Assembly (NCBI RefSeq): GCF_000092905.1
Contig: NC_014098.1
Span: forward strand, 992,001 to 1,056,000
Reading direction: 5' to 3'
Origin: Kyrpidia tusciae DSM 2912
Lineage (GTDB): Bacteria > Bacillota > Bacilli > Kyrpidiales > Kyrpidiaceae
Length of the DNA: 64,000 nt
Below are positions 1-64,000 of this stretch, in pieces. The notes below the pieces were generated by a model that saw only the letters and a program-made list of their open reading frames with translations, was not told the DNA's origin and did not search any database. The first letter of the stretch is position 1. Each line of letters begins with the position of its first letter. The position numbers were made by a program, and so were the translations under genes.

Positions 1-1903
1 CGGGAAGCGGTTCGGGCCGGAAGTGGTGGCCTTGGTGGATGGCGTGACAAAGCTGCGCCGCATTCAGTACGCCACCCGGGAGGAGCAGCAGGCGGAGAAC
101 CTGCGCAAGATGCTTCTGGCCATGGCCAAAGATATCCGGGTGATTCTGATTAAACTGGCGGACCGGCTTCATAACATGCGGACCCTTCGCCACGTCCCCG
201 AACAGAAGCAGATGCGGATCGCGAAAGAGACGTTGGAGATCTTTGCACCCCTTGCCCACAGGCTGGGTATCTCCCGGATTCAGTGGGAACTGGAAGACCT
301 TGCGCTGCGCTACCTGAATCCTCAGCAATACTACCGCATCGCCAATTTGATGACCAAGAAGCGCCGGGAGCGGGAGGCGTACATCCAAAAGGTCATCGAC
401 ACGTTAAGAGAAAAGTTCGTTGAGCTGAACATTAAAGCGGACATTTCCGGCCGGCCGAAACACATCTACAGTGTATATCGAAAGATGGTCAACCAGAACA
501 AGCAGTTTGGTGAAATTTACGACTTATTGGCTGTTCGGGTGATTGTCGACAACATTAAAGACTGTTATGCGATTCTGGGTGTTGTGCACACCCTGTGGCG
601 CCCTTTGCCGGGCCGGTTCAAGGATTACATTGCGATGCCAAAACCCAACATGTACCAAAGCCTCCACACCACTGTCATCGGCCCCCAAGGAGAGCCCCTG
701 GAGATCCAGATCCGCACCTGGGAGATGCACCGCACCGCGGAGTATGGGATCGCCGCCCACTGGCTCTACAAGCAAGGCGGACGGACCTCCGATCCTTCCT
801 TTCAGCAGAAACTCGCTTGGTTTCGGGAGATTCTCGAATGGCAACAAGATTTTCGCGATGCCCAGGATTTTATGGAGACGTTGAAGGTCGATCTCTTCTC
901 CGATGAAGTGTTTGTCTTCACCCCCAAAGGGGATGTGGTGGCCCTGCCCACGGGATCGGTGCCCATCGATTTTGCCTACCGGATCCACACGGATATCGGA
1001 AACCGGTGTGTGGGCGCCCGGGTGAACGGCCGCATTGTGCCCTTGGATTATCAGTTGAAAACCGGGGACATTGTGGAGATATTGACCTCCAAACACAGTT
1101 ACGGCCCCAGTCGGGATTGGCTTAAAATTGTAAAATCATCCCAGGCGAAGAGCCGCATCCGCCAGTGGTTCAAAAAAGAACACCGAGAGGAGAATGTCGG
1201 CAAAGGAAAAGAACTCCTGGACCGGGAGTTGAAAAAACACGGGATCGAGTGGGCCGACGTTCCCGAAGCGGTATGGCAAGAAACTGGGGAGAAACTCCAT
1301 TACAGCAAGGCCGAAGATCTGTGGGCGGCCGTGGGATACGGCGCCGTGGGGGCCCAGCAGGCGGTGGGGCGGGTGTTGGAGCGGCTGCGCCGGGACGAGC
1401 GAGTTGCTCCAGCGACCGTGCCCGGGGATGCCCGGGAGCGCAAGGGGGATAAGTCAAGTTCGGGCATCCGGGTAAAAGGGGTGGATAACCTACTGGTGCG
1501 GTTTGCCCGGTGTTGTAACCCGGTTCCGGGTGATGAAATTGTGGGATATGTCACCCGGGGGCGGGGCGTGTCGGTCCACCGGGCAAACTGTCCGAATTTG
1601 AAACAGCTGTCCCAGTCCGAGGGTCGCCTGATCGACGTGTCCTGGGAAAGTTCTCCGGAGATTTCCTACAATGTCGAGATTGAGGTGACGGGGCTCGACC
1701 GGTGTGGTCTCATTAACGATGTGATGAACGCCGTGGCGGAGACCAAGACCGATATTACGGCGGTGAACGGAAGGGCGGATCAGCACAAGATGGCAATCAT
1801 TCACCTGAGCCTCAATATCAGGAATGTCGATCACCTGCATACGGTGATCGAAAAGATTAAGCGGATCCGAGACATCTATACGGTGCGACGGGTGGTTCAG
1901 TAA
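1..1903 (+). CDS. rel: Bifunctional (p)ppGpp synthetase/hydrolase Rel, 5' end missing
   Basis: Makes and breaks down the stringent-response alarmone (p)ppGpp in the cytosol. The reading frame is open from base 2, so the start lies outside the window; about 633 residues are visible and roughly 90-100 N-terminal ones are missing compared with the family's usual length of about 720-730. Visible in order: the rest of the HD hydrolase domain ([12 protein letters not shown]), the synthetase domain ([22 protein letters not shown]), the TGS domain ([14 protein letters not shown]), the Cys-containing RIS region ([11 protein letters not shown]) and a C-terminal ACT domain. Both catalytic regions look intact, which favours the bifunctional Rel type. 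It overlaps dtd by one base (TAATG), the usual Firmicute arrangement, so the two are probably co-transcribed. Confidence 0.96.
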
Positions 1904-2346
1904 TGCGGGCGGTGGTACAGCGCGTATCCCGGGCCGAGGTGCGGGTGGAAGGCGAAAGGGTGGCCCGCATTGGCCGGGGACTCTTGGTGCTCATTGGCGT
2001 CTCCCGGGAGGATGGGGAGGGGGACGCGGTTTGGCTGGCGGAGAAGTTGGCGGGTCTGCGGATTTTTCCGGACGAAGCGGGGAAGATGGGGCGGTCGGTG
2101 CTGGATGTGGGGGGCGCGGTCCTGACGGTGTCGCAGTTTACGCTCCTCGGGGATTGCCGGAAAGGGCGGCGGCCAGATTTTACAGGGGCCGCGCCGGCGG
2201 AGACAGCCCTGCCTCTGTATGAGCGGGTGAACGCCCACCTCCGGGAGAAGGGAGTGAGAGTGGAGACGGGCGTTTTCGGAGCCCACATGGACGTGGAGTT
2301 GGTAAACGATGGCCCTGTGACGTTATGGCTGGACAGCAGGGTCTGA
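1903..2346 (+). CDS. dtd: D-aminoacyl-tRNA deacylase
   Basis: Hydrolyses D-amino acids from mischarged tRNA, a proofreading step in translation. The 147-residue length is typical of the family. The two signature motifs are present: SQFTLLGD in the middle and NDGPVT near the C-terminus, together forming the active site. The ATG overlaps the rel stop codon by one base, so translation is probably coupled. Nothing unusual is seen. Confidence 0.95.
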
Positions 2347-2378
2347 ATGTTTCGGCTGCCAGAAAAGGAGGAAGGGAA

Positions 2379-3038
2379 GTGCGGGTCGAGCGACTGGTGA
2401 TTAATGAGATGGGCACAAACTGCTATATCGTGTCCGGGGAGGACGGTGGCGCAGTGGTGATCGACCCCGGAGGGCCCCTCGAACCCATCGAGGACTACTT
2501 ACAAAAACAAGGGCTGGTGGTTCGGGCTATTCTTCTCACCCACGGCCACGCGGATCATCTCGCGGGCCTGGAAGCGCTCCGGGAGCGCACCGGGGCGCCG
2601 GTGTACGTCCACGAGGCGGATGCCGAGATGCTCACAGACCCCGCCAGAAACCTGTCGGCGTTCATGGGCCGACCGGTGATCTGTCGGCCTGCGGACCACC
2701 GCTTAAAAGATGGTGACGTTCTGGAGGTGGGAGGATTGATGGTCAAGGTCCTCCACACCCCGGGCCACACGCCGGGGGGAGTCTGTTTGGACATCGCGCC
2801 CCAGGGGGCCTTCATTCACCCGAGGGTCGTTTTTACCGGGGATACGCTGTTTGCCGGTTCCATCGGTCGGACAGATTTTCCCGGAGGCAGCTACGAGACC
2901 CTGCTGGCCTCGATCCGAAGGGCGCTCCTGCCTTACGAGGATGATACGGTGATCTATCCGGGCCACGAAGAGGATTCCACGATTGGCGATGAGCGCAGAT
3001 TCAATCCATTTTTACAGGATGAGGAGGGATTGCGGTGA
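2379..3038 (+). CDS. Metallo-beta-lactamase-fold hydrolase (glyoxalase II-like)
   Basis: A 219-residue cytosolic zinc hydrolase, probably a thioesterase of the glyoxalase II-like group. The zinc ligands are visible: THGHADH near residue 50, HTPGHTPGG, FTGDTLF and a late YPGHEEDS. The GTG at 2379 is chosen because AGGAGGAAGGG ends a few bases upstream; an in-frame start further up at 2325 has no such site and lies inside dtd. The stop overlaps the next gene's start (GTGA), which suggests an operon rel-dtd-MBL-dienelactone hydrolase. The exact substrate cannot be read from the sequence. Confidence 0.88.
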   Translation: MRVERLVINEMGTNCYIVSGEDGGAVVIDPGGPLEPIEDYLQKQGLVVRAILLTHGHADHLAGLEALRERTGAPVYVHEADAEMLTDPARNLSAFMGRPVICRPADHRLKDGDVLEVGGLMVKVLHTPGHTPGGVCLDIAPQGAFIHPRVVFTGDTLFAGSIGRTDFPGGSYETLLASIRRALLPYEDDTVIYPGHEEDSTIGDERRFNPFLQDEEGLR

Positions 3039-3868
3039 GTTTACATACGGAGTGGATCGAATGGTCGGCGGCCGGTGCTCGGCGGCGGGGGTACGCCGTA
3101 TGGCTCGAACGGGCGACCTTGCCGCTGCCTGTGGTGGTGGTTATTCAGGAGATCTGGGGTGTGGACGGCCACATCCGGGATATGACCGAACGGTTCGCCA
3201 AGGCCGGGTATCTGGCGGTGGCGCCAGACCTTTACGCCGCCGACGGCGCGCGTCCCCCGGCGATGAGCGAGGAGCGGATCGAGGCGGTCAAAGCGTTCCT
3301 CGATACGCTTCCCCCCGAGGCTTGGGGAAGCCCGGAGAAACGGGACGAGGCGCTGGGGCGGCTGCCCGAGCCGTCCCGGACAGAAATCGCCGAAACGCTC
3401 CAGGCGCTGTTTGGCGGGATGGCTGCGAACATGGAGACTTACGTGGAGATCCTCGACGGTTTGGTTTCCCATCTTGCCGGGCTGGAAGCGTCTCGGGGAA
3501 AACCCGTGGGTTCCGTGGGGTATTGTATGGGCGGTGCGCTGTCAGCCCGGTTGGCCGCCCGGCGGCAGGACCTGGCCGGAGCCGTGGTGAATTACGGGCG
3601 GCTTCCGGATGCCGAGACGGCCAAGGGCATCCGGTGTCCGTTAATCGGCTTTTTTGCCGAGCTGGATCCGGGGATCACCGGTCAGGTTCCCGACTTTAGC
3701 GAGGCCATGGAGCGAAATGGGAAAGCCTGGGAAGCGCACGTGTACCCGGGTGCGAAGCACGCCTTTTTCAACGACACCCGGGGTGCGTACCACGTCGAGG
3801 CGGCCATGGACGCGTGGGTGCGGACACTGGAGTTCTTCCGCAAGGTGCTGTGGGGGAAACGTGGCTGA
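3035..3868 (+). CDS. Dienelactone hydrolase family protein
   Basis: A 277-residue alpha/beta hydrolase of the carboxymethylenebutenolidase type. Supporting motifs are VVIQEIWGVDGHIRD near the N-terminus, the nucleophile elbow GYCMGG (Cys instead of Ser, as in dienelactone hydrolases), and the C-terminal YPGAKHAFFND carrying the catalytic His. The GTG start overlaps the preceding stop by four bases and has GAGGAGG upstream. It is the last gene of the rel operon and converges on the macro-domain gene. The natural substrate is unknown; many members act on compounds unrelated to dienelactones. Confidence 0.87.
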   Translation: MSLHTEWIEWSAAGARRRGYAVWLERATLPLPVVVVIQEIWGVDGHIRDMTERFAKAGYLAVAPDLYAADGARPPAMSEERIEAVKAFLDTLPPEAWGSPEKRDEALGRLPEPSRTEIAETLQALFGGMAANMETYVEILDGLVSHLAGLEASRGKPVGSVGYCMGGALSARLAARRQDLAGAVVNYGRLPDAETAKGIRCPLIGFFAELDPGITGQVPDFSEAMERNGKAWEAHVYPGAKHAFFNDTRGAYHVEAAMDAWVRTLEFFRKVLWGKRG

Positions 3869-3884
3869 GGTGGCGGGAAGAGGC

Positions 3885-4433
3885 TCACCGCCTCTCCCGG
3901 TGCAATATCTGGGCGGCTTTTCGCTCATATAGCCTGTAGTCCGCCGCGGAATACAAAACAAACACCACTTCCCTGACACTCGTTGTGTGGGGCAGGAGGT
4001 CGGCCACCGTGCCGATGGCAATGGTGGACGCTTCTTCTTTTGGATACCCATAGACCCCCGTGCTGATGGCGGGAAAGGCGATACTCTTCAGACCGTGGGC
4101 ATCGGCGAGGGACAAAGAGTTTACATAACACGATCGTAAAAGTTCAGCCTCTCCAGCGGAACCCCCTCGCCAAATCGGCCCCACCGTGTGGATGACATGG
4201 GCGGCCGGGAGGCGATACCCCTTCGTGATCTTCGCCTGGCCGGTGGGGCATCCCTTGAGTGTTCGGCACTCCTCGAGCAACTCCGGCCCCGCAGCCCGGT
4301 GGATGGCCCCGTCCACACCGCCTCCGCCGAGCAGCGTGGAATTGGCGGCATTGACAATGGCATCAACGTCTAGCTTCGTGATATCCCCTTGGTGTAACCG
4401 AATCAGGCGATCTCCCAGCGACCGAATCCACAT
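3885..4433 (-). CDS. Macro domain protein (ADP-ribose-binding or O-acetyl-ADP-ribose deacetylase-like)
   Basis: A 182-residue stand-alone macro domain. Hallmarks are [34 protein letters not shown] (shown in parts: [17 protein letters not shown]), then HTVGPIW and the phosphate loop [11 protein letters not shown]-like [13 protein letters not shown]. Such proteins bind ADP-ribose and often remove it, or acetyl groups, from substrates. The ATG at 4433 is preferred because GGGGCGGGGA lies eight bases upstream; a TTG at 4511 would add 26 residues unlike the family. It is downstream of, and on the same strand as, the YeiH-type gene, with about 80 bases between them. Confidence 0.9.
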
Positions 4434-4512
4434 CGCTTGATCCCCGCCCCTTTCAACAAATCTGGACCTGGGCCCATCGACCCAGGCGGACGATGCCCTC
4501 ATTCTTCTCAAA

Positions 4513-5580
4513 TTATAACACGCTCAACCAGTAGGCGGTAAAGGACAGTACCACCGAAGCCATGAGCATTGCGCCCAGGGGCCGGGCCGCCCGTCCGAGC
4601 AGTTGCCGCAACTCCACATTCAGACCCAATCCCACCATCGCTGCGGTGAGAAGCCAGGAAGCCACGGTGGACACGGCGTTCAAAAACGAAGGCGTCAAAG
4701 GCACGTAGGTGGTGATCACGCTCGTGGCGACAAAACCGAGGAGAAACCACGGAAAAGTAAACGCCGCCCGGTCGGTCGATCTGCCCCGGCGGCTCAGCCA
4801 CCCGAGCAGTATCAGGGACAAGGGCACCAGGAGCGCCACTCGCCCGAGTTTGGCCAGAATCGCCTCCGCAAGAACGCTCTGCCCCGCGGGTGCCGCGGCC
4901 GCGGCCACATGGGCGATCTCGTGCAAACTGGAACCGGCCCAAAGGCCGTACTGGAGGTCGCTGATGGGCAGCCATGGGCGAATCACCGTATATGCGATGG
5001 TAAACACCGTTCCAATCAAAGCCACAAGCCCCACCCCGGCTGCCGTATCTTCGTCCCGGGATTTCAACAGTGGAGCCACAGCGGCGATGGCCGCCGCCCC
5101 GCAAACCCCCGTCCCGATCCCAAGCAGAAAGGACAGACGGCGATCTGCGTGAAACCAGTGGGCAAAAAGAGCGGTCAGGGCGATGGCCAGGACCACACTC
5201 GCGAGGTCTTGCAGGATCATGTGCCATCCTTGGTGGGCGATCATGGCGATGTTCACCCGAAACCCGTATAAAATAATGGCCACTCGCAGCAAAACCTTTG
5301 AAGAGAACTGGATACCGCTGACCAAAAACACGGGGTATCCTGCCACCTGCCGGTACACGACCGCCAGAAGGATCGCCAAGACCATCGGCCCGAGACGCCC
5401 CAGTCCCGGCAGTTCCGCGAGGGCTGTGCCTGCCGCCGCCACAGCAAAGGTGAAAAGCACGCCCCCGACAAACCGTCCCGTCGGGTGGAAAGACCTGAGT
5501 AGGCCCCGGTAAAATGTCCTGGGCGGATTCGCTTCGGTCTCGTGATCCACGGCCATCGGCTTTGCTTCGTCCACGTTCAT
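4513..5580 (-). CDS. YeiH/UPF0324 family membrane transporter (putative sulfate/sulfite exporter)
   Basis: A 355-residue integral membrane protein with about ten hydrophobic segments and a short charged N-terminus. Conserved family stretches are visible: [45 protein letters not shown] and [11 protein letters not shown]. The family is annotated as putative sulfate or sulfite exporters, but biochemical proof is thin. The ATG at 5580 follows GGGGGG very closely. An AT-rich stretch of about 160 bases separates it from the upstream glycosyltransferase gene. The LysR gene at 7244 resembles YeiE/CysL, the regulators often found beside yeiH, so it may control this gene. Confidence 0.88.
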
Positions 5581-5684
5581 ACCCCCCGTTCGCGCTGAAG
5601 TTTCGATCGACCTCCAGAATACGTGACAACGTTAAATAAGTAAAATGAATCATTTTTATTCGAGTGATATACTTAGATTATTAT

Positions 5685-5730
5685 AATAAAAAAATGAACG
5701 GGAGCCGGGCCAACATCATCCCAGCTCCCA
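5685..5730 (-). terminator. Intrinsic terminator of the glycosyltransferase gene
   Basis: Directly after the minus-strand stop at 5742, GGGAGC and GCTCCC (with an inner GGG/CCC) form a stem, followed on the minus strand by ATTTTTTTATT. It should separate the glycosyltransferase transcript from the YeiH-type gene. Confidence 0.7.
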
Positions 5731-5741
5731 AACCTGCCGCG

Positions 5742-7010
5742 CTACCTCCGCCTCTTCTCGGTGCCCTGCATCCGCCTCCAGACGGCAACAATCCCGGCCC
5801 CGATGCCGAGATACACAAAGGGCATCTCGGCGACATTGTAGCGGCCAAATACAAAGTAGACGCTGTACACAATTGTAAAATACCCGAGCACCATGGCGAT
5901 GAAAAGCATATCCCCACGATTGCGCCAGCTGAGCAAAAGATAAAGCACTCCGCCTGCTGCCCCGGCCACCACCGCCAAATGGTGGAGGACCACTACGATC
6001 CCCGGGCTGATTTTGAAAATCTCGATCCAGTAAAACGTTCCACCCCACAGGATGATCGGTTTGCGAACCAGGTAGCTGTACAGGAGAGACCCCGGGCTGC
6101 TTTGCCACCACTCCCGCAGTCGATCCATGGCGACTTTTTTTTGGATCTGCATCCACGTGAAAGAGTCGGCGTTCGGATATTCGGTCTGAAGACGCTGAAA
6201 CAGGGTGGACAAGGGCTCGCGGTTTGGGTACCCCACGCCCTGATACGTCCCCATTAACAGGGGATTCCCATCGCCGGCGGTCAGGGGGATAAACTGATGA
6301 TAATGGACATAATTGCGCACCCACCACGGCCCGAGAACGACAAGAATCGCGATCAGCGCCATGGCCGCCTGGCGGATCATTAACGGAAAAGGGTATCTTT
6401 TGAACAGCAGATACACGAACAACACCAGCGGATACAGGGCGATCGTGGCTTTGAAGAAAAGCGCAACAAGATAAAAGAACAACAGGGCATAGAAATACAC
6501 CGGTTTGCGTTCAGACGCCAGCTTTACCGAAAAGTATACCAAATAGACCAGACTCGTCATAAATGGAGTTTCCGTTAACAACAAATTATCCGTTAAAATC
6601 TGCTCAACCGAGACGGCCAACAAGAGCGCCGCCATCAAACCCGCCGCCTCGCCGAAACAATACCGCCCCAGCAAATAAATCCCATAGATCCCGGCCAGGC
6701 CGATGAGGATCGTGGCGATTTTAGCAGCATACACACCGACGGTTCCCGTTCCGAACAACCAGAAGATCGCGGCTAACAAAAATGGCTGTCCCGGCATGAT
6801 TTTCACCGTCGGGTCGAGTTCGAATCGCGCGGGTTCGGAGGGGCCCCGGTAGGTCAAGGTGCCAGTTTGCAGGAGTCGGATCGCACTGTGCACGTACCCT
6901 TGATCGTCGCTGTGGAGCGTGAGGTTCAAACCATACATCATCAAGGCGGCGATTCGCAGGACAAACGCCAGCAGAATGACCCATCCGATCCATCGCGGCC
7001 ATCGAATCAC
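5742..7010 (-). CDS. GT39/ArnT-like membrane glycosyltransferase (GT-C fold)
   Basis: A 422-residue polytopic membrane protein with about ten hydrophobic segments. The first extracytoplasmic loop carries SDDQGYVHSAI, matching the Asp motif of dolichyl/undecaprenyl-phosphate-mannose-type GT-C enzymes, and PGQPFLLAAIFWLFG follows. Such enzymes move a sugar from a polyprenyl-phosphate carrier to protein or lipid outside the membrane; acceptor and sugar are unknown. I place the start at the GTG at 7010, which has GGGAGGG eight bases upstream, rather than the GTG at 7058, which has no visible ribosome binding site. It is divergent from the LysR gene and followed by a terminator. Confidence 0.82.
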   Translation of the reverse strand: MIRWPRWIGWVILLAFVLRIAALMMYGLNLTLHSDDQGYVHSAIRLLQTGTLTYRGPSEPARFELDPTVKIMPGQPFLLAAIFWLFGTGTVGVYAAKIATILIGLAGIYGIYLLGRYCFGEAAGLMAALLLAVSVEQILTDNLLLTETPFMTSLVYLVYFSVKLASERKPVYFYALLFFYLVALFFKATIALYPLVLFVYLLFKRYPFPLMIRQAAMALIAILVVLGPWWVRNYVHYHQFIPLTAGDGNPLLMGTYQGVGYPNREPLSTLFQRLQTEYPNADSFTWMQIQKKVAMDRLREWWQSSPGSLLYSYLVRKPIILWGGTFYWIEIFKISPGIVVVLHHLAVVAGAAGGVLYLLLSWRNRGDMLFIAMVLGYFTIVYSVYFVFGRYNVAEMPFVYLGIGAGIVAVWRRMQGTEKRRR

Positions 7011-7243
7011 CGATTGATCCCTCCCGCCGATCGAAGTCGGGTTGCCGATCTCACACACTGATTTGAATTGTAGTCGAGTTTGTCGCGGAATTGTACCTAA
7101 GGATACCGCTTTTCCTCAAGAATTTCGGTAAATCGTCAGAAACCCCCTGCCATTCCTACCCCCCCGGCGTATGGATAAGCCGAATCAATCCCGCTAATGT
7201 TGAAGGTATTGCAGGAACTTATCACGGGTTGGAGGCGTCTCCC

Positions 7244-8251
7244 ATGGACCATTCTCTGCTCATCTTCGCGACCGTGGCCAAGACTCGCAATTTTTCCCGG
7301 GCCGCCGAAGCCCTTCACATGACTCAACCAGCTGTCAGCCTGCAGATCCAAGCTCTTGAACAGAGGTTTGGCGTCAAGCTCTTGGAACGCACCAACCGGA
7401 CCGTGCGATTGACCCGGGCTGGGGAAATTCTCCTGGATCGGGCCGAAGAGATCCTCGAGTCTTATCGGGAACTCGGCCTGATTATGGACGACCTGGTGCA
7501 AGGGGAAGGGGGCCATCTCGCCATCGGGGCGAGCTATACCTTTGGAGAGTATGTCCTTCCCCGGATTCTGGCCCAATTCTGTAGGCGCTACCCCAAGGTG
7601 TCCGTGGCGATCACCATCGAGAATACCTCTCAAGTGGCCGAAGCCATTGTGCGGCGAGAACAGGATGTGGGGATCGTGGAAGGGGGGCTGCATCACTCAG
7701 ATCTAGAGGTGTTGCCCCTTTTTGAAGACGAGCTTCGCGTCGTCATTCCCGCCGGCCATCGGTTGGCCGGCCGTGCTGAAGCGACGCCGGAGGAGTTGGC
7801 GGGGGAAAGGTGGATTCTGCGTGAGCACGGCTCCGGAACCCGGGAAGCGGCCGATAAATTGTTCTCGGCAACGGGACTTGTTCCCGCGGCGCTCATGGAA
7901 CTCGGGAGCACGCAAATCATCAAAGAATCGGTGGAGGCCGGCCTCGGAGTTTCCTTGCTTTCCACGTGGACCGTCGTCAAAGAAATCCGCTTGGGGACCT
8001 TAAAAACCCTGCGACTGCACGAGTTTCCGATTTTTCGTACGTTCTCTGTCGTGCTCCATCGCGCCCGTTATCACATCCGGGCCGTGGATCATTTTATTGC
8101 CGTTTTGCGGGAGGAATCGGAGACCATTCGTCGATTTGGCACCAGCCGATGGGAGAAGGGGATTCCGGAGGGTGGATGCACGCCCATCACAAAACGCGCC
8201 GGCATCGAGAGGGAAACCCGCCCTGGGCCGAATGATGGCCAGGGCGGGTGA
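7244..8251 (+). CDS. LysR family transcriptional regulator (YeiE/CysL-like)
   Basis: A 335-residue DNA-binding regulator. The N-terminal winged helix is classic (FSRAAEALHMTQPAVSLQIQALEQ), followed by a linker helix and a substrate-binding domain with WILREHGSGTREA and ELGSTQIIKESVEAGLGVSLLS. These two stretches are close to YeiE and CysL regulators. The ATG at 7244 has GGAGG eight bases upstream; an upstream in-frame start at 7091 has no site. It converges on isocitrate lyase and is divergent from the glycosyltransferase. Likely targets are the nearby YeiH-type gene or sulfur genes; control of the glyoxylate genes is a less supported alternative. Confidence 0.88.
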   Translation: MDHSLLIFATVAKTRNFSRAAEALHMTQPAVSLQIQALEQRFGVKLLERTNRTVRLTRAGEILLDRAEEILESYRELGLIMDDLVQGEGGHLAIGASYTFGEYVLPRILAQFCRRYPKVSVAITIENTSQVAEAIVRREQDVGIVEGGLHHSDLEVLPLFEDELRVVIPAGHRLAGRAEATPEELAGERWILREHGSGTREAADKLFSATGLVPAALMELGSTQIIKESVEAGLGVSLLSTWTVVKEIRLGTLKTLRLHEFPIFRTFSVVLHRARYHIRAVDHFIAVLREESETIRRFGTSRWEKGIPEGGCTPITKRAGIERETRPGPNDGQGG

Positions 8252-8258
8252 AAGTTTT
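8216..8258. terminator. Terminator hairpin between convergent lysR and aceA
   Basis: ACCCGCCCTGG (8216-8226) pairs perfectly with CCAGGGCGGGT (8239-8249), and GTTTTG follows on the plus strand. The stem overlaps the last codons and stop of the LysR gene and lies about 25 bases past the aceA stop, so it probably serves both genes. Confidence 0.72.
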
Positions 8259-8273
8259 GTGGCCAGGGAGATT

Positions 8274-9551
8274 CTAGACGAACTGCTCCTCTTCGGTGGA
8301 ACCGGTGAGCGCCGTGGTGGAGGAGGTCCCCCCGGAGATGACCATGCTCACCTCGTCAAAATATCCCGCTCCGACCTCGCGCTGGTGTTTGGTCGCCGTG
8401 TACCCGTACACTTCGCTGGCGAATTCCCGCTGTTGCAGCTCGGCGTAGGCGGCCATCCCGCGCTCTTTGTATTGCCGCGCCAGGTCGAACATGCTGAAAT
8501 TGAGGGCGTGGAAACCAGCCAGGGTGACGAATTGGAACTTGTATCCCATCTGTCCCAACTTCTTCTGGAAGTCGGCGATGGCGGCGTCGTCCAGTTTCCG
8601 CTTCCAGTTGAAGGACGGCGAACAATTGTAAGCCAACAACTTGCCCGGGAATTTCGCATGAATCGCTTCGGCGAACAGGCGCGCCTCTTCGAGATTCGGC
8701 TCCGAGGTTTCGCACCAGATCATGTCCGCGTACGGAGCATAGGCGAGCCCCCGGGCGATGGCCGCCTCCAGCCCGTTGCGCACCCTGTAGAATCCTTCGG
8801 AGGTGCGTTCGCCGGTGATAAATCCTTGATCCCGCGGGTCGATGTCGCTGGTGATCATGGTGGCCGCCAACGCGTCGGTCCGGGCCACCAAGATCGTCGG
8901 CACCCCCATCACGTCCGCCGCCAACCGGGCCGCGGTCAAATTCCGGATAGCCTGGGAAGCGGGGATCAGGACCTTGCCTCCCATGTGGCCGCACTTTTTC
9001 TCGGCGGCCAATTGATCTTCAAAGTGGACGCCCGCCGCTCCCGCTTCGATCATCGCTTTCATCAGCTCATAAACGTTCAGCGGCCCCCCGAATCCCGCCT
9101 CGGCGTCGGCCACAATGGGGGCAAACCAGTAGATATCATCTTTGCCCTCCATGTGGTGGATCTGATCCGCCCGTTGCAGAGCCTGGTTGATCCGTTTTAC
9201 CACGTGGGGAACGCTGTTGGCGGGGTACAGGCTCTGATCCGGATACATCTGTCCGGCGAGATTGGCGTCCGCCGCCACCTGCCAGCCGCTCAGGTAGATC
9301 GCCTTGAGTCCGGCTTTGACCTGTTGCACCGCTTGATTCCCGGTCAAAGCCCCCAGGGCGGGGACGTAAGGCTCCGTATGGAGCAGATGCCACAGGCGCT
9401 CGGCTCCCATCCGCGCCAGGGTGTGCTCGATTCGAATCGAGCCCCTAAGCCGTAGCACATCTTCCGCCGAATAGGTCCGAACGATCCCTTTCCAACGGGG
9501 ATCTGTTTCCCAACTGCGCTCTAACGCTTCCGCTTCTTGTTTGTCGATCAT
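8274..9551 (-). CDS. aceA: Isocitrate lyase
   Basis: Splits isocitrate into succinate and glyoxylate, the first committed step of the glyoxylate shunt. The 425-residue length fits the bacterial family. Visible features are [20 protein letters not shown], the metal-binding region [10 protein letters not shown], the catalytic loop KKCGHMGGK with its essential Cys, and ARTDALAA. The ATG has GGAAAGGA upstream. It starts 45 bases after the stop of the nearer malate synthase gene on the same strand, so aceB-aceA probably form one operon. Both shunt enzymes together point to growth on acetate, fatty acids or other two-carbon sources. Confidence 0.97.
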
Positions 9552-9596
9552 CGGCGAACATCCTTTCCTTTATGAAAATATTCCTGCTCCGGTCAG

Positions 9597-11201
9597 TCAA
9601 TCGATCAACTCGTACCCGGGCAAAGTCAAAAATTCGGCGAAGGAATCGCTGGTGGTCAAGCGGCTGAACAGTTCGGCGGCTTCCGAGTACCGCCCGCCGG
9701 CGAATCGGTCTTCTCCCAGCTCCGCCTTGATCTTGTTTAACTCCTCGTCCAAGACTTGTCGGAACAACTCCACCGTGACCTTTCTTCCGTCCTCCAGCAC
9801 CCCGCGGGGGTGGCGGATCCACTGCCAGACCTGGGCCCGGGAGATCTCCGCCGTGGCCGCGTCTTCCATCAAGTTGAAAATCGGCACGGCTCCGGATCCC
9901 CGCAGCCAGGCTTCGATATATTGAATCCCCACACTGATGTTGGTGCGCAGGCCCTGCTCGGTGATCGGCCCCTCGGGTACCCGGATGAGGTCGGCCGCCG
10001 AAACGTGTACGTCTTCCCGCTTGCGATCCAGTTGGTTCGGCGTGGGCATCAACCGGTCAAAGACTTCCATAGCCACAGGCACCAGCCCGGGATGGGCCAC
10101 CCAGGTCCCATCGTGGCCATCTGTCGCTTCCCGCTCCTTGTCCGCCCGCACCTTGGCGAAGGCCTCTTCGTTGGCGGCCGGATCGTTTTTGACCGGGATT
10201 TGCGCCGCCATCCCCCCGATGGCCATTGCCCCGCGACGGTGACAGGTCTTAATCGTCAACTGCGTATAAGCCCGCATGAAAGGTGCGGTCATGGTCACCA
10301 AGCCGCGGTCCGGCAGAATCACCTCAGGTCGGTTCCGAAAGCGTTTGATGAAGCTAAAGATGTAGTCCCACCGGCCGCAATTGAGTCCAGCGGCGTGATC
10401 CCGGAGTTCATACAGGATCTCGTCCATCTCGAAGGCCGCGAGGATCGTCTCGATCAACACCGTGGCTTTGATGGTGCCCCGGGGAATCCCCAGGCGATCT
10501 TGGGCCACGTTGAACACATCGTTCCACAGCCGGGCCTCGAAGCGACTTTCCATTTTGGGAAGGTAAAAGTACGGCCCCGTCCCCCGCTCCAGCAACTCCC
10601 GGACATTGTGAAAAAAGTACAGGCCGAAATCAAACAGGGCGCCGGAGATCGGTTCGCCATCGACCAAAACGTGCTTCTCCGGCAGGTGCCAACCCCGGGG
10701 CCGGACGATCAGGACTGCCGTTCGATCCTTCAGCTCGTACCGCTTGCCTTCCGGGCTGACGTACCGGATCGTCCGGCGCACGGCATCCCGGAGATTGATC
10801 TGACCCCCGACGGTGTTTTCCCACGTGGGGGAGTTGGCGTCTTCAAAATCCGCCATAAAGGTTTTGGCGCCGGAGTTCAGGGCGTTGATGACCATCTTCC
10901 GGTCTCCGGCCGGGCCGGTGATCTCCACCCGGCGGTCCAGAAGGTCGGCCGGGATCGGTGCCACCGTCCAATCCGCCTGGCGAAGTTCCGCGGTCTCAGC
11001 CGGAAAATCCGGCATCTGACCGCCGTCGATGGCCGCTTGGCGCTTCTGTCTTTCGGCCAGGAGTGCCTGGCGCCGACCGTTGAATTGACGGTGGAGATCG
11101 GCGACGAACTCCAACGCTCCGGGGGTCAGGATTTCCCGATAGGATTCATCAACGGGTGCGGTGACCTGGACGCCCGCAGGGTACGCGATGGTTTCTGGCA
11201 T
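9597..11201 (-). CDS. aceB: Malate synthase A, copy 1
   Basis: Condenses glyoxylate with acetyl-CoA to malate, the second glyoxylate-shunt reaction. The 534-residue length and motifs match the malate synthase A type: [33 protein letters not shown] and the C-terminal [19 protein letters not shown]. The ATG at 11201 is fixed by AAGGAGGG seven bases upstream; the open frame continues to 11345 without a better start. It has its own sigma-A promoter at 11379-11406 and leads directly into aceA. A second, strongly similar copy lies immediately upstream on the same strand (11492-13087). Confidence 0.96.
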
Positions 11202-11378
11202 GGTGTCCCTCCTTTTCGTATGTTGATACACACATCGAAGGAAATAACTGTTATAGTACAGGAGGGGCACAGTCCTCCTCCTGCGGCCGGGCCTCACCCC
11301 CGGTGGTTCTTCCCAGCCAAGGCCCGAATACGGGTCCGGCGGCATCTGAAGTATAACACAGGATCAATTTACGCGTCT

Positions 11379-11406
11379 ATTATAACACAGGTGACCGATC
11401 TGCCAA
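11379..11406 (-). promoter_or_regulatory. Sigma-A promoter of the aceB copy 1-aceA operon
   Basis: On the minus strand TTGGCA (11401-11406) and TATAAT (11379-11384) are separated by 16 bases. The -10 lies inside TATAACACAGG (plus strand, 11381-11391), which is repeated directly at 11352-11362, just downstream of the expected start point, and may be an operator. The leader to the aceB start is about 170 bases and also holds ATAACTGTTAT, an 11-base palindrome near 11244. Confidence 0.7.
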
Positions 11407-11431
11407 GAGGTGAGCGCAAAAAAACGGCGCA

Positions 11432-11465
11432 CAAAAAAATGCCCGCAGGCGAAATCCCCGCGGGC
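11432..11465 (-). terminator. Intrinsic terminator of aceB copy 2
   Basis: On the minus strand GCCCGC and GCGGGC close a short stem (11441-11465), immediately followed by ATTTTTTTG. It stands about 25 bases beyond the stop of the second malate synthase gene and makes the two copies separate transcription units. Confidence 0.85.
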
Positions 11466-11491
11466 ACGAAGTTGACTGGGTGAGTGGCCGA

Positions 11492-13087
11492 TCAATCCAG
11501 GTAGGCGTAACCGGGAAGGGTGAGGAATTCCTCAAAGTCGTCCCGAAGGGACATATCTGTGAACAGTGCCGCGGCCTGGTCGAACTTGCCTTGGGCGAAT
11601 CGCGCTTCGCCCAGGTTTTCTTTGATTTTCTGCAACTCTTCGGCCAGAATCTGCCGGAACAACGCGGCGTCCACCTTGCGGCCATCCGCCAGAATCCCCT
11701 TCGGATGGTGAATCCACTGCCACACCTGGGCCCGGGCGATTTCCGCCGTGGCCGCATCCTCCATGAGGTGGAAAATCGGAACGGCGCCGTTACCCCGAAG
11801 CCAAGCTTCGATGTACTGGATTCCTACGCTTACGTTGTTGCGAAGCCCCTGTTCGGTGATCGGCCCCTCGGGGATCGCCAGCAGGTCGTCCGCCGTCACC
11901 TGAACATCTTCCCGTTTCCGGCTCAGTTGATTCGGGCCCGGCATCAGGCGATCAAACACTTCCATTGCAACGGGAACGAGACCGGGGTGAGCCACCCAAG
12001 TGCCGTCGTGGCCATCCCGGGCTTCCCGTTCCTTGTCCGCCCGGACTTTCGCAAAAGCCTCTTCATTCGCGGCCGGGTCATTTTTCACCGGGATCTGGGC
12101 CGCCATGCCGCCGATGGCAAAAGCTCCGCGCCGATGGCAGGTTTTGATCGTGTAGAGAGTATAGGCACGCATAAAGGGCACTGTCATCGTCACGAGATTG
12201 CGATCGGGAAAAATCACGTCGGGTTGATTTCGGAAGCGCTTGATGTAACTGAAAATGTAATCCCAACGCCCGCAGTTCATGCCGACGATGTGATCCCGGA
12301 GCTCGTATAGCATCTCATCCATCTCAAAGGTCGCCATGATCGTCTCCAAGAGCACTGTCGCTTTGATCGTCCCGACGGGCAGGTGCATCCGGTCTTCAGC
12401 AAAGGTGAATACATCGTTCCACAGCCGGGCTTCGTGCCGACTTTCCATCTTCGGCAGATAGTAATACGGGCCGGTGCCCCGGGCGATCAGGTTTTTTGCG
12501 TTATGGAACAGGTAGAGGGCAAAGTCAAACAAGGCGCCGGAGACCGGGCGGCCGTCCACCCGAACGTGTTTCTCTCCCAAATGCCATCCCCGAGGCCGGA
12601 CCATGAGAACGGCGACCTGGTCTTTCAGGGCATACTGTTTCCCTTCGGGGCTGGTATACGTGATGGTGCGGTTGACGGCGTCCCGAAGGTTGACCTGTCC
12701 GCCCACGGTATTGGCCCAAGTGGGAGAGTTAGCGTCCTCAAAATCCGCCATGAACACCTTGGCGCCGGAGTTGAGGGCGTTGATGACCATCTTCCGGTCC
12801 CCGGCCGGGCCGGTGATCTCCACCCGCCGGTCCTGAAGATCGGCGGGAATCGGCCCCACCGTCCAATCCCCGGCCCGGATCTCCGCCGTCTCTGCAGGAA
12901 AATCCGGGCGCCACCCGGCGTCGAGGCGCTTCTGGCGCTCGGCCCGGTCGGCGAGCAACGCCCGGCGCCTTTCGTCAAATCGGCGGTGCAGATCTGCCAC
13001 GAACGCCAAGGCTTCTGGGGTTAAAATCTCCCCGTATTCCGGTGTCACTTCACCGATCACTTCGACCCCTTGCGGCCACTCAGCCAT
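11492..13087 (-). CDS. aceB: Malate synthase A, copy 2 (tandem paralogue)
   Basis: A 531-residue second malate synthase, head-to-tail with copy 1. By eye about four of five residues are identical over long stretches (for example [23 protein letters not shown] in both, given here in part), while N- and C-termini diverge more. The same catalytic regions are kept ([40 protein letters not shown]), so it should be active. The ATG at 13087 follows GGGAGGAGAAAGG. Unlike copy 1 it has a promoter with an operator-like palindrome over the transcription start and its own terminator, so the copies are probably expressed under different conditions. Confidence 0.95.
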
Positions 13088-13189
13088 CCTTTCTCCTCCC
13101 TTCGAATCCCCTTTTGTGGATCCCGGGGACTCCTCAATCAGTAAAATCATTTGTCAGAACTGCTCCGTGATACAGTTTTTACTACGCAT

Positions 13190-13214
13190 TGTTCTGTAAT
13201 ACGGAACACTGTTC
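13190..13214. promoter_or_regulatory. Operator-like site with three TGTTC/GAACA half-sites
   Basis: TGTTCTGTAATACGGAACA (13190-13208) is an almost perfect 19-base palindrome, and its right arm overlaps a second perfect one, GAACACTGTTC (13204-13214). The cluster lies just downstream of the predicted aceB copy 2 start point, where a bound repressor would block transcription. The binding protein is unknown. Confidence 0.6.
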
Positions 13215-13225
13215 TATTTATATTC

Positions 13226-13254
13226 ATCATACCATGAAGGCGAGGGGGCGTAAA
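13226..13254 (-). promoter_or_regulatory. Candidate promoter of aceB copy 2
   Basis: Minus strand: TTTACG (13249-13254), 17-base spacer, TATGAT (13226-13231). Transcription would begin near 13219, directly in front of the operator-like palindrome at 13190-13214. Confidence 0.5.
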
Positions 13255-13285
13255 CATTTTGACACGGGAAATCGGCCGACAGGCG

Positions 13286-13313
13286 TTCTGGAAGTGCGGG
13301 GAAGTGGTATAGT
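13286..13313 (+). promoter_or_regulatory. Candidate promoter of serC
   Basis: TTCTGG (13286-13291), a 16-base spacer and TATAGT (13308-13313) precede serC, giving a leader of about 30 bases. The -10 is good and the -35 only fair. Confidence 0.45.
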
Positions 13314-13350
13314 GAAAGACAAGCGGGCCAGTGGAAAGGAGCAGACGATC

Positions 13351-14445
13351 ATGTCTCAGGGGAAACGCGCGTTAAACTTTAATGCTGGGCCGGCCGCCCT
13401 TCCGTTGGAGGTTTTGGAGCAGGCCCGGGAGGAGTTCGTCGACTTCGGGGGCACGGGGATGTCCGTCATGGAGATGAGCCACCGCAGCAAAACTTACGAG
13501 GCGATCCACAACGAAACGGCCGCCCTCGTTCGGGAGCTGCTCGGGGTGCCGGAGGGGTACGACGTATTGTTCCTCCAGGGCGGAGCCAGTTTGCAGTTTG
13601 CCATGGTCCCTATGAACTTTCTCCCGAAGGGCAAAGCGGCGGGCTATGTCTTGACCGGCAGCTGGTCCGAAAAGGCTTTGAAAGAGGCTCAGCGACTCGG
13701 AGAGACTTTTGTGGCGGCCAGCACCAAAGACGGCCATTATCGGCGCATTCCGGGGGCGGAGGAGATTTCCTTCGGCAGGGACAGCGCCTATCTGCATGTG
13801 ACGTCTAACAACACGATCTTCGGAACCCAGTGGACCCGTTTTCCGGACACCGGTTCGGTGCCTCTCGTGGCCGATATGTCCAGCGATATCCTGTCCAGAA
13901 AGATCGATGTTCGCCAGTTTGCGCTGATTTACGCCGGAGCTCAGAAAAATCTGGGCCCCTCCGGGGTGACCCTGGTGGTTGTGCGGCAAGACATGGTGGA
14001 GAGAGCGCCGGAAGATCTGCCGACGATGCTCCAGTACCGGATCCACGCAAAAAACAATTCGCTGTACAATACTCCGCCGACCTTCGGGATTTACATGATG
14101 GGCCTGGTGTTGAAGTGGGTCAAAGGACAAGGCGGGGTGGAGGCGGTGGAGCGCCGAAACCGCGAAAAGGCGGGGCTGATCTACAAGGTGATCGATGACA
14201 ATCCCGATTTCTACCTGGGCCACGCGGAACCGACAAGCCGGTCGCTGATGAATGTCACCTTCCGCTTACCCACGCCGGAACTCGAGAAGGAATTCCTGGA
14301 TGGTGCAAAGGCGGAGGGTTTTGTCGGGTTAAATGGTCACCGGTCGGTGGGCGGATGCCGAGCTTCTCTGTACAATGCGGTACCCGTAGAGCATTGCGCC
14401 GCATTGCGGGATTATATGGTGGAGTTTCGGAAAAAGCACGCCTGA
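13351..14445 (+). CDS. serC: Phosphoserine aminotransferase
   Basis: A PLP enzyme that converts 3-phosphohydroxypyruvate and glutamate to phosphoserine in serine biosynthesis, and also acts in pyridoxal phosphate synthesis in some bacteria. The 364 residues begin with the diagnostic NFNAGPAALP; GMSVMEMSHRS, QGGASLQFAMVPMN, the Schiff-base Lys in AGAQKNLGPSG and the closing GGCRASLYNA are all present. The ATG at 13351 is supported by GGAAAGGAG; the frame is open further upstream, but through the promoter region. It is divergent from aceB copy 2 and stands alone. No serA or serB is in the window. Confidence 0.96.
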   Translation: MSQGKRALNFNAGPAALPLEVLEQAREEFVDFGGTGMSVMEMSHRSKTYEAIHNETAALVRELLGVPEGYDVLFLQGGASLQFAMVPMNFLPKGKAAGYVLTGSWSEKALKEAQRLGETFVAASTKDGHYRRIPGAEEISFGRDSAYLHVTSNNTIFGTQWTRFPDTGSVPLVADMSSDILSRKIDVRQFALIYAGAQKNLGPSGVTLVVVRQDMVERAPEDLPTMLQYRIHAKNNSLYNTPPTFGIYMMGLVLKWVKGQGGVEAVERRNREKAGLIYKVIDDNPDFYLGHAEPTSRSLMNVTFRLPTPELEKEFLDGAKAEGFVGLNGHRSVGGCRASLYNAVPVEHCAALRDYMVEFRKKHA

Positions 14446-14489
14446 TCCTCAGTGGGCCGGTCGGATGACCAGGGGTTCCGTCTCCCGGA

Positions 14490-14524
14490 ATGCGGGCGGG
14501 GACATTTCAGCGCCCCGCCCGCAT
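14490..14524. terminator. Perfect 12-bp stem-loop between convergent serC and acetoacetyl-CoA synthetase
   Basis: ATGCGGGCGGGG (14490-14501) pairs with CCCCGCCCGCAT (14513-14524) around an 11-base loop. There is no T-run on either side, so termination strength is uncertain, but the position between convergent genes fits a shared stop. Confidence 0.55.
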
Positions 14525-14548
14525 GCTGGGTATACAGGTTAAGGGCGC

Positions 14549-16537
14549 TCAAGAGTTCTGTTTGGCCTTGAGTTGCTCGGCCAGTTGAACGAAAAAGTTT
14601 ACCGCATCGGGATTGGCGGTAGAATCCAGGTTGACCGCCTTGTGAACCGGCGTGCCCAGCAGGATTTTCTTGATCGGGACCTCCAGTTTCTTTCCGTTTA
14701 AAGTCCTGGGCACTTCCCGAATTTGATAAATCTCATCCGGAACGTGGCGGGGCGAGAGATTCTTTCGGATTTGGTCTCGAATCTTCTTCTTAAGCCCGTC
14801 GTCCAACTCGACCCCCTCTTGAAGGACGACAAACAACGGCATAAAGGAAGCTCCTTCCATGCCTTCGAGATCGATAACCAAACTGTCCATGACCTCGGGT
14901 AAGCTTTCGACTGTCCGATAGATTTCACTCGTGCCCATCCGAACGCCCAGGCGGTTGATGGTGGAGTCGGATCGGCCGTAGATGATCGCCGTGCCCCGGG
15001 GAGTGATCTTGATCCAGTCTCCGTGGCGCCATACACCTGGATACATGTCGAAATAGCTGTCCCGGTACCGGGCGTTGTCCGGATCATTCCAGAAATAGAG
15101 GGGCATAGAAGGCATCGGTTCCGTGATGACCAATTCGCCGACCTCATCGATCACCGGACGGCCGTCGGGGTCGAAGGCTTCGACCTTTACGCCCAGGCTG
15201 CGGCATTGAATCTCCCCGGAGTAGACCGGAAGAATTGGACAACCTGTGACAAAGGAGGAACAGACGTCCGTACCTCCACTGGTCGAGGCGAGCCACAGAT
15301 CTTTCTTGACATGCTCATAGACCCACTCAAAACCTTCGGGCGGAAGCGGCGAACCCGTGGAACCTATGCTTACGAGGCGCGATAAATCGTAGTCCCGGCC
15401 TGGCTCGACTCCCGCTTTCATGCAGGAAGTCAGGTATCCAGCGCTGGTTCCAAAAACGGTCATGCCAGTCTTCTCGGCGAACTCCCATAGGACGTTGAGG
15501 TCTGGATATCCGGGACTGCCGTCGTACAGCAGGATGGTGGATCCCGCCAGGAGGCCGCTCACCACGACGTTCCACATCATCCAGCCGGTGGTGGTGAACC
15601 AGAAAAACCGATCGTCCGGAGTGAGGTTGAGGTGTAAACCGATCGATTTCAGATGTTCGAGCAGAATGCCCCCATGCCCTTGGACGATCGCTTTCGGCAG
15701 CCCGGTGGTGCCGGAGGAATACAAGACCCATAGCGGATGATCAAAGGGGACTTGCTCGAACTGGAGCGTGCTGCTTTGTCCCAGAATGTCTTGCCAGAGA
15801 AGGGCGTTGGAAAGTTCCTCGATGCCCTTTTCCGGGTTCAGATAAGGAACCAGGACGGTATGTGACAAAGTGGGGAGTGCCCGCTGCAACTCCTGGATCA
15901 CGGGTCGACGGTCGAAAGCCTTGCCGTTGTACGGATATCCATCGATGGCAAACAGCACCTTCGGTTCAATCTGCCGGAATCGATCGATCACGCTGACACT
16001 TCCGAAATCTGGCGAACAACTCGACCAAACCGCTCCGATACTGGCCGAGGCGAGCATGGCAATCACGGCCTCGGGCATATTGGGCAAGTAGGCGACCACT
16101 CGATCCCCGCGCTGTACCCCCATATTCCGCAGGGCGGCAGCCACCGAAGCGACACGTTCCTTCAACTGTTTCCAGGAGACCGACTCAAAAGGCCGGACTT
16201 CGGATTGAAAGAGGATGGCCGGCCGTTCGCTCGACTCGTGGCGCAAAGCATGTTCAGCGTAGTTGAGCTCGGCGCCGGGGAACCACCGGGCGCCGGGCAT
16301 GGAACGGGATGCCAAAACCCGGGTATAGGGCTTAGAGGCCTTGATATCAAAAAAGTCCCAAATCGAAGTCCAGAAAGCGTCCAAGTCGGACACCGACCAC
16401 CTCCAAAGTTCCTCATAAGAATGAAAAGTCAAACCTCGTGTTTCTTTCAACCATTGCATATAACGATATAAATTCGTATTGTGTTTGAAGACTTCGGACC
16501 CTTCCCACAGCGGGGAACCCTCTGGAATGTTGGCCAC
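14549..16537 (-). CDS. Acetoacetyl-CoA synthetase
   Basis: Activates acetoacetate to acetoacetyl-CoA with ATP, linking ketone bodies or PHB breakdown products to central metabolism. The 662-residue length and start (PLWEGSEVFKHNTNLYRYMQW) fit acetoacetate-CoA ligase better than acetyl-CoA synthetase. Adenylate-forming motifs are visible: YSSGTTGLPKAI, GWMMWN, STGSPLP, YGRSDSTINRLGVRMGTSEIY and the C-terminal catalytic Lys in PRTLNGKKLEVPIKK. The GTG start at 16537 has a modest AAAGGCAGG upstream. It is a single gene, convergent with serC. It fits the acetate and fatty-acid theme of the region. Confidence 0.93.
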   Translation of the reverse strand: MANIPEGSPLWEGSEVFKHNTNLYRYMQWLKETRGLTFHSYEELWRWSVSDLDAFWTSIWDFFDIKASKPYTRVLASRSMPGARWFPGAELNYAEHALRHESSERPAILFQSEVRPFESVSWKQLKERVASVAAALRNMGVQRGDRVVAYLPNMPEAVIAMLASASIGAVWSSCSPDFGSVSVIDRFRQIEPKVLFAIDGYPYNGKAFDRRPVIQELQRALPTLSHTVLVPYLNPEKGIEELSNALLWQDILGQSSTLQFEQVPFDHPLWVLYSSGTTGLPKAIVQGHGGILLEHLKSIGLHLNLTPDDRFFWFTTTGWMMWNVVVSGLLAGSTILLYDGSPGYPDLNVLWEFAEKTGMTVFGTSAGYLTSCMKAGVEPGRDYDLSRLVSIGSTGSPLPPEGFEWVYEHVKKDLWLASTSGGTDVCSSFVTGCPILPVYSGEIQCRSLGVKVEAFDPDGRPVIDEVGELVITEPMPSMPLYFWNDPDNARYRDSYFDMYPGVWRHGDWIKITPRGTAIIYGRSDSTINRLGVRMGTSEIYRTVESLPEVMDSLVIDLEGMEGASFMPLFVVLQEGVELDDGLKKKIRDQIRKNLSPRHVPDEIYQIREVPRTLNGKKLEVPIKKILLGTPVHKAVNLDSTANPDAVNFFVQLAEQLKAKQNS

Positions 16538-16685
16538 GTTTCACACCTGCCTTTGTTGTCAATCGAAGATGAGAGGCGCTCGCGGATGAATTTATTGTAC
16601 CGTGTTCAAAGAGAGAAGGGAAGGCGGTTCCGATCGGGCGCGTACTGGTCTTCGATTTTTGGTCGAGATTGTGCGTGAAACAGTA

Positions 16686-16715
16686 TTGTCTACTCTCAAT
16701 CTGTTATAGTACAAT
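16686..16715 (+). promoter_or_regulatory. Candidate promoter of the 93-residue zinc-finger-like gene
   Basis: TTGTCT (16686-16691), an 18-base spacer and TACAAT (16710-16715) stand about 33 bases before the ATG at 16749. Confidence 0.45.
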
Positions 16716-16748
16716 GGCAAAAAGGCCACGGGAAAGGGGCAGGGGTAC

Positions 16749-17030
16749 ATGACCACAGGATTTCAGCTGGTGCACAAGTGGATCGAGCGAAACCGGGGGC
16801 TTGGAAAAACGGATGAAGAGATGATGAAGGTTCAATTCGTGTACGAGGGCACCCTTTACCGGTTGAGAAAAACGGACAACGGGGAGATTGCGGTTGATGC
16901 AGAACCCGGTACGGTGATCATCTTTCGGGATGAACGAGAACTGGAGGACGAATTGACCTGTCGAATCTGTGGGGCTCGCTATACCAACAAGATCGACACG
17001 ATTCGCTGCTGTATGAACGGGGACGAATGA
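16749..17030 (+). CDS. Hypothetical protein with C-terminal Cys-rich finger
   Basis: A 93-residue protein I do not recognise. It has a charged, probably beta-rich body and ends with CRICGARYTNKIDTIRCCMNG, where a C-x2-C pair and a later CC suggest a small metal site. The ATG is preceded by GGGGCAGGGG and a promoter-like sequence, which supports a real gene. The convergent partner is none; the next plus-strand gene is a YjcZ-type mini-protein about 135 bases downstream. Function is not predicted. Confidence 0.7.
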   Translation: MTTGFQLVHKWIERNRGLGKTDEEMMKVQFVYEGTLYRLRKTDNGEIAVDAEPGTVIIFRDERELEDELTCRICGARYTNKIDTIRCCMNGDE

Positions 17031-17166
17031 AAATTGCGGCTCGGGGACGGGTGGGGTGAAATACGGGTGCGGGCGAGTGCCTGAATTGTTGCGGTGACGG
17101 CAAGTGTCCAAACATTGGAGCCCCCTTCCGCATTTCCTGACAGTGAATGGAGGGGGGTGAGCCAAG

Positions 17167-17304
17167 ATGTTTGGAGTGTTTGGGTACTATACTCGGTGGG
17201 CTGTGGTGTTTCTGGTGATCTTTGTGCTGTTCTTCCTGCTCGTCCCGTGGGGCGGTTATGGGCCGGCGGCGGGTGGAGCCGCGGCCAGCGCGGCGGCGTA
17301 CTGA
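17167..17304 (+). CDS. YjcZ-type small membrane protein, copy 1 (45 aa)
   Basis: A 45-residue mini-protein with an aromatic N-terminus (MFGVFGYYTRWAV), one strongly hydrophobic helix (VVFLVIFVLFFLLV), a Gly-rich WGGYGP turn and an Ala-rich tail ending AAAY. This is the layout of the YjcZ family of sporulation-associated small proteins. The ATG at 17167 follows GGAGGGGGGTGAG. A second copy with matching design lies at 26518-26664 on the other strand (shared RWAVVFL, FVLFFL, AAASAAA). A terminator follows at 17351. Confidence 0.75.
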   Translation: MFGVFGYYTRWAVVFLVIFVLFFLLVPWGGYGPAAGGAAASAAAY

Positions 17305-17350
17305 AGACAGATGGACGGATGAAACAAAAGCCGAACCTGAATACTGCGGG

Positions 17351-17373
17351 CGGGGGAGAGTCCCCGTCTTTTT
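17351..17373 (+). terminator. Intrinsic terminator after YjcZ-type copy 1
   Basis: CGGGGGA and TCCCCG form a short stem with a three-base loop followed by TCTTTTTC. It lies between the mini-protein and the convergent dnaE2. Confidence 0.6.
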
Positions 17374-17397
17374 CGTTGTGAAGGTCAGAAGAGGGAT

Positions 17398-20300
17398 TCA
17401 GGTCAAGGCTCGCACCCGGTCGACCACCAGTTGCAGATGACCCCTGCGGCGTTCCACCGTCCCGTGAACCCCAAGGGCGATGGCGTCAGGGCGAAATAAG
17501 TCTCCTCCTGAACGGCGATATTCTTTTTCAAACATCACAGCGTCCACTATCCCGGTTTCATCCTCCAAGCTAAAAAATACCACTGTTTTTCCCGAGGGAG
17601 TTGGCGGACGGTGGGGGCGGACCAAGATGCCCGCCGTCCACACCTCCTTCCCTTCAAAGGATTCCAAATCGACCACGGGCAAAAATCGCCGGGTCCGCAG
17701 GACCGGCCGGAAGAGTTCCATGAGGTGGCCGGACAATCCCACCTGAATCAATCGGTATTCGTGAAAGAGACGTTCTTTCAATGTGAAATCCCCGCTGTCT
17801 CCGGGGGGCGGAAGGATTTGTGTCCAATGGATATCAACTCCTGAAAGTTGCAAAAGATCATTTAGGTACCAAAGGAGTTGACGGCGATTCGGATAAAGGC
17901 GGTCAAAGGCTCCGGTCAGAATCAGATTTTCAAGCAAAGTTCGGGATGGATGGATTCGAAGGCAAAACTCCTCCGGAGAGGCGAAGGGACCGTGGCGTTC
18001 TCGATCCTCGATGATTCGCGCCACCTCCTCCCTCGGAAGGCCTTTGATGAGGTTCAGTCCCAGCCTGATGTTTCCCTTTTCTAAACGGCACCCAGTTTCA
18101 CTGTTATTGACATCGGGGGGGAGGATCTCCACCCCCCTTCGATGGGCTTCCGAACATAGGACGTGGATGGGGTAATATCCCATCGGAAACTGATTCAACA
18201 GCCCGGCATAATAGGCCGCCGGATAATGCCGAGCCAGATAGGCCGTGCGGTAGGCGGTGGCCGCGAAGGCGGCGGCGTGAGCTTCGCAAAAACCGTAGGA
18301 TGCGTATCCCTTGATGTAGTTGTAGATCTGCTCCGCCGTCTCTCGGGAGACCCCCCTGGCCATGGACTTTTCTAGAAAAAGTTCCCCGATTTCCTCCATT
18401 TCCCGGAGGGAGCGGTGGTGGCTCATCACCCGGCGGAGGCGGTCTGCTTCACCAGGAGTAAATCCAGCCACCGCTGTGACGATTTCGATCACTTGTTCCT
18501 GAAAAAGGATGACCCCGTACGTCTTGTCCAGAATGGGCTTTAGGGCGGGATGAATATAATGGAATTCCGCATTCCCCCTTCGCCGTTCCAAAAAGGGTTC
18601 TACCATATTGCCTTTGATCGGACCCGGGCGGATAAGCGCCACACTGGCGACCAAATCTTCGAGGTGATCCGGTTTGAGGCGAACCTGCAGGGCGCGCTGG
18701 GCGGGGCTCTCCAATTGAAATACGCCGATGGTCCGCCCTTCTCCAATGGCGGCGAACGTGTCCGGATCGTCCAGAGGGATATCTTCCGGATCGATCGGTT
18801 TTCCGTCGCGGTGGAGAAGCTGGACGGTATCCTCCACTGCGGATAGAGTTCGCAGAGAAAGAAGGTCCAGTTTCATCAAACCCACGTCTTCCACCGCTCG
18901 CTTGTCGAAGGGAGTGATGATGACCCCTTTGGCCGACCGTTGCAAAGAGGTGACGGTGGTCAAGGGGTCCCGGGAGATGACCAGTCCACCTAAATGGGTG
19001 CCGATATGTCTGGGGATATCGACGAGGGCGGACACCAGGTGGAATAGCTGCCAAACTTGCTTTTGTTCGATTCCCGCGTCTCGCAATTCTGGGAACCGTT
19101 CCAGTGCCGCTCCCAATTCCCCAGCCCGCACCATGTACGGAATTCGCTTGGCCAGACGATCGAGCAAGGGAGGGGGAAATCCCATTACCCGGCCCACTTC
19201 CCGAATGGCGGAACGGATTTGGAACGTCTGGTAGGTACACACGGCGGCCACGTGATCTTCGCCGTACCGGTTATACACATAAGCCGCCACTTCATCCCGG
19301 CGCCTGGCGTCGAAATCGACATCGATATCCGGTTTTTCCCCGCGCTCTAAACTGATAAATCGCTCGAACAATAACCCTCTCCCCGCGGCGTCCACATCGG
19401 TGATGCCGAGGCAATAGGCCACCGCCGAATCGGCGGCAGACCCTCTTCCGGCATAACGAATTCCTTTCTTGCGGGCGTACTGAACCACATCCCAAACCAC
19501 CAAAAAATAATCGGCATACCCTAACGTTTCGATAATGGCAAGCTCATGTTCTAACCGCCTGCGAATCTCCGGTGTGAGAGACCCGTAACGACGAATCGCC
19601 CCTTCTTCGGTGAGGCGCCTCAGAATCGCCATGGGGGTATCCCCGGGACCGTGGGGAAAGGCCGGGTGGCGGGGGAGGGAAAGGTCCAGGGACACCTGGC
19701 ATCGTTCTGCAATCTCCATCGCCCGGTGAAGAGCGTCGGGACGTCGCTTAAACCGCAGGGTCATCTCCTCGGGCGATAACAGATACGCCTTCCCATTCAA
19801 CGGGCGCTCGGGGTGGGGAGACTCCAAGCCCGTTTGGTTTCGGATACAGGTGAGCACATCATAAATCGGAAATTGATCCGGGCTTGCGTAATGAATATCG
19901 TGAGTGGCGGTGACGCCGATGTCGAGGGTATCGGCCAGTTCACACAGCCGACCGGTTAAATGTTGGCTACCCGGGGTGAAGGAGTCTTGGATTTCAAGAA
20001 AAAAGCGATCTTTTCCGAGCCCGTCTCGAAGCCATTCGGCCATCTCCCGAGCTTTTTGGTTTTGTTTCTGCAGAAGCAGAGTGGGGATTCGCCCCCTTCG
20101 GTCACCGGAAAGGACGATCAGTCCTTCCCGGTGTTTAACCAGATCTTGGTACAAGGTCCGCGGTTCCCCGCGGGGGTGGGAAAGGTGGGCTTTCGTCAAA
20201 AGGGTGCAAAGTTCGGCGTATCCTTTCGCGTTCTCAGCGAGGACCGTGAGAACGGTACCGTCCTCCATGGTGATCTCCGATCCGGAAATCGGTCGAATGC

Positions 20301-20466
20301 CCACTCGTTCGGCTGCCCGGTGAAAGGGAACCAGTCCCGCCACCGTATCGCGATCGGTGAGGGCCATCGCCGAAATGCCCAGCTGGGAGGCGATATCTAC
20401 CAATTCCTCCGGAGCAGAGGCGCCGTCGAGAAAAGAGAAGTAAGAATGGGCATGAAGATGGACCAT
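17398..20466 (-). CDS. dnaE2: Error-prone DNA polymerase III alpha subunit (DnaE2/ImuC)
   Basis: A 1022-residue C-family DNA polymerase, the length of DnaE2 rather than the 1100+ of replicative DnaE. Domains in order: PHP domain with HLHAHSYFSFLDG, palm with YAGRGSAADSAVAYCLG and the catalytic Asp pair in PDIDVDFD, LMKLDLLSLRTL carrying the third acidic residue, a helix-hairpin-helix region, and a C-terminal OB fold (TVVFFSLEDETGIVDAV). DnaE2 carries out mutagenic translesion synthesis with ImuB. The ATG has GAAGGAA upstream and starts 16 bases after the DUF6504-like gene; the operon with imuB sits behind a LexA-type box. Confidence 0.93.
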   Translation of the reverse strand: MVHLHAHSYFSFLDGASAPEELVDIASQLGISAMALTDRDTVAGLVPFHRAAERVGIRPISGSEITMEDGTVLTVLAENAKGYAELCTLLTKAHLSHPRGEPRTLYQDLVKHREGLIVLSGDRRGRIPTLLLQKQNQKAREMAEWLRDGLGKDRFFLEIQDSFTPGSQHLTGRLCELADTLDIGVTATHDIHYASPDQFPIYDVLTCIRNQTGLESPHPERPLNGKAYLLSPEEMTLRFKRRPDALHRAMEIAERCQVSLDLSLPRHPAFPHGPGDTPMAILRRLTEEGAIRRYGSLTPEIRRRLEHELAIIETLGYADYFLVVWDVVQYARKKGIRYAGRGSAADSAVAYCLGITDVDAAGRGLLFERFISLERGEKPDIDVDFDARRRDEVAAYVYNRYGEDHVAAVCTYQTFQIRSAIREVGRVMGFPPPLLDRLAKRIPYMVRAGELGAALERFPELRDAGIEQKQVWQLFHLVSALVDIPRHIGTHLGGLVISRDPLTTVTSLQRSAKGVIITPFDKRAVEDVGLMKLDLLSLRTLSAVEDTVQLLHRDGKPIDPEDIPLDDPDTFAAIGEGRTIGVFQLESPAQRALQVRLKPDHLEDLVASVALIRPGPIKGNMVEPFLERRRGNAEFHYIHPALKPILDKTYGVILFQEQVIEIVTAVAGFTPGEADRLRRVMSHHRSLREMEEIGELFLEKSMARGVSRETAEQIYNYIKGYASYGFCEAHAAAFAATAYRTAYLARHYPAAYYAGLLNQFPMGYYPIHVLCSEAHRRGVEILPPDVNNSETGCRLEKGNIRLGLNLIKGLPREEVARIIEDRERHGPFASPEEFCLRIHPSRTLLENLILTGAFDRLYPNRRQLLWYLNDLLQLSGVDIHWTQILPPPGDSGDFTLKERLFHEYRLIQVGLSGHLMELFRPVLRTRRFLPVVDLESFEGKEVWTAGILVRPHRPPTPSGKTVVFFSLEDETGIVDAVMFEKEYRRSGGDLFRPDAIALGVHGTVERRRGHLQLVVDRVRALT

Positions 20467-20481
20467 GGCTGATTCCTTCTT

Positions 20482-20721
20482 TCAATCCCAGATTCGGTAC
20501 AACCGCCACTCCTCTTTGTATCGTTTGAGGTCGAAGACCCCAAGATCCGCCGTCTGAACGCGGTAGATTCGATAGGGAGGCTCTCCCTTCCACCAGGCTC
20601 CGCTTTCTTCCCACTGATCGATAATTTCGAGGATCTGGTGGCTCTGTCCGCGGAACGAGAAAGAATCGGGCAGGCCTTTTTTCACCCGGACCGCAACGGG
20701 GTGGTCGATCAGCCGGCTCAA
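20482..20721 (-). CDS. DUF6504-like small protein of the mutasome operon
   Basis: A small protein with the pattern PDSFSFRGQSHQILEIIDQWEESGAWW followed by YRIYRV and WRLYRIWD (shown in parts), matching short DUF6504-type proteins seen beside imuB and dnaE2 in Actinobacteria and Firmicutes. I set the start at TTG 20721, giving 79 residues, because it overlaps the imuB stop as TTGA and suggests coupled translation. The frame is open to 20892, but that part lies inside the well-supported imuB C-terminus. Function is unknown; a role with the mutasome is inferred only from position. Confidence 0.72.
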   Translation of the reverse strand: MSRLIDHPVAVRVKKGLPDSFSFRGQSHQILEIIDQWEESGAWWKGEPPYRIYRVQTADLGVFDLKRYKEEWRLYRIWD

Positions 20722-22022
20722 GAGGACAACTGGGAGCCTTTCATTGGATTTGGCGGACTCCCACACGCCTGTGAGCTGTTTTGCCAAGGATCCCACCAAG
20801 CTTGTCGTTGATTTCGCCAGGGAACGGAAAGTCCGAAACGAATCGAAGCGCGGGGGTACTTTTGCCCTAACTCGTCGATCAAAAATCGCCATGTTTGTTG
20901 CCGGAATTCGAGGGGAGGGTAGAACTCGTTCCCTCGTAAAAGCCAGCTTACCTGTTCCCCGCGAAGGGGATGAAGGTGTGTGGCGGTGAGTTGAACCCCG
21001 GAAATTCGGGTTATCTCGGGGTGCCGGCTTCGAAGGCGAATGTTTAATTCCCGAGCGGATCTCCGAATTCCTTCGGGATGAGCGAGAACTTCGGGGAACA
21101 AATGCTGTTCCCAGACCCGGTTTTCTTCATCGTCGGTCCACTGGACGGCGATTCCTTGGACTCCGACTTGTTCTCGTTCAAGTCGCTTTACTAATGCATC
21201 ACACAGCAGATCTAATAAAGGCTCGGTCGACTCAGTCGGGACCGCCTCCCCAGCTGGGGCTACCCAGGTTTGTGACAAGGTTTTACCGGGGTCTCGGGGA
21301 ACAAAAGAATCCCCGAGCTCTCCGGCAGCAAAGTGCTGCCAAGTAAGAGCTTCAGGGCCAAACCTCCTTTGTAGCAAAACGAGGGGGATCTTCGTCAACT
21401 GCTCTCCGGTGTGCACGCCGAGTCGTTCCATCTCCTCCTTTATCTGAGGTGGAATGTGCCGAAAGAACCGAAGGGGAAGGTGGCGGAAAAAGTCGGCGTC
21501 GTCTTCGACCAAAGCGCCGAATACCGGCGGCGCCGCCAGGCGAAAGGGCGGAGAAAACACCTTCGGCCCGTCCTCAATGATGCGCAGAGACACGGCCTCG
21601 GCCGTCGATTTGCGGCCGGCAAGGCCGCTGAACCCACTCCATCCCCGACCGGGGAGTCGATCCGTCAGCCGGGTGAACAACTCCCGCCACTGTTCACGGG
21701 GATGGTCTGAGAAAAAGGCGGCGTACCATTCCTGATCCGCGACGATTTCAAACCAGGGGGTCCATCCCCGAAGGATTCGTCGCATCTCACCGATCCATCG
21801 CCGGTGGCGATCCGGGTCGAACTCTGAAACCAGGGCATCCGGAGCCAGGCGAAGGGCTTCGATAACGGGTGTAGCCAGGGTGACTCCGAGGGACCCGGCT
21901 GCCGTGTTATAATCGACAATTCGACCGTCTCGCACGACCAGCACCGGACGGTTCCCGGCACTCCTTTCTTCGACCGCGTACAGCCCCACAAACGTCGCAT
22001 GGATCATCCACCGTTTCTTCAC
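20718..22022 (-). CDS. imuB: ImuB-like Y-family polymerase homologue, probably catalytically inactive
   Basis: A 434-residue Y-family-like protein that should link DnaE2 to the beta clamp in damage-induced mutagenesis. The fold is recognisable from LVVRDGRIVDYNTAAGSLGV, the finger/palm and the helix-hairpin-helix stretch PPQIKEEMERLGVHTGEQL. The polymerase metal-binding motifs are missing: the N-terminal DxD region reads HATFVGLYAVEE and the SxDE region reads VADQEWYA. This loss is the ImuB hallmark. The start is either GTG 22022 or ATG 22007; neither has an ideal binding site. It is the first gene of imuB-DUF6504-dnaE2. No ImuA is seen. Confidence 0.85.
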   Translation of the reverse strand: MKKRWMIHATFVGLYAVEERSAGNRPVLVVRDGRIVDYNTAAGSLGVTLATPVIEALRLAPDALVSEFDPDRHRRWIGEMRRILRGWTPWFEIVADQEWYAAFFSDHPREQWRELFTRLTDRLPGRGWSGFSGLAGRKSTAEAVSLRIIEDGPKVFSPPFRLAAPPVFGALVEDDADFFRHLPLRFFRHIPPQIKEEMERLGVHTGEQLTKIPLVLLQRRFGPEALTWQHFAAGELGDSFVPRDPGKTLSQTWVAPAGEAVPTESTEPLLDLLCDALVKRLEREQVGVQGIAVQWTDDEENRVWEQHLFPEVLAHPEGIRRSARELNIRLRSRHPEITRISGVQLTATHLHPLRGEQVSWLLRGNEFYPPLEFRQQTWRFLIDELGQKYPRASIRFGLSVPWRNQRQAWWDPWQNSSQACGSPPNPMKGSQLSS

Positions 22023-22090
22023 CCCTTGTGCGGCGCGCCCATAGGCCGAGCCCGCCGCGGCCCCCTCTCTGTCGCATTGTGGTGTTCTTT

Positions 22091-22119
22091 ATTATACCCG
22101 AGGGATCGAAGAAATGCAA
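22091..22119 (-). promoter_or_regulatory. Sigma-A promoter of the imuB-dnaE2 operon
   Basis: Minus strand: TTGCAT (22114-22119), 17-base spacer, perfect TATAAT (22091-22096). Transcription should begin near 22084, about 60 bases before imuB. The -35 is overlapped by the LexA-type box. Confidence 0.8.
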
Positions 22120-22130
22120 ACGTATGTTTG
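22117..22130. promoter_or_regulatory. LexA/DinR box (SOS operator)
   Basis: CAAACGTATGTTTG agrees with the Bacillus LexA consensus CGAACRNRYGTTYC at 12 of 14 positions and is itself palindromic in both five-base arms. It overlaps the -35 element of the imuB promoter, so LexA binding would repress the operon until DNA damage. Confidence 0.8.
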
Positions 22131-22220
22131 TCAGGCTTTTGATGGGCGGAGAGGGTGCTTGGGGTCCGAAGCGTCGACGGTTATCCCCCGGCTCGGTACA
22201 ATGGAGGAGAGGTGAGCCCC

Positions 22221-23513
22221 ATGATGATCCGCGACCCGATCCACGGCGATATTCATCTCAGTTCTTGGGCCACCCGGGTGATCGACACCCGGGCATTTCA
22301 ACGATTGCGGGGGATCCGGCAACTGGGAACGGCCTACCTCGTGTACCCCGGATGTCACCACACCCGATTCGAGCACTCCCTTGGCACTTATTGGGTGGCG
22401 AAACAGATCATGAATCACCTTCGGGCGGCCGGTTCACCCGAACTCACCCAAGGGGATGCGGGACAACTGGAAGGGGTGGCTTTGGCGGCTTTGCTTCATG
22501 ATGTGACCCACGTCCCCTTTGGTCACACCCTGGAGGATGAGTGGCGCCTGTTTCCTCGCCACGACACCGGTGCCCGGCTTCGCCACGTGTTCTCTGAAGA
22601 GATCGGCGAACTGTTGGACCGGATGGGTTTGCTGTCTTTTGTCCACAGGCTTCTGGATCCCCGCGAACCTTTTGAATGGCCGTGGGCGAGAGAGATCGTA
22701 TCCGGGACGGTGGATGCGGACCTGTTCGATTACGTGCGCCGGGACGCGCGATTTGCCGGCCTTCGAATGGATTACGACGATCGGATCTTGTCCAATTTTA
22801 TCATCACGGAGGGAAGGTTGGCCCTGAACTTGGTCAAAGGGGGCCGGGAACGGGCGGACGTGCGCTCTGAATTTTTCCATATGCTCCATATGCGGTATGT
22901 CCTCACAGAACGACTCTATTATCATCACGCGAAAATCGCTTCATCGGCCATGGTGGCCCGGATGGTGGAATGGGGGGCGGAAGGAGAAGGGATCACCGAG
23001 GAGCAGCTTTTGGGGTGGGGGGATGTGGAACTGTTGGAAGCTCTTCGGCGCATGGGCGCGAAGGACGGCCGGATCGGCCGCATGTTGGATCGCTTGGCGC
23101 GCCGGGGCCTTTTTAAACGGGGCGTAGAAGTGTATCCCGGCGACCTCTCCCCGGAGCAGAGGGTTCGGTGGGTTCAGGGCCTCCGGGATCCGGACACCCG
23201 CCGAAGACTGGAACGGTGGATCGCCCGGCGCTTGGGCTGTGGGGAAGACGAGGTGATTCTTTACTGCCAGGCGGAGACCTTCATGAAAGAGGTCAATGCC
23301 CGATGTCTGACGGCAAGCGGGGTGAAACCTTTGGGCGAGGCGGGGGTGAGCACCGAATTGGAGGTGCGCCTCTTGGAACAAAAATATCGGGATCTGTGGC
23401 GTTTGTATGTGTTGGTTCCACCCGAATGGAGGGAGCGGTGCCGGGAACACCGGGAGCCCATTGTGAAGGCGCTGGACGAGGCCGCCGAGGTGCCTTCCGG
23501 GAAATTAGGATGA
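22221..23513 (+). CDS. HD-domain phosphohydrolase (dGTPase-like)
   Basis: A 430-residue HD-superfamily protein. The metal site is clear: the N-terminal DPIHGDIHLSSWATRVIDT, then HTRFEHSLG, ALLHDVTHVPFGH and a following acidic residue, the pattern of dGTPase and SAMHD1-like enzymes. Its likely work is hydrolysis of nucleotides or related phosphoesters; the substrate is not certain. The ATG at 22221 (a second ATG follows at 22224) has GGAGGAGAGG upstream. It is divergent from the SOS mutasome operon and its last nine bases overlap the convergent beta-lactamase-like gene. Confidence 0.85.
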   Translation: MMIRDPIHGDIHLSSWATRVIDTRAFQRLRGIRQLGTAYLVYPGCHHTRFEHSLGTYWVAKQIMNHLRAAGSPELTQGDAGQLEGVALAALLHDVTHVPFGHTLEDEWRLFPRHDTGARLRHVFSEEIGELLDRMGLLSFVHRLLDPREPFEWPWAREIVSGTVDADLFDYVRRDARFAGLRMDYDDRILSNFIITEGRLALNLVKGGRERADVRSEFFHMLHMRYVLTERLYYHHAKIASSAMVARMVEWGAEGEGITEEQLLGWGDVELLEALRRMGAKDGRIGRMLDRLARRGLFKRGVEVYPGDLSPEQRVRWVQGLRDPDTRRRLERWIARRLGCGEDEVILYCQAETFMKEVNARCLTASGVKPLGEAGVSTELEVRLLEQKYRDLWRLYVLVPPEWRERCREHREPIVKALDEAAEVPSGKLG

Positions 23514-24461
23514 CTTGGGCAGGGTGGCTTGATAATCGTACACCATTCTCGACACGGTGGAAAGAACCTGGGCGGCGGTGTCCTGGTCGATGTCCCGGCT
23601 GAAGAGGCTGATCACGTACGGGCGCCCGGGCAGGAAGACGATCCCCACGTCGTGCCATTGATCGGTCCAGTTGCCGATTTTGTGCGCCACCGGGACGTTC
23701 GCGGGCAGCTTGGCCGGGATTCGATCGTTAAAATCCGTGTGTTCCAGGTCGTCGATCAAGGGCGCCGCCACAGTGGGATGTTTCTTGGCGAATTCAAATA
23801 ATTTCACCGCATACAGGGCCATGTCGTCAGGAGTTGTCACGTTGTCGCCATCCACCACCTGTTTGCCGCCCAATTGGCGCATAAAGGCTTTGACGTTGTC
23901 GACCCCCAGGTCGTCCAGGAGAATATTCGTGGCCACGTTGTCACTCGCCACGATCGAGGCTTGGGACAGTTGTCGGATCGTGTACTCCGTTCCCACGGGG
24001 GTGGAGGCAATCCACCCTGTGCCATCTTCGTAATCGGACGCCTCATAGATGAGTTTGGTGTTGGGATCGACTTTACCTTGGGCGATCAACGTGTAAAGAT
24101 AGAGATTCATAGGAAGCTTAAAGGTGCTGGCCGCGAAAAAAACGCGATTTCCGTCGATGTCGAGCTTCGCCCCCGAGTCCAGATCCACTACGACGACGCC
24201 ATAAGCTCCGGGCTGTGACGTTACGTATCCGCTGATCGCCTGTTTCAGTGCTGTATAATCCGGCGGGGGAAGGTGGGCCGATGCGTCAGTTCCCCCAGCC
24301 CAGGTGGCGATGGCCCGCCCCAACTCCCATCCTGTCCACCCGAGAACCAAGGCGAGAACCGCGAGGGTCAACCGGCGGCGGCGGCGCCGTTTTCGCCGCG
24401 CCGCGGCTTTTTTTTGCTGGGTGAACCGGGATGGTCGCCCGGGATTGTACGGGGTGTACAT
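23505..24461 (-). CDS. Class A beta-lactamase-like serine hydrolase, membrane-anchored
   Basis: A 318-residue protein with a very basic N-terminus (RKRRRRRR), one membrane segment at about residues 31-46 and an extracytoplasmic serine-hydrolase domain. The catalytic motifs are SxxK (Ser112-Thr-Phe-Lys115), SDN (173-175) and a KTG variant, Lys261-Ile-Gly. Such proteins are either beta-lactamases or wall-related D,D-peptidase relatives; an uncleaved anchor and no Glu-loop certainty leave this open. The ATG has GAGGAGG eight bases upstream. It converges on, and overlaps by nine bases, the HD-domain gene. Confidence 0.85.
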   Translation of the reverse strand: MYTPYNPGRPSRFTQQKKAAARRKRRRRRRLTLAVLALVLGWTGWELGRAIATWAGGTDASAHLPPPDYTALKQAISGYVTSQPGAYGVVVVDLDSGAKLDIDGNRVFFAASTFKLPMNLYLYTLIAQGKVDPNTKLIYEASDYEDGTGWIASTPVGTEYTIRQLSQASIVASDNVATNILLDDLGVDNVKAFMRQLGGKQVVDGDNVTTPDDMALYAVKLFEFAKKHPTVAAPLIDDLEHTDFNDRIPAKLPANVPVAHKIGNWTDQWHDVGIVFLPGRPYVISLFSRDIDQDTAAQVLSTVSRMVYDYQATLPKSS

Positions 24462-24514
24462 GCAGCGGCCTCCTCACAGGTGTTCTTTTTGCGCTGAACT
24501 GGTATCATTGTAGC

Positions 24515-24787
24515 ATGGAAAACAGACAGAGAGACAAGGAGGTGTGCTCCTCCGAGACGGTGAATTCCTTTTATTTGACGTACACGCTTATGGATGGATC
24601 GGTGGGCGCGGCCCGTTTTGAGACCGAAGAAGACCGGGATGGTTGCCACATTTCCCTCGATCTGTACCGGGTGAATCTCGGGCCGGTGGATGATGGCGTT
24701 TTTGCCAGGATGGTGCTTCGGCATCGGGGTCGCGTGTTGAAAAATGGCGAGGATAGGGGGCCGGACGGAGCCGATGGAGCGCGGTGA
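24515..24787 (+). CDS. Hypothetical protein, possibly leaderless (90 aa)
   Basis: A 90-residue protein I do not recognise, acidic in the middle, with SFYLTYTLMDGSVGAARFE and a basic C-terminus. The ATG at 24515 has no Shine-Dalgarno site, but TATCAT at 24503-24508 would place transcription start at about the ATG, which fits a leaderless message. A GTG at 24563 is an alternative start. It is divergent from the beta-lactamase-like gene across about 50 bases and is followed immediately by another hypothetical gene. Confidence 0.55.
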   Translation: MENRQRDKEVCSSETVNSFYLTYTLMDGSVGAARFETEEDRDGCHISLDLYRVNLGPVDDGVFARMVLRHRGRVLKNGEDRGPDGADGAR

Positions 24788-24824
24788 CGGAAGGCGGTCG
24801 AATAAACCCGCGGGTGGAGGATGG

Positions 24825-25217
24825 ATGTCTCATGATAAGCCAAGTTCGGGTTCTTCCGCCGGGCGCCGGGGATCTCGCCGCAGGCGCCCTCCGGGGCACG
24901 GGCGGGGGCGCCTTCCCGGAGAAGGGCCGAGGACCGGTGAACGGCACCATCGCCGTCCGGCGACCCTCCGCACGTCAGAGGATCTGGGCGGAGAGCTTCC
25001 CGGGGCGCTGGACCTTGTGTTTGGAACGGCGGTGGGGGAGTTCCAAGTCGGGCAAAAAGTGAAATACCTCGGGCATGTGCGGCGTCATCGTTATCGGGTG
25101 GGGATTGTGGAGCAGGTTTTCGGCAACGGGGAATACTTGATCAATATCCAGCACGAATTGATCTGGACCTACGGTTCATACCTTGAACCCACAGATGAGC
25201 CGGTTTTTTACAAGTAG
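24825..25217 (+). CDS. Hypothetical protein: Arg-rich disordered N-terminus plus conserved-looking C-terminal domain
   Basis: A 130-residue protein I do not recognise. Residues 1-50 are disordered and Arg/Gly/Pro-rich (GRRGSRRRRPPGHGRGR); the last 65 form a compact, probably beta-rich domain (GEFQVGQKVKYLGHVRRHRY, YLINIQHELIWTYGSYLEP, in parts). The C-terminal part could be an SH3-like fold. I chose ATG 24825 (GGTGGAGG close upstream); ATG 24774, which overlaps the preceding gene, is also possible. The basic tail suggests nucleic acid or acidic-surface binding, but that is only a guess. Confidence 0.6.
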   Translation: MSHDKPSSGSSAGRRGSRRRRPPGHGRGRLPGEGPRTGERHHRRPATLRTSEDLGGELPGALDLVFGTAVGEFQVGQKVKYLGHVRRHRYRVGIVEQVFGNGEYLINIQHELIWTYGSYLEPTDEPVFYK

Positions 25218-25321
25218 CGCCGTTCAAAGCCCTGGAGGCGACCCGGTGGGCACAGTGTTTCCCGGGATTTCGGGGAGACGAAAAAATCGCCCAGACGGGC
25301 AGATGGATAGGAGGGTGTGTG

Positions 25322-26479
25322 GTGACCGAAGAACTGCGAATGTCGCTGGACCAGATCCGCCACGAGATGCCGGCGGCAAAGCGGTGGATTTACATGAATA
25401 CGGGGACCACCGGTCCCCTCCCGGAGCGGGTAATGCGCGCCGTGGAGAAACAGACGGCGGCGGAAGTGGATCGGGGTCGGATCGATCCAGATCTCCACCA
25501 GCGTGTCTCGGAGCTGAAAGAAACCCTTCGCCGGGCCTGGGCAGAATTGACAGGAGCAACGACCGCCTCCATTGCCTTGACCCAGAACACCACAGAGGGG
25601 ATCGGGCTGGCCTTGGCGGGGCTCGATTGGCAGGCGGGTGACGAAGTGGTCACTACAAACCTCGAGCACTCCGGCGTCATCATGCCCCTTTATCTCCTCG
25701 CTTCTCGCAAAGGGGTCGAGATCCGGTTCATCGACCTCGGGATCGGCGAGAAGAACATGATTGCGGCGCTGGAAGAGGCGGTGACCGCGAGGACTCGAAT
25801 GATCGTTTTTTCCCATGTCTCCTATCAAACCGGGGCCGTGTTGCCAATGGAGCACGTGGCTTCCTGGGCAAGGGAGCGGGGGTTGTGGACACTGGTGGAT
25901 GGTGCCCAGGGCGTCGGTGCTCTCCCCTTGAATCTCAAACAAACGGGCGTGGATTTTTACGCCATGCCGGGACAAAAATGGCTGTGCGGCCCGGAGGGAT
26001 GCGGCGCCCTGTATATTGCCGAAGACCGGTTGGACCAAGTCCGGCCGACTTTGGTGGGATGGGCCGGACTCAAACAGATGGGACCTTGGCCCGAGGTGGT
26101 CCTTCATCAAGACGCGCGAAAATTCGAAGTGGCATCGTTCTCGGCGCCACTCTTTGCTGGAATGCTGGAGAGTCTGCGATTCGGCGAAGAGGTGGGGTGG
26201 CCGGGGATCTACCGCCGAACCCATCGATTGGCCGAGAGGTTTCGATCATTGCTCGGCGAAGTTCCCGGCGTTCAGGTGGTCACACCGGACAACCATGCGG
26301 GACTGGTGAGTTTTGAGGTGCGGGGGCGGAAGCCTGAAGAAGTGCTGGAAGGACTGCGATCCCGAGGCATCCTGATGCGGACCATTCCCAGAACTCCGTG
26401 GGTGCGAGCCTCTTTAGGATTTTTCAATAGCGAAGAAGACGTGGATCGGGCGGTGGAGGGAGTGGCTGAACGGCCGTGA
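25322..26479 (+). CDS. Class V aminotransferase (cysteine desulfurase-like)
   Basis: A 385-residue PLP enzyme of the NifS/class V group. Visible features are MNTGTTGPLPERV at the N-terminus, LTQNTTEGIGLALAGL, the PLP-contacting VDGAQGVGALP, and the Schiff-base Lys in MPGQKWLCGPEGCGALY. No mobile active-site Cys loop of a true cysteine desulfurase is obvious, so it may be a lyase or epimerase-like relative. The GTG at 25322 lies six bases after GGAGGG; GTG 25319 is an alternative. A GGGAGGG/CCCTCCC stem-loop at 26481-26498 follows the stop. Confidence 0.85.
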   Translation: MTEELRMSLDQIRHEMPAAKRWIYMNTGTTGPLPERVMRAVEKQTAAEVDRGRIDPDLHQRVSELKETLRRAWAELTGATTASIALTQNTTEGIGLALAGLDWQAGDEVVTTNLEHSGVIMPLYLLASRKGVEIRFIDLGIGEKNMIAALEEAVTARTRMIVFSHVSYQTGAVLPMEHVASWARERGLWTLVDGAQGVGALPLNLKQTGVDFYAMPGQKWLCGPEGCGALYIAEDRLDQVRPTLVGWAGLKQMGPWPEVVLHQDARKFEVASFSAPLFAGMLESLRFGEEVGWPGIYRRTHRLAERFRSLLGEVPGVQVVTPDNHAGLVSFEVRGRKPEEVLEGLRSRGILMRTIPRTPWVRASLGFFNSEEDVDRAVEGVAERP

Positions 26480-26517
26480 AGGGAGGGTGTCCCCTCCCCT
26501 CGCGTACCATGGCTGTC

Positions 26518-26664
26518 TTAGAAAGCCGCCGCGCTGGCTGCGGCACCACCGCCGACTCCGTAGCCGCCCCACCCGTCGCCGGGTGCGATGAGGAAGAACA
26601 ACACAAAGATGATCAGGAACACCACGGCCCAGCGGGTCGCGGGACCGAACACACCCCAGTACAT
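26518..26664 (-). CDS. YjcZ-type small membrane protein, copy 2 (48 aa)
   Basis: A 48-residue mini-protein: MYWGVFGPATRWAV, a hydrophobic helix VVFLIIFVLFFLIA, a Gly/Trp-rich WGGYGVGGG turn and AAASAAAF. The order matches YjcZ-type sporulation proteins and the copy at 17167-17304. The ATG at 26664 has a near-perfect AGGAGGTGA upstream. It is convergent with the class V aminotransferase and divergent from the aldolase gene. Confidence 0.78.
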   Translation of the reverse strand: MYWGVFGPATRWAVVFLIIFVLFFLIAPGDGWGGYGVGGGAAASAAAF

Positions 26665-26844
26665 ACGTCGTTCACCTCCTTATCTGGTGCTATAAAGATG
26701 CAGCAATGCGCCAAGAATTGTGGACGCCTCACCCAGGGCCGGGAAAATGTGCGATGGCTCGTTCAATGGTCGGCATGAGGAGTGGTAGGGGAGGGCATAC
26801 TTTTTCCAAAGATTTGCCGAAATGGCCGCGGGGAGGGATTTGCG

Positions 26845-27927
26845 ATGGGATTTGCAATCGTGGGGGATTGGGATACGGCGGAAGACCGCTTTCTCGAGGC
26901 GCTCCAGGAGGAGATGCGCCGGAGAGGGATGGTGCAGGCGGATCAGGCAGAAGCTCGGGAATCGACGGTGGTCTTTCACGTGTTGGAGCCCGGCCGGATA
27001 ATCCCCTATCGGCGGCGTTCGCAAAGTGTGTACGTGGTGTCGGTGGTCTTTCTCGACCAGTGGCCCGACAATCTCCTTCATTTCGGTTATCCGATGCTCA
27101 TTCGATCCCTTGGGAATCTCCTGCTCATGACCGATCGGGATCCCTCGGCTTGCCGGGCGGCGTTCGTGACGCTGGAGCAAGGCTCTTATGTGGTGGAAGG
27201 GGACGGCGGGTTTGATCGGTGGATTGCGAAGGTGGTGGATCGGCTGTGGCCGCTGGCCACGTCGCGGTTGGTGATCAACAATCGATTTGAACCGGATCTT
27301 CCCGAGTTCCTGTGGGAAGGCGATGCCGTATCCAAGCGGTTGTGCGAAGCGGGCCGGCGGCTGGATGAATGGGACTTGTTGCCTGCGCCTTTTCCGATGG
27401 AGCAATTGTTATCGCCCCGGGACATGCGCCATATCCACCATTTGTTCGGTATCGGGGGACTCAGCTACGGCAATCTCAGCGCACGCTGCCCGAGCGGCGG
27501 TTTCTGGATGAGTGCCAGCGGTGTCAATAAAGGAGCGATGACCACCGTGGGCGAGCACGTGCTTTTGGTGAAAGATTACGATGAGACGCACAACGAGATG
27601 GTCCTGTCCGTTCCTCCCCACATTCAGCCCCGCCGGGTATCTGTGGACGCCATTGAGCATTGGATGATCTACCGCGACCATCCCCAGGTTGGTGCCATTG
27701 TCCACGTCCACGCGTGGATGGACGGTGTGAAGGCCACCCAGGTGAATTACCCCTGCGGAACGATTCAGTTGGCCAGGGAAGTGGCGGGACTCGTCCGGGA
27801 AGCGCCCCGGCCCGAACGGGCGGTGATTGGCCTCAAGAATCACGGCCTGACAATTACGGGCACGGATTTGGACGATATTTTTGCGCGGATCGACGGGAAG
27901 ATTCTCCGCCATGTCCCGATGGTTTGA
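26845..27927 (+). CDS. Class II aldolase/adducin-domain protein with extra N-terminal domain
   Basis: A 360-residue protein. Residues from about 190 onward are a class II aldolase domain with HHLFGIGGLSYGNLSARCPSG, the zinc-binding HVHAW and the closing KNHGLTITG. This family includes fuculose- and ribulose-phosphate aldolases. The first about 175 residues form a separate alpha/beta-looking region that I do not recognise (begins MGFAIVGDWDTAEDRFLEAL). The ATG at 26845 has GGGGAGGGA upstream. It probably leads an operon with the zinc-ribbon gene and the SDR. The substrate cannot be named. Confidence 0.8.
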   Translation: MGFAIVGDWDTAEDRFLEALQEEMRRRGMVQADQAEARESTVVFHVLEPGRIIPYRRRSQSVYVVSVVFLDQWPDNLLHFGYPMLIRSLGNLLLMTDRDPSACRAAFVTLEQGSYVVEGDGGFDRWIAKVVDRLWPLATSRLVINNRFEPDLPEFLWEGDAVSKRLCEAGRRLDEWDLLPAPFPMEQLLSPRDMRHIHHLFGIGGLSYGNLSARCPSGGFWMSASGVNKGAMTTVGEHVLLVKDYDETHNEMVLSVPPHIQPRRVSVDAIEHWMIYRDHPQVGAIVHVHAWMDGVKATQVNYPCGTIQLAREVAGLVREAPRPERAVIGLKNHGLTITGTDLDDIFARIDGKILRHVPMV

Positions 27928-27943
27928 GACGGGGTGACAGCCG

Positions 27944-28147
27944 ATGACATCCGATATGCGTCTCCCCGAAGAACCGCCCCGCCTCCCCGGATGGGGCGGG
28001 GGATCGTCTTCGTGTATCATCTGTGGTCGGCCCGTGTCCGATGGCGTCCTCTTATGCGAAAATGAGGCGTGTATGAAGCGATTTGCCGATGTGTTTCTCA
28101 CCGGTATGACGACCGCGCGGAGGGGGGATCAAAGTGGGATTCTATGA
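27944..28147 (+). CDS. Small zinc-ribbon-like protein (67 aa)
   Basis: A 67-residue protein with a four-Cys site, CIICGRPVSDGVLLCENEAC (C-x2-C-x10-C-x4-C), flanked by a Pro/Gly-rich N-terminus. The layout loosely recalls Gin-type anti-sigma zinc proteins of sporulation, but the spacing differs and I make no such assignment. It lies 16 bases after the aldolase stop and its end overlaps the SDR start by 14 bases, so the three are likely one transcript. Confidence 0.65.
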   Translation: MTSDMRLPEEPPRLPGWGGGSSSCIICGRPVSDGVLLCENEACMKRFADVFLTGMTTARRGDQSGIL

Positions 28148-28997
28148 CGGCCGATGTGTGGCGATCGTCGGCGCCTCCCGGGGGATCGGCCAGGCCATCG
28201 CGACTCGGTTATCCGGGGAAGGCGCCGAGGTGATCTTGTTTGCGCGGAACCGGGATGGGTTGCTGAGGGTGGCCGAAACGTTGCCGGGAAAGGCACACGC
28301 TTTTGCTGTCGATGTGACCTCCGCGGCGGCGGCATCGGCCATGGCCGAGGCTGTGGAACAAAGCCTCGGGCGATTGGATGCTCTGATTTATTCAGCGGGG
28401 GTTCTGCCCTTGGCCCCCGTATCCGCAATGTTGACGGAAGAGTTCGAACGGACCATGAATGTGAATTTCTGGGGGGCCGTTCGGACCGTCCAGGGCTTGG
28501 TCCCGATCCTCGGTAGAGGGGGGATGAAATCCATTGTCCTGTTGTCGTCTCTCTCCACCCATTTTCCCTTACCCTTTTTCGCGGCCTATTGCAGCAGCAA
28601 AATGGCCCTTCGGGGGTTTGCCGCCTCTCTGCGCCAAGAGCTGGCTCCGCAAGGATTTCATGTGGGGCTCGTCTCTCCCGGGCCGGTGGATACGGCGATG
28701 GTGAAGGGAAAGCTCCACACCCCTTTATACCGGGTTCCCCGGTGGATGCCGCTTTTGCGCCCGGAGGATGTCAGCCGGGCGGTGGACCGGGTTTTGCGCC
28801 GTCGACGGGCGGAGGCAATCGTCCCCGGGTGGCTGGCGCCCCTCGCTTGGTTGGGGTTGGCGCGCCCCAGCCTGGTGATGGGCAGTTACCGGTTCGCTGT
28901 GCCGGGATGGGAGCAGGCGGTGCGGGAGGGGATGAACCGGGTCATTCCCGGCGAAGAGAGCCCCGAGTCTCGGGGCTTTAATCAAAATCATTCGTAA
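28134..28997 (+). CDS. Short-chain dehydrogenase/reductase
   Basis: A 287-residue classical SDR that should use NAD(P)H. Visible: the cofactor motif VGASRGIGQAIA at the N-terminus, the region around LIYSAGVLPL (in place of NNAG), catalytic Ser in LLSSLSTH and the YCSSK active site (Tyr-x3-Lys). A hydrophobic C-terminal part (VPGWLAPLAWLGLARP) suggests membrane contact. The GTG at 28134 has GGAGGGGGGATC upstream. It overlaps the zinc-ribbon gene. Substrate unknown. Confidence 0.87.
   Translation: MGFYDGRCVAIVGASRGIGQAIATRLSGEGAEVILFARNRDGLLRVAETLPGKAHAFAVDVTSAAAASAMAEAVEQSLGRLDALIYSAGVLPLAPVSAMLTEEFERTMNVNFWGAVRTVQGLVPILGRGGMKSIVLLSSLSTHFPLPFFAAYCSSKMALRGFAASLRQELAPQGFHVGLVSPGPVDTAMVKGKLHTPLYRVPRWMPLLRPEDVSRAVDRVLRRRRAEAIVPGWLAPLAWLGLARPSLVMGSYRFAVPGWEQAVREGMNRVIPGEESPESRGFNQNHS
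28959..28980 (+). terminator. Stem-loop overlapping the SDR 3' end
   Basis: AGCCCCGAG (28959-28967) and CTCGGGGCT (28969-28977) form a compact hairpin followed by TTTAATC. It lies within the last codons of the SDR gene, an unusual but workable place for an intrinsic terminator. Confidence 0.45.
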
Positions 28998-29100
28998 GTT
29001 AAAGGAAATTGATCTAGTCCAACTTGGCAGGCTATGGTATAGTTGTGTGTGCCACGGTTTCTACAAATGTGGACAATGCAATGGGGTGGGAGGGGTGTCA

Positions 29101-30444
29101 GTGAGCGGGAACCGGATAGGAGGCCGGCCGCAGCCGGACCGAACACGAACAGAGAATCCCACTGGTTCCTTGGGGTGGAAGATCCGCGAAGCGAGGCGGG
29201 CCCGGGGGCTGACCCAACAATCGTTGGCGGAAGGTATCGTGACAGTGAGCATGGTCAGTCAGATTGAATCGGACAAGGCCATGCCTTCGTATCGGGTGTT
29301 AAGGGCATTGGCCGAACGTCTGGCGCTGCCTCTGGAACATTTTCTTTCTGATGTCGCCCAGCAGACGCGGCAGAATGCGCTGTACAAGTTGGCCAAAGGG
29401 AAGGTGGAGGCGGGAATGGCCCAAGAGGCGGCGCCGATCCTTCAAGACCTTTTGCAACAAGAACCGCTGTATGTCCCCGCGTGGAAATTGCAGGTAGATT
29501 TAGCGGAATGTTATGTGCGGACAGAACAATGGGAACAAGCGGAAGAACTGTTGGAAAAACTGGTCGAGGGGATTGACGGAGAGGCGGATCCGCACGTGAT
29601 GGTGCAATGTTTAGATCGCCTGGCCCGGGCCCGGCTTCAGTTGCGCCGGGTCTCTTTGGCGATTTACCATTGGGAAAAGGCGTGTGAACGGATGGGGGAG
29701 GAGGCCGATCTTTACGGCACCCTCTTCTCGGAGGTCTATTATCACTTGGGGATGGCCTATGCCCGGGTGGGGCGGCTTGAAGATGTCGGTCGGGTGTTGG
29801 CCAAAGCTTTCGTTTCGATCCAGAAGGACCCGGCTAAAGTCGGACAAGTGGCGCTTCAACTGGCCGAGGTGCTGCATGCCATGGGGGAGGATCAGAAAGC
29901 GTGCCAGTACGCGGAACGGGCGATGAGGTTGTTTGAAGACGCCCGCCAACGAAAGTTGTATCTGGACATCAAAGCACGTTACGCCCGGTATTACGGTTAC
30001 CTCGGGAAGGTCGCGGACTCGATGTTTATGTTGCGGGAGTGCGCGGAGGAATACCGCAACGCCGGGCATCGGGATGAATGGGTGGAGACCCTGGAACAGA
30101 TCGCGCTGTTGTCGCTTCAGAGCGGCCGGACGGAGGAAGCCAAGAGTACATGTAGGCAGGCTTTGGAGTGTGCAGAGCCCGACAGCGGACAAGAAGCGCG
30201 GATTCGCCATCTTTTGTCCCGGATTTTGCAGGAGGTCGGAGATCTTGAAGGAACAGTCGTGGAGTTGGAAAAGGCGGTGGCGATTTGGCAAGCCTTGGGT
30301 GATGAAGAGCGGCTGTCAGAAGCCTACCCGGACCTGGTGGAACTTTATCGCAAACGGGGGGATTATGTCCGGGCTGAGGCGGCGTTGCGGCACGGCCTGA
30401 CCACGATCCGACATTATCGCCAGTTATTCTTGGAAATGGGGTGA
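29101..30444 (+). CDS. XRE-family regulator with TPR repeats
   Basis: A 447-residue protein: a disordered N-terminus, an XRE helix-turn-helix (KIREARRARGLTQQSLAEGIV, then SMVSQIESDKAMPSYRVL; given in parts), and about seven tetratricopeptide-like repeats to the end. The design resembles Rap/NprR/PlcR-type regulators that sense peptides, but no such link can be shown here. The GTG at 29101 has GGGAGGGG six bases upstream; the frame continues to 29047 without a site. A TTGATC/TATGGT-like promoter lies in the 100 bases before it. It is followed by ilvD. Confidence 0.85.
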   Translation: MSGNRIGGRPQPDRTRTENPTGSLGWKIREARRARGLTQQSLAEGIVTVSMVSQIESDKAMPSYRVLRALAERLALPLEHFLSDVAQQTRQNALYKLAKGKVEAGMAQEAAPILQDLLQQEPLYVPAWKLQVDLAECYVRTEQWEQAEELLEKLVEGIDGEADPHVMVQCLDRLARARLQLRRVSLAIYHWEKACERMGEEADLYGTLFSEVYYHLGMAYARVGRLEDVGRVLAKAFVSIQKDPAKVGQVALQLAEVLHAMGEDQKACQYAERAMRLFEDARQRKLYLDIKARYARYYGYLGKVADSMFMLRECAEEYRNAGHRDEWVETLEQIALLSLQSGRTEEAKSTCRQALECAEPDSGQEARIRHLLSRILQEVGDLEGTVVELEKAVAIWQALGDEERLSEAYPDLVELYRKRGDYVRAEAALRHGLTTIRHYRQLFLEMG

Positions 30445-30580
30445 TGGGATCCGGGGATGATGCCGGGTGTGGCCCGGCCGTCGGCTGTACAAAGATCGGC
30501 CCCATTGATAGAATAAGAACAGTTTGGAACACGGCGAGCCGATCGGCGGCTTTGGTCGCGGCCAAGAAGGAGTGAAAGTT

Positions 30581-32251
30581 GTGCGAAGCGATATGATTAA
30601 ACGCGGTGTGGATAAAGCTCCGCATCGCAGCCTCTTGAAGGCCACGGGGGTCCGGGATGAAGATTTTGGAAAGCCTTTTATCGGCATTTGTAATTCCTTT
30701 GTCGAGATCATTCCCGGCCACGTGCATTTGCAGGAGTTTGGCCGATTGATTAAGGAAGCGGTCCGGGAAGCGGGCGGGGTGCCCTTTGAATTCAACACCA
30801 TCGGCGTGGACGACGGAATTGCCATGGGTCACATCGGGATGCGCTTTTCCTTGCCCAGCCGGGAGTTGATTGCTGACTCGGTGGAAACGATGGCCATGGC
30901 CCATTGGTTCGACGGCCTAATTTGCATCCCGAATTGCGATAAGATTACGCCGGGCATGTTAATGGCGGCAATGCGGGTGAATATCCCGACGATTTTTATC
31001 AGCGGAGGGCCCATGGCGGCCGGGCGCACGCCGTCGGGCAAGATCGTGGATCTCATCTCCGTGTTTGAAGGGGTGGGGGCGTACCAATCGGGTCAGATTT
31101 CGATGGACGAACTGAAGGAGCTCGAAGACTATGGATGCCCCAGCTGTGGGTCTTGTTCGGGGATGTTTACGGCGAATTCCATGAACTGTTTGTCCGAGGC
31201 TCTCGGCATGGCCTTACCCGGGAACGGGTCTATCCTGGCGAACACGCCGGAGCGGGAAGAGTTGGCCCGGAAGGCTGCGATTCAGATTCTCGAACTTGTG
31301 CGCCGAGATCTAAAACCCCGGGATATCGTCACGATCGATTCCCTCGACAACGCCTTTGCGTTGGACATGGCCATGGGCGGGTCCACCAACACGGTGCTTC
31401 ACACCTTGGCGATTGCAAAAGAGGCGGGGGTGGAGTACCCCCTTTCTCGAATCGACGAGATTTCCCGACGGACCCCCCACCTGTGTAAAGTGAGCCCCGC
31501 GTCCCATTGGCACATGGAAGATGTTCACCGGGCTGGGGGCATTTCTGCGATTCTGAAAGAGTTGAGCCGGATCGATGGGTTGTTGCACCTGGATGCCATG
31601 ACGGTGACCGGTCGGAGCCTGGGCGAGAACATTGCCGATGCGGAGATTCGAGATCCAGAAGTGATTCGGCCTATCGAAAACGCATACAGTCAAACCGGCG
31701 GTCTAGCCATTCTTTCCGGAAACTTGGCTCCGAATGGAGCGGTGATCAAAGCGGGCGCCGTGGACGAGTCGGTGAAACGGTTCGAGGGTCCGGCGGTGAT
31801 TTTCGAATCTCAGGACGAAGCCTTCGAAGGGATCATGTCGGGCAAGATCCATGAGGGGGACGTGGTCGTCATCCGGTATGAAGGGCCCAAGGGGGGGCCG
31901 GGTATGCCGGAGATGTTGGCGCCGACGTCCGCCCTGGCCGGGATGGGGCTCGGAGCTAAAGTTGCCCTTATTACTGACGGGAGGTTTTCCGGAGGCTCGC
32001 GGGGCATCAGTGTGGGGCATATTTCTCCGGAAGCTGCGGAAGGCGGACCGATCGCCTTGCTTCAAGACGGCGATATGGTCGTGATTGACATCCCCGGACG
32101 CAAGCTCGAGGTGAAGTTGACTGACGAGGAATTGGCAGAGCGCCGGGCGAAGTGGCGGGCGCCAGAGCCGAAAGTGCGCACGGGGTATCTGGCCCGTTAT
32201 GCGAAGCTCGTCACGTCGGCCAACACCGGGGCAGTCTTGAAAATCGACTGA
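30581..32251 (+). CDS. ilvD: Dihydroxy-acid dehydratase
   Basis: Dehydrates dihydroxy acids to 2-keto acids in valine, leucine and isoleucine synthesis. The 556-residue length is normal. Iron-sulfur Cys residues are in [19 protein letters not shown] and [17 protein letters not shown], with the substrate region [23 protein letters not shown] (in part) near the C-terminus. The GTG at 30581 follows AAGGAGTGAAAG. It stands apart from other ilv genes in this window and is closed by a strong terminator. No T-box or leader peptide is visible in the 136-base upstream gap, which contains a GCCGGG/CCCGGC stem-loop after the TPR regulator. Confidence 0.96.
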
Positions 32252-32259
32252 TTTTCGGC

Positions 32260-32296
32260 AAGGGGCGGAGGTGCAGAGCTGGCCGCCCCTTTTTTA
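32260..32296 (+). terminator. Intrinsic terminator of ilvD
   Basis: AAGGGGCGG (32260-32268) pairs with CCGCCCCTT (32283-32291), followed by TTTTTATT. A strong textbook terminator; it also faces the end of the convergent ytrI. Confidence 0.9.
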
Positions 32297-32305
32297 TTGG
32301 CCGGC

Positions 32306-32794
32306 TCAGGATCCGGCGGGGAAGGCGGGACTCGGGCTCGGCTGAGGGGGCGCTGGTTCGCCGGTCAAGTACAAGTGGACCGTTTCTCCCAGGACGACAG
32401 ATTGAACATGAATGACCCACACCCGGCCGTCCACGAGAATCGTTCGCCCCTCCAATAGGCCGATGATGAGGTCGGGGTGGTCGTTGAGGGTGGCAAGACT
32501 TTTCCCAACCAAAGTTTTGGCGTGGTCCTTAGCGAAGCGAAGGATCGCGATTTCCGCAAAATGATCGTTTGTTTGAACTTGAACCTCGATGGTGCGGATT
32601 TCCGGTTCTCTGGACTGTTGGTGAAGTTTCGTCCGCAAACCGTTAAGTTCCTCGGTGAGTCGGTCGACCTGGAGGCGGTGCTGCTCGATGGTGTAATGCA
32701 ACTCATCCATTTCCCGGGCGGTGATGGCCATCCAGCCCGCGGCGCCGATGATGAGACCGAGAAGAAAAATGGCGACCGCGCGAACTGGATTCAC
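32306..32794 (-). CDS. ytrI: YtrI-like sporulation membrane protein
   Basis: A 162-residue protein with one N-terminal membrane segment (VAIFLLGLIIGAAGWMAI), a coiled-coil stretch of about 40 residues (ELHYTIEQHRLQVDRLTEEL) and a soluble C-terminal domain ending in a Pro-rich tail. Size, layout and position after ytrH fit YtrI, a membrane protein needed for efficient sporulation in Bacillus. The GTG overlaps the ytrH stop as GTGA, so translation is coupled. Sequence match to YtrI itself is weak by eye; the assignment leans on synteny. Confidence 0.72.
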   Translation of the reverse strand: MNPVRAVAIFLLGLIIGAAGWMAITAREMDELHYTIEQHRLQVDRLTEELNGLRTKLHQQSREPEIRTIEVQVQTNDHFAEIAILRFAKDHAKTLVGKSLATLNDHPDLIIGLLEGRTILVDGRVWVIHVQSVVLGETVHLYLTGEPAPPQPSPSPAFPAGS

Positions 32795-33117
32795 GGTTTG
32801 ATTCCCGTTGCCGCCCGAAGTACGAGGTAGGCGGCCTGGCTGCCCAAGAAAGCAGCCATGAGATAGGTGAATTGTTTGGCCACCGGGGACAGGTGACCAC
32901 CGAGCACCCCGGTCTCGATGACCCGAAGTGTATCCATGGTCCCGCCCAGGGCACTGACGAGGCCCCAAATCTTAAGATGATCCGCCAACCGCATCATGGT
33001 GCTCCCGGGTGGCAAGTGCACCAAGACAGCGGCCATGCCTCCAATGAGCGACCCGCCCAGTACGATCCCAAACGCGACAAAAAAGTCGAGTACCACTGTG
33101 CTCGTAAAACGGTCCAT
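32791..33117 (-). CDS. ytrH: YtrH family sporulation protein
   Basis: A 108-residue membrane protein with about three hydrophobic segments. FVAFGIVLGGSLIGGMAAVLV, DHLKIWGLVSALGGTMDTLRVIETG (in parts) and the closing GSQAAYLVL match YtrH, which is made in the mother cell and is required for normal sporulation in Bacillus. The ATG at 33117 has GAGGAGGGGGG upstream. It is transcribed with ytrI and divergent from the SigH-like gene across a long regulatory gap. Confidence 0.87.
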   Translation of the reverse strand: MDRFTSTVVLDFFVAFGIVLGGSLIGGMAAVLVHLPPGSTMMRLADHLKIWGLVSALGGTMDTLRVIETGVLGGHLSPVAKQFTYLMAAFLGSQAAYLVLRAATGIKP

Positions 33118-33755
33118 GTGATGTCCCCCCTCCTCGTCCATAGCTATGGCCGGCAGAGGTAGGATATGCTCCAAAGACTAGGATTCCTCCATGTGAAACT
33201 CGATCAAATCCTCCCCTCCCGCTGTCGTAGAATGAACCGGACGTGAAGGAATTGTATCGAAAGGCCTACAAAAGCTAACGAAAAACCATTGATCCCTACA
33301 TACAGGTGTAAAAAATAGGTCTTTTGAGCCAAATGTTTTTCTGGGCTTGTCGAACAATTCCGGGTTTATTCGGGGGTTTTAGTCCAAACGTCTCATGTAG
33401 GATAAAGATGGATTCCGTTACAATTCGGTTACAGGATTTGTCGGATTTCGTCGGAGATCCTCGGAAATCAAGGGATCTTGTCGGGAGCGAGTTCGACATC
33501 CCCGATCACCAAAAGACGGGGAGGGACGCAGCTGGAATATCCTTGACAACCGGATACAGATACATACCGAGAGCGCGTAGTCGCTGGCAAGACGGCGGCG
33601 GTTGAAATGAAAAGAAAAACCATTCGCCCAGGACGGACTGAAACAAAGAAGGGTGGGAAAAGGTCCGTTTGCCGCTTTGTGGGTACGGGGTGATCAAAGC
33701 GGTGTAAAAGAGATGAAACCGGGCAGAGCCGGTTGCAATGGGGTGGGGAAGCAAG
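33118..33755. promoter_or_regulatory. 638-base gap with two exact Spo0A boxes
   Basis: No convincing gene is seen here. Two exact copies of the Spo0A box TGTCGAA occur, at 33348-33354 (plus) and 33492-33498 (minus), and several near-matches (TTGTCGGA, TTCGTCGG) between them near 33430-33480. The gap separates ytrH from a SigH-like sigma gene. TTGACA at 33543 lacks a good -10. The stretch 33220-33420 is more AT-rich than the neighbours. An open frame at 33324-33605 lacks a ribosome binding site. Confidence 0.5.
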
Positions 33756-34376
33756 ATGGATGAACTAACGGCTCTCGCGTGTCGGGCCAAGTCCGAAGCG
33801 GATGCGTTTTCGGAATTGGTTCAGCGTCTCAATCCGCTTTTGGGAGGCTTGGCTCAAAGATATTGGATCCCGTATGAAACCGACGACGAAGTGGCTCAGG
33901 TGTTGCGGATCGAGTTGTGGAATGCCGTTCGCTCTTTCCGCAGCGGCCATGTTCCGTTTTTGCCCTTTGCCAAGATGTTTGTGGAAAACCGCATGAAGAC
34001 GATGATGAAGCGAAGGGTTTACGGGGCCAAGTACTTGTTTATGAATCAGATGAAGCGGGTGGACGAGCAAGGTCCTGCCAACGATCGGGGAGAACCTCTA
34101 CCCGGGACCACGCCGGCGGTGGAAGAGGACGTTGTGCACGAGCTCGTGCTAAAAGCGGCCCGGGAACGTCTGTATGAGTTGCTGGAACAATTGCTGACGG
34201 ATCTGGAACGGGAGTGTTTCGTCCGGCGGTACATTTACGAGCAATCTTACCGGGAGATCTCCGAAGAGTTGGAACTGGTCAGTGTGAAAGCGGTGGACAA
34301 CGCCATCGCCCGGGTGAAGAAAAAGATGATGAACCACCCGGCGGTGGTGGAGCTGTGGAACAGTGTAGCCGGTTGA
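33756..34376 (+). CDS. Sigma-70 family factor, SigH-like
   Basis: A 206-residue sigma factor that should direct RNA polymerase to a special promoter set. Region 2 is in DDEVAQVLRIELWNAVRSF, and region 4 is clear: LLTDLERECFVRRYIYEQSYREISEEL then SVKAVDNAIARVKKKM (given in parts), close in pattern to the end of SigH (Spo0H). It is probably an extra member and not spo0H itself, which usually sits near secE and rpmG. The ATG follows GGGGTGGGGAAG. No anti-sigma gene is adjacent. The upstream gap holds Spo0A boxes. Confidence 0.85.
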   Translation: MDELTALACRAKSEADAFSELVQRLNPLLGGLAQRYWIPYETDDEVAQVLRIELWNAVRSFRSGHVPFLPFAKMFVENRMKTMMKRRVYGAKYLFMNQMKRVDEQGPANDRGEPLPGTTPAVEEDVVHELVLKAARERLYELLEQLLTDLERECFVRRYIYEQSYREISEELELVSVKAVDNAIARVKKKMMNHPAVVELWNSVAG

Positions 34377-34423
34377 AGGACTTCATATTCGCATGTCATT
34401 GATGAGTAAGCGTCTTGACGCCT

Positions 34424-34455
34424 AGCAAGGGCCACCTTTTCAGGTGGCCCTTGCT
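34424..34455. terminator. Perfect 13-bp stem-loop after the sigma factor gene
   Basis: AGCAAGGGCCACC (34424-34436) pairs exactly with GGTGGCCCTTGCT (34443-34455) around TTTTCA. It lies between the sigma gene and the convergent LysM-3D gene. There is no downstream T-run. Confidence 0.7.
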
Positions 34456-34528
34456 AATGTGCGGCACCTTCTAAGGGTGGCGCCTTCGTAATACGGGTTA
34501 GAGGTCGAGTCTTGTAGAGCGCGAGGGC

Positions 34529-35275
34529 CTACAGAGACTTGGACGGGTATTGCACGATGTAGACGGGCACATCGCGCTTGACCCCGAACTGGAGGGCTTT
34601 GTTAACATCGGTCATATATATGTCGATTCTTCGCCCCCGTATGGCACCGCCCGTATCCTCGGCGACTCGATAGCCGATTCCTTCGATATACAGTTTTGTG
34701 CCGATAGGAATCACATTGGGATCAACAGCCACCGTCCTTCCGGGGGTGGCTGGACGCCCACTGGCCGTGACGCCGTAGCCCGGATCACCGGGGGATTTCC
34801 CCGTGGATTCCGGCCCCGAAGTGTAGGCGGTTAGGGTACAATAGAACACGGCCAGCGGTGCGGCCGGCTTACCTTCCTGGGCAGTTGCCGGCTCTGAAGA
34901 GGTGGGCGCGGCCGCTGTCGGAGCAGCCCCGTCCGGGATCACTAACATTTGTCCACTTTGCAACAGTCTCGGGTCGACGATGCCATTGGCCGCTTGCAGG
35001 GCCTGCGGCGAGATGCCGTAATGTTTGGCGATGCGATAGATTGTTTCGCCCGGTTTTACGAGATACTGGTGGTGGGTTTGGTTCGTCATCCCGTCGCCGC
35101 CCCGGGACGCCAGGGCACCCCCTGTACCGTCTTCCGCCGCGGCCGTCCAAGGGGCCAGATTCCGGGTGGAATCGAAGACGGCGAAGGGGTTGTCGATCCA
35201 GAAGGCTCCGGCATGGGAGGCCTGGGTTAAGGCCATCAGCAAGAACACCCCGGCCGGCGCCCGATAGCGAGTCAT
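34529..35275 (-). CDS. LysM and 3D domain cell-wall protein
   Basis: A 248-residue secreted protein: signal peptide at residues 1-25, LysM peptidoglycan-binding domain (YLVKPGETIYRIAKHYGISP, then QSGQMLVIP), an Ala/Pro/Thr linker, and a C-terminal 3D domain with VAVDPNVIPIGTKLYIEG, EDTGGAIRG and DIYMTD, whose Asp residues form the MltA-like active site. Probably a wall hydrolase of the YocH/YabE type, active in growth, resuscitation or germination. ATG 35275 has GAGGTGAGA upstream; a TTG at 35296 would include that site. It is divergent from the ATPase gene. Confidence 0.88.
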   Translation of the reverse strand: MTRYRAPAGVFLLMALTQASHAGAFWIDNPFAVFDSTRNLAPWTAAAEDGTGGALASRGGDGMTNQTHHQYLVKPGETIYRIAKHYGISPQALQAANGIVDPRLLQSGQMLVIPDGAAPTAAAPTSSEPATAQEGKPAAPLAVFYCTLTAYTSGPESTGKSPGDPGYGVTASGRPATPGRTVAVDPNVIPIGTKLYIEGIGYRVAEDTGGAIRGRRIDIYMTDVNKALQFGVKRDVPVYIVQYPSKSL

Positions 35276-35433
35276 CGGGAATCTCTCACCTCTCAAGTGT
35301 AACAGATGGTTCTATCCTGGCCAGAGATGAGAAATTTTAAACGTACCTGGCAACTCGCCGATTCAAAAAAGTTGTCGGAGCAGCGACCAGACGCTGAATG
35401 TGGTATAAACGTATTTAGAAAGGGGAATCGGCA

Positions 35434-37152
35434 GTGGCAACTCAAACCCAGGGCGCAAAAGAGGATCTGCGACATATCCTGCAGCGCATTGACGGTCGGG
35501 GGTATCCGGCTTATCGAGATCTAGAGGGTACATACCGTTTCGGTACTTTTCAGTTGGTGATCGAACACGTCCAGTCGGACCCCTTCGCTCCTCCGTCCCG
35601 CTTCCGGGTGGAGATGGGGTTGGATAGGACGGGGATCCCCGGGGAGCTGTATGCCGATCCGGTGAGGCGAACGGCCATGGAGGATTTTATTCTGAGGACG
35701 GCCCATCAGCGGTTGAAGGGGTGGCGACAGCGGCGGGGTAGTGGCAAGAGTGGGCTCATTGAAATTACGGAGCCAAGCCAAGTCGTGATCCCGCGAAGTG
35801 CCGTGGAGATTGGGCACAGCCGGTTGACCGTGCGTTTTGTGGTTGGACTCCCGGCCCGGGGACGGACGGTGCTCGGCCGACAGGCTGAAGAAATGATTCT
35901 CGAAGACATCCCCGCATGGGTCGAGGAAAGTTTTCTCTGGAAATCGATGGATCAAAACAATGCCCGGGATCACGTCGCTTTGGCGGTGGATCAAGCGGCG
36001 CTCAGGAGATGGATGGCGGAGGAAAAGGTGATCGCCTTTGTTGCAGATGGGGCGATCCTCCCCCGGGAAAGCGGCCAAAGTGACAAACCCATGGGCCGGG
36101 GTGCGGTTCCCTTTCGGTCGCCGGAATCGCTGCGCCGGGAGGTTCGACTGCCGAGTGGCCGTTCGGTGACAGGGCTGGCCATTCTCCAGGGGATCACGCT
36201 GATTTGCGGGGGCGGGTATCACGGCAAAAGCACCCTGCTCCGGGCGCTGGAACAAGGGGTGTACAATCATATTGCCGGTGACGGACGGGAATGGGTGTTG
36301 ACAGATCCCACCGCCGTGAAGATTCGGGCTGAAGACGGCCGGTGGGTCCGGGGGGTCGATATCAGTCCCTTTATCAACGACCTTCCCTATGGAAAGTCCA
36401 CAGATCAGTTTACCACCGAGTCGGCCAGCGGAGCCACGTCCCAGGCCGCCAACATTATGGAGGCCGTGGAGATCGGCGCCACCACCCTCTTGATCGATGA
36501 AGACACCAGTGCGACGAACTTCATGATTCGAGATGCGCGGATGCAGGCGCTGGTTGCGAAAGAGCATGAACCGATCACCCCGTTTATCGACCGGGTGCGG
36601 CAGCTGTTCGATGAGTGGGGGATCTCCACGGTGTTGGTGGTGGGCGGGGCCGGGGATTACCTGGACGTTGCGGACGCGGTGATCGCCATGGAGAGCTATA
36701 TCCCAAAGGACGTCACCGCGGAAGCCCGGCGGGTGGTGGAACAGTTCCCTTCAGGGCGGAAGGCGGAAGCGGTGGGTCCACTTCCCGCAAAACCTGTGCG
36801 CAAGGTGCGGGAGTTGGGCAGGCGGCCGAAACCCGGGGACAAGTGGAAAGTCGAAGCGAAGGACGAGCACTTGATTCTTTATGGACGGGAGCGGGTGCTT
36901 CTACAGGCGGTGGAACAATTGGTGGAAATCGGGCAGACCCGGGCCATTGCCGCCTGCTTGCGAATCCTCACCGAGCGCGCGGATGGGCGCAGCTCCTTGG
37001 CCGAATTGGTGCGGCAACTTTTGGTCGAAATGGACCAGAAAGGGTTCGCTGCACTGGCCGGGTCCCGGGGCTGTCCAGGCAATCTCGCCATGCCGCGTCC
37101 GCATGAGGTGGCGGCGGCGGTGAATCGCCTTGAGGGGTTGAAAATTGTCTAA
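35434..37152 (+). CDS. ABC-class predicted ATPase (COG3044 type)
   Basis: A 572-residue soluble ATPase without membrane segments. Walker A is GGGYHGKST (259-267), an ABC-signature-like SGATSQAANI is at 332-341 and Walker B TLLIDED at 351-357. These features match the family called predicted ATPase of the ABC class, of unknown cell role. The N-terminal 250 residues form a family-specific region. The GTG start has GAAAGGGGA upstream. It is followed by a thioesterase gene 22 bases after its stop. Confidence 0.85.
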   Translation: MATQTQGAKEDLRHILQRIDGRGYPAYRDLEGTYRFGTFQLVIEHVQSDPFAPPSRFRVEMGLDRTGIPGELYADPVRRTAMEDFILRTAHQRLKGWRQRRGSGKSGLIEITEPSQVVIPRSAVEIGHSRLTVRFVVGLPARGRTVLGRQAEEMILEDIPAWVEESFLWKSMDQNNARDHVALAVDQAALRRWMAEEKVIAFVADGAILPRESGQSDKPMGRGAVPFRSPESLRREVRLPSGRSVTGLAILQGITLICGGGYHGKSTLLRALEQGVYNHIAGDGREWVLTDPTAVKIRAEDGRWVRGVDISPFINDLPYGKSTDQFTTESASGATSQAANIMEAVEIGATTLLIDEDTSATNFMIRDARMQALVAKEHEPITPFIDRVRQLFDEWGISTVLVVGGAGDYLDVADAVIAMESYIPKDVTAEARRVVEQFPSGRKAEAVGPLPAKPVRKVRELGRRPKPGDKWKVEAKDEHLILYGRERVLLQAVEQLVEIGQTRAIAACLRILTERADGRSSLAELVRQLLVEMDQKGFAALAGSRGCPGNLAMPRPHEVAAAVNRLEGLKIV

Positions 37153-37174
37153 ATCAGAGAAGGAGGGCGATGGT

Positions 37175-37585
37175 ATGGCGGTCATCTCGACGCTCCGGGT
37201 GCGCTATTGTGAAACGGACGCCATGGGGCATGTTAACAATATCAGTTACATGATTTACTTGGAGCAGGGCAGAACCGACTTCATGAAGGAGATTCGCAAG
37301 AACCTGGGCCGGGAAGTCGCAATCGTCCTCGCGTCCATCCGGTGCGATTTTCGAGCTCCGAGTTATTTTGACGACGAGCTGCAGGTCCGGACGGAAGTGC
37401 AGCGGGTGGGCAAAACCAGCATCACCATGTCTCAAGCGATCCTCAGAGGGGATGAGTTGATCGCCCAGGGGGAGAGCGTGATCGTCCACGTGGACCCTGT
37501 GGCACAACGCCCGGCTCCCATCCCGGACGACCTTCGCCAGGTGTTGTTGGGACAAATGGCCGGGGAGGTCAGTTGTTCGTCATAG
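37175..37585 (+). CDS. Hotdog-fold acyl-CoA thioesterase
   Basis: A 136-residue thioesterase of the 4-hydroxybenzoyl-CoA/YbgC type. The hallmark RYCETDAMGHVNNISYMIYLEQGR carries the catalytic Asp (given in part: YCETDAMGHVNN). It hydrolyses some acyl-CoA; the substrate is unknown. ATG 37175 is chosen because AAGGAGGG lies eight bases upstream; an earlier start at 37145 overlaps the ATPase gene. Confidence 0.88.
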   Translation: MAVISTLRVRYCETDAMGHVNNISYMIYLEQGRTDFMKEIRKNLGREVAIVLASIRCDFRAPSYFDDELQVRTEVQRVGKTSITMSQAILRGDELIAQGESVIVHVDPVAQRPAPIPDDLRQVLLGQMAGEVSCSS

Positions 37586-37699
37586 TCGGGGCTCGGGCCC
37601 TGTGGACGCCGGCCCGCCAGCCGGGGTGTCGACGGCTGAAGGTTCCGCAAGGGCCCTGGTGAGGCCGGTGGCCGCGGCCATGGGAAAGGGGCGCAGTCG

Positions 37700-38281
37700 A
37701 TGGCGTGGTGGCAAAATCTCAATCAGTTGGAAAGCGCCTTCAAGTCCTGCCGTCGCTGCGGATTGCGGGGAGGGTGCAGCCAAGTGGTGGTCTCCCGGGG
37801 CACCCCGGGCCCCGTGGTCCTTGTGGGTGAAGCGCCCGGGGCGGACGAAGACGCGCAAGGATTTCCTTTTGTGGGGCGAGCAGGGCAGCTGCTGGACAGA
37901 ATGCTGAAGGAAGCGGGCTTCGATCCCGCCCGTCTCTACATCACGAATGCTGTCAAGTGCCGGCCGCCGGGGAATCGAAAACCTGCACCTGAGGAAATGG
38001 TGGCGTGCCGCCCGTATCTGATGGCGCAGTTCGCAGTTTTGCAGCCTGAGATCGTGGTGACGATGGGGGCGACGGCCATCCAGGCAGTGTTGGGCCGTAC
38101 GATTCCCGTGGGGCGAGCCTCCACCCGCTTTTATCATGCCCGGCACCGGGAGCGGGAGTTTCTGGTCGCCCCTTGCTATCACCCTTCCGCCATCCTGCGG
38201 GATCCGCGAAAGTACCCCGACGCGGTGGCCAGGTGGGTGGATATCCGAAAGCGGGTGGAGGCGGCAGGTCTCATCCTCTAA
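37700..38281 (+). CDS. Family 4 uracil-DNA glycosylase (iron-sulfur)
   Basis: Removes uracil from DNA, starting base-excision repair. The 193-residue protein has the catalytic GEAPGADEDAQGFPFVGRAG near residue 43 and the second motif HPSA at 161-164. Cys17, Cys20, Cys87 and Cys103 have the spacing that holds a 4Fe-4S cluster in family 4 enzymes, common in thermophiles. The ATG is preceded by GGGAAAGGGGCGCAG. It ends just before a convergent hypothetical gene. Confidence 0.92.
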   Translation: MAWWQNLNQLESAFKSCRRCGLRGGCSQVVVSRGTPGPVVLVGEAPGADEDAQGFPFVGRAGQLLDRMLKEAGFDPARLYITNAVKCRPPGNRKPAPEEMVACRPYLMAQFAVLQPEIVVTMGATAIQAVLGRTIPVGRASTRFYHARHREREFLVAPCYHPSAILRDPRKYPDAVARWVDIRKRVEAAGLIL

Positions 38282-38285
38282 CGGT

Positions 38286-38651
38286 TCAATCTTTTTTCAG
38301 AAGACGGAGCAATTGGAGGGTGAATTCCTCGGACAGCCGGACATGGAGGGTTCCGGCGCCCGTTTCCGTAATCCCTCCCGGGCGATGGATCCGCATGTTG
38401 GTGGCGACGATTTTCACTACGCCCGGGCTGTCCGCAGCCGGCACGCGGGTGTCTCCACTCCACTCCTCGGGGAATGCCGGAGGACTGCCTTGTTCCACGA
38501 CGCCCAGAATGTCGTCAAAGGCGATGTGGTAGGCTTGACTTTCCTTTTGCAAAACGAACTCTTGGGTGGTCAATTGAAAACCGGTGTTGCGCCGAATCTC
38601 TGTGCGCCGCAGCTCCCCGCGCAGCGCCTTGACACGCCAGAGTTTTTTCAA
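38286..38651 (-). CDS. Hypothetical protein downstream of psd (121 aa)
   Basis: A 121-residue soluble protein I do not recognise: a basic N-terminus (LKKLWRVKALRGELRRTEIRR), QEFVLQKESQAYHIAFDDILGVV and a C-terminal leucine stretch ending LLRLLKKD. The TTG start at 38651 has AAGGGGGCAAGGGG directly upstream, 15 bases after the psd stop, so it is probably co-transcribed with psd. Nothing in the sequence gives a function. Confidence 0.6.
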   Translation of the reverse strand: MKKLWRVKALRGELRRTEIRRNTGFQLTTQEFVLQKESQAYHIAFDDILGVVEQGSPPAFPEEWSGDTRVPAADSPGVVKIVATNMRIHRPGGITETGAGTLHVRLSEEFTLQLLRLLKKD

Positions 38652-38665
38652 CCCCTTGCCCCCTT

Positions 38666-39517
38666 TTATCGCGGTTCCCGAATGAACCCCAAACTTTGAC
38701 CCACGCGTACGGGATCCCCGGTTTTCAGATGGGACTGCCATTCGACTCGTCCCCGTTCAAACAGCAAAACCACCGTCGACCCAAAGGCAAAATATCCGAT
38801 CTCCTCGCCTTTACCGATCGTGGGCATGTGGGAGACCTCCCACTTTTGCGGGACTTTGCGATCGGATGTACGCTGGATTTCCTCGGGCAGATACGTTAAC
38901 CGCACACTTCCGACGATGAAAGATCCAATTTCCACCAGGTACATGGTGCCCGCCGCCGTGGAGAAGGTCGTTACCCAGCGTTCATTTCGGGCGAACAGCC
39001 GGCGTACCCCCCGGGCGCCGAGGCGATTGACCGGGAAAAGCGTTCCGGGTATGTGAGCGGCCTGAAGCGGCTTTCCCCTCAGCGGGAGGTGAATGCGGTG
39101 GTAATCGGCGGGACTGAGATACAGGGTGATCCAAGTCCCCTCCTCCAGTTCATCCGGAAAATGGCCGCCGAGCAAGTCGGCCACTGGATAGGCGTGACCT
39201 TTTGCCTGGATGAACGTCCCGTCGTGGATGACCCCCACCGCCTCCACCACGCCGTCCACGGGTGAAGTGACCGTTGTGTCACTCGGGTCGACGGGACGGG
39301 TGCCGGGCTGCAGACGCCGGGTAAAGAGCTCGAACAGGGATCGATAGTCCCCCGGGGGAAGGATGGCATCGGTCAGGTCCAGGGAATACCTGCGGATATA
39401 CCAAGGGATGAGCAGCCGGCTCACCCGGTGTTCAAGCAGCCGCCCCGCCGCCCGGGTTAAACTTCGTTTGGGTATCAGGGCCAGGAGCGCCCCGATCAGG
39501 GAAAATCGACTTTCCAA
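38666..39517 (-). CDS. psd: Phosphatidylserine decarboxylase
   Basis: Converts phosphatidylserine to phosphatidylethanolamine at the membrane. Supporting features are the N-terminal PKRSLTRAAGRLLEHRVSRLLIPWYIRRY (in parts), SPVDGVVEAVG, the membrane-near HRIHLPLRG and the self-cleavage site, here FGST instead of the usual LGST, whose Ser becomes the pyruvoyl group. The frame is open to 39676, but a TTGCCA-17-TATGAT promoter lies inside that extension, and TTG 39517 has GAAGAAGG eight bases upstream, giving a normal 283-residue protein. The next gene is probably co-transcribed. Confidence 0.9.
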   Translation of the reverse strand: MESRFSLIGALLALIPKRSLTRAAGRLLEHRVSRLLIPWYIRRYSLDLTDAILPPGDYRSLFELFTRRLQPGTRPVDPSDTTVTSPVDGVVEAVGVIHDGTFIQAKGHAYPVADLLGGHFPDELEEGTWITLYLSPADYHRIHLPLRGKPLQAAHIPGTLFPVNRLGARGVRRLFARNERWVTTFSTAAGTMYLVEIGSFIVGSVRLTYLPEEIQRTSDRKVPQKWEVSHMPTIGKGEEIGYFAFGSTVVLLFERGRVEWQSHLKTGDPVRVGQSLGFIREPR

Positions 39518-39559
39518 GAAAACGCCTTCTTCCAAGGCAAGATGTCCTGGTCTGACAGG

Positions 39560-39588
39560 ATCATACGCGAAGTTGTCCGTCTTGGCAA
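39560..39588 (-). promoter_or_regulatory. Sigma-A promoter of psd
   Basis: Minus strand: TTGCCA (39583-39588), 17-base spacer, TATGAT (39560-39565). The leader to the TTG at 39517 is about 35 bases. It decides the psd start. Confidence 0.65.
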
Positions 39589-39697
39589 GGCGGGGTGCCG
39601 GGGAACTCTCCGACTCAGACACGTCCAGGCGCCGAGTTATTGGATCAGGTGACACCCCCTTGGTCGAGCAGAGCACCGACCGCCGAAGGTGAAAACC

Positions 39698-39730
39698 GCC
39701 CGGGGTACTGACGAGTACCGCACCCCGGGC
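39698..39730 (-). terminator. Terminator of the sortase gene cluster
   Basis: GCCCGGGGT (39698-39706) pairs with ACCCCGGGC (39722-39730); on the minus strand GGTTTTC follows. It lies about 25 bases past the sortase stop and separates the cluster from psd. Confidence 0.65.
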
Positions 39731-39755
39731 AACAAGTTCATCAAATATTGGTCGT

Positions 39756-40406
39756 TTAGGGATTTGGCTCTTCCGAATGAGGACGTGGGCTTTGAATCAA
39801 CTCGGCGTGTACCAGGTACCGGTCGGGTGCGAAGCCAAAGTAAAAAAAAGGATAACAGGTCTGCAAGGTCATGGTTTGCCCACGATGAGATGATTGAAGC
39901 ACACTCACGTCCGTTTCCGGGACAATGGTTGTGGAAGTGACCTTGTACACAAAATCTCCGTACAATGTGTGAAATACGATGGTATCCCCGATTTTGATTC
40001 CCCGCAGTGATGCGAAGACCGTATCCCGGTGGCCGGCGACGTAGACATTGCCAAGCTGCCCGGGAAGGGCACTGGACGTCCAGTGCCCAGCCCCTCGTTC
40101 AAGTTGGTCAGGGTCGGTGCCTTGTACCACTGGGACGCGCATATGGAGAGAAGGGATTTCAAGATCGCCGATTTTTGTTCCCGGTTTCGGGTTCACCGGC
40201 CACAGTTTCGCCTTTTCGTGCTGAGGCGGAGAGTAGGTCGGGAGGGACGATCGGCCGATTCCCAAAAGTTGATGCGTGTACCGCCATCCAAAGTAAACGA
40301 TCATTGCCGTCCCCGTGGCCAACCAGACACCGATGCCGATTCGAATGAGGAGGCTAAAGGCGTTTCGAAGCCGGTGGCGGGAAACCACCGATTTCGTTAT
40401 CGCCAC
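39756..40406 (-). CDS. Class D-like sortase
   Basis: A 216-residue membrane-anchored transpeptidase that joins LPxTG proteins to the cell wall. It has an N-terminal membrane segment (about 15-40) and a sortase domain with the catalytic triad visible: His126 in VAGHRDT, Cys184 in LQTCYPF and Arg196 in APDRYLVH. The TLQTCYPFFYFG stretch suggests class D. The GTG overlaps the end of the LPNTG protein gene by 10 bases, with GGAGG about ten bases upstream, so the two are one transcript and very likely enzyme and substrate. Confidence 0.92.
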   Translation of the reverse strand: MAITKSVVSRHRLRNAFSLLIRIGIGVWLATGTAMIVYFGWRYTHQLLGIGRSSLPTYSPPQHEKAKLWPVNPKPGTKIGDLEIPSLHMRVPVVQGTDPDQLERGAGHWTSSALPGQLGNVYVAGHRDTVFASLRGIKIGDTIVFHTLYGDFVYKVTSTTIVPETDVSVLQSSHRGQTMTLQTCYPFFYFGFAPDRYLVHAELIQSPRPHSEEPNP

Positions 40407-41476
40407 GATTGTAACAACCTCCGCATGGGTCGGATGATTAAAATGCCCGAAATCAGCATGAGAAGTCCAGCAAGAATATATAAGGGTTCATTACTGCCAG
40501 TATTGGGCAAAACCGTTGGCGTCGGTTGAGTAACGAGATGGCTGCTCTCACCGCCAGGCTCCCTGGTTGTGCCGGACGTTTGGGGTGGGTTGGCGTTGCC
40601 TTCTTGACTCACAGGGGTGGCAGTGGTGCTTCCCGATGTACCGCCCGAAGGGCCCGTGTTTTCCACGGATCCACCTGACGGGCTCCCGATAGGCTGTGTG
40701 ACGGTACCACCACCGGGGTTGGTTTCTCCTCCGCCGGAGCCGCCACCACCGGGGTTGGTTTCTCCTCCGCCGGAACCGCCACCGCCGGGGTTGGTCTCTC
40801 CTCCGCCGGAGCCGCCACCGCCGGGGTTGGTTTCTCCTCCGCCGGAGCCGCCACCGCCGGGGTTGGTCTCTCCACCGCCGGAACCGCCGCCACCACCGGG
40901 GTTGGTCTCTCCTCCGCCGGAGCCGCCACCGCCGGGGTTGGTCTCTCCACCGCCGGAACCGCCGCCACCGCCGGGGTTGGTCTCTCCACCGCCGGAACCG
41001 CCGCCACCACCGGGGTTGGTCTCTCCTCCGCCGGAGCCGCCGCCACCGGGGTTGGTCTCTCCACCGCCGGAACCGCCACCGCAAGGGCCGGCACTACAAC
41101 CGCCAGGAAGGGTGATGCTCCCGGCCCCGCTGCTATTCACCACATCTGCCACATGATTTAAGATTTGTCCCACCGATGGCCCGGTATCCGGGACTGAAAA
41201 TGTGGTACTGGGTGACGGTGTCACTGCAGAGTCGCCCGAGGGTGCAGTGGTTCCACTGAGGGACGGAATCGATGTACCTACAGTTGTCTGCACATTTTGT
41301 AGCGGATTTCCGATCTTTTGGCTGATGTCATTCAGGGTGTTCATGGTAGAGCTGAGCGATGCGGTCACCGAAGCGGAAAGCTCTGTGTTACCGTCGGCCG
41401 CCGCGGCCGGAAAAGCGCCGGCCGACGAAAGAAGCAGAGCCGCAAAACCGGCGCTGAACAAGCATTTTTTCTTCAT
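40397..41476 (-). CDS. LPNTG cell-wall-anchored protein with ten Gly-rich repeats
   Basis: A 359-residue surface protein. Order: signal peptide (MKKKCLFSAGFAALLLSSAG), a non-repetitive Ser/Thr/Ile/Asn region of about 95 residues, one Cys pair (GGCSAGPCGGG), ten copies of a GGGGSGGGETNPG unit (about residues 132-255), a Ser/Thr/Gly stretch, then LPNTG, a hydrophobic segment and the Arg-rich tail RPMRRLLQSWR: a complete sorting signal. The repeats should form a flexible stalk. ATG 41476 has AGAAGGAGA upstream. The sortase gene overlaps its end. No known domain was recognised in the N-terminal part. Confidence 0.88.
   Translation of the reverse strand: MKKKCLFSAGFAALLLSSAGAFPAAAADGNTELSASVTASLSSTMNTLNDISQKIGNPLQNVQTTVGTSIPSLSGTTAPSGDSAVTPSPSTTFSVPDTGPSVGQILNHVADVVNSSGAGSITLPGGCSAGPCGGGSGGGETNPGGGGSGGGETNPGGGGGSGGGETNPGGGGGSGGGETNPGGGGSGGGETNPGGGGGSGGGETNPGGGGSGGGETNPGGGGSGGGETNPGGGGSGGGETNPGGGGSGGGETNPGGGTVTQPIGSPSGGSVENTGPSGGTSGSTTATPVSQEGNANPPQTSGTTREPGGESSHLVTQPTPTVLPNTGSNEPLYILAGLLMLISGILIIRPMRRLLQSWR
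40710..41082. repeat. Tandem repeat, ten units of 36 or 39 bases
   Basis: Ten near-identical in-frame units encode GGGSGGGETNPG, three of them one Gly codon longer. The nucleotide sequence is highly conserved between units, so copy number can change by slippage or recombination. The array is coding, inside the LPNTG protein, and is not a CRISPR. Confidence 0.92.
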
Positions 41477-41538
41477 CGTCTCGTTTTCTCTCCTTCTGTC
41501 ACCGGGCTGCTGTACCCGATAACCGGGCGAACCCGCAT

Positions 41539-41799
41539 CTACCTCGGCATCTCCGGTAAGGTGACGTGAGTCTCCGATTGAACGGAGATGACCGCCCCTT
41601 GTCCCAGATCGACCGTTGTGCCGGCGGAAGCGGAATATTGCCCAGGTCCGACTTCCTGCAATTGTTGTTGTTGATTCCACGAGGCCACCGGGGTCTGAAC
41701 CGTGATAGAGACTCCCCCTTGGGGAGGGGCGGGCGGATTCGGTGAACTTAGGGTCAGCCACGGGAGAAAGAAGGGAATCATCGACCAAATCGGATTCAT
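41539..41799 (-). CDS. Small secreted hypothetical protein (86 aa)
   Basis: An 86-residue protein: hydrophobic start (MNPIWSMIPFFLPWLTL) that may be a signal or anchor, a Pro-rich turn, then a beta-type region with TVQTPVASWNQQQQLQEV and alternating Val/Gly/Ser residues. No family recognised. The ATG has GAGGAGGTTAAC upstream. It lies between the 135-residue secreted protein and the LPNTG protein, all on the minus strand, so it probably belongs to the sortase cluster. Confidence 0.68.
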   Translation of the reverse strand: MNPIWSMIPFFLPWLTLSSPNPPAPPQGGVSITVQTPVASWNQQQQLQEVGPGQYSASAGTTVDLGQGAVISVQSETHVTLPEMPR

Positions 41800-41906
41800 C
41801 AGTTAACCTCCTCGCTTTGACCTCCGGTAGATCGAAGGGGCATAGCCGGGTGCCCCGTAAGGGCCGAGGCCGGAACCGAAATCCCGGCCTCGAACGTCAG
41901 CCGTGG

Positions 41907-42314
41907 TTATTTCAACAAACCGCCGAGCAAGCCTCCTAAACCGTTGGTCAGCGATTGAACCGTCGAAGCCAAGCCATAACCTCCGCTGGTGGAAGCGCTG
42001 GCCGATAGGCCGTTCGGCCCGCTCAGGGCGGCTGTCGTGTTATATGTACCCCCCAGTATGCCCCCCAACAATCCCGTGAGGCCATCTTGTTTCGCTCCGT
42101 ACGTCGATCCCGCCTGGATGCTGACACCTTGAGATGGGATGGTGGCGGTCACCAGACTACCGGAAGAAATGTTGGTGCTTCCCACGAGGTTGTTGACAGC
42201 CCCGAGTACATCCCCCAGACCGCCGTCAGCTGCGAACGCCGGAGCGGCCGCTCCTCCCACCGTCAATAAGGTTGAGAGCGCCGCGCTGAGCATCCATTTG
42301 TTTTTCATCTTCAT
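41907..42314 (-). CDS. Small secreted Gly/Ser-rich protein, paralogue A (135 aa)
   Basis: A 135-residue exported protein: clear signal peptide (MKMKNKWMLSAALSTLLTVGGAAAPAFAAD, in part) with an AFA cleavage site, then DVLGAVNNLVGSTNISSGSLV, a central GLTGLLGGILGG and a C-terminal GLASTVQSLTNGLGGLLGGLL. The amphipathic Leu/Gly pattern is shared with the neighbour at 42393-42812, clearly a paralogue. No cell-wall anchor is present. It may self-assemble at the surface, but that is a guess. RBS AAAGGGG precedes ATG 42314. Confidence 0.78.
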   Translation of the reverse strand: MKMKNKWMLSAALSTLLTVGGAAAPAFAADGGLGDVLGAVNNLVGSTNISSGSLVTATIPSQGVSIQAGSTYGAKQDGLTGLLGGILGGTYNTTAALSGPNGLSASASTSGGYGLASTVQSLTNGLGGLLGGLLK

Positions 42315-42392
42315 GAACCCCTTTCGCAATTTCTTCAGGAGACATTGTTTGACCAGGACGGGCGGATCCTTCGATTTTCCTGCGGGAGCCTG

Positions 42393-42812
42393 TCACTGGC
42401 CGCCGCCCAGGGCGCTTCCCAGACCGCTTAAGAGATTCCCCAGCGCCTGGGTAGAAGAAGCCAGTCCCCAACTGCCGCTCGCCGACGTACTGGCCGAGTA
42501 GCCGGCATAAGAAGCCGAAGCCGAAGTGCCCGCTGTCCCTCCGAGAATCCCCCCGCTGACAAGCCCCGTCAAGCCAGGTTGATTGACAGAGTTGACGGCT
42601 TTGGCAGTTACCACCGCGTCTCCAACTTGCACACACACTGCGCTCTGGGCGTCGACATTTGAACTGCCCAAGAGACTTCCTATAGCACCGAGCAAATTTC
42701 CCAGTCCGCTGGTGGGAGCCGGGGCAGGAGTGCTGTCTGCCGCAAAAACGGGCACTACACTCCCGAGGCTGAGGGCGGCAGACAGTCCCAACGACAACAT
42801 CCACTTGCGCAT
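42393..42812 (-). CDS. Small secreted Gly/Ser-rich protein, paralogue B (139 aa)
   Basis: A 139-residue exported protein: signal peptide MRKWMLSLGLSAALSLGS ending VFAAD, a Pro/Thr linker, GLGNLLGAIGSLLGSSNVDAQS, then GLTGLVSGGILGGTAGTSAS and the closing GLASSTQALGNLLSGLGSAL. The same order of motifs as paralogue A shows duplication. One Cys is present (AVCVQVG). ATG 42812 has AAAGGAG upstream, and TATAAT on the minus strand at 42850-42855 gives a likely promoter. It is the first gene of the five-gene minus-strand cluster. Confidence 0.78.
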   Translation of the reverse strand: MRKWMLSLGLSAALSLGSVVPVFAADSTPAPAPTSGLGNLLGAIGSLLGSSNVDAQSAVCVQVGDAVVTAKAVNSVNQPGLTGLVSGGILGGTAGTSASASYAGYSASTSASGSWGLASSTQALGNLLSGLGSALGGGQ

Positions 42813-43391
42813 TCCTACACAACTCCTTTCATGGTTGAGTTCGGCGCCGATTATACTGGTTTCAGCCCTTGCCAAAAATAGTGAATTGGACTTATTTGCT
42901 CGACAAAATTCGACAACACTTACAAAAAGTTGGTGATTATATCACATACTATTATGGCGCCGAAGAAAAATTTCCCAGTTACATCAAGGACTATTGCTCT
43001 TCCTAGTAATAGGAGGACAGTAAAAAATTCTCGAAACGGACACATATTAGTCATAAAAAATGGTTCGTTAGACCTATTAAATGTCGAAAAAAATTTTCGC
43101 GGGTTGATTGATTTGGTCTTAAAGAATCATTTCGGAACATCGGATAAGAAAACTTTTCTTTGGATCCCCGGACTGTCTGACCCTGTCGGCTCCTGTTGAT
43201 TCAGGCATTGGGTCTATGAAGTCGAATGACAGAGAAATTCGATTAAAATGAGAGCCCAGTGGACCGTTTGCCGCTCTTTCGCCACTCAGCGGGTTGGAAG
43301 TCCGGTTGGAGATGTTGATACAATCAGGAGGAAATCAAAGGGAAACTTGGTTTAAAGTCCAAGAGAAAAAAGAGACGGGAGGAGAGGTTGC
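42813..43391. promoter_or_regulatory. AT-rich divergent control region of the surface cluster (579 bases)
   Basis: No believable gene. On the minus strand TATAAT at 42850-42855 serves the small secreted proteins. An exact Spo0A box in reverse orientation (TTCGACA) lies at 42909-42915, with a near-match (CTCGACA) ten bases away at 42899-42905. The part 42860-43160 is markedly AT-richer than the neighbourhood. An ORF at 42930-43199 has no ribosome binding site. GGGAGGAGAGG at the right edge belongs to the gene at 43392. Confidence 0.5.
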
Positions 43392-45365
43392 GTGCGAGGT
43401 TGGCAATGGGTGATGGGTGCGGGGGTGTTGGGTATAGGCGTTGTGTTGTGCCCATGGCCAACTAGCCCAGGCAACCCGCAAACCGTGGGAGAGATGATAT
43501 CACTGCTTGTAACCAGACAACGACCGGACGTCTCTACGGCGGCATCCGCCAAATCCCCTGCGGTTCTTGCTGCTGCAGTTCCGGTGTTTCAGTCGGGTGC
43601 TCCGTGGGCTCCGTTTTCGCCTGGGCAGCCCAGTTGGCTGATTGGCCGCGGTGCGGATGGCGTCCAAGGCGAGAATGCGTCTGGCCTGGCCGGTGGCCTT
43701 GGGGCCCTCGGGTGGCTGGGCCGCCCGGAAGGGGGCACAAGTTCGGTGATGTTTATTGGAACTTTGCGAACATTTGGATATTCTGGTTCGGATTTTGTAT
43801 ACAATCCACGCTTGGAGTTTCGGGGCACAGCGGCTCCGTCTCTCAGTGCGTCCAAGGGGACCCCGGCGTCACTGCCAGCGGAAAGCGGGGCCTCTGGGGA
43901 GAATGCACGTTCTGGGGATGCAGGTGGGCCAGCTTATCACGCAACCACGAACCCCTGGCCTTTTCCGAGGAGTTCCGGCGGGTCTCATCGCAGCAGCGTT
44001 CCAGCACCACCCGCGCCACCTCGGCCATCCGTTCCCGAGCAACCCAAACCGGCCCAACCGCCTGTACCGACAGTTCCGGATGGGAATGTCAACCCGCCGA
44101 AATCTGTTCCGATTTCGGAGCCGCCGACGGTGATAAATCCTCCTGTTGCTGTGATTACTCCGCCGGTCCTACCCGGACTGCCGGCTTTGCCCAAGCTGCC
44201 GGTTTTACCTGATCTGCCGACTTTACCGGGTATTCCTGAAATTGGCAAGCCAGAGTCCGGTGGCAAAACTGGGCCCGGCGTGCCGCGCCTCGAACCGGGG
44301 GCGTTGATCGATTCATTGTTCGGCCAAGTGTTCGGTGCTCTTGTTCCCGAAAAGAATGCCGAACTTTTCCCGATGCTTCCGTTCGATTCGACGACCCAAA
44401 GTCCAGCGGGCGTTCCCGGGCAAAAGGCGGAGACGCCTATCCCCGGCGGGTTACTTTCCCGGCCCGAACAGTTCCAGGTGCCCGCTCCGGGAGACGGTGC
44501 GAATCGTTCTCCGGTAAGTCCCGTCGGAGATGTTCGGCAGTGGACGAAAGAAATTCTTACGGGTCTGTCTAATGGTTTCGGTAAAAATTCCGGCCTCGTC
44601 CAACAACCGGGTCCCAGTGGACAGGCGAAAAACGGGGTTCAAGGGGCTGATGCAGGGCAGTCCTATGATCGGCAGGCTGCCCCTTCTATCGACAGAACTT
44701 CTCCCCCGGGACAGGGGTACGAATCAGCGATAAAAGGGTTTGCAGTTCCGGTTGCTTCTGCGCAACAGCAAAAGTCCTCTTGGCGCGATTCGTGGTTGGG
44801 CACCTTCGATATGCCAAAGAATGTGATCAATCCTGACGCTTCCGCATCCAAAGTTTCCGGGGACAAGCCCCAATCTCCCTGGGGTCCCCCTTCATTGTTT
44901 GGTTCGGGTCGGGAGTGGATGGGTCGCGCGGAAGCACGTAGAGACCAGGGGAATGGTTCGAGTGAACCCTCTCAAAATCCCGCGTCCTGGGGCACCGCAG
45001 GTTCGTGGAGATCTGCGAGTTCCGTTGCCCAGGCCCCAGGGGCTTCCGTGGGGAACACTTCCAAGGACAGAGTCGGGGTGTCGCCGGGGTACACTGGGCA
45101 AGTGCATTCCGAGAATCGATCCGCACCGGCGTCCGTCGGGGCAGATTCGAGTGCTGTCCGGGGGACATCTGGGGGTTCACCGGCGGCGAGCTCCAGTGCT
45201 TCACCTCAGAGCTCAGCGGATGCTCATCCATCTTCTGGAGGCACGTCAGCGTCCTCCTCGTCTTCCACAGCATCGGCCAGTTCGGCTTCTTCTCAATCCG
45301 GAGGCCTAGGCGGGACCATTAGCCATCTGCTAAGCAGTTTGGCGAAAAGCCTCTCCCTTCACTGA
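43392..45365 (+). CDS. Large low-complexity secreted protein (657 aa)
   Basis: A 657-residue protein I do not recognise. Order: hydrophobic export signal at about 3-25, a Ser/Ala/Gly region, a Pro-rich part (PAPPAPPRPSVPEQPKPAQP, then LPGLPALPKLPVLPDLPTLP), a possibly folded stretch around 285-325 (LIDSLFGQVFGALVPEKNAEL), a long Ser/Gln/Gly-rich tail and an amphipathic C-terminal helix LGGTISHLLSSLAKSLSLH. No LPxTG signal, SLH or enzyme motif. The GTG has GGGAGGAGAGG upstream. It is divergent from the sortase cluster and shares its control region, so a structural surface or spore role is likely but unproven. Confidence 0.72.
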   Translation: MRGWQWVMGAGVLGIGVVLCPWPTSPGNPQTVGEMISLLVTRQRPDVSTAASAKSPAVLAAAVPVFQSGAPWAPFSPGQPSWLIGRGADGVQGENASGLAGGLGALGWLGRPEGGTSSVMFIGTLRTFGYSGSDFVYNPRLEFRGTAAPSLSASKGTPASLPAESGASGENARSGDAGGPAYHATTNPWPFPRSSGGSHRSSVPAPPAPPRPSVPEQPKPAQPPVPTVPDGNVNPPKSVPISEPPTVINPPVAVITPPVLPGLPALPKLPVLPDLPTLPGIPEIGKPESGGKTGPGVPRLEPGALIDSLFGQVFGALVPEKNAELFPMLPFDSTTQSPAGVPGQKAETPIPGGLLSRPEQFQVPAPGDGANRSPVSPVGDVRQWTKEILTGLSNGFGKNSGLVQQPGPSGQAKNGVQGADAGQSYDRQAAPSIDRTSPPGQGYESAIKGFAVPVASAQQQKSSWRDSWLGTFDMPKNVINPDASASKVSGDKPQSPWGPPSLFGSGREWMGRAEARRDQGNGSSEPSQNPASWGTAGSWRSASSVAQAPGASVGNTSKDRVGVSPGYTGQVHSENRSAPASVGADSSAVRGTSGGSPAASSSASPQSSADAHPSSGGTSASSSSSTASASSASSQSGGLGGTISHLLSSLAKSLSLH

Positions 45366-45513
45366 TCTGCCCGAGGGGGAGGGGCGAAGTGAGTCGGGGT
45401 TGTGGTGCGCTCCGTTGCGCCGTGACATTCCGGTGACGACTTTGCGTCATTCCGCATGAAACCAGGTCTGTTTGTATATCCTGGCTTATGATTGCAGAAG
45501 GGAGGGGCGCAAA

Positions 45514-45675
45514 GTGAATGGGGGCGGGCAGAGCAAGCCGGGTCCCAGATCTGATAACCGGGATCCATCGGCAGTCGGAGAGAAGGAAGGCGACGCCCCG
45601 GAGGCGTTCTCGACAGAATCTCCCGATCAACAGCACGGTCCTTTTTGCGAATGCATTTATTGTCTGGGGACTTGA
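45514..45675 (+). CDS. Small acidic protein with C-terminal CxCxxC (53 aa)
   Basis: A 53-residue protein rich in Gly, Ser, Asp and Glu with a Cys cluster at the end, GPFCECIYCLGT. The GTG has GAAGGGAGGGG upstream and an intrinsic terminator begins at the stop codon, which together argue for a real short gene. A TTGTAT/TATGAT-like promoter is upstream near 45470-45495. The Cys cluster could bind metal. Family and function unknown. Confidence 0.5.
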   Translation: MNGGGQSKPGPRSDNRDPSAVGEKEGDAPEAFSTESPDQQHGPFCECIYCLGT

Positions 45676-45703
45676 CCGGGGATGGCCCGGCAGGTCCTTT
45701 TTT
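45668..45703 (+). terminator. Terminator of the 53-residue gene
   Basis: GGACTTGACCGGG and CCCGGCAGGTCC pair (with one G-T pair and one bulge), followed by TTTTTTC. The hairpin overlaps the stop codon of the short gene and is followed by the TATACT of the next unit. Confidence 0.7.
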
Positions 45704-45784
45704 CATGGTATACTGGCAGTCGGGACCCCGGACAGGCCGAATCTCCGGGGAGTGATGAATAGAGTAAACTGACTTCCTGTGACC

Positions 45785-46561
45785 ATGGCAAAGGTGTGGA
45801 TCAATGTGCAAGTGGATCTCGGCGGCTTGCGAATCAGTTATGAGGATCGCGGGGAGGGATTCCCGGTGCTCCTCCTTCACGGGTGGGGTGGGCGGGCCGA
45901 GAGTTTCCGGCCGGTGACCGATCGACTGGCTCAGGCGTATCGGGTAGTCGTCCCCGACCTTCCAGGCTTTGGTGAGAGCGCTCCTCCCCCTTCAACTTGG
46001 GGAGTGAGGGATTATGCGAAGTTCGTGCTGGAATTTATGAAACATGTGGGTATTTCTAGAGCTCACGTGATCGGACATTCCTTTGGGGGGCGGATCGGCA
46101 TTGTCCTGGCCGCCACCCACCCGGACCGAGTTGCCCGCATGGTGTTGGTGGACGCAGCGGGGATTCGCCCCCGCCGTTCCTGGAAGTACTATATTCGGGT
46201 GTACACATTTAAAACGTTGCGCGCTCTGTACCAACGTCTGCCCGGCAAGGACCGGGACAAACGGTTGGCGCAGTTGTACGCGCGGTTTGGCTCGAAAGAT
46301 TATCGGGAGGCCGGCCCCATGCGGGCTGTGATGGTGAGGGTGATCAACGAGGACCTGCGGCCGTTTTTGCCCCGGATCCGAGCTTCAACCTTGTTGATAT
46401 GGGGTGAAGAGGATCGGGATACCCCGGTGTGGATGGGCAAGGTCATGGAAAAGGAGATCCCCGATGCGGGACTCGTTGTGTTCCCGGGGGCCGGGCATTT
46501 TAGTTATCTCGATCGATTTGCGGACTTTTCCGTGATCGTGGAACGTTTTTTTAAAGGGTGA
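45785..46561 (+). CDS. Alpha/beta hydrolase
   Basis: A 258-residue cytosolic hydrolase. The fold is clear: LLLHGWGGRAESF (oxyanion region), VVVPDLPGFGES, the nucleophile elbow GHSFGG, the acid region LLIWGEEDRDTP and the final His in GAGHFSYLDR. Esterase, epoxide-hydrolase and thioesterase roles all fit. The start is uncertain: neither ATG 45785 nor GTG 45779 has a good ribosome binding site. Its stop is only three bases before the MurF-like start, so the two are probably one operon with ddl. Confidence 0.85.
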   Translation: MAKVWINVQVDLGGLRISYEDRGEGFPVLLLHGWGGRAESFRPVTDRLAQAYRVVVPDLPGFGESAPPPSTWGVRDYAKFVLEFMKHVGISRAHVIGHSFGGRIGIVLAATHPDRVARMVLVDAAGIRPRRSWKYYIRVYTFKTLRALYQRLPGKDRDKRLAQLYARFGSKDYREAGPMRAVMVRVINEDLRPFLPRIRASTLLIWGEEDRDTPVWMGKVMEKEIPDAGLVVFPGAGHFSYLDRFADFSVIVERFFKG

Positions 46562-46564
46562 TGG

Positions 46565-48154
46565 GTGTTGGGTATGGGATGGTGGGTCATCGCGGCAGTG
46601 CTTTCTCTTCCCGCGGTGGTCGGACGTGGAAAATACCTTCTTCACATGGCGCAGCTGGAAGGGTATCGGCCGGAGCGCTACTTGCGGTGGATGAAGCGAA
46701 TGCCATCCGCGCTGTGGGAACGCTGGGCCGCCGCGGTGTGGGTGATCGGGTTATTGGTCGGGCTTCTGGTCCCAGGGGATGTTGTCGGCGGGATCGTCTG
46801 GGTCGCATTCGCCGCCGCCCTGTCGGCCCTCGCTCTGCGGGGCGTGCGGTTGCCGGCGAAAAAACCGCTGGTGTGGACGTCAAGGGCGAAGCGACTGTAC
46901 GCGTGTTTTCTCGGGCTGAACTTGGTATTGGGGCTTATTTCCGCCATGGTCGGGCCGAGGTTTGGGTTGCCCGTTCTCGGGTTCATGTTGTGGACGGAAC
47001 CTTTGTGGATGATGGTGGCGACCGGGCTGATGACTCCGGTGGAACGGCGCATCAACAACAGATTTCTTCGTGCCGCCCGGGAAAAACTCGCTCAGCGCCC
47101 GGATCTCATTATCGTGGGCATCACGGGAAGTTACGGGAAAACCAGCACAAAGTTTATTCTCGGCACGCTTTTGACCCAAAAATTCAACGTCCTGGTGACG
47201 CCGGACAGTTATAATACCCCGATGGGGGTTTGTCGGGTTGTCAACGAGCGCCTGAAACCGGAACATGAGGTTTTTGTGGTGGAGATGGGGGCTCGGCAGC
47301 CCGGAGATATCCGGGAGCTGGCCGATTTGGTTCACCCGAAAATCGGTGTCCTTACAGCCGTGGGACCGGTGCATCTTGAAACTTTCGGGTCTGTAGAAGC
47401 GGTGGCGAGAACAAAATATGAACTTATCAAAAGTTTGCCTCCCGACGGGCTGGCCGTGATGAATTACGACAATCCGTATTGTCGGGAGCTTGCTAAGGAG
47501 ACGCGGCATGTCCAGGTGGAGGGATATGGTCTGGAGAGCCCGGGGGCACGGCTTGTCGTGTCCGATGTTCACGTCTCTGAAAAGGGCACGACTTTTGTGC
47601 TGGCGGACCGGGAAACCGGGGAATCTGCGTCCTGCCGGACAGATTTGCTCGGTCGCCACCAGGTGCTCAACATTCTCGGCGCGGTGACTGTCGCCAGGCA
47701 TCTCGGCCTGTCCCTGCGCCAAATCGCGGCTGGGATCGGGCAGTTGCAACCGGTTCCTCACCGGCTGCAGTTAATCCGCTCAGGCGGGGTCTATGTGATT
47801 GATGACGCGTTCAATTCCAATCCCACAGGGACCGAGGTGGCCCTGGAAGTGCTCAGCGGCTTTTCCGGCCGCAAGGTCGTGGTCACCCCGGGGATGGTGG
47901 AACTTGGAGGGGAAGAAGAAAGGTACAACCGGGAATTCGGCCAGCGGATGGCCCAAGTCTGCGATCATGTCATTCTCGTCGGGCCGGAACGGACGAAACC
48001 CATCGCTGCGGGTCTTTTGGACGGCGGGCTTCCCCGGGACCGAGTGTCGGTGGTGACGAGCCTCGAAGAAGCGACGGCGGTGTTGCAGCAGTTGCTGCGG
48101 CCGGGGGATGCGGTGTTGTTTGAGAATGATTTGCCTGACAACTACAGCCGGTGA
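46565..48154 (+). CDS. MurF-like Mur ligase with N-terminal membrane domain
   Basis: A 529-residue protein. Residues about 1-165 contain four or five hydrophobic segments; the rest is a Mur ligase with the ATP loop GITGSYGKTST, the NTPMGVCRVV region, EMGARQPGDI, NYDNPYC and the C-terminal HRLQL and DDAFNSNPTGT, typical of MurF. MurF adds D-Ala-D-Ala to the UDP-MurNAc-tripeptide. The standard enzyme is cytosolic, about 450 residues, so the membrane part is unusual, and this may be a second MurF-related enzyme. The following ddl supports the MurF role. GTG 46565 follows AAAGGG. Confidence 0.85.
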   Translation: MLGMGWWVIAAVLSLPAVVGRGKYLLHMAQLEGYRPERYLRWMKRMPSALWERWAAAVWVIGLLVGLLVPGDVVGGIVWVAFAAALSALALRGVRLPAKKPLVWTSRAKRLYACFLGLNLVLGLISAMVGPRFGLPVLGFMLWTEPLWMMVATGLMTPVERRINNRFLRAAREKLAQRPDLIIVGITGSYGKTSTKFILGTLLTQKFNVLVTPDSYNTPMGVCRVVNERLKPEHEVFVVEMGARQPGDIRELADLVHPKIGVLTAVGPVHLETFGSVEAVARTKYELIKSLPPDGLAVMNYDNPYCRELAKETRHVQVEGYGLESPGARLVVSDVHVSEKGTTFVLADRETGESASCRTDLLGRHQVLNILGAVTVARHLGLSLRQIAAGIGQLQPVPHRLQLIRSGGVYVIDDAFNSNPTGTEVALEVLSGFSGRKVVVTPGMVELGGEEERYNREFGQRMAQVCDHVILVGPERTKPIAAGLLDGGLPRDRVSVVTSLEEATAVLQQLLRPGDAVLFENDLPDNYSR

Positions 48155-48180
48155 CAGTCGGTGATGCGGGAGGGAGCCCC

Positions 48181-49374
48181 ATGAAAAAGCTTATTGCGGT
48201 CATTTTCGGGGGGCGGTCGGTGGAACACGAAGTTTCCATTGTGACCGCCCAGCAGATCATGTATCAACTCCGCCGGGATCTCTACGACGTGATGCCCCTT
48301 TACATCGACAAAGAAGGGGCCTGGTGGACGGGTGATGTACTCGCCAAATTAGAATCTTTTAAGGCAGCCAACCGGAATGCCGCCCTTGCCCAGGCGGCCC
48401 GCGTGATCGTGGTCCCGACTCCGGGCGGGGGGGTGATCGAAGATCCCCAGGCTTTGCGAGGGCTTTTTCGCAAACCCCGGCGGTGGACTCCTGATGTGGC
48501 GATTCTGGCCACCCATGGGACGTATGGGGAGGACGGGTGTTTACAAGGTTTACTTGAGATAGCAGGGATTCCTTACACTGGCCCCGGGGTGCTGGGATCG
48601 GCAGTGGGGATGGACAAAATTCTGATGAAAGACGTTTTCCGAGCTCAGGGGATCCCGGTGGTGAACTACATCTGGATTCACCGGGATGAATGGCATGAGC
48701 ATCCCGATGAGGTGGCGGATCGGGTGGAGAGGGAGTTGCAGTATCCGGTTTTCGTAAAACCCTCCAACCTCGGTTCATCCGTGGGGATCGGCCGGGCGGA
48801 AGACCGGGACGGCCTGTTCCACGCCATGGATGTGGCGGCGGGGTACGACCGTCGGCTGCTCATCGAGCAAGGGGTGGTCTCGCCCCGGGAGATCAATTGT
48901 TCTGTTCTGGCCGATGGCCAGGATCTCCGAGTTTCTCTTTGCGAAGAACCGGTCTCCTGGGAAGCATTCCTCAGCTACGAAGACAAATACATCCGCGGGA
49001 ATTTCACCAAAGGTCAGACCGGCCGGCGCATTCCGGCGGACCTGCCGGACGGAGTGACGGAAGCGGTGCAGGAGTTGGCTCGCCGGGCTTTTCGCGCCAT
49101 TCAAGCCCGGGGGGTGGCCCGGGTGGATTTTCTTCTTTCTCCGGACGGTTCGATTTATGTGAATGAAATTAACACCATTCCGGGTTCCCTGTCCTTTTAT
49201 TTATGGGAGCCCAGCGGCGTGTCGTTTCCCGATCTCCTCGACAAGTTGATCGAAGACGCTTTGGCCGATTACCGGGATAAAAGCCGGAACATCTCCACCT
49301 ACGATACAGATCTCATCGAACAATTTGGCCGAGGTGGGAAAGTGGGCAGTAAGGCGTCGCCGCAAACTTCTTAA
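48181..49374 (+). CDS. ddl: D-alanine-D-alanine ligase
   Basis: Makes D-Ala-D-Ala, the substrate of MurF. The ATP-grasp signatures are visible: VIFGGRSVEHEVSIV at the N-terminus, ATHGTYGEDGCLQGLLE, VKPSNLGSSVGI and the metal site VDFLLSPDGSIYVNEINTIPGS (given in parts: FLLSPDG, NEINTIPG). At 397 residues it is longer than the common 310-370, with a C-terminal extension. ATG 48181 follows GGGAGGG. It is the third gene after the hydrolase and MurF-like gene, with 26 bases between. Confidence 0.95.
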   Translation: MKKLIAVIFGGRSVEHEVSIVTAQQIMYQLRRDLYDVMPLYIDKEGAWWTGDVLAKLESFKAANRNAALAQAARVIVVPTPGGGVIEDPQALRGLFRKPRRWTPDVAILATHGTYGEDGCLQGLLEIAGIPYTGPGVLGSAVGMDKILMKDVFRAQGIPVVNYIWIHRDEWHEHPDEVADRVERELQYPVFVKPSNLGSSVGIGRAEDRDGLFHAMDVAAGYDRRLLIEQGVVSPREINCSVLADGQDLRVSLCEEPVSWEAFLSYEDKYIRGNFTKGQTGRRIPADLPDGVTEAVQELARRAFRAIQARGVARVDFLLSPDGSIYVNEINTIPGSLSFYLWEPSGVSFPDLLDKLIEDALADYRDKSRNISTYDTDLIEQFGRGGKVGSKASPQTS

Positions 49375-49422
49375 TTCGACAAACCTCTCCCGATCGGCAG
49401 GAACCTCGCGAGGGATGTCGAA
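49375..49422. promoter_or_regulatory. Inverted pair of exact Spo0A boxes before the SLH gene
   Basis: TTCGACA (49375-49381, read TTTGTCGAAT on the minus strand) and TGTCGAA (49416-49422) face each other. They could be Spo0A sites, or the outer arms of a transcript hairpin, since CCTC and GAGG inside them also pair. Confidence 0.45.
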
Positions 49423-49458
49423 CCCTCTTATGGAGTGAAATTCATAGGAGGGACGAGA

Positions 49459-51678
49459 TTGCGAGAACGGTGGAATGCCGGGAGGTACGGCGGGTGGATC
49501 CGTCTGTCAGTGGCCGGCGCCTTGGCGGCGATGACGGTGACCCGTGCGGGGGTCGGCCTTGCGGCAGGCGAGGCCCCATCTTTTCCCGACGTGCGTCCCG
49601 GGGACTGGTATTATCCGGCGGTCAGCGACTTGGCGAATCGGGGCATTGTGCACGGTTCCACGGATGGTCGATTCCATCCGGAGGCCTCGGTCACCCGGGC
49701 GGAGTTCACCGCCATGGCGATCCAGGCTTTCGGCTATCATTACACGGTACTACAGGGTGCACAGCCGAAGCAGGTCTTTTCCTCTCAATCGGATGCAATC
49801 GCTTACGCTTCCCAGTTTGACCACGCTTTTGTCCGGGATAATCAGACCGGGGCGGTGGTTTGGAACAATTATCCCAGTTCTGACCAGTCCCAGCTACAGC
49901 GGGATAGCACCTACTCTCATTTCTCAGATGTTCCCTACGGCGCGTGGTACTGGCCCGTTGTGGAAGGGGCGTGGGCGGCCAACGTCGTCCATGGGGTGGG
50001 GGGCGGGCAATTTGCTCCAGACGCCCAGATCGAGCGCCAGGACATGGCTGCTTTGCTGATCAACGCCCTGCGGCTGAGCGGGGTGGACCCGGGAAAGGAC
50101 GTTTTGCAGCCCTTCGGGGATGCGGGGCAGCTGAGTACATACGCGGTGGTGCCGGTGGCGATGGCGGTGAAGGTGGGCGTTGTCTCCGGGGATGACAAAC
50201 GGCTTCTTCATCCCAAGGATCCGGCGAGCCGGGCGGATGCGGCGGCGATGATCGACAAGGCGTTGCAGATCCCCCCCGATCAACTCCAGGCGTGGCAAAC
50301 TCGAACCATTCAGCAACTTCAAGCGGTTCCTCAGCAGGTTAAGTTGTCGCTGGGTCAAACGCAAAAGATCGTGGCTCTGGCCCTGCGCCAGGACGGTGAG
50401 GCCATCCCTGTCAGCGTGGACTGGCAGGTGGAGGGAAACGTCGGAACGATCCAAGGGGGAGAATTGCAGGCGAAACAGGCCGGCAGCGGTACAGTCATCG
50501 GCACCTTGACCACAGCGGATGGGCGGACATTGACCACCAAGATTCCCGTGACTGTGGACGCCTCGGTGCCGGTGCAGGTGGAACTGGCCGTCACCCCTTC
50601 CGTTAGTTTGGTGCCTGGGGGACAAGCCCATATCCAGGTGACGCTGCGCGACCCGGCCGGACAGTTGGTTCCAGGGGAAGTAGATTTGAACGTCAGTGTC
50701 TCGGACCCCTCCAAGGGTCATCTCGACACGACAAAAGCTGTCGTCACCGGAGGCATCGGGGATCTGGGCACGTTCACCGCGGGCCCCCAGTACGGACCGG
50801 TCCAGGTTCGCGCGGATATTGCGACCCAGGGGTGGAAGGGGTCCGGACAGGTGACACTGAATGTGGTTAAAGTGCAAAACCCAGTCAACGGCAAGGGCAT
50901 CTGGGGAACTTGGGTGGAATGGGGAACCTCCGGTTATGACCCCGACCGCATTGTGCAAACGTCGAAACAGGCGGGGGCTAAATATATCTACCTCATTGTC
51001 CGGAATCAGCCTGGCGAAGGGACGATCCGTCCCGAGTCCAAGGCAATGCTTGACGCCATCGTTCCCAGAGCCCATGCCGCCGGGATACCCGTGATCGGGG
51101 TGGTGTACCTCGTGGACGATCCGGCCCTGGATTCCGGCCGAATGTTGACAGTGGCCAAATACGCCACACCCACCGGGGAACGGGTGGATGGCCTTGCGGC
51201 CGACATCGAGGAGAGCCCGACTTCAGAGTCCATCAGCGGCACCATGATACCGGTCCGTCAGGCTCTTGGTCCCGACTACCCGATTATCGCCGTGACCTAT
51301 CCGCCTCATATTAGTTCGGCGTGGCAGCGGTCGGCGACGTACCCGTGGAGCACCTTCGGTCAATATTTTACAATGATCAGCATCATGGACTACTGGCATT
51401 ACGAAGATCGAGCGTACACCGCGGACGAAGTGCGGAATGAAATCTACAACGAAGCGAAAGCGGCCGCCGCTCTGACCGGTCGGCCCGTGGAGGTGATCGG
51501 ACAAGCGTACCGCATGAACACCGCCTCGGGAAAACCCTTTGCCACGGTGCCCACCGGTGAAGAGATCACCGCGGCCATGCAGGCGGCGAAAGATGCCGGG
51601 GCGTCGGCATTTTCCCTGTATCGCTGGGATACGGCTACGCCCGAGGAACTGAGCGCATTTCATAATTTCTCCTGGTGA
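49459..51678 (+). CDS. S-layer homology protein with Ig-like and C-terminal glycosidase-like domains
   Basis: A 739-residue secreted protein: signal peptide, three SLH domains (starting FPDVRPGDWYYPAVSDLANRG, FSDVPYGAWYWPVV and PFGDAGQLSTYAVVP), which bind wall polymers; two Ig-like regions (about 290-470); then a barrel-like domain, GIWGTWVEWGTSGYDPDRIV, YIYLIVRN, VIGVVYL, GLAADIEES, ISIMDYWHYED, like DUF4015-type putative glycoside hydrolases. TTG 49459 is chosen because GGAGGGACGAGA lies directly upstream; the frame is open to 49435. It follows ddl. A wall- or S-layer-associated hydrolase or adhesin is likely. Confidence 0.82.
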   Translation: MRERWNAGRYGGWIRLSVAGALAAMTVTRAGVGLAAGEAPSFPDVRPGDWYYPAVSDLANRGIVHGSTDGRFHPEASVTRAEFTAMAIQAFGYHYTVLQGAQPKQVFSSQSDAIAYASQFDHAFVRDNQTGAVVWNNYPSSDQSQLQRDSTYSHFSDVPYGAWYWPVVEGAWAANVVHGVGGGQFAPDAQIERQDMAALLINALRLSGVDPGKDVLQPFGDAGQLSTYAVVPVAMAVKVGVVSGDDKRLLHPKDPASRADAAAMIDKALQIPPDQLQAWQTRTIQQLQAVPQQVKLSLGQTQKIVALALRQDGEAIPVSVDWQVEGNVGTIQGGELQAKQAGSGTVIGTLTTADGRTLTTKIPVTVDASVPVQVELAVTPSVSLVPGGQAHIQVTLRDPAGQLVPGEVDLNVSVSDPSKGHLDTTKAVVTGGIGDLGTFTAGPQYGPVQVRADIATQGWKGSGQVTLNVVKVQNPVNGKGIWGTWVEWGTSGYDPDRIVQTSKQAGAKYIYLIVRNQPGEGTIRPESKAMLDAIVPRAHAAGIPVIGVVYLVDDPALDSGRMLTVAKYATPTGERVDGLAADIEESPTSESISGTMIPVRQALGPDYPIIAVTYPPHISSAWQRSATYPWSTFGQYFTMISIMDYWHYEDRAYTADEVRNEIYNEAKAAAALTGRPVEVIGQAYRMNTASGKPFATVPTGEEITAAMQAAKDAGASAFSLYRWDTATPEELSAFHNFSW

Positions 51679-51760
51679 GCCGGGCCGCGCAAGCTTCCCC
51701 CCGGGATCGGTGATACTGAGAGAGAATCGGTTCATCGATATCCCAGGGGAGGGACGTTGC

Positions 51761-52207
51761 GTGATAAAACCTCGTTTGCTGGCCGTTGGCGCGGCCCTGC
51801 TGGTGGCGGGTCTCGGGACGTCGGTGTCGGCGTTGGCGGCGGAAGGGCCGCAATTCACGGCACCGGTCCACGGCCGGGCTCAGTGGGACATTGACTGGGA
51901 TGAAGTGCACAGCAGCGTCCAGTTGACGGACGCGCAGAAAAAACAGCTCCGTGTGACCATTGAACAGGCGTACCAGCAAGCCCTCATGCCCCATGCGAAG
52001 ATTACGGCGAAACAGGCTGGGGAAGCGGCCCTGAAGGCCGAGCCCAAGGGCATGGTCACCGAGGTCAAGCTTCACAGTGTTCACGGGAACGTCGTGTATC
52101 TGGTGCACATGAACCGCGAAGGGGCGCGATCCTTGGTGGTGGTCGACGCCGGCAACGGCAATGTGTTGGTGCACAAGACCATGATGAAGGCGCACGGCGA
52201 CGATTGA
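51761..52207 (+). CDS. Secreted PepSY-like protein
   Basis: A 148-residue exported protein: signal peptide (LLAVGAALLVAGLGTSVSALA), then a region like a PepSY domain: ITAKQAGEAALKAEPKGMVTEVKLHSVHGNVVYLVHMNREG (in parts), with the closing VVDAGNGNVL. PepSY domains often inhibit proteases or act in the wall. The GTG at 51761 has GGGGAGGG upstream. It stands alone, closed by a strong terminator. Confidence 0.75.
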   Translation: MIKPRLLAVGAALLVAGLGTSVSALAAEGPQFTAPVHGRAQWDIDWDEVHSSVQLTDAQKKQLRVTIEQAYQQALMPHAKITAKQAGEAALKAEPKGMVTEVKLHSVHGNVVYLVHMNREGARSLVVVDAGNGNVLVHKTMMKAHGDD

Positions 52208-52230
52208 CAAACAAGGGTCCATTTGGGCCG

Positions 52231-52274
52231 GGCGCCCCCGGAAGGTTTTTGCCGCTGGGGGCGCCTTGGTTTTT
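52231..52274 (+). terminator. Intrinsic terminator after the PepSY gene
   Basis: GGCGCCCCC (52231-52239) pairs exactly with GGGGGCGCC (52257-52265), followed by TTGGTTTTT. Confidence 0.8.
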
Positions 52275-52314
52275 GGACCTTTGAGTTCGTGCGAGATTGG
52301 CGAGGGGGATCACC

Positions 52315-53499
52315 ATGAATGAAAAGAGAATTCCGCAGCGGATTTTGTTGGGACCTGGCCCGAGCGACTGTCATCCCGAGGTGCTGAAGGCCATGGCGAC
52401 CCCCTTGGTGGGACATCTGGATCCGGTTTTCCTCGAACAGATGAACGAGACGATGCAACGGCTGAGAGAGGTGTTTCAAACCCGTTACCCGCTGACCCTG
52501 GCGATGTCCGGAACGGGCAGTGCGGGGATGGAAACGGTGTTTGTCAATGCCTTGGAACCCGGGGATCGGGTGGTAATCGGCATTTGCGGCGCCTTCGGGG
52601 AGCGGATGGTGGACGTCGCCTCCCGCACCGGTGCCGAAGTGATTCAGGTGCGGGCGCCCTGGGGGAGGACCGTCGATCCGGGTCAGATTCAGGAGGCTCT
52701 GAAAAATCACCCAGGAGTGAAAGCGGTGGCGGTGGTTCACGCCGAAACTTCGACGGGGGTTTTACAACCTCTGGAAGAGATCGGCAGGCTGGCGCGCGAT
52801 CACGGGGCCCTGTTCTTGGTGGATGCGGTGACGTCGTTGGGCGGTGTTCCCGTGCCGGTGGAAGAGGCGGCGATCGACGCCTGTTACTCCGGAACGCAAA
52901 AATGTCTCAGCGCGCCTCCCGGGCTTTCACCGGCCACGTTTAGCCCCAAGTTCGAAGAAGCGTTGGAGCGCCGCAAGCGAAAAGTCCAGAGTTGGTATCT
53001 CGACTTGACGATGGTTCGCCAGTACTGGGGGAGCGAGCGTTTCTATCATCACACCGCCCCGATTACGATGATGTACGCCCTGCACGAGGCTTTGGGGTTG
53101 TTGTTGGAAGAGGGCTTAGAATCTGTATTCCGGCGGCACTGGGTGAATGGTCGGGCTCTTCAGGCGGGCCTTGAGGCAATGGGTCTCCAACTGTATGCCG
53201 ACGCAGGGCATCGCCTGCCCCAGTTGACTTCGGTGTGGATCCCCGAAGGTGTGGAGGATACTTTGGTGCGCAACCGCCTGCTCAACGAGTACGGGATTGA
53301 GATCGGCGGGGGGCTTGGAGAGGTCAAGGGCCGGGTGTGGCGAATCGGTTTGCTCGGCCATTCCAGCCGACGGCGAAATGTCCTGCTCCTACTCAGTGCG
53401 CTGGAGCAGATTCTTCGGAGTGTGGGTTACTCGGTGGAATCGGGCATAGGCTGTCAGGCGGCGGAGGGCGCGTACCGGGATTTTTTGGCTAAGGAGTGA
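52315..53499 (+). CDS. Alanine-glyoxylate-type aminotransferase
   Basis: A 394-residue PLP aminotransferase of class V, like alanine- or serine-glyoxylate transaminases. Visible: [14 protein letters not shown] at the N-terminus, [32 protein letters not shown] (substrate site), [10 protein letters not shown] and the Schiff-base Lys in [15 protein letters not shown]. It would move the amino group to glyoxylate, giving glycine, which fits the glyoxylate shunt enzymes in the window. ATG 52315 has CGAGGGGG upstream. A single gene between two terminators or gaps. Confidence 0.9.
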
Positions 53500-53615
53500 A
53501 TTGGCTGCCGACACCTTTGCGCGGTTTTCGGCGTACCTGTATCGTAACAGGTTTCAAGTGAATCCCCCCGGGACATAACTGGTAAGGAACCTAGGAGAAG
53601 AGGGGGACCTCGCAG

Positions 53616-54224
53616 ATGGACGATCTCCGCGTGGCCGCCGTGTTTCGCGCTTCAGCCCATCGGTCGACGGTGTATGAGCGGATGAAAACCTGGCGCGGTT
53701 CCGATGTGAGCACCGCGCTATCTCATACGCCCCAGGCGACCGTTTATACGGCCTGCAGTTCCACGGGGGTGGTGCGGGTCCGGGCGGAAGAGGACAACCT
53801 GTCCGGAAGTGCAAGCTTTTACGGTGAACCGGCGGCACTCGGCTGCAGCGGTTTGGTGACGGCCTGGCTCGACTTGCTCAAAACGGTGGAGGCCGGAGGC
53901 ACCGCCTATGTGACGTGGAAAGGGCGCATCAGTCAGGTGCGCTTCAGCAGGGGTCTACTGTTTTGGGAAGCGGTGGGGCGAGTGGAATGGGATCAGCTGA
54001 CCGACTGGGATTTACTGATTGAGAAGGAAACCTGGACAGGTCACGTGCACCGATATCTGGATCTCCTCGCCCAAGCCTTGGTGGTGCCAGACCCCGAGGC
54101 GCAGAAAAAGGCGGTAACAGAGTTGGCCCGGGCCCAGCAAAACCTCCAGCGGGTGAACCAGGAACTCTCCGCCAGGCGGGGCGCCCGCGTGGCGATTGGC
54201 CGCACCTCCGGCGGCCGGGGATGA
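53616..54224 (+). CDS. Hypothetical protein (202 aa)
   Basis: A 202-residue soluble protein I do not recognise. It begins with MDDLRVAAVFRASAHRSTVYERMKT, has a middle part with Gly, Ser and aromatic residues (TWKGRISQVRFSRGLLFWEAVG) and a helical C-terminus with coiled-coil character (AVTELARAQQNLQRVNQEL). The ATG follows GAAGAGGGGG. It stands alone, closed by a terminator at 54275. Confidence 0.68.
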   Translation: MDDLRVAAVFRASAHRSTVYERMKTWRGSDVSTALSHTPQATVYTACSSTGVVRVRAEEDNLSGSASFYGEPAALGCSGLVTAWLDLLKTVEAGGTAYVTWKGRISQVRFSRGLLFWEAVGRVEWDQLTDWDLLIEKETWTGHVHRYLDLLAQALVVPDPEAQKKAVTELARAQQNLQRVNQELSARRGARVAIGRTSGGRG

Positions 54225-54274
54225 CGGAAACCGCCTGTCCATCCGATGCAAGCGGGGTGTCACTTTGTCCTTCG

Positions 54275-54306
54275 GACAGCCGAGTCTCGGACGGCTGTCT
54301 TTTTTC
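54275..54306 (+). terminator. Intrinsic terminator after the 202-residue gene
   Basis: GACAGCCG (54275-54282) pairs with CGGCTGTC (54292-54299), followed by TTTTTTC. Confidence 0.85.
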
Positions 54307-54367
54307 TTTGCGCCAACGCCCTTCGATCATGTCTTTTTTGCTATGATGGAGAGCGGGGGGAAGTGCG

Positions 54368-54793
54368 GTGCGTCATTCGGTGCTCGTTTTTATCTGTGCG
54401 CTGGAACCCCTGCGGGTGTTGTTGCTCAAGCGAACGGCGGAGCGGGGGGGATGGTGGCAACCGGTAACAGGGCACGTGGAGTCGGGGGAGCGGCCGGAGG
54501 AGGCGGCGGGGCGGGAAACCCGGGAGGAGACGGGGTGGATGCCGGACCGGTTGATCAGGACTCCATGGACGGCCCAGTTCGAGCATCTGGGGCAGACATA
54601 TCGGCACACCGTCTGGATAGCTTGTTGCCCTCGCCCTTTCGTACCGCACCTGAGCAGCGAGCACACCGACAGCCGGTGGGTGGATCCCGGCAGGGCCGAA
54701 AAGATGCTTTTTTGGCCGGACAATCGAGAATTGTTGTTTCGCGTTACGGATTGGTTGGAGCGACAAAGGAGGATGGATGGTGGGATTACTTGA
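54368..54793 (+). CDS. Nudix hydrolase
   Basis: A 141-residue Nudix pyrophosphohydrolase. The Nudix box GHVESGERPEEAAGRETREETG (in part) matches G-x5-E-x7-REUxEExGU with all key residues. PVTGHVESGE and the size recall dATP pyrophosphohydrolase relatives. GTG 54368 has CGGGGGGAAG upstream. It overlaps the start of fabI by 17 bases, so the two are probably co-transcribed. Confidence 0.9.
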   Translation: MRHSVLVFICALEPLRVLLLKRTAERGGWWQPVTGHVESGERPEEAAGRETREETGWMPDRLIRTPWTAQFEHLGQTYRHTVWIACCPRPFVPHLSSEHTDSRWVDPGRAEKMLFWPDNRELLFRVTDWLERQRRMDGGIT

Positions 54794-55550
54794 CGGCAAG
54801 AAGGCATTGGTCATGGGGGTGGCCAACGACCGCAGTATCGCCTGGGCTATCGCCAAGGCCCTGGCGGACCAAGGGGCGGAACTGATCTTTACATACCAAG
54901 GGGAACGGCTGGAACGCCGGGTTCGGGAGTTGGCGGAGCAGATTCCGGGCTCGTTGTTATTTCCTTGCGATGTGAGCCGGGATGAGGACCTGGATGCGTT
55001 GAAGCTAGTTCTCGATCAACAGGTGGGCGCCCTTCACGTCCTGGTACACAGTATCGCCTTTGCGAAAACCGAGGAGCTCTCCGGGCTTTATGTGGATACC
55101 TCCCGGGAAGGATTCGCCATTGCCCAGGAGATCAGCGTCTACTCCTTGACGGCAGTGCTCCAGCGCCTGCGGGGGCTTTTGGCCAAAGAAGGCGGGAGTG
55201 TGATCACCATGACCTACATGGGTTCGGAGAGAGTCATGCCGAACTACAATGTGATGGGGGTGGCCAAGGCGGCCCTGGAATCCAGTGTGCGCTATCTGGC
55301 GGAGGATCTCGGCCCTGATGGGATTCGGGTGAACGCCATCTCGGCGGGTCCCATCCGCACCCTGTCCGCAAAGGGAATCAAAGATTTCAACAGCATTTTA
55401 AAAATCATCGAAGAAAAAGCGCCCTTGCGGAGGAATACCGACCCGGCGGAGGTGGGGGATACGGCGGTCTTCCTGGCCAGTTCTATGTCCCGGGGAATTA
55501 CCGGGGAAATCATTCACGTCGATAACGGGTATCACATCATGGGGGTTTGA
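54777..55550 (+). CDS. fabI: Enoyl-[acyl-carrier-protein] reductase FabI
   Basis: Last reduction step of the fatty acid elongation cycle, using NAD(P)H. The 257 residues show the FabI-specific VMGVANDRSIAWAIA in place of the usual GxxxGxG, HSIAFA, YMGSERVMPNYNVMGVAK (Tyr-x6-Lys active site, in part) and the closing GEIIHVDNGYHIMG. The ATG follows AAAGGAGG inside the end of the Nudix gene. A GC-rich stem-loop follows its stop. Confidence 0.95.
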   Translation: MVGLLDGKKALVMGVANDRSIAWAIAKALADQGAELIFTYQGERLERRVRELAEQIPGSLLFPCDVSRDEDLDALKLVLDQQVGALHVLVHSIAFAKTEELSGLYVDTSREGFAIAQEISVYSLTAVLQRLRGLLAKEGGSVITMTYMGSERVMPNYNVMGVAKAALESSVRYLAEDLGPDGIRVNAISAGPIRTLSAKGIKDFNSILKIIEEKAPLRRNTDPAEVGDTAVFLASSMSRGITGEIIHVDNGYHIMGV

Positions 55551-55568
55551 ACGCCGGAGGGATTTGCT

Positions 55569-55591
55569 GACCGCCCCTGGAGGGGGCGGTC
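55569..55591. terminator. Stem-loop after fabI
   Basis: GACCGCCCC (55569-55577) pairs exactly with GGGGCGGTC (55583-55591). No T-run follows, so it may protect the 3' end rather than terminate strongly. Confidence 0.55.
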
Positions 55592-55661
55592 ATCGACCAA
55601 CTGAACATTGGAAGATCCCTGCTGTCAAAGTCGCGTTGGTCTGTGCTGTTTCATTTTTGCT

Positions 55662-55677
55662 ATCACCTTCTATCAAA
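55662..55677 (+). repeat. Right-end repeat of the IS607-family element
   Basis: ATCACCTTCTATCAAA, matching the other end at 14 of 16 positions. On both sides TTTTGCT and AGCAAAA pair, making a hairpin around 55654-55702. Confidence 0.55.
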
Positions 55678-56086
55678 CATTGACAGACTTGACAGCAAAA
55701 CAGTTTACGCTCTCCGAGAGGCTGGCTGCTCCCCGAAGACCCGATTGGCGAGGCCCTGGGGCCGAGCATCTGGAGTCCCGCCCGAAACAGTACCATCCGG
55801 CCGTCCGCCGACCAGCGTCCGGCACCGACAGTTTCCAAACGGCGGGGTGGTCCCTCGACGCTTGCGCGTCTCCCACCGGCAGGACAGGGATCGCTTTCGC
55901 CAACCCGGAAGGCCGTTTTGCCGAACCCCCCAGGATCAGCCACCCGGCGGCGCTCCGCTTGCGCCTCATCGTCAAAGCCGTGTTCCGTGCGGCCTTCGCC
56001 AACCCCCGCACGCCCTCACGGTCTTTCTCCCGCCCGGCCTGTCCCTGTCCCGTCTTCCCGGGAACATCCCGGGAACTCTGATTCAT
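55662..56086 (-). ncRNA. Candidate omega RNA (TnpB guide RNA scaffold)
   Basis: TnpB nucleases use a right-end RNA transcribed in the direction of tnpB from its 3' end to the element border. Here the 425 bases between the tnpB stop and the right-end repeat are GC-rich, hold no convincing gene and can form several hairpins. The guide would be the flanking DNA beyond about 55660. No covariance or transcript evidence is available; the call rests on position only. Confidence 0.4.
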
Positions 56087-57520
56087 TCATGCGTGGTTCT
56101 CCCAGTAGCGCTTCAGCAAAATTCTTTTGACTTCTTTGTGTGGGGTGTACTTTGTGATCTCCTGGTCGCGAAGACGCCCCTTCACATTGGTCGCCGCCAC
56201 ATGGTCCGCATCTCCTTCATATCCGCACTTTTGGCACCGGAACGAATCGCCGTTGCGGTTCTTGCCGTCCACCCAGCCGCATCCGGGACAGGGACAGGTC
56301 TGGCTCGTATACGCGGCGTTCACCGGTCCCGGATCGGTTATGCAATAAACATGGCACAAGTATTCCAGTCGCTCCCGGATCGCCTGCCGTTGCCACTGGC
56401 TCACCTTGCGGGACAGCCCCTTGTTCCTCGCCTTCCCCCGCAGGTGGGACAAATCTTCGTAGGCGATCACCCTCGGCCGGCGTTCCCGAAAAAACGCCCG
56501 AAACGCCCGGTTGATCTCGTTCTCGCACCACGCCCGGTACCGCCTGTGTCGCTTGTGCTGTTTCACCAGCCCCAGGTTGTGCCGACGAATTCGCCTGGCC
56601 TTTCCCGGGTCCCGCTCCCGGTTTTTGCGATACAACGCCCACAGCTTCTGGCGTTTCCGTCCTTTGTCCAGCACGTGGTCCGACATCTCTTGCAGGGCCT
56701 GGCCGTACTCCGGCCGATACTTCTTCCCCGAGTCATCCGTCAGAACTTCGGTGACTCCCAGGTCGATTCCCGCCTCTTCCTCCCCGGCCGGGTAGGTCTT
56801 TGGTTCCCGGCTCATGTGAATCTCCACCGCCTGTTCGTCCGGCAGCAGAACCACCCGCAGATTGCCCCTCAGCTTGTGAATCCCAGAAAGGGGGATCACG
56901 ATCCTTTTTCCCGGGGACAATCCCATCACCGCCACATACTGCCGGTTGCCCACCATGAACACTCGGTACATCTGTTGATCCACAACAAAACTCCGGGCTT
57001 TCCTGACCCGCGGCCTCTTTCCCAGGATCCGGCGAAACAGCCGCTTCAGCCCGTGGCGGACCTTCTTCCGCCCGGCCGGCTCCAATTCGGTCTTTTTCCC
57101 GGCCAGATCCTCATCCCGAAAAATCGCCTCAATCTTTCTCCAATCCCGGGGCCTGTCCCCGAACTTGTCCAGCAACCAGAAGGCGTAATCCCGTTCCTTC
57201 GGGGTTAACCCCCCGTTGCGGTGAAGACGGTCCCGCACCTCGGCAATCGCCGCTTCCCACTGTCGCTCCAAGGTCCATAAGGCGTCTTCCAAAGCCAGCT
57301 TCCACTGCCGAGCCTGAAGACCAAAGGGACTCACAAACCCGGCGGCCACCCGTTCATCTCGAATTCTCCGTTTATACCCCAGATCCTTGAGGTACTTCAC
57401 CTGCGCGTACTCCACCAAGAAGGCGTCCTTCTGCCGGGAATACGCCTCGGCCACTTCGACGATCTGCCTCCATTTCTCACGATTCAGCGGCAGGCTCTTT
57501 TGTCGGATCGTCTGTCGCAC
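56087..57520 (-). CDS. tnpB: TnpB RNA-guided nuclease of the IS607-family element
   Basis: A 477-residue TnpB, of the family from which Cas12 arose; it cuts DNA guided by an RNA from the element's right end. The RuvC acidic residues are present: Asp253 in GIDLGVTEVL, Glu355 in VIAYEDLSHL and the third in GDADHVAATN (Asp437 or 439). The zinc ribbon is complete: CPCPGC near 409-414 and CQKC at 429-432. GTG 57520 has GGGAGGA nine bases upstream; it overlaps the tnpA remnant by 44 bases. It appears intact while the recombinase partner is broken. Confidence 0.92.
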   Translation of the reverse strand: MRQTIRQKSLPLNREKWRQIVEVAEAYSRQKDAFLVEYAQVKYLKDLGYKRRIRDERVAAGFVSPFGLQARQWKLALEDALWTLERQWEAAIAEVRDRLHRNGGLTPKERDYAFWLLDKFGDRPRDWRKIEAIFRDEDLAGKKTELEPAGRKKVRHGLKRLFRRILGKRPRVRKARSFVVDQQMYRVFMVGNRQYVAVMGLSPGKRIVIPLSGIHKLRGNLRVVLLPDEQAVEIHMSREPKTYPAGEEEAGIDLGVTEVLTDDSGKKYRPEYGQALQEMSDHVLDKGRKRQKLWALYRKNRERDPGKARRIRRHNLGLVKQHKRHRRYRAWCENEINRAFRAFFRERRPRVIAYEDLSHLRGKARNKGLSRKVSQWQRQAIRERLEYLCHVYCITDPGPVNAAYTSQTCPCPGCGWVDGKNRNGDSFRCQKCGYEGDADHVAATNVKGRLRDQEITKYTPHKEVKRILLKRYWENHA

Positions 57521-57903
57521 CGGATAGTTCCTCCCGAACGGCTTTGGTCAGTTTCCGCGCCCTGTAGGTTCGTGACCCGTAGAGTTTTGTTGCAAAATAC
57601 TGGACAATGCTTATTAAATCTTCGGCCAGTTCCTGGGCCGGTGACATGTCCTCGGCCTTGTTGACCACCAGAATCTCGCAACCGAACCGTGCAAACAGGT
57701 CCTCCAAGAAATCAAACCCAAACCGGACCAGCCGGTCCTTGTGAGCCACTTCCCAACGCCTGATAGAACATATCCTCGGTGTATCTGCGCTTGTTGGTGG
57801 GAGTTCGCAAAGGCACCAGCTTGCCTTCCCTGTCCCACGCTCGAAGTGTGGAGACGCTGACGCCGAGTTTCTCCGCAAACTCTCGAATCGAATAGAGCTT
57901 CAC
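57477..57903 (-). pseudogene. tnpA: IS607 serine recombinase tnpA, internally deleted
   Basis: The first part (from ATG 57903) is the MerR-type helix-turn-helix typical of IS607 TnpA: MKLYSIREFAEKLGVSVSTL, RAWDREGKL, RRYTEDMFYQAL. It then runs out of frame and stops at 57712. In another frame the typical TnpA C-terminus follows at once: VAHKDRLVRFGFDFLEDLF and MSPAQELAEDLISIVQYFATKLYG (parts). The roughly 70 residues between, which hold the catalytic Ser (YxRVSS region), are missing. So a single internal deletion removed the active site and shifted the frame; the gene cannot make an active recombinase. Confidence 0.85.
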
Positions 57904-57909
57904 CTGAAC

Positions 57910-57925
57910 ATCACCCTATATCAAA
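57910..57925 (+). repeat. Left-end repeat of the IS607-family element
   Basis: ATCACCCTATATCAAA, in the same orientation as the copy at 55662. TCACC and a later GGTGA at 57933-57937 also pair. It lies just upstream of the tnpA remnant start. Confidence 0.55.
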
Positions 57926-58035
57926 TTCTATCAGGTGACGTTGATTTTCGGCAAATCACTTCTCTTCTTCATAGAAGGCCAAAAGCTGTCTTCAACCTCC
58001 TGCGGGATCGGGTAAGACAACGTTAGTTTCAGTGA

Positions 58036-58078
58036 TCGCCCGGGCGGGGTGCCGGTGCCCAGAACCCCCGGGCCCGGG
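58036..58078. terminator. GC-rich stem-loop after the 2,4-dienoyl-CoA reductase gene
   Basis: GCCCGGGCGGGG and CCCCCGGGCCCGGG pair with small mismatches, directly past the minus-strand stop at 58082. No clear T-run. Confidence 0.45.
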
Positions 58079-58081
58079 TGA

Positions 58082-58897
58082 CTACTTCGTCGGCTTGTCG
58101 GCCTCAAAATGTTTGAGAAACCCCTTGTTCAGCCATTCACCGCCGTCCAGGGTCACCACCTCGCCGGTCATGAAACCGGCGTAATCGGAGACGATGAAGG
58201 AGGCAAGCCTGGCGACCTCTTCGGGCTGGCCGAACCGCCCTGCTGGGATCTCTTGTTTCAGGCGTTCCTCGATCGTCTTGGTCGGCCACAGCTTTTCTGC
58301 TCCGCCCGTGTGCTCAATGGGCCCCGGGGCGATGGCGTTCACCCGGATGCCGTATCTGGCCCATTCCACCGCCAAGGTTCGGGTCATGGCCACGACCCCG
58401 GCTTTTGCCGCAGCCGAGTGGACGGTGCCGGGTCCGCCCGTCCAGGAGTAGGTGGCGACGATGTTGAGGATGTTTCCACCTCGCCCGGATTCGATCATCT
58501 CTTTTCCCATCGCCCGGGAGCAGTAGAACGTTCCGTTGAGGACGATGCCGACCACGGCGTTCCACCCGTTGACCGACAACTGTTCGGCCGGGCAGACGAA
58601 ATTGCCTGCGGCATTGTTGACGAGGATATCGATTTGGCCGAAGGCTTGGTTCGTTTCCGCCACCCAACGATCGACGTCGGCAGGATTGCGGACATCCCCT
58701 GCGACGGCCAACACCCGGGCACCCGGGGTGCGGCTGAGAAGATCCTGGGCGGCGGCATTCAAGCGTTCTTCATTGCGTCCGGTGATGACGATGTGGGCGC
58801 CAAGCCGGGCGAATTCGCCGGCGATCGCCTTTCCCAGCCCAGAACTGCCTCCGGTGATCACCGCGACGCGATTTTTTAACGTATCAGGACTTAACAT
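58082..58897 (-). CDS. 2,4-dienoyl-CoA reductase-like SDR
   Basis: A 271-residue NADPH-dependent SDR. The cofactor motif TGGSSGLGKAIA and NNAAGNF are present, but the usual YxxxK is replaced by a Tyr-less HSAAAKAG, as in peroxisomal and bacterial 2,4-dienoyl-CoA reductases. With APGPIEHTGG and the closing GEVVTLDGGEWL this points to reduction of dienoyl-CoA in the oxidation of unsaturated fatty acids. The ATG has AAAGGAGAA upstream. Divergent from the TetR-icmF operon, which may control it as well. Confidence 0.87.
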   Translation of the reverse strand: MLSPDTLKNRVAVITGGSSGLGKAIAGEFARLGAHIVITGRNEERLNAAAQDLLSRTPGARVLAVAGDVRNPADVDRWVAETNQAFGQIDILVNNAAGNFVCPAEQLSVNGWNAVVGIVLNGTFYCSRAMGKEMIESGRGGNILNIVATYSWTGGPGTVHSAAAKAGVVAMTRTLAVEWARYGIRVNAIAPGPIEHTGGAEKLWPTKTIEERLKQEIPAGRFGQPEEVARLASFIVSDYAGFMTGEVVTLDGGEWLNKGFLKHFEADKPTK

Positions 58898-59024
58898 GGG
58901 CGATTCTCCTTTTAAGAGTGATAGGGAAGGGATATCGATCGAGTTGATTCATTAGATTCGAGAGGACCGGTCGATTTTCCTGCCAGAACGACCGTTTGGT
59001 TGCAGGGGTTTAGGCAACAGTCCG

Positions 59025-59053
59025 TTGACGGACGGGATACGGACACGTAAGAT
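59025..59053 (+). promoter_or_regulatory. Candidate promoter of the TetR-icmF operon
   Basis: TTGACG (59025-59030), 17-base spacer, TAAGAT (59048-59053), about 75 bases before the ATG at 59128. The operator of the regulator could not be told by eye. Confidence 0.5.
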
Positions 59054-59127
59054 GATAGCAGGAAACCTGATCGAACGCTCGCTCGGTATTTGGCCGACCG
59101 AAGAAATGTCGGAAGGAGGGGGGCGGG

Positions 59128-59817
59128 ATGTGCCCGAAAAAGCACATTCCCTCGGCGGTCAAGGATCCTAAACTGATCGAAACCCGAAGACAGCAGATCG
59201 TGGCCGCCGCGGTGAATCTCTTTGTGGAAAAAGGGTTTCACGGCACCACCACCCGGGAGATCGCCCGGGAGAGCGGACTGAGCATCGGAGCCCTTTATGA
59301 ATACGTGGAGTCCAAAGAGGACGTGTTGTACCTGGTTTGCGACAATATCCACACCACCCTGGAGACGCGGCTCCGGCGAACCCTCACGGAGGCGGGCAAC
59401 GCTCGGGAGAGCTTGCGGTCGGCCATTCGACAGTATCTGTATGTGATGGACGATATGCAGGACGATGTGCTGCTCATCTATCAAGAAAGCAAATCTTTGC
59501 CCTTGGAGGCCCTGCACTTTGTGCTGGGAAAAGAAGAGCAGATTACCGGGATATTTGCCGACATTTTGCGCCGGGGCATCGAGGACGGCAGTCTTCGCCT
59601 GGACCCCGGGGCGGTGACGCTGATGGCCCATAACATCATTGTGCTCGGTCAGATGTGGGCCTTTCGCCGGTGGGCGTTGCAGCGGCACTATACGCTGGAG
59701 GAGTACATCCGGGTTCAGACGTCCCTCTTGCTCAATGAACTCATGAGTCCCGACGAGACCGATGACACAGATACACAGGTTAAAAAAGAAGAGGGGGAAG
59801 CTGTCCGTGGAAACTGA
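59128..59817 (+). CDS. TetR family regulator (FadR/AcrR-like)
   Basis: A 229-residue repressor-type protein: a TetR helix-turn-helix near residues 20-65 ([39 protein letters not shown]), then an all-helical ligand domain. Its place in front of icmF and beside a dienoyl-CoA reductase suggests sensing of an acyl-CoA, as with FadR of Bacillus; this is inference. ATG 59128 has GGAAGGAGGGGGG upstream. It overlaps icmF by 11 bases, so both are on one transcript. Confidence 0.88.
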
Positions 59818-62800
59818 AGTGTATCGGCCGCAGCACCAGGTGCGTTTCGTGACGGCCGCCAGCTTGTTCGACGGCCACGACGCGGCGATTAACATTATGC
59901 GACGGCTGTTGCAACGCTCCGGAGTGGAGGTGATCCACCTCGGGCACAACCGCTCTGTGGAAGAAATCGTGAATGCCGCCATCCAAGAAGACGTGCAGGG
60001 GATTGCCGTCAGTTCTTACCAAGGCGGGCATATGGAATTCTTTAAATACATGTATGATCTCCTGCAAGAGCGGGGAGCGGGGCACATCCTGATTTTCGGC
60101 GGCGGCGGGGGGGTGATCATTCCCGAGGAGATTCGCGAACTCGAAGCATACGGCATCGCGAAGATTTTCTCCCCCGAGGACGGTCGGGAGATGGGGCTTC
60201 AAGGGATGATCAATTATATGATCCGCTTGGCGGATCACCCCACCCCCACCCGGTTGGCCGAGTCAGGGGTGGAGGTGCCCCTCACTCCCACCGAGGTGCG
60301 CCGGGTGGCCGAGTGGATCACCTTGGCGGAACGCCGGGTGGTGGAGAAACATCCGGAATGGGACGAGATCTTCGCCCGGCTGCGGGAAATGCGCCGGCCC
60401 GTTCCCGTGGTGGGAGTCACCGGGACCGGGGGTGCGGGCAAAAGTTCGTTAACCGATGAATTGCTTCGCCGGTTTTTGCGCGTTTATCCTGATAAAACTT
60501 TTGCCGTCCTCAGCGTGGACCCATCCAAACAGAAAACTGGAGGCGCATTGCTCGGTGATCGGATCCGCATGAATGCCCTGGCCAGCCCCAGGATTTACAT
60601 GCGCAGCCTGGCCAGCCGACGATCCGGGTCTGAACTGAGCGCCGCCATGGACGAGGCCTTGGATGTGGTCCGGGCGGCCGGATTCGATCTGATTATCGTG
60701 GAGACCAGCGGTATCGGCCAGGGTGATGCCGCAGTGGCCCGGGTTGCGGATCTGAGCATCTATGTGATGACCAGCGAATTCGGAGCGCCGAGCCAACTGG
60801 AAAAAATCGATATGCTCGATTACGCCGATTTTGTCGTCATCAACAAGTTCGACCGCAAAGGCTCCGAAGATGCGCTTCGGGAGGTGCGAAAGCAGTACCG
60901 GCGCAACCACAATCAGGTCGAAGGTCCCGATGAGTCACTTCCGGTCTACGGGACCATTGCCAGCCAGTTTAACGATCCGGGCACCGATCGCTTCTTCAAA
61001 GCCTTGATCGACCGGCTGGCCCTACGGTTTGGGGAGACGTGGCGGGGCGATTACACGCCCGGGGCGATGGACAGCCGCAAACCCGGCGTCATCCCTCCCG
61101 AACGGACCCACTACCTCGCAGAAATTGTAGATACGATACGACGCTACAAACGTTGGGTCGAAGAACAGTCGTCTATCGCAAGGAAAATTTACCAACTGGA
61201 AGGAGCCAGGGCGGTGCTGGCTGAGGCGGCCGGGGAAGGGGAGGCGGTCCCCCTTCAGGAGATCGACCGCCAACTGGCCCATTTTTGGGAACAACTGCAT
61301 CCCGACTGCAGAAAGGCCCTGGAGGAGTGGCCGAAGCTCAAAGAGCGGTATCGCCAGGACGAACTGGTGATGAAAGTCCGGGATCGGGAGATCCGCCAGC
61401 CTCTGTACACGACGAGCCTGTCAGGCACCCGGATTCCCAAAGTGGCGTTGCCGCGATACGAGGATTACGGCGAGATCCTTCGCTGGCTCCTGTTGGAGAA
61501 CGTCCCGGGTTCCTTCCCTTATACCGCCGGGGTATTTCCCTTGAAACGCACCGAGGAGGAGCCCCGCCGGCAGTTTGCCGGCGAAGGGACGCCGGAGCGC
61601 ACGAACCGGAGGTTTCACTATCTCAGTCAAAATGACACGGCGAAACGCTTGTCCACCGCTTTTGACAGCGTGACCCTGTACGGCCAGGATCCCGATCGGC
61701 GACCCGACATCTACGGCAAAATCGGGGAGAGCGGGGTCAGCGTCTGCACCCTGGACGACATGAAAAAGTTGTATGAGGGCTTTGACCTGTGCGCTCCCAA
61801 TACCAGCGTGTCCATGACCATCAATGGACCGGCGCCGATTTTGCTTGCCATGTTTCTTAACACCGCCATCGACCAACAGGTGGAGGCATTCCGGCGGGAG
61901 ACGGGCCGGGAGCCTTCCCGGGAGGAATACGAAGAGATTAAAGCCAGGACCTTGCGCACGGTCCGGGGGACGGTCCAGGCGGACATCCTGAAAGAGGACC
62001 AGGGGCAGAATACCTGCATCTTCTCCATCGATTTCGCCCTGCGGATGATGGGGGACATTCAGGAATATTTTATTGCGCACGACGTCCGCAATTATTACTC
62101 GGTGAGCATCAGTGGCTATCACATTGCCGAAGCCGGGGCGAATCCCATTACCCAACTGGCCTTTACTCTGTCCAACGCTTTTACCTATGTGGAATATTAT
62201 CTGTCTCGGGGCATGAAAATCGACGATTTTGCCCCGAATCTGTCGTTTTTCTTCAGCAATGGCATGGACCCGGAGTACAGTGTGATCGGGCGGGTGGCCC
62301 GGCGGATTTGGTCCACGGCGATCAAGTACCGATACGGCGGCAATGAGCGGAGTCAAAAACTGAAGTACCATATTCAAACGTCCGGGCGGTCCCTGCACGC
62401 CATGGAGATCGATTTTAACGACATTCGCACCACCCTGCAGGCGCTGCTGGCCATTTACGACAACTGCAATTCCCTGCATACAAACGCCTACGACGAGGCG
62501 ATCACCACGCCCACGGAAGAGTCGGTCCGGCGGGCGATGGCGATCCAGATGATCATCAACCGGGAATTCGGCCTGGCGAAAAATGAAAATCCGCTTCAAG
62601 GGGCGTTCATCATTGAGGAGTTGACCGACCTGGTGGAAGAAGCGGTGCTTCAGGAGTTTTTGCGGCTCAATGACCGGGGAGGAGTGCTCGGTGCCATGGA
62701 GACCCAGTACCAGAGGGGAAAGATCCAGGATGAGTCGTTGTACTACGAACAACTGAAGCATACGGGGCAGTTGCCCATCATCGGGGTCAACACGTTTCTC

Positions 62801-63070
62801 AATCCAAAAGGCCTATCCGAGACCGAGCACACCACCATTGAACTCGCCCGGGCGACCCGGGAGGAGAAAGAAGAGCAGCTTCGCAATCTCCAGGCCTTTC
62901 AGGAGCGCAATCGGGATCGGGCACCCCAGATGCTCCGCCGACTGCAGCAGGTGGCCGCCGAGGGCGGAAACATCTTTGCGGAGTTGATGGAGACGGTTCG
63001 ATACTGCAGTCTCGGCCAGATCACGGCGGCGCTGTTCGAAGTCGGGGGCCAGTATCGGCGGAACATGTGA
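59807..63070 (+). CDS. icmF: Fused isobutyryl-CoA mutase IcmF
   Basis: A 1087-residue B12 enzyme that interconverts isobutyryl-CoA and n-butyryl-CoA, and in some cases isovaleryl- and pivalyl-CoA. Order: B12-binding domain with the DxH motif (Asp22-Gly-His24 in [11 protein letters not shown]), MeaI-type G-protein chaperone with P-loop GTGGAGKS at 206-213, then the large mutase domain ([34 protein letters not shown] in parts). The fused order is diagnostic for IcmF. GTG 59807 has AAGAGGGGGAAG upstream; the frame opens at ATG 59762 inside the TetR gene. It ties branched-chain acid use to the fatty-acid genes around it. Confidence 0.95.
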
Positions 63071-63224
63071 CGATCGTGGGAGAGCGCGCAACCAGGTCGG
63101 GAGACGGAACGATGGTGACGTCTATAAGGCTGGGGGAATGAGGGATTGATCGCCGCTGGCCTTGAGGTGTCGCAGTGAACCCGTCGGCCGCCCGTTGCGG
63201 GGGCGAGTCCCATGAGTAAAGGGA

Positions 63225-63250
63225 CAGGAAGGGAGCGCAGTCCCTTCCTG
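63225..63250. terminator. Perfect 10-bp stem-loop between convergent icmF and fabF
   Basis: CAGGAAGGGA (63225-63234) pairs with TCCCTTCCTG (63241-63250) around GCGCAG. It lies in the 215-base gap between the two stops; no long T-run is seen. Confidence 0.6.
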
Positions 63251-63285
63251 CAGGACACAATCGGATCCCTACTATGTGATCCAAG

Positions 63286-64000
63286 TTATCGACTGAACAA
63301 TCCGGGGTCGGCCCAGATCAGAACCCCGTTCTGACCGCCAAATCCAAAAGAGTTGCTCATGGCCACGGCGATATGCTGCCGACGGGGCCCGTCCAACACC
63401 AAGTCCGGAGGTGCTTCCGGGTCCGGCTGCCGACAATGAAGAGTGGGGGGAATCCACCCGGTCTCGATCGACTTAATGCTAATTATGCTTTCCACCGCAC
63501 CGGCGGCTCCCAGGAGGTGGCCCATCCCTCCCTTGGTGGAACTGACCGGAATCTGGTTGAGATGCCCCCCGAAAACCCGGCGCAGCGCCAGGGATTCGGC
63601 TCGATCCCCGGCGGGGGTGGCCGTGGCATGGGCGTTGATATAATCGATGTCCGCCGGCCCCAGGCCCGCGCTGTACAGAGCCCGCTCCATTGCCAGCACC
63701 GCGCCGGTGCCGTCGGGATGGGGGGCTGTTTCGTGATATGCATCGTTGGATGCCCCGTAACCCACCAAGACCGCGTAGACCTTTGCCCCTCGGGCCCTCG
63801 CCCGATCCAGAGGTTCCAGGATCAGGGCCGCCGCTCCTTCTCCCATCACCATTCCGGTTCGGTCCACGTCAAAGGGTTTACACCAAGTGGAAAGATCCCC
63901 CTCTCCTTCCATGGCCACGGCGCCGGCGGAGCGCAGACCGCCCAAGGCCGTGGGCGTGAACAGGCTCTCGGAACCGCCCGTCACAACTTGGTCAACGATG
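63286..64000 (-). CDS. fabF: 3-oxoacyl-[acyl-carrier-protein] synthase II, C-terminal part
   Basis: The last about 238 residues of a KAS II condensing enzyme; the frame is still open at the window end, so the N-terminal half with the catalytic Cys is outside. The two catalytic His regions are here: NAHATATPAGD and STKGGMGHLLGAAGAVE, with the KAS Lys in the latter, and the closing NSFGFGGQN. It condenses malonyl-ACP with the growing acyl chain. It converges on icmF. A polyketide-type KAS cannot be fully excluded from half a gene. Confidence 0.9.
   Translation of the reverse strand, partial: IVDQVVTGGSESLFTPTALGGLRSAGAVAMEGEGDLSTWCKPFDVDRTGMVMGEGAAALILEPLDRARARGAKVYAVLVGYGASNDAYHETAPHPDGTGAVLAMERALYSAGLGPADIDYINAHATATPAGDRAESLALRRVFGGHLNQIPVSSTKGGMGHLLGAAGAVESIISIKSIETGWIPPTLHCRQPDPEAPPDLVLDGPRRQHIAVAMSNSFGFGGQNGVLIWADPGLFSR

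Follow-up and report, generated by a model that had tools for sequence, protein, structure and literature searches.

What surface structure, if any single one, do the genes gathered around a class D-like sortase in the thermophilic endospore former Kyrpidia tusciae DSM 2912 encode? The window analysed here is a stretch of 64,000 nucleotides, and the features of the locus are collected in Table 1. On the minus strand the order of transcription is A, B, C, LPNTG protein and sortase, with intergenic gaps of about 78, 107, 62 and -10 bases, respectively. The 657-residue ORF, divergent to A, starts beyond an AT-rich gap, and the intergenic region between the two has a G+C content of 42% against about 60% in the surroundings. 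The first-pass annotation had described this divergent ORF and its shared AT-rich region, as well as an LPNTG protein whose ten repeats are rich in Gly and whose gene overlaps that of a sortase. Both descriptions were reproduced here, and the overlap measures 10 bases. The annotation had gone on to propose that the six genes may form one apparatus, and this is the point that the comparisons below refine.

Table 1 Features of the K. tusciae locus, in window coordinates.
Feature	Position	Strand	Remarks
Class D-like sortase	39756..40406	-	Start overlaps LPNTG stop; PF04203
LPNTG-anchored stalk protein	40397..41476	-	Overlaps sortase start by 10 bases
C	41539..41799	-	86 aa, polar and apolar residues alternating; homologues beside A and B
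B	41907..42314	-	About 135 aa, paralogue of A (A/B tree), second subunit
A	42393..42812	-	139 aa, first in run, small exported Gly/Ala/Ser/Leu-rich protein with Sec-type signal peptide
Promoter-like element: ACTATTTTTG, spacer, GTATAAT	42850..42882	-	Invariant blocks
Tandem Spo0A-box-like repeat TGTCGAATTTTGTCGA	42900..42915	-	103 and 93 bases before A start
Third 0A box TGTCGAA	43082..43088	+	Upstream of 657-aa gene, near -276 from A
657-aa low-complexity exported protein	43392..45365	+	Divergent; Kyrpidia-specific

The sortase is the only PF04203 match in the K. tusciae genome (114.8 bits, cut-off 26.6), and its catalytic His (GHRDT), Cys (TLQTCYP) and Arg (APDRY) were all found. It lies above the cut-off of the NF058671 sortase_SrtD model (162.3 bits, cut-off 140) and below those of the broader class D model NF033746 (149.1, cut-off 165) and of the class C model (71, cut-off 160). 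Its top PDB matches are 2ln7 (best) and 4d70, which we take to be class D enzymes from B. anthracis and C. perfringens, respectively. A literature search for a sortase in Kyrpidia found no paper. A sortase-assembled pilus was considered and rejected, as the genome has one sortase, scoring below the class C cut-off, and the cluster one LPXTG protein. The LPNTG protein likely starts at the ATG at position 41476, giving 359 residues against 463 for the mechanically called ORF, and comprises a head, a di-cysteine motif, exactly ten ETNPG-type repeats (GGGSGGGETNP), the LPNTG motif, a membrane segment and a basic tail. It matches Gram_pos_anchor above the Pfam cut-off and scores below that of the LPxTATN model (16.4, cut-off 32). 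The enzyme is termed class D-like only, because the sorting signal of its adjacent substrate is LPNTGSN instead of the LPXTA type expected of a class D substrate, although C. perfringens SrtD (CpSrtD) works on LPQTGS (PMC4498605). We infer that the sortase acts on the adjacent LPNTG protein.

The three small proteins ahead of this pair stand where the earlier reading had placed them, and A and B are indeed paralogues (51% identity). The signal peptide of A, read by eye, ends VFA-ADS. Mature A and B have a GRAVY of 0.3-0.4, contain 19-23% Gly and lack Arg and Glu, and each subunit in the A/B alignment has at most one cysteine. C is probably beta-rich. Export of all three, as claimed earlier, holds less firmly for this protein, which in Kyrpidia has a short, hydrophobic N-terminus and no canonical signal peptide; its homologues in two other genomes (G027 and G059) have one, and C is probably exported. 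Searches of Pfam, NCBIfam and PDB sequences returned nothing real for A, B, C or the 657-aa protein, and 0 of 14 members of the A/B family had any Pfam match. The absence of recognised relatives noted earlier is therefore borne out for Pfam and NCBIfam but not for genomes, where relatives were found. AlphaFold modelling of mature A (six sequences) gave no confident fold (pLDDT 43), so that assembly of the subunits is treated below in conditional terms; the predicted A/B order of helix, two beta hairpins and helix serves as a hint only.

Relatives of A were recovered in five genomes besides K. tusciae, and the A-B-C set occurs in six genomes of two bacterial classes. A class sample of 300 genomes held the A/B family in five, a phylum sample of 398 genomes added G610 from another class, 113 genomes of the class of G610 yielded no further A/B carrier, and a scan of GTDB contigs recovered Kyrpidia Bu79 alone. 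The distribution is rare and patchy. No mobile carrier was seen, since plasmid, phage and IMG/VR searches returned neither A nor A/B. Homologues of C adjoin A and B in G104, on contig C27 of Bu79 and in G027, G059 and G610, the sequence match being weak in the last three. The gene order is A-B-C in Kyrpidia and G104 and C-A-B in G027, G059 and G610, and these two orders coincide with the two halves of the A/B tree. In this tree of 16 sequences the A and B types separate with 100/100 support, and every genome with the set keeps at least one A and at least one B. Between relatives dN/dS is 0.04-0.16 for A and 0.04-0.17 for A, B and C together, ratios that are rough between lineages because many dS values exceed 1 and are saturated (dS is 0.4-0.9 for the G027/G059 and Bu79a/Bu79b comparisons). 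A, B and C are thus not chance ORFs, and by these ratios the set is under strong purifying selection. Pairing and selection together form the pattern that would be expected of two cooperating subunits, as distinct from a proof of cooperation.

The neighbours of the set vary more than the set itself. In the Kyrpidia MAG Bu79 (G002), contig C49 carries the 657-aa orthologue, A, B, C (with one in-frame stop) and an LPXTG orthologue, inside whose repeats the contig ends. A second A-B-C copy on contig C27 is accompanied by a strong hairpin ending in T's, and the 457 bases up to the contig end hold no LPXTG start. In G104 A-B-C stands alone, with neither an LPXTG protein nor a sortase adjoining, and in G610 C-A-B is likewise alone. 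As the set is free-standing in these three loci, the tether is dispensable. In the very distantly related G027 and G059 the run C-A-B-A2 is followed directly, on the same strand, by an LPRTG protein whose Pro-rich repeat stalk is unrelated to that of Kyrpidia. The sortase lies beside the set in K. tusciae only, the Bu79 contig ending before the corresponding place; G027 and G059 have a single sortase each, distant from the set, and that of G059 is not class D, being nearest to class C/E models and under all their class cut-offs. No PF04203 match was found in G104 (99% complete), in Kyrpidia strain EA-1 or in Bu79 (86% complete).

A rival reading is that a free secreted A-B-C system is by chance the neighbour of an ordinary LPXTG/sortase pair of unrelated function. 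The three free-standing sets and the lack of a sortase match in G104 fit that view, as does the K. tusciae LPXTG head, in which the subunit module is not detectable; a search of this head and of those of G027/G059 gave nothing significant. Chance neighbourhood nevertheless seems rather unlikely. The LPXTG gene sits directly behind the set in Kyrpidia and does so again in G027/G059, where the sole sortase is encoded away from the set. In Bu79 the head of the LPXTG protein starts with the N-terminal module of the subunits (16.9 bits, a score reached by 0/500 shuffles; local score of 68 against the subunit N-terminus, 0/1000 shuffles). Between A and the sortase, moreover, no terminator-like site was found on the minus strand, by a terminator scan that was itself no better than chance. 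All four LPXTG proteins (two from Kyrpidia, those of G027 and G059) also have a Cys-x2-Cys or Cys-x4-Cys motif where the head meets the stalk, with no further cysteine in the mature part read.

The control region bears on timing. The two boxes upstream of A in K. tusciae are TGTCGAA at -103 and TGTCGAG at -93, and TGTCGAA is the core of the 0A box (PMC3485338). The pattern TGTCGA-N4-TGTCGA lies ahead of A in 3/3 Kyrpidia loci (-103/-93, -102/-92 and -107/-97), with 12/12 box positions invariant against 37% of columns just upstream; as these loci share a common ancestor, they do not count as three separate observations of the boxes. The hexamer TGTCGA of the third box is similarly kept in 3/3 Kyrpidia loci. 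Mononucleotide shuffles of each region upstream of A produced the box pair in 1/20,000, and the K. tusciae genome contains four occurrences against one of the reversed control pattern. One of the other three genomic pairs is located shortly upstream of a dnaG-like gene. The promoter-like element upstream of A, whose ACTATTTTTG block and TATAAT-like -10 recur in 3/3 Kyrpidia loci, combines a -10-like GTATAAT with a weak -35, and was not recovered by a sigma-70 consensus scan, which performed no better than chance. Members of the Spo0A regulon are expected to have a 0A box in the promoter region, and predicted boxes lie there upstream of A, which suggests Spo0A control of the set. This is argued for Kyrpidia only, because the box pair ahead of the set is absent in G104, G027 and G059; G610 has one single inverted 0A box upstream. 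A transition-phase or sporulation role agrees with the boxes.

Two other readings draw on the same boxes. The subunits could belong to a true spore-surface structure, placed on the forespore or on an outer layer that the mother cell supplies, and the class D sortase could be active in sporulation: the sortase matches class D, with 2ln7 as best PDB match, the literature ties class D sortases to sporulation (PMC4498605), as for B. anthracis SrtD/BasI, and K. tusciae sporulates (PMC3236038). This is unlikely, however, as the signal peptides are of the Sec type and the -10, by eye, is a vegetative-type TATAAT and not a mother-cell or forespore sigma motif. Class D does not in itself imply spores, since a class D sortase also occurs in the TasA biofilm cluster of G014, described below. 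Alternatively, A and B might make up a secreted peptide toxin or bacteriocin with two components, comparable to those of Spo0A-controlled cannibalism, and C might be an accessory or an immunity factor; small Gly-rich secreted proteins in pairs and a patchy distribution would speak for this alongside the boxes. Sec-type signal peptides instead of double-glycine leaders, selection that is strongly purifying and not diversifying, the LPXTG linkage, and the lack, in every copy of the set, of any obvious gene for an exporter of its own or for an immunity protein in the membrane make a toxin highly improbable.

The 657-aa protein behaves differently from the rest of the locus. It was found in Kyrpidia only, and its dN/dS is 0.65 against 0.07-0.39 for its neighbours. 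In EA-1 (G003) its orthologue has 498 residues owing to an internal deletion, and A, B and the sortase are all without match. Next to this orthologue lie an LPXTG C-terminal remnant matching window positions 40410-40475 (91% identical) and a sortase active-site remnant matching 39820-39864 (93%), from which it follows that EA-1 once had the set and then deleted it. Because the 657-aa protein evolves fast and was kept in EA-1 after the loss of the other five, it is left out of the core; it is separable and probably not a core member. The earlier proposal of one apparatus thus survives in reduced form. The three small-protein genes and a gene for an LPXTG stalk do form a set, adjoining one another on one strand in G027, G059 and Bu79, whereas the six genes are not indivisible, A-B-C occurring without the sortase pair in the three free-standing loci and the sortase being unlinked in G027/G059. 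The observation that had been named beforehand as speaking against it, small proteins and a 657-residue protein mostly found without the sortase pair, came half true: the small proteins often lack the pair, and the 657-residue protein is separable.

Among known systems, the chaplins of Streptomyces (ChpA-H, SrtE1/E2) likewise combine small secreted hydrophobic subunits with longer sortase-anchored proteins and have developmental timing, and the subunit module in the Bu79 anchor has its counterpart in the chaplin domains of long chaplins (PMC5148588, PMC13251363); for the present locus the timing is deduced from the 0A boxes. In contrast, the locus has a class D-like sortase, an LPNTG signal and an endospore-forming host. 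A and B were rejected as chaplins, the chaplin domain (Pfam, 14 members) and its two paired Cys per domain being absent, and since these domain tests failed the system is not filed as one; the likeness is one of analogy, not homology. A parallel comes from G014 (L055), which bears the genus label of G104. Its sipW-tasA-tapA-like-LPXTG cluster ends in a class D sortase belonging to the NCBIfam family of the K. tusciae enzyme, and the LPXTG-like protein (LPDTA) of that cluster contains a TasA-type domain. Judged from its genes, this is an independent case of a class D sortase and a wall anchor together with secreted fibre subunits. Its subunits are of the camelysin/TasA type with SipW adjoining, unlike A, B and C, for which a TasA/camelysin fibre was rejected because they show no PF12389 domain or SipW-type signal, G014 serving as positive control. 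B. anthracis SrtD/BasI and C. perfringens SrtD share the sortase class, and in C. perfringens the sortase and its LPQTGS substrate share one operon (PMC4498605); the signals there are LPNTA or LPQTGS against LPNTGSN here, and no A-B-C set is described there.

Our preferred reading, to which we assign a probability of about 0.5, is a secreted A/B coat or fibre with C, produced at the Spo0A transition and with the LPXTG stalk and sortase as an optional tether. A and B would be an ancient, exported pair of paralogous subunits that assemble jointly with C as an extracellular, hydrophobic coat or fibre. The role of tether would fall to the LPNTG protein, its head contacting the coat and its long, flexible Gly-rich stalk following the di-cysteine motif, while the adjacent sortase would cut the sorting signal and join the protein to peptidoglycan. 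Expression would rise with Spo0A phosphorylation, as growth ceases or sporulation begins. Polymerisation, a hydrophobic surface and co-transcription of the locus are all putative, and the species paper, which describes the K. tusciae wall as 'without a protein coat' (PMC3236038), counts against a coat. The set is missing from EA-1, which has been investigated for its cathodic biofilms (PMC7823960), and present in K. tusciae, and the two offer a ready natural comparison.

More tentatively, and on balance doubtfully, A-B-C may be an unrecognised two-subunit extracellular coat of endospore formers that spread piecewise between distant lineages, had tethers with different stalks added independently, and is unrelated to chaplins, TasA or S-layers. 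Should the preferred reading hold, endospore formers would own a counterpart of the chaplin system, in which small secreted subunits remodel the surface of the cell as growth ends, complete with a sortase tether. Class D sortases, whose role is poorly known outside a few pathogens, would gain a natural set of substrate and partners, and three nameless protein families would gain a testable function.

Comparison of the loci reveals about 13 kb of DNA between the gene of the 657-residue protein orthologue and psd in Kyrpidia strain EA-1, which is absent from the corresponding place in K. tusciae and encodes a DUF6230/DUF6114 pair together with an SLH protein of 827 residues displaying Gly/Leu-rich repeats. 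The latter is a different surface protein, adjoining the site where the sortase set was lost. In the Kyrpidia MAG Bu79, the C gene on contig C49 is either a pseudogene or a MAG error, whereas the second copy, on contig C27, is an open frame. A further tandem pair of 0A boxes in K. tusciae starts about 57 bases upstream of a dnaG-like primase gene. The cluster of genome G014 possibly provides a sortase tether for TasA-type fibres.

Coordinates of the features at the compared loci
Feature	Location	Remark
sipW-tasA-tapA-like-LPXTG-class D sortase cluster	L055:5448-9569 (G014)	
Region lying between the 657-residue orthologue and psd	L016:4081-11055 (EA-1)	
C gene	L018:17228-17490 (Bu79 C49)	one in-frame stop
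Second tandem 0A-box pair	G000:C1:772077-772092 (K. tusciae)	spacing equal to pair upstream of A
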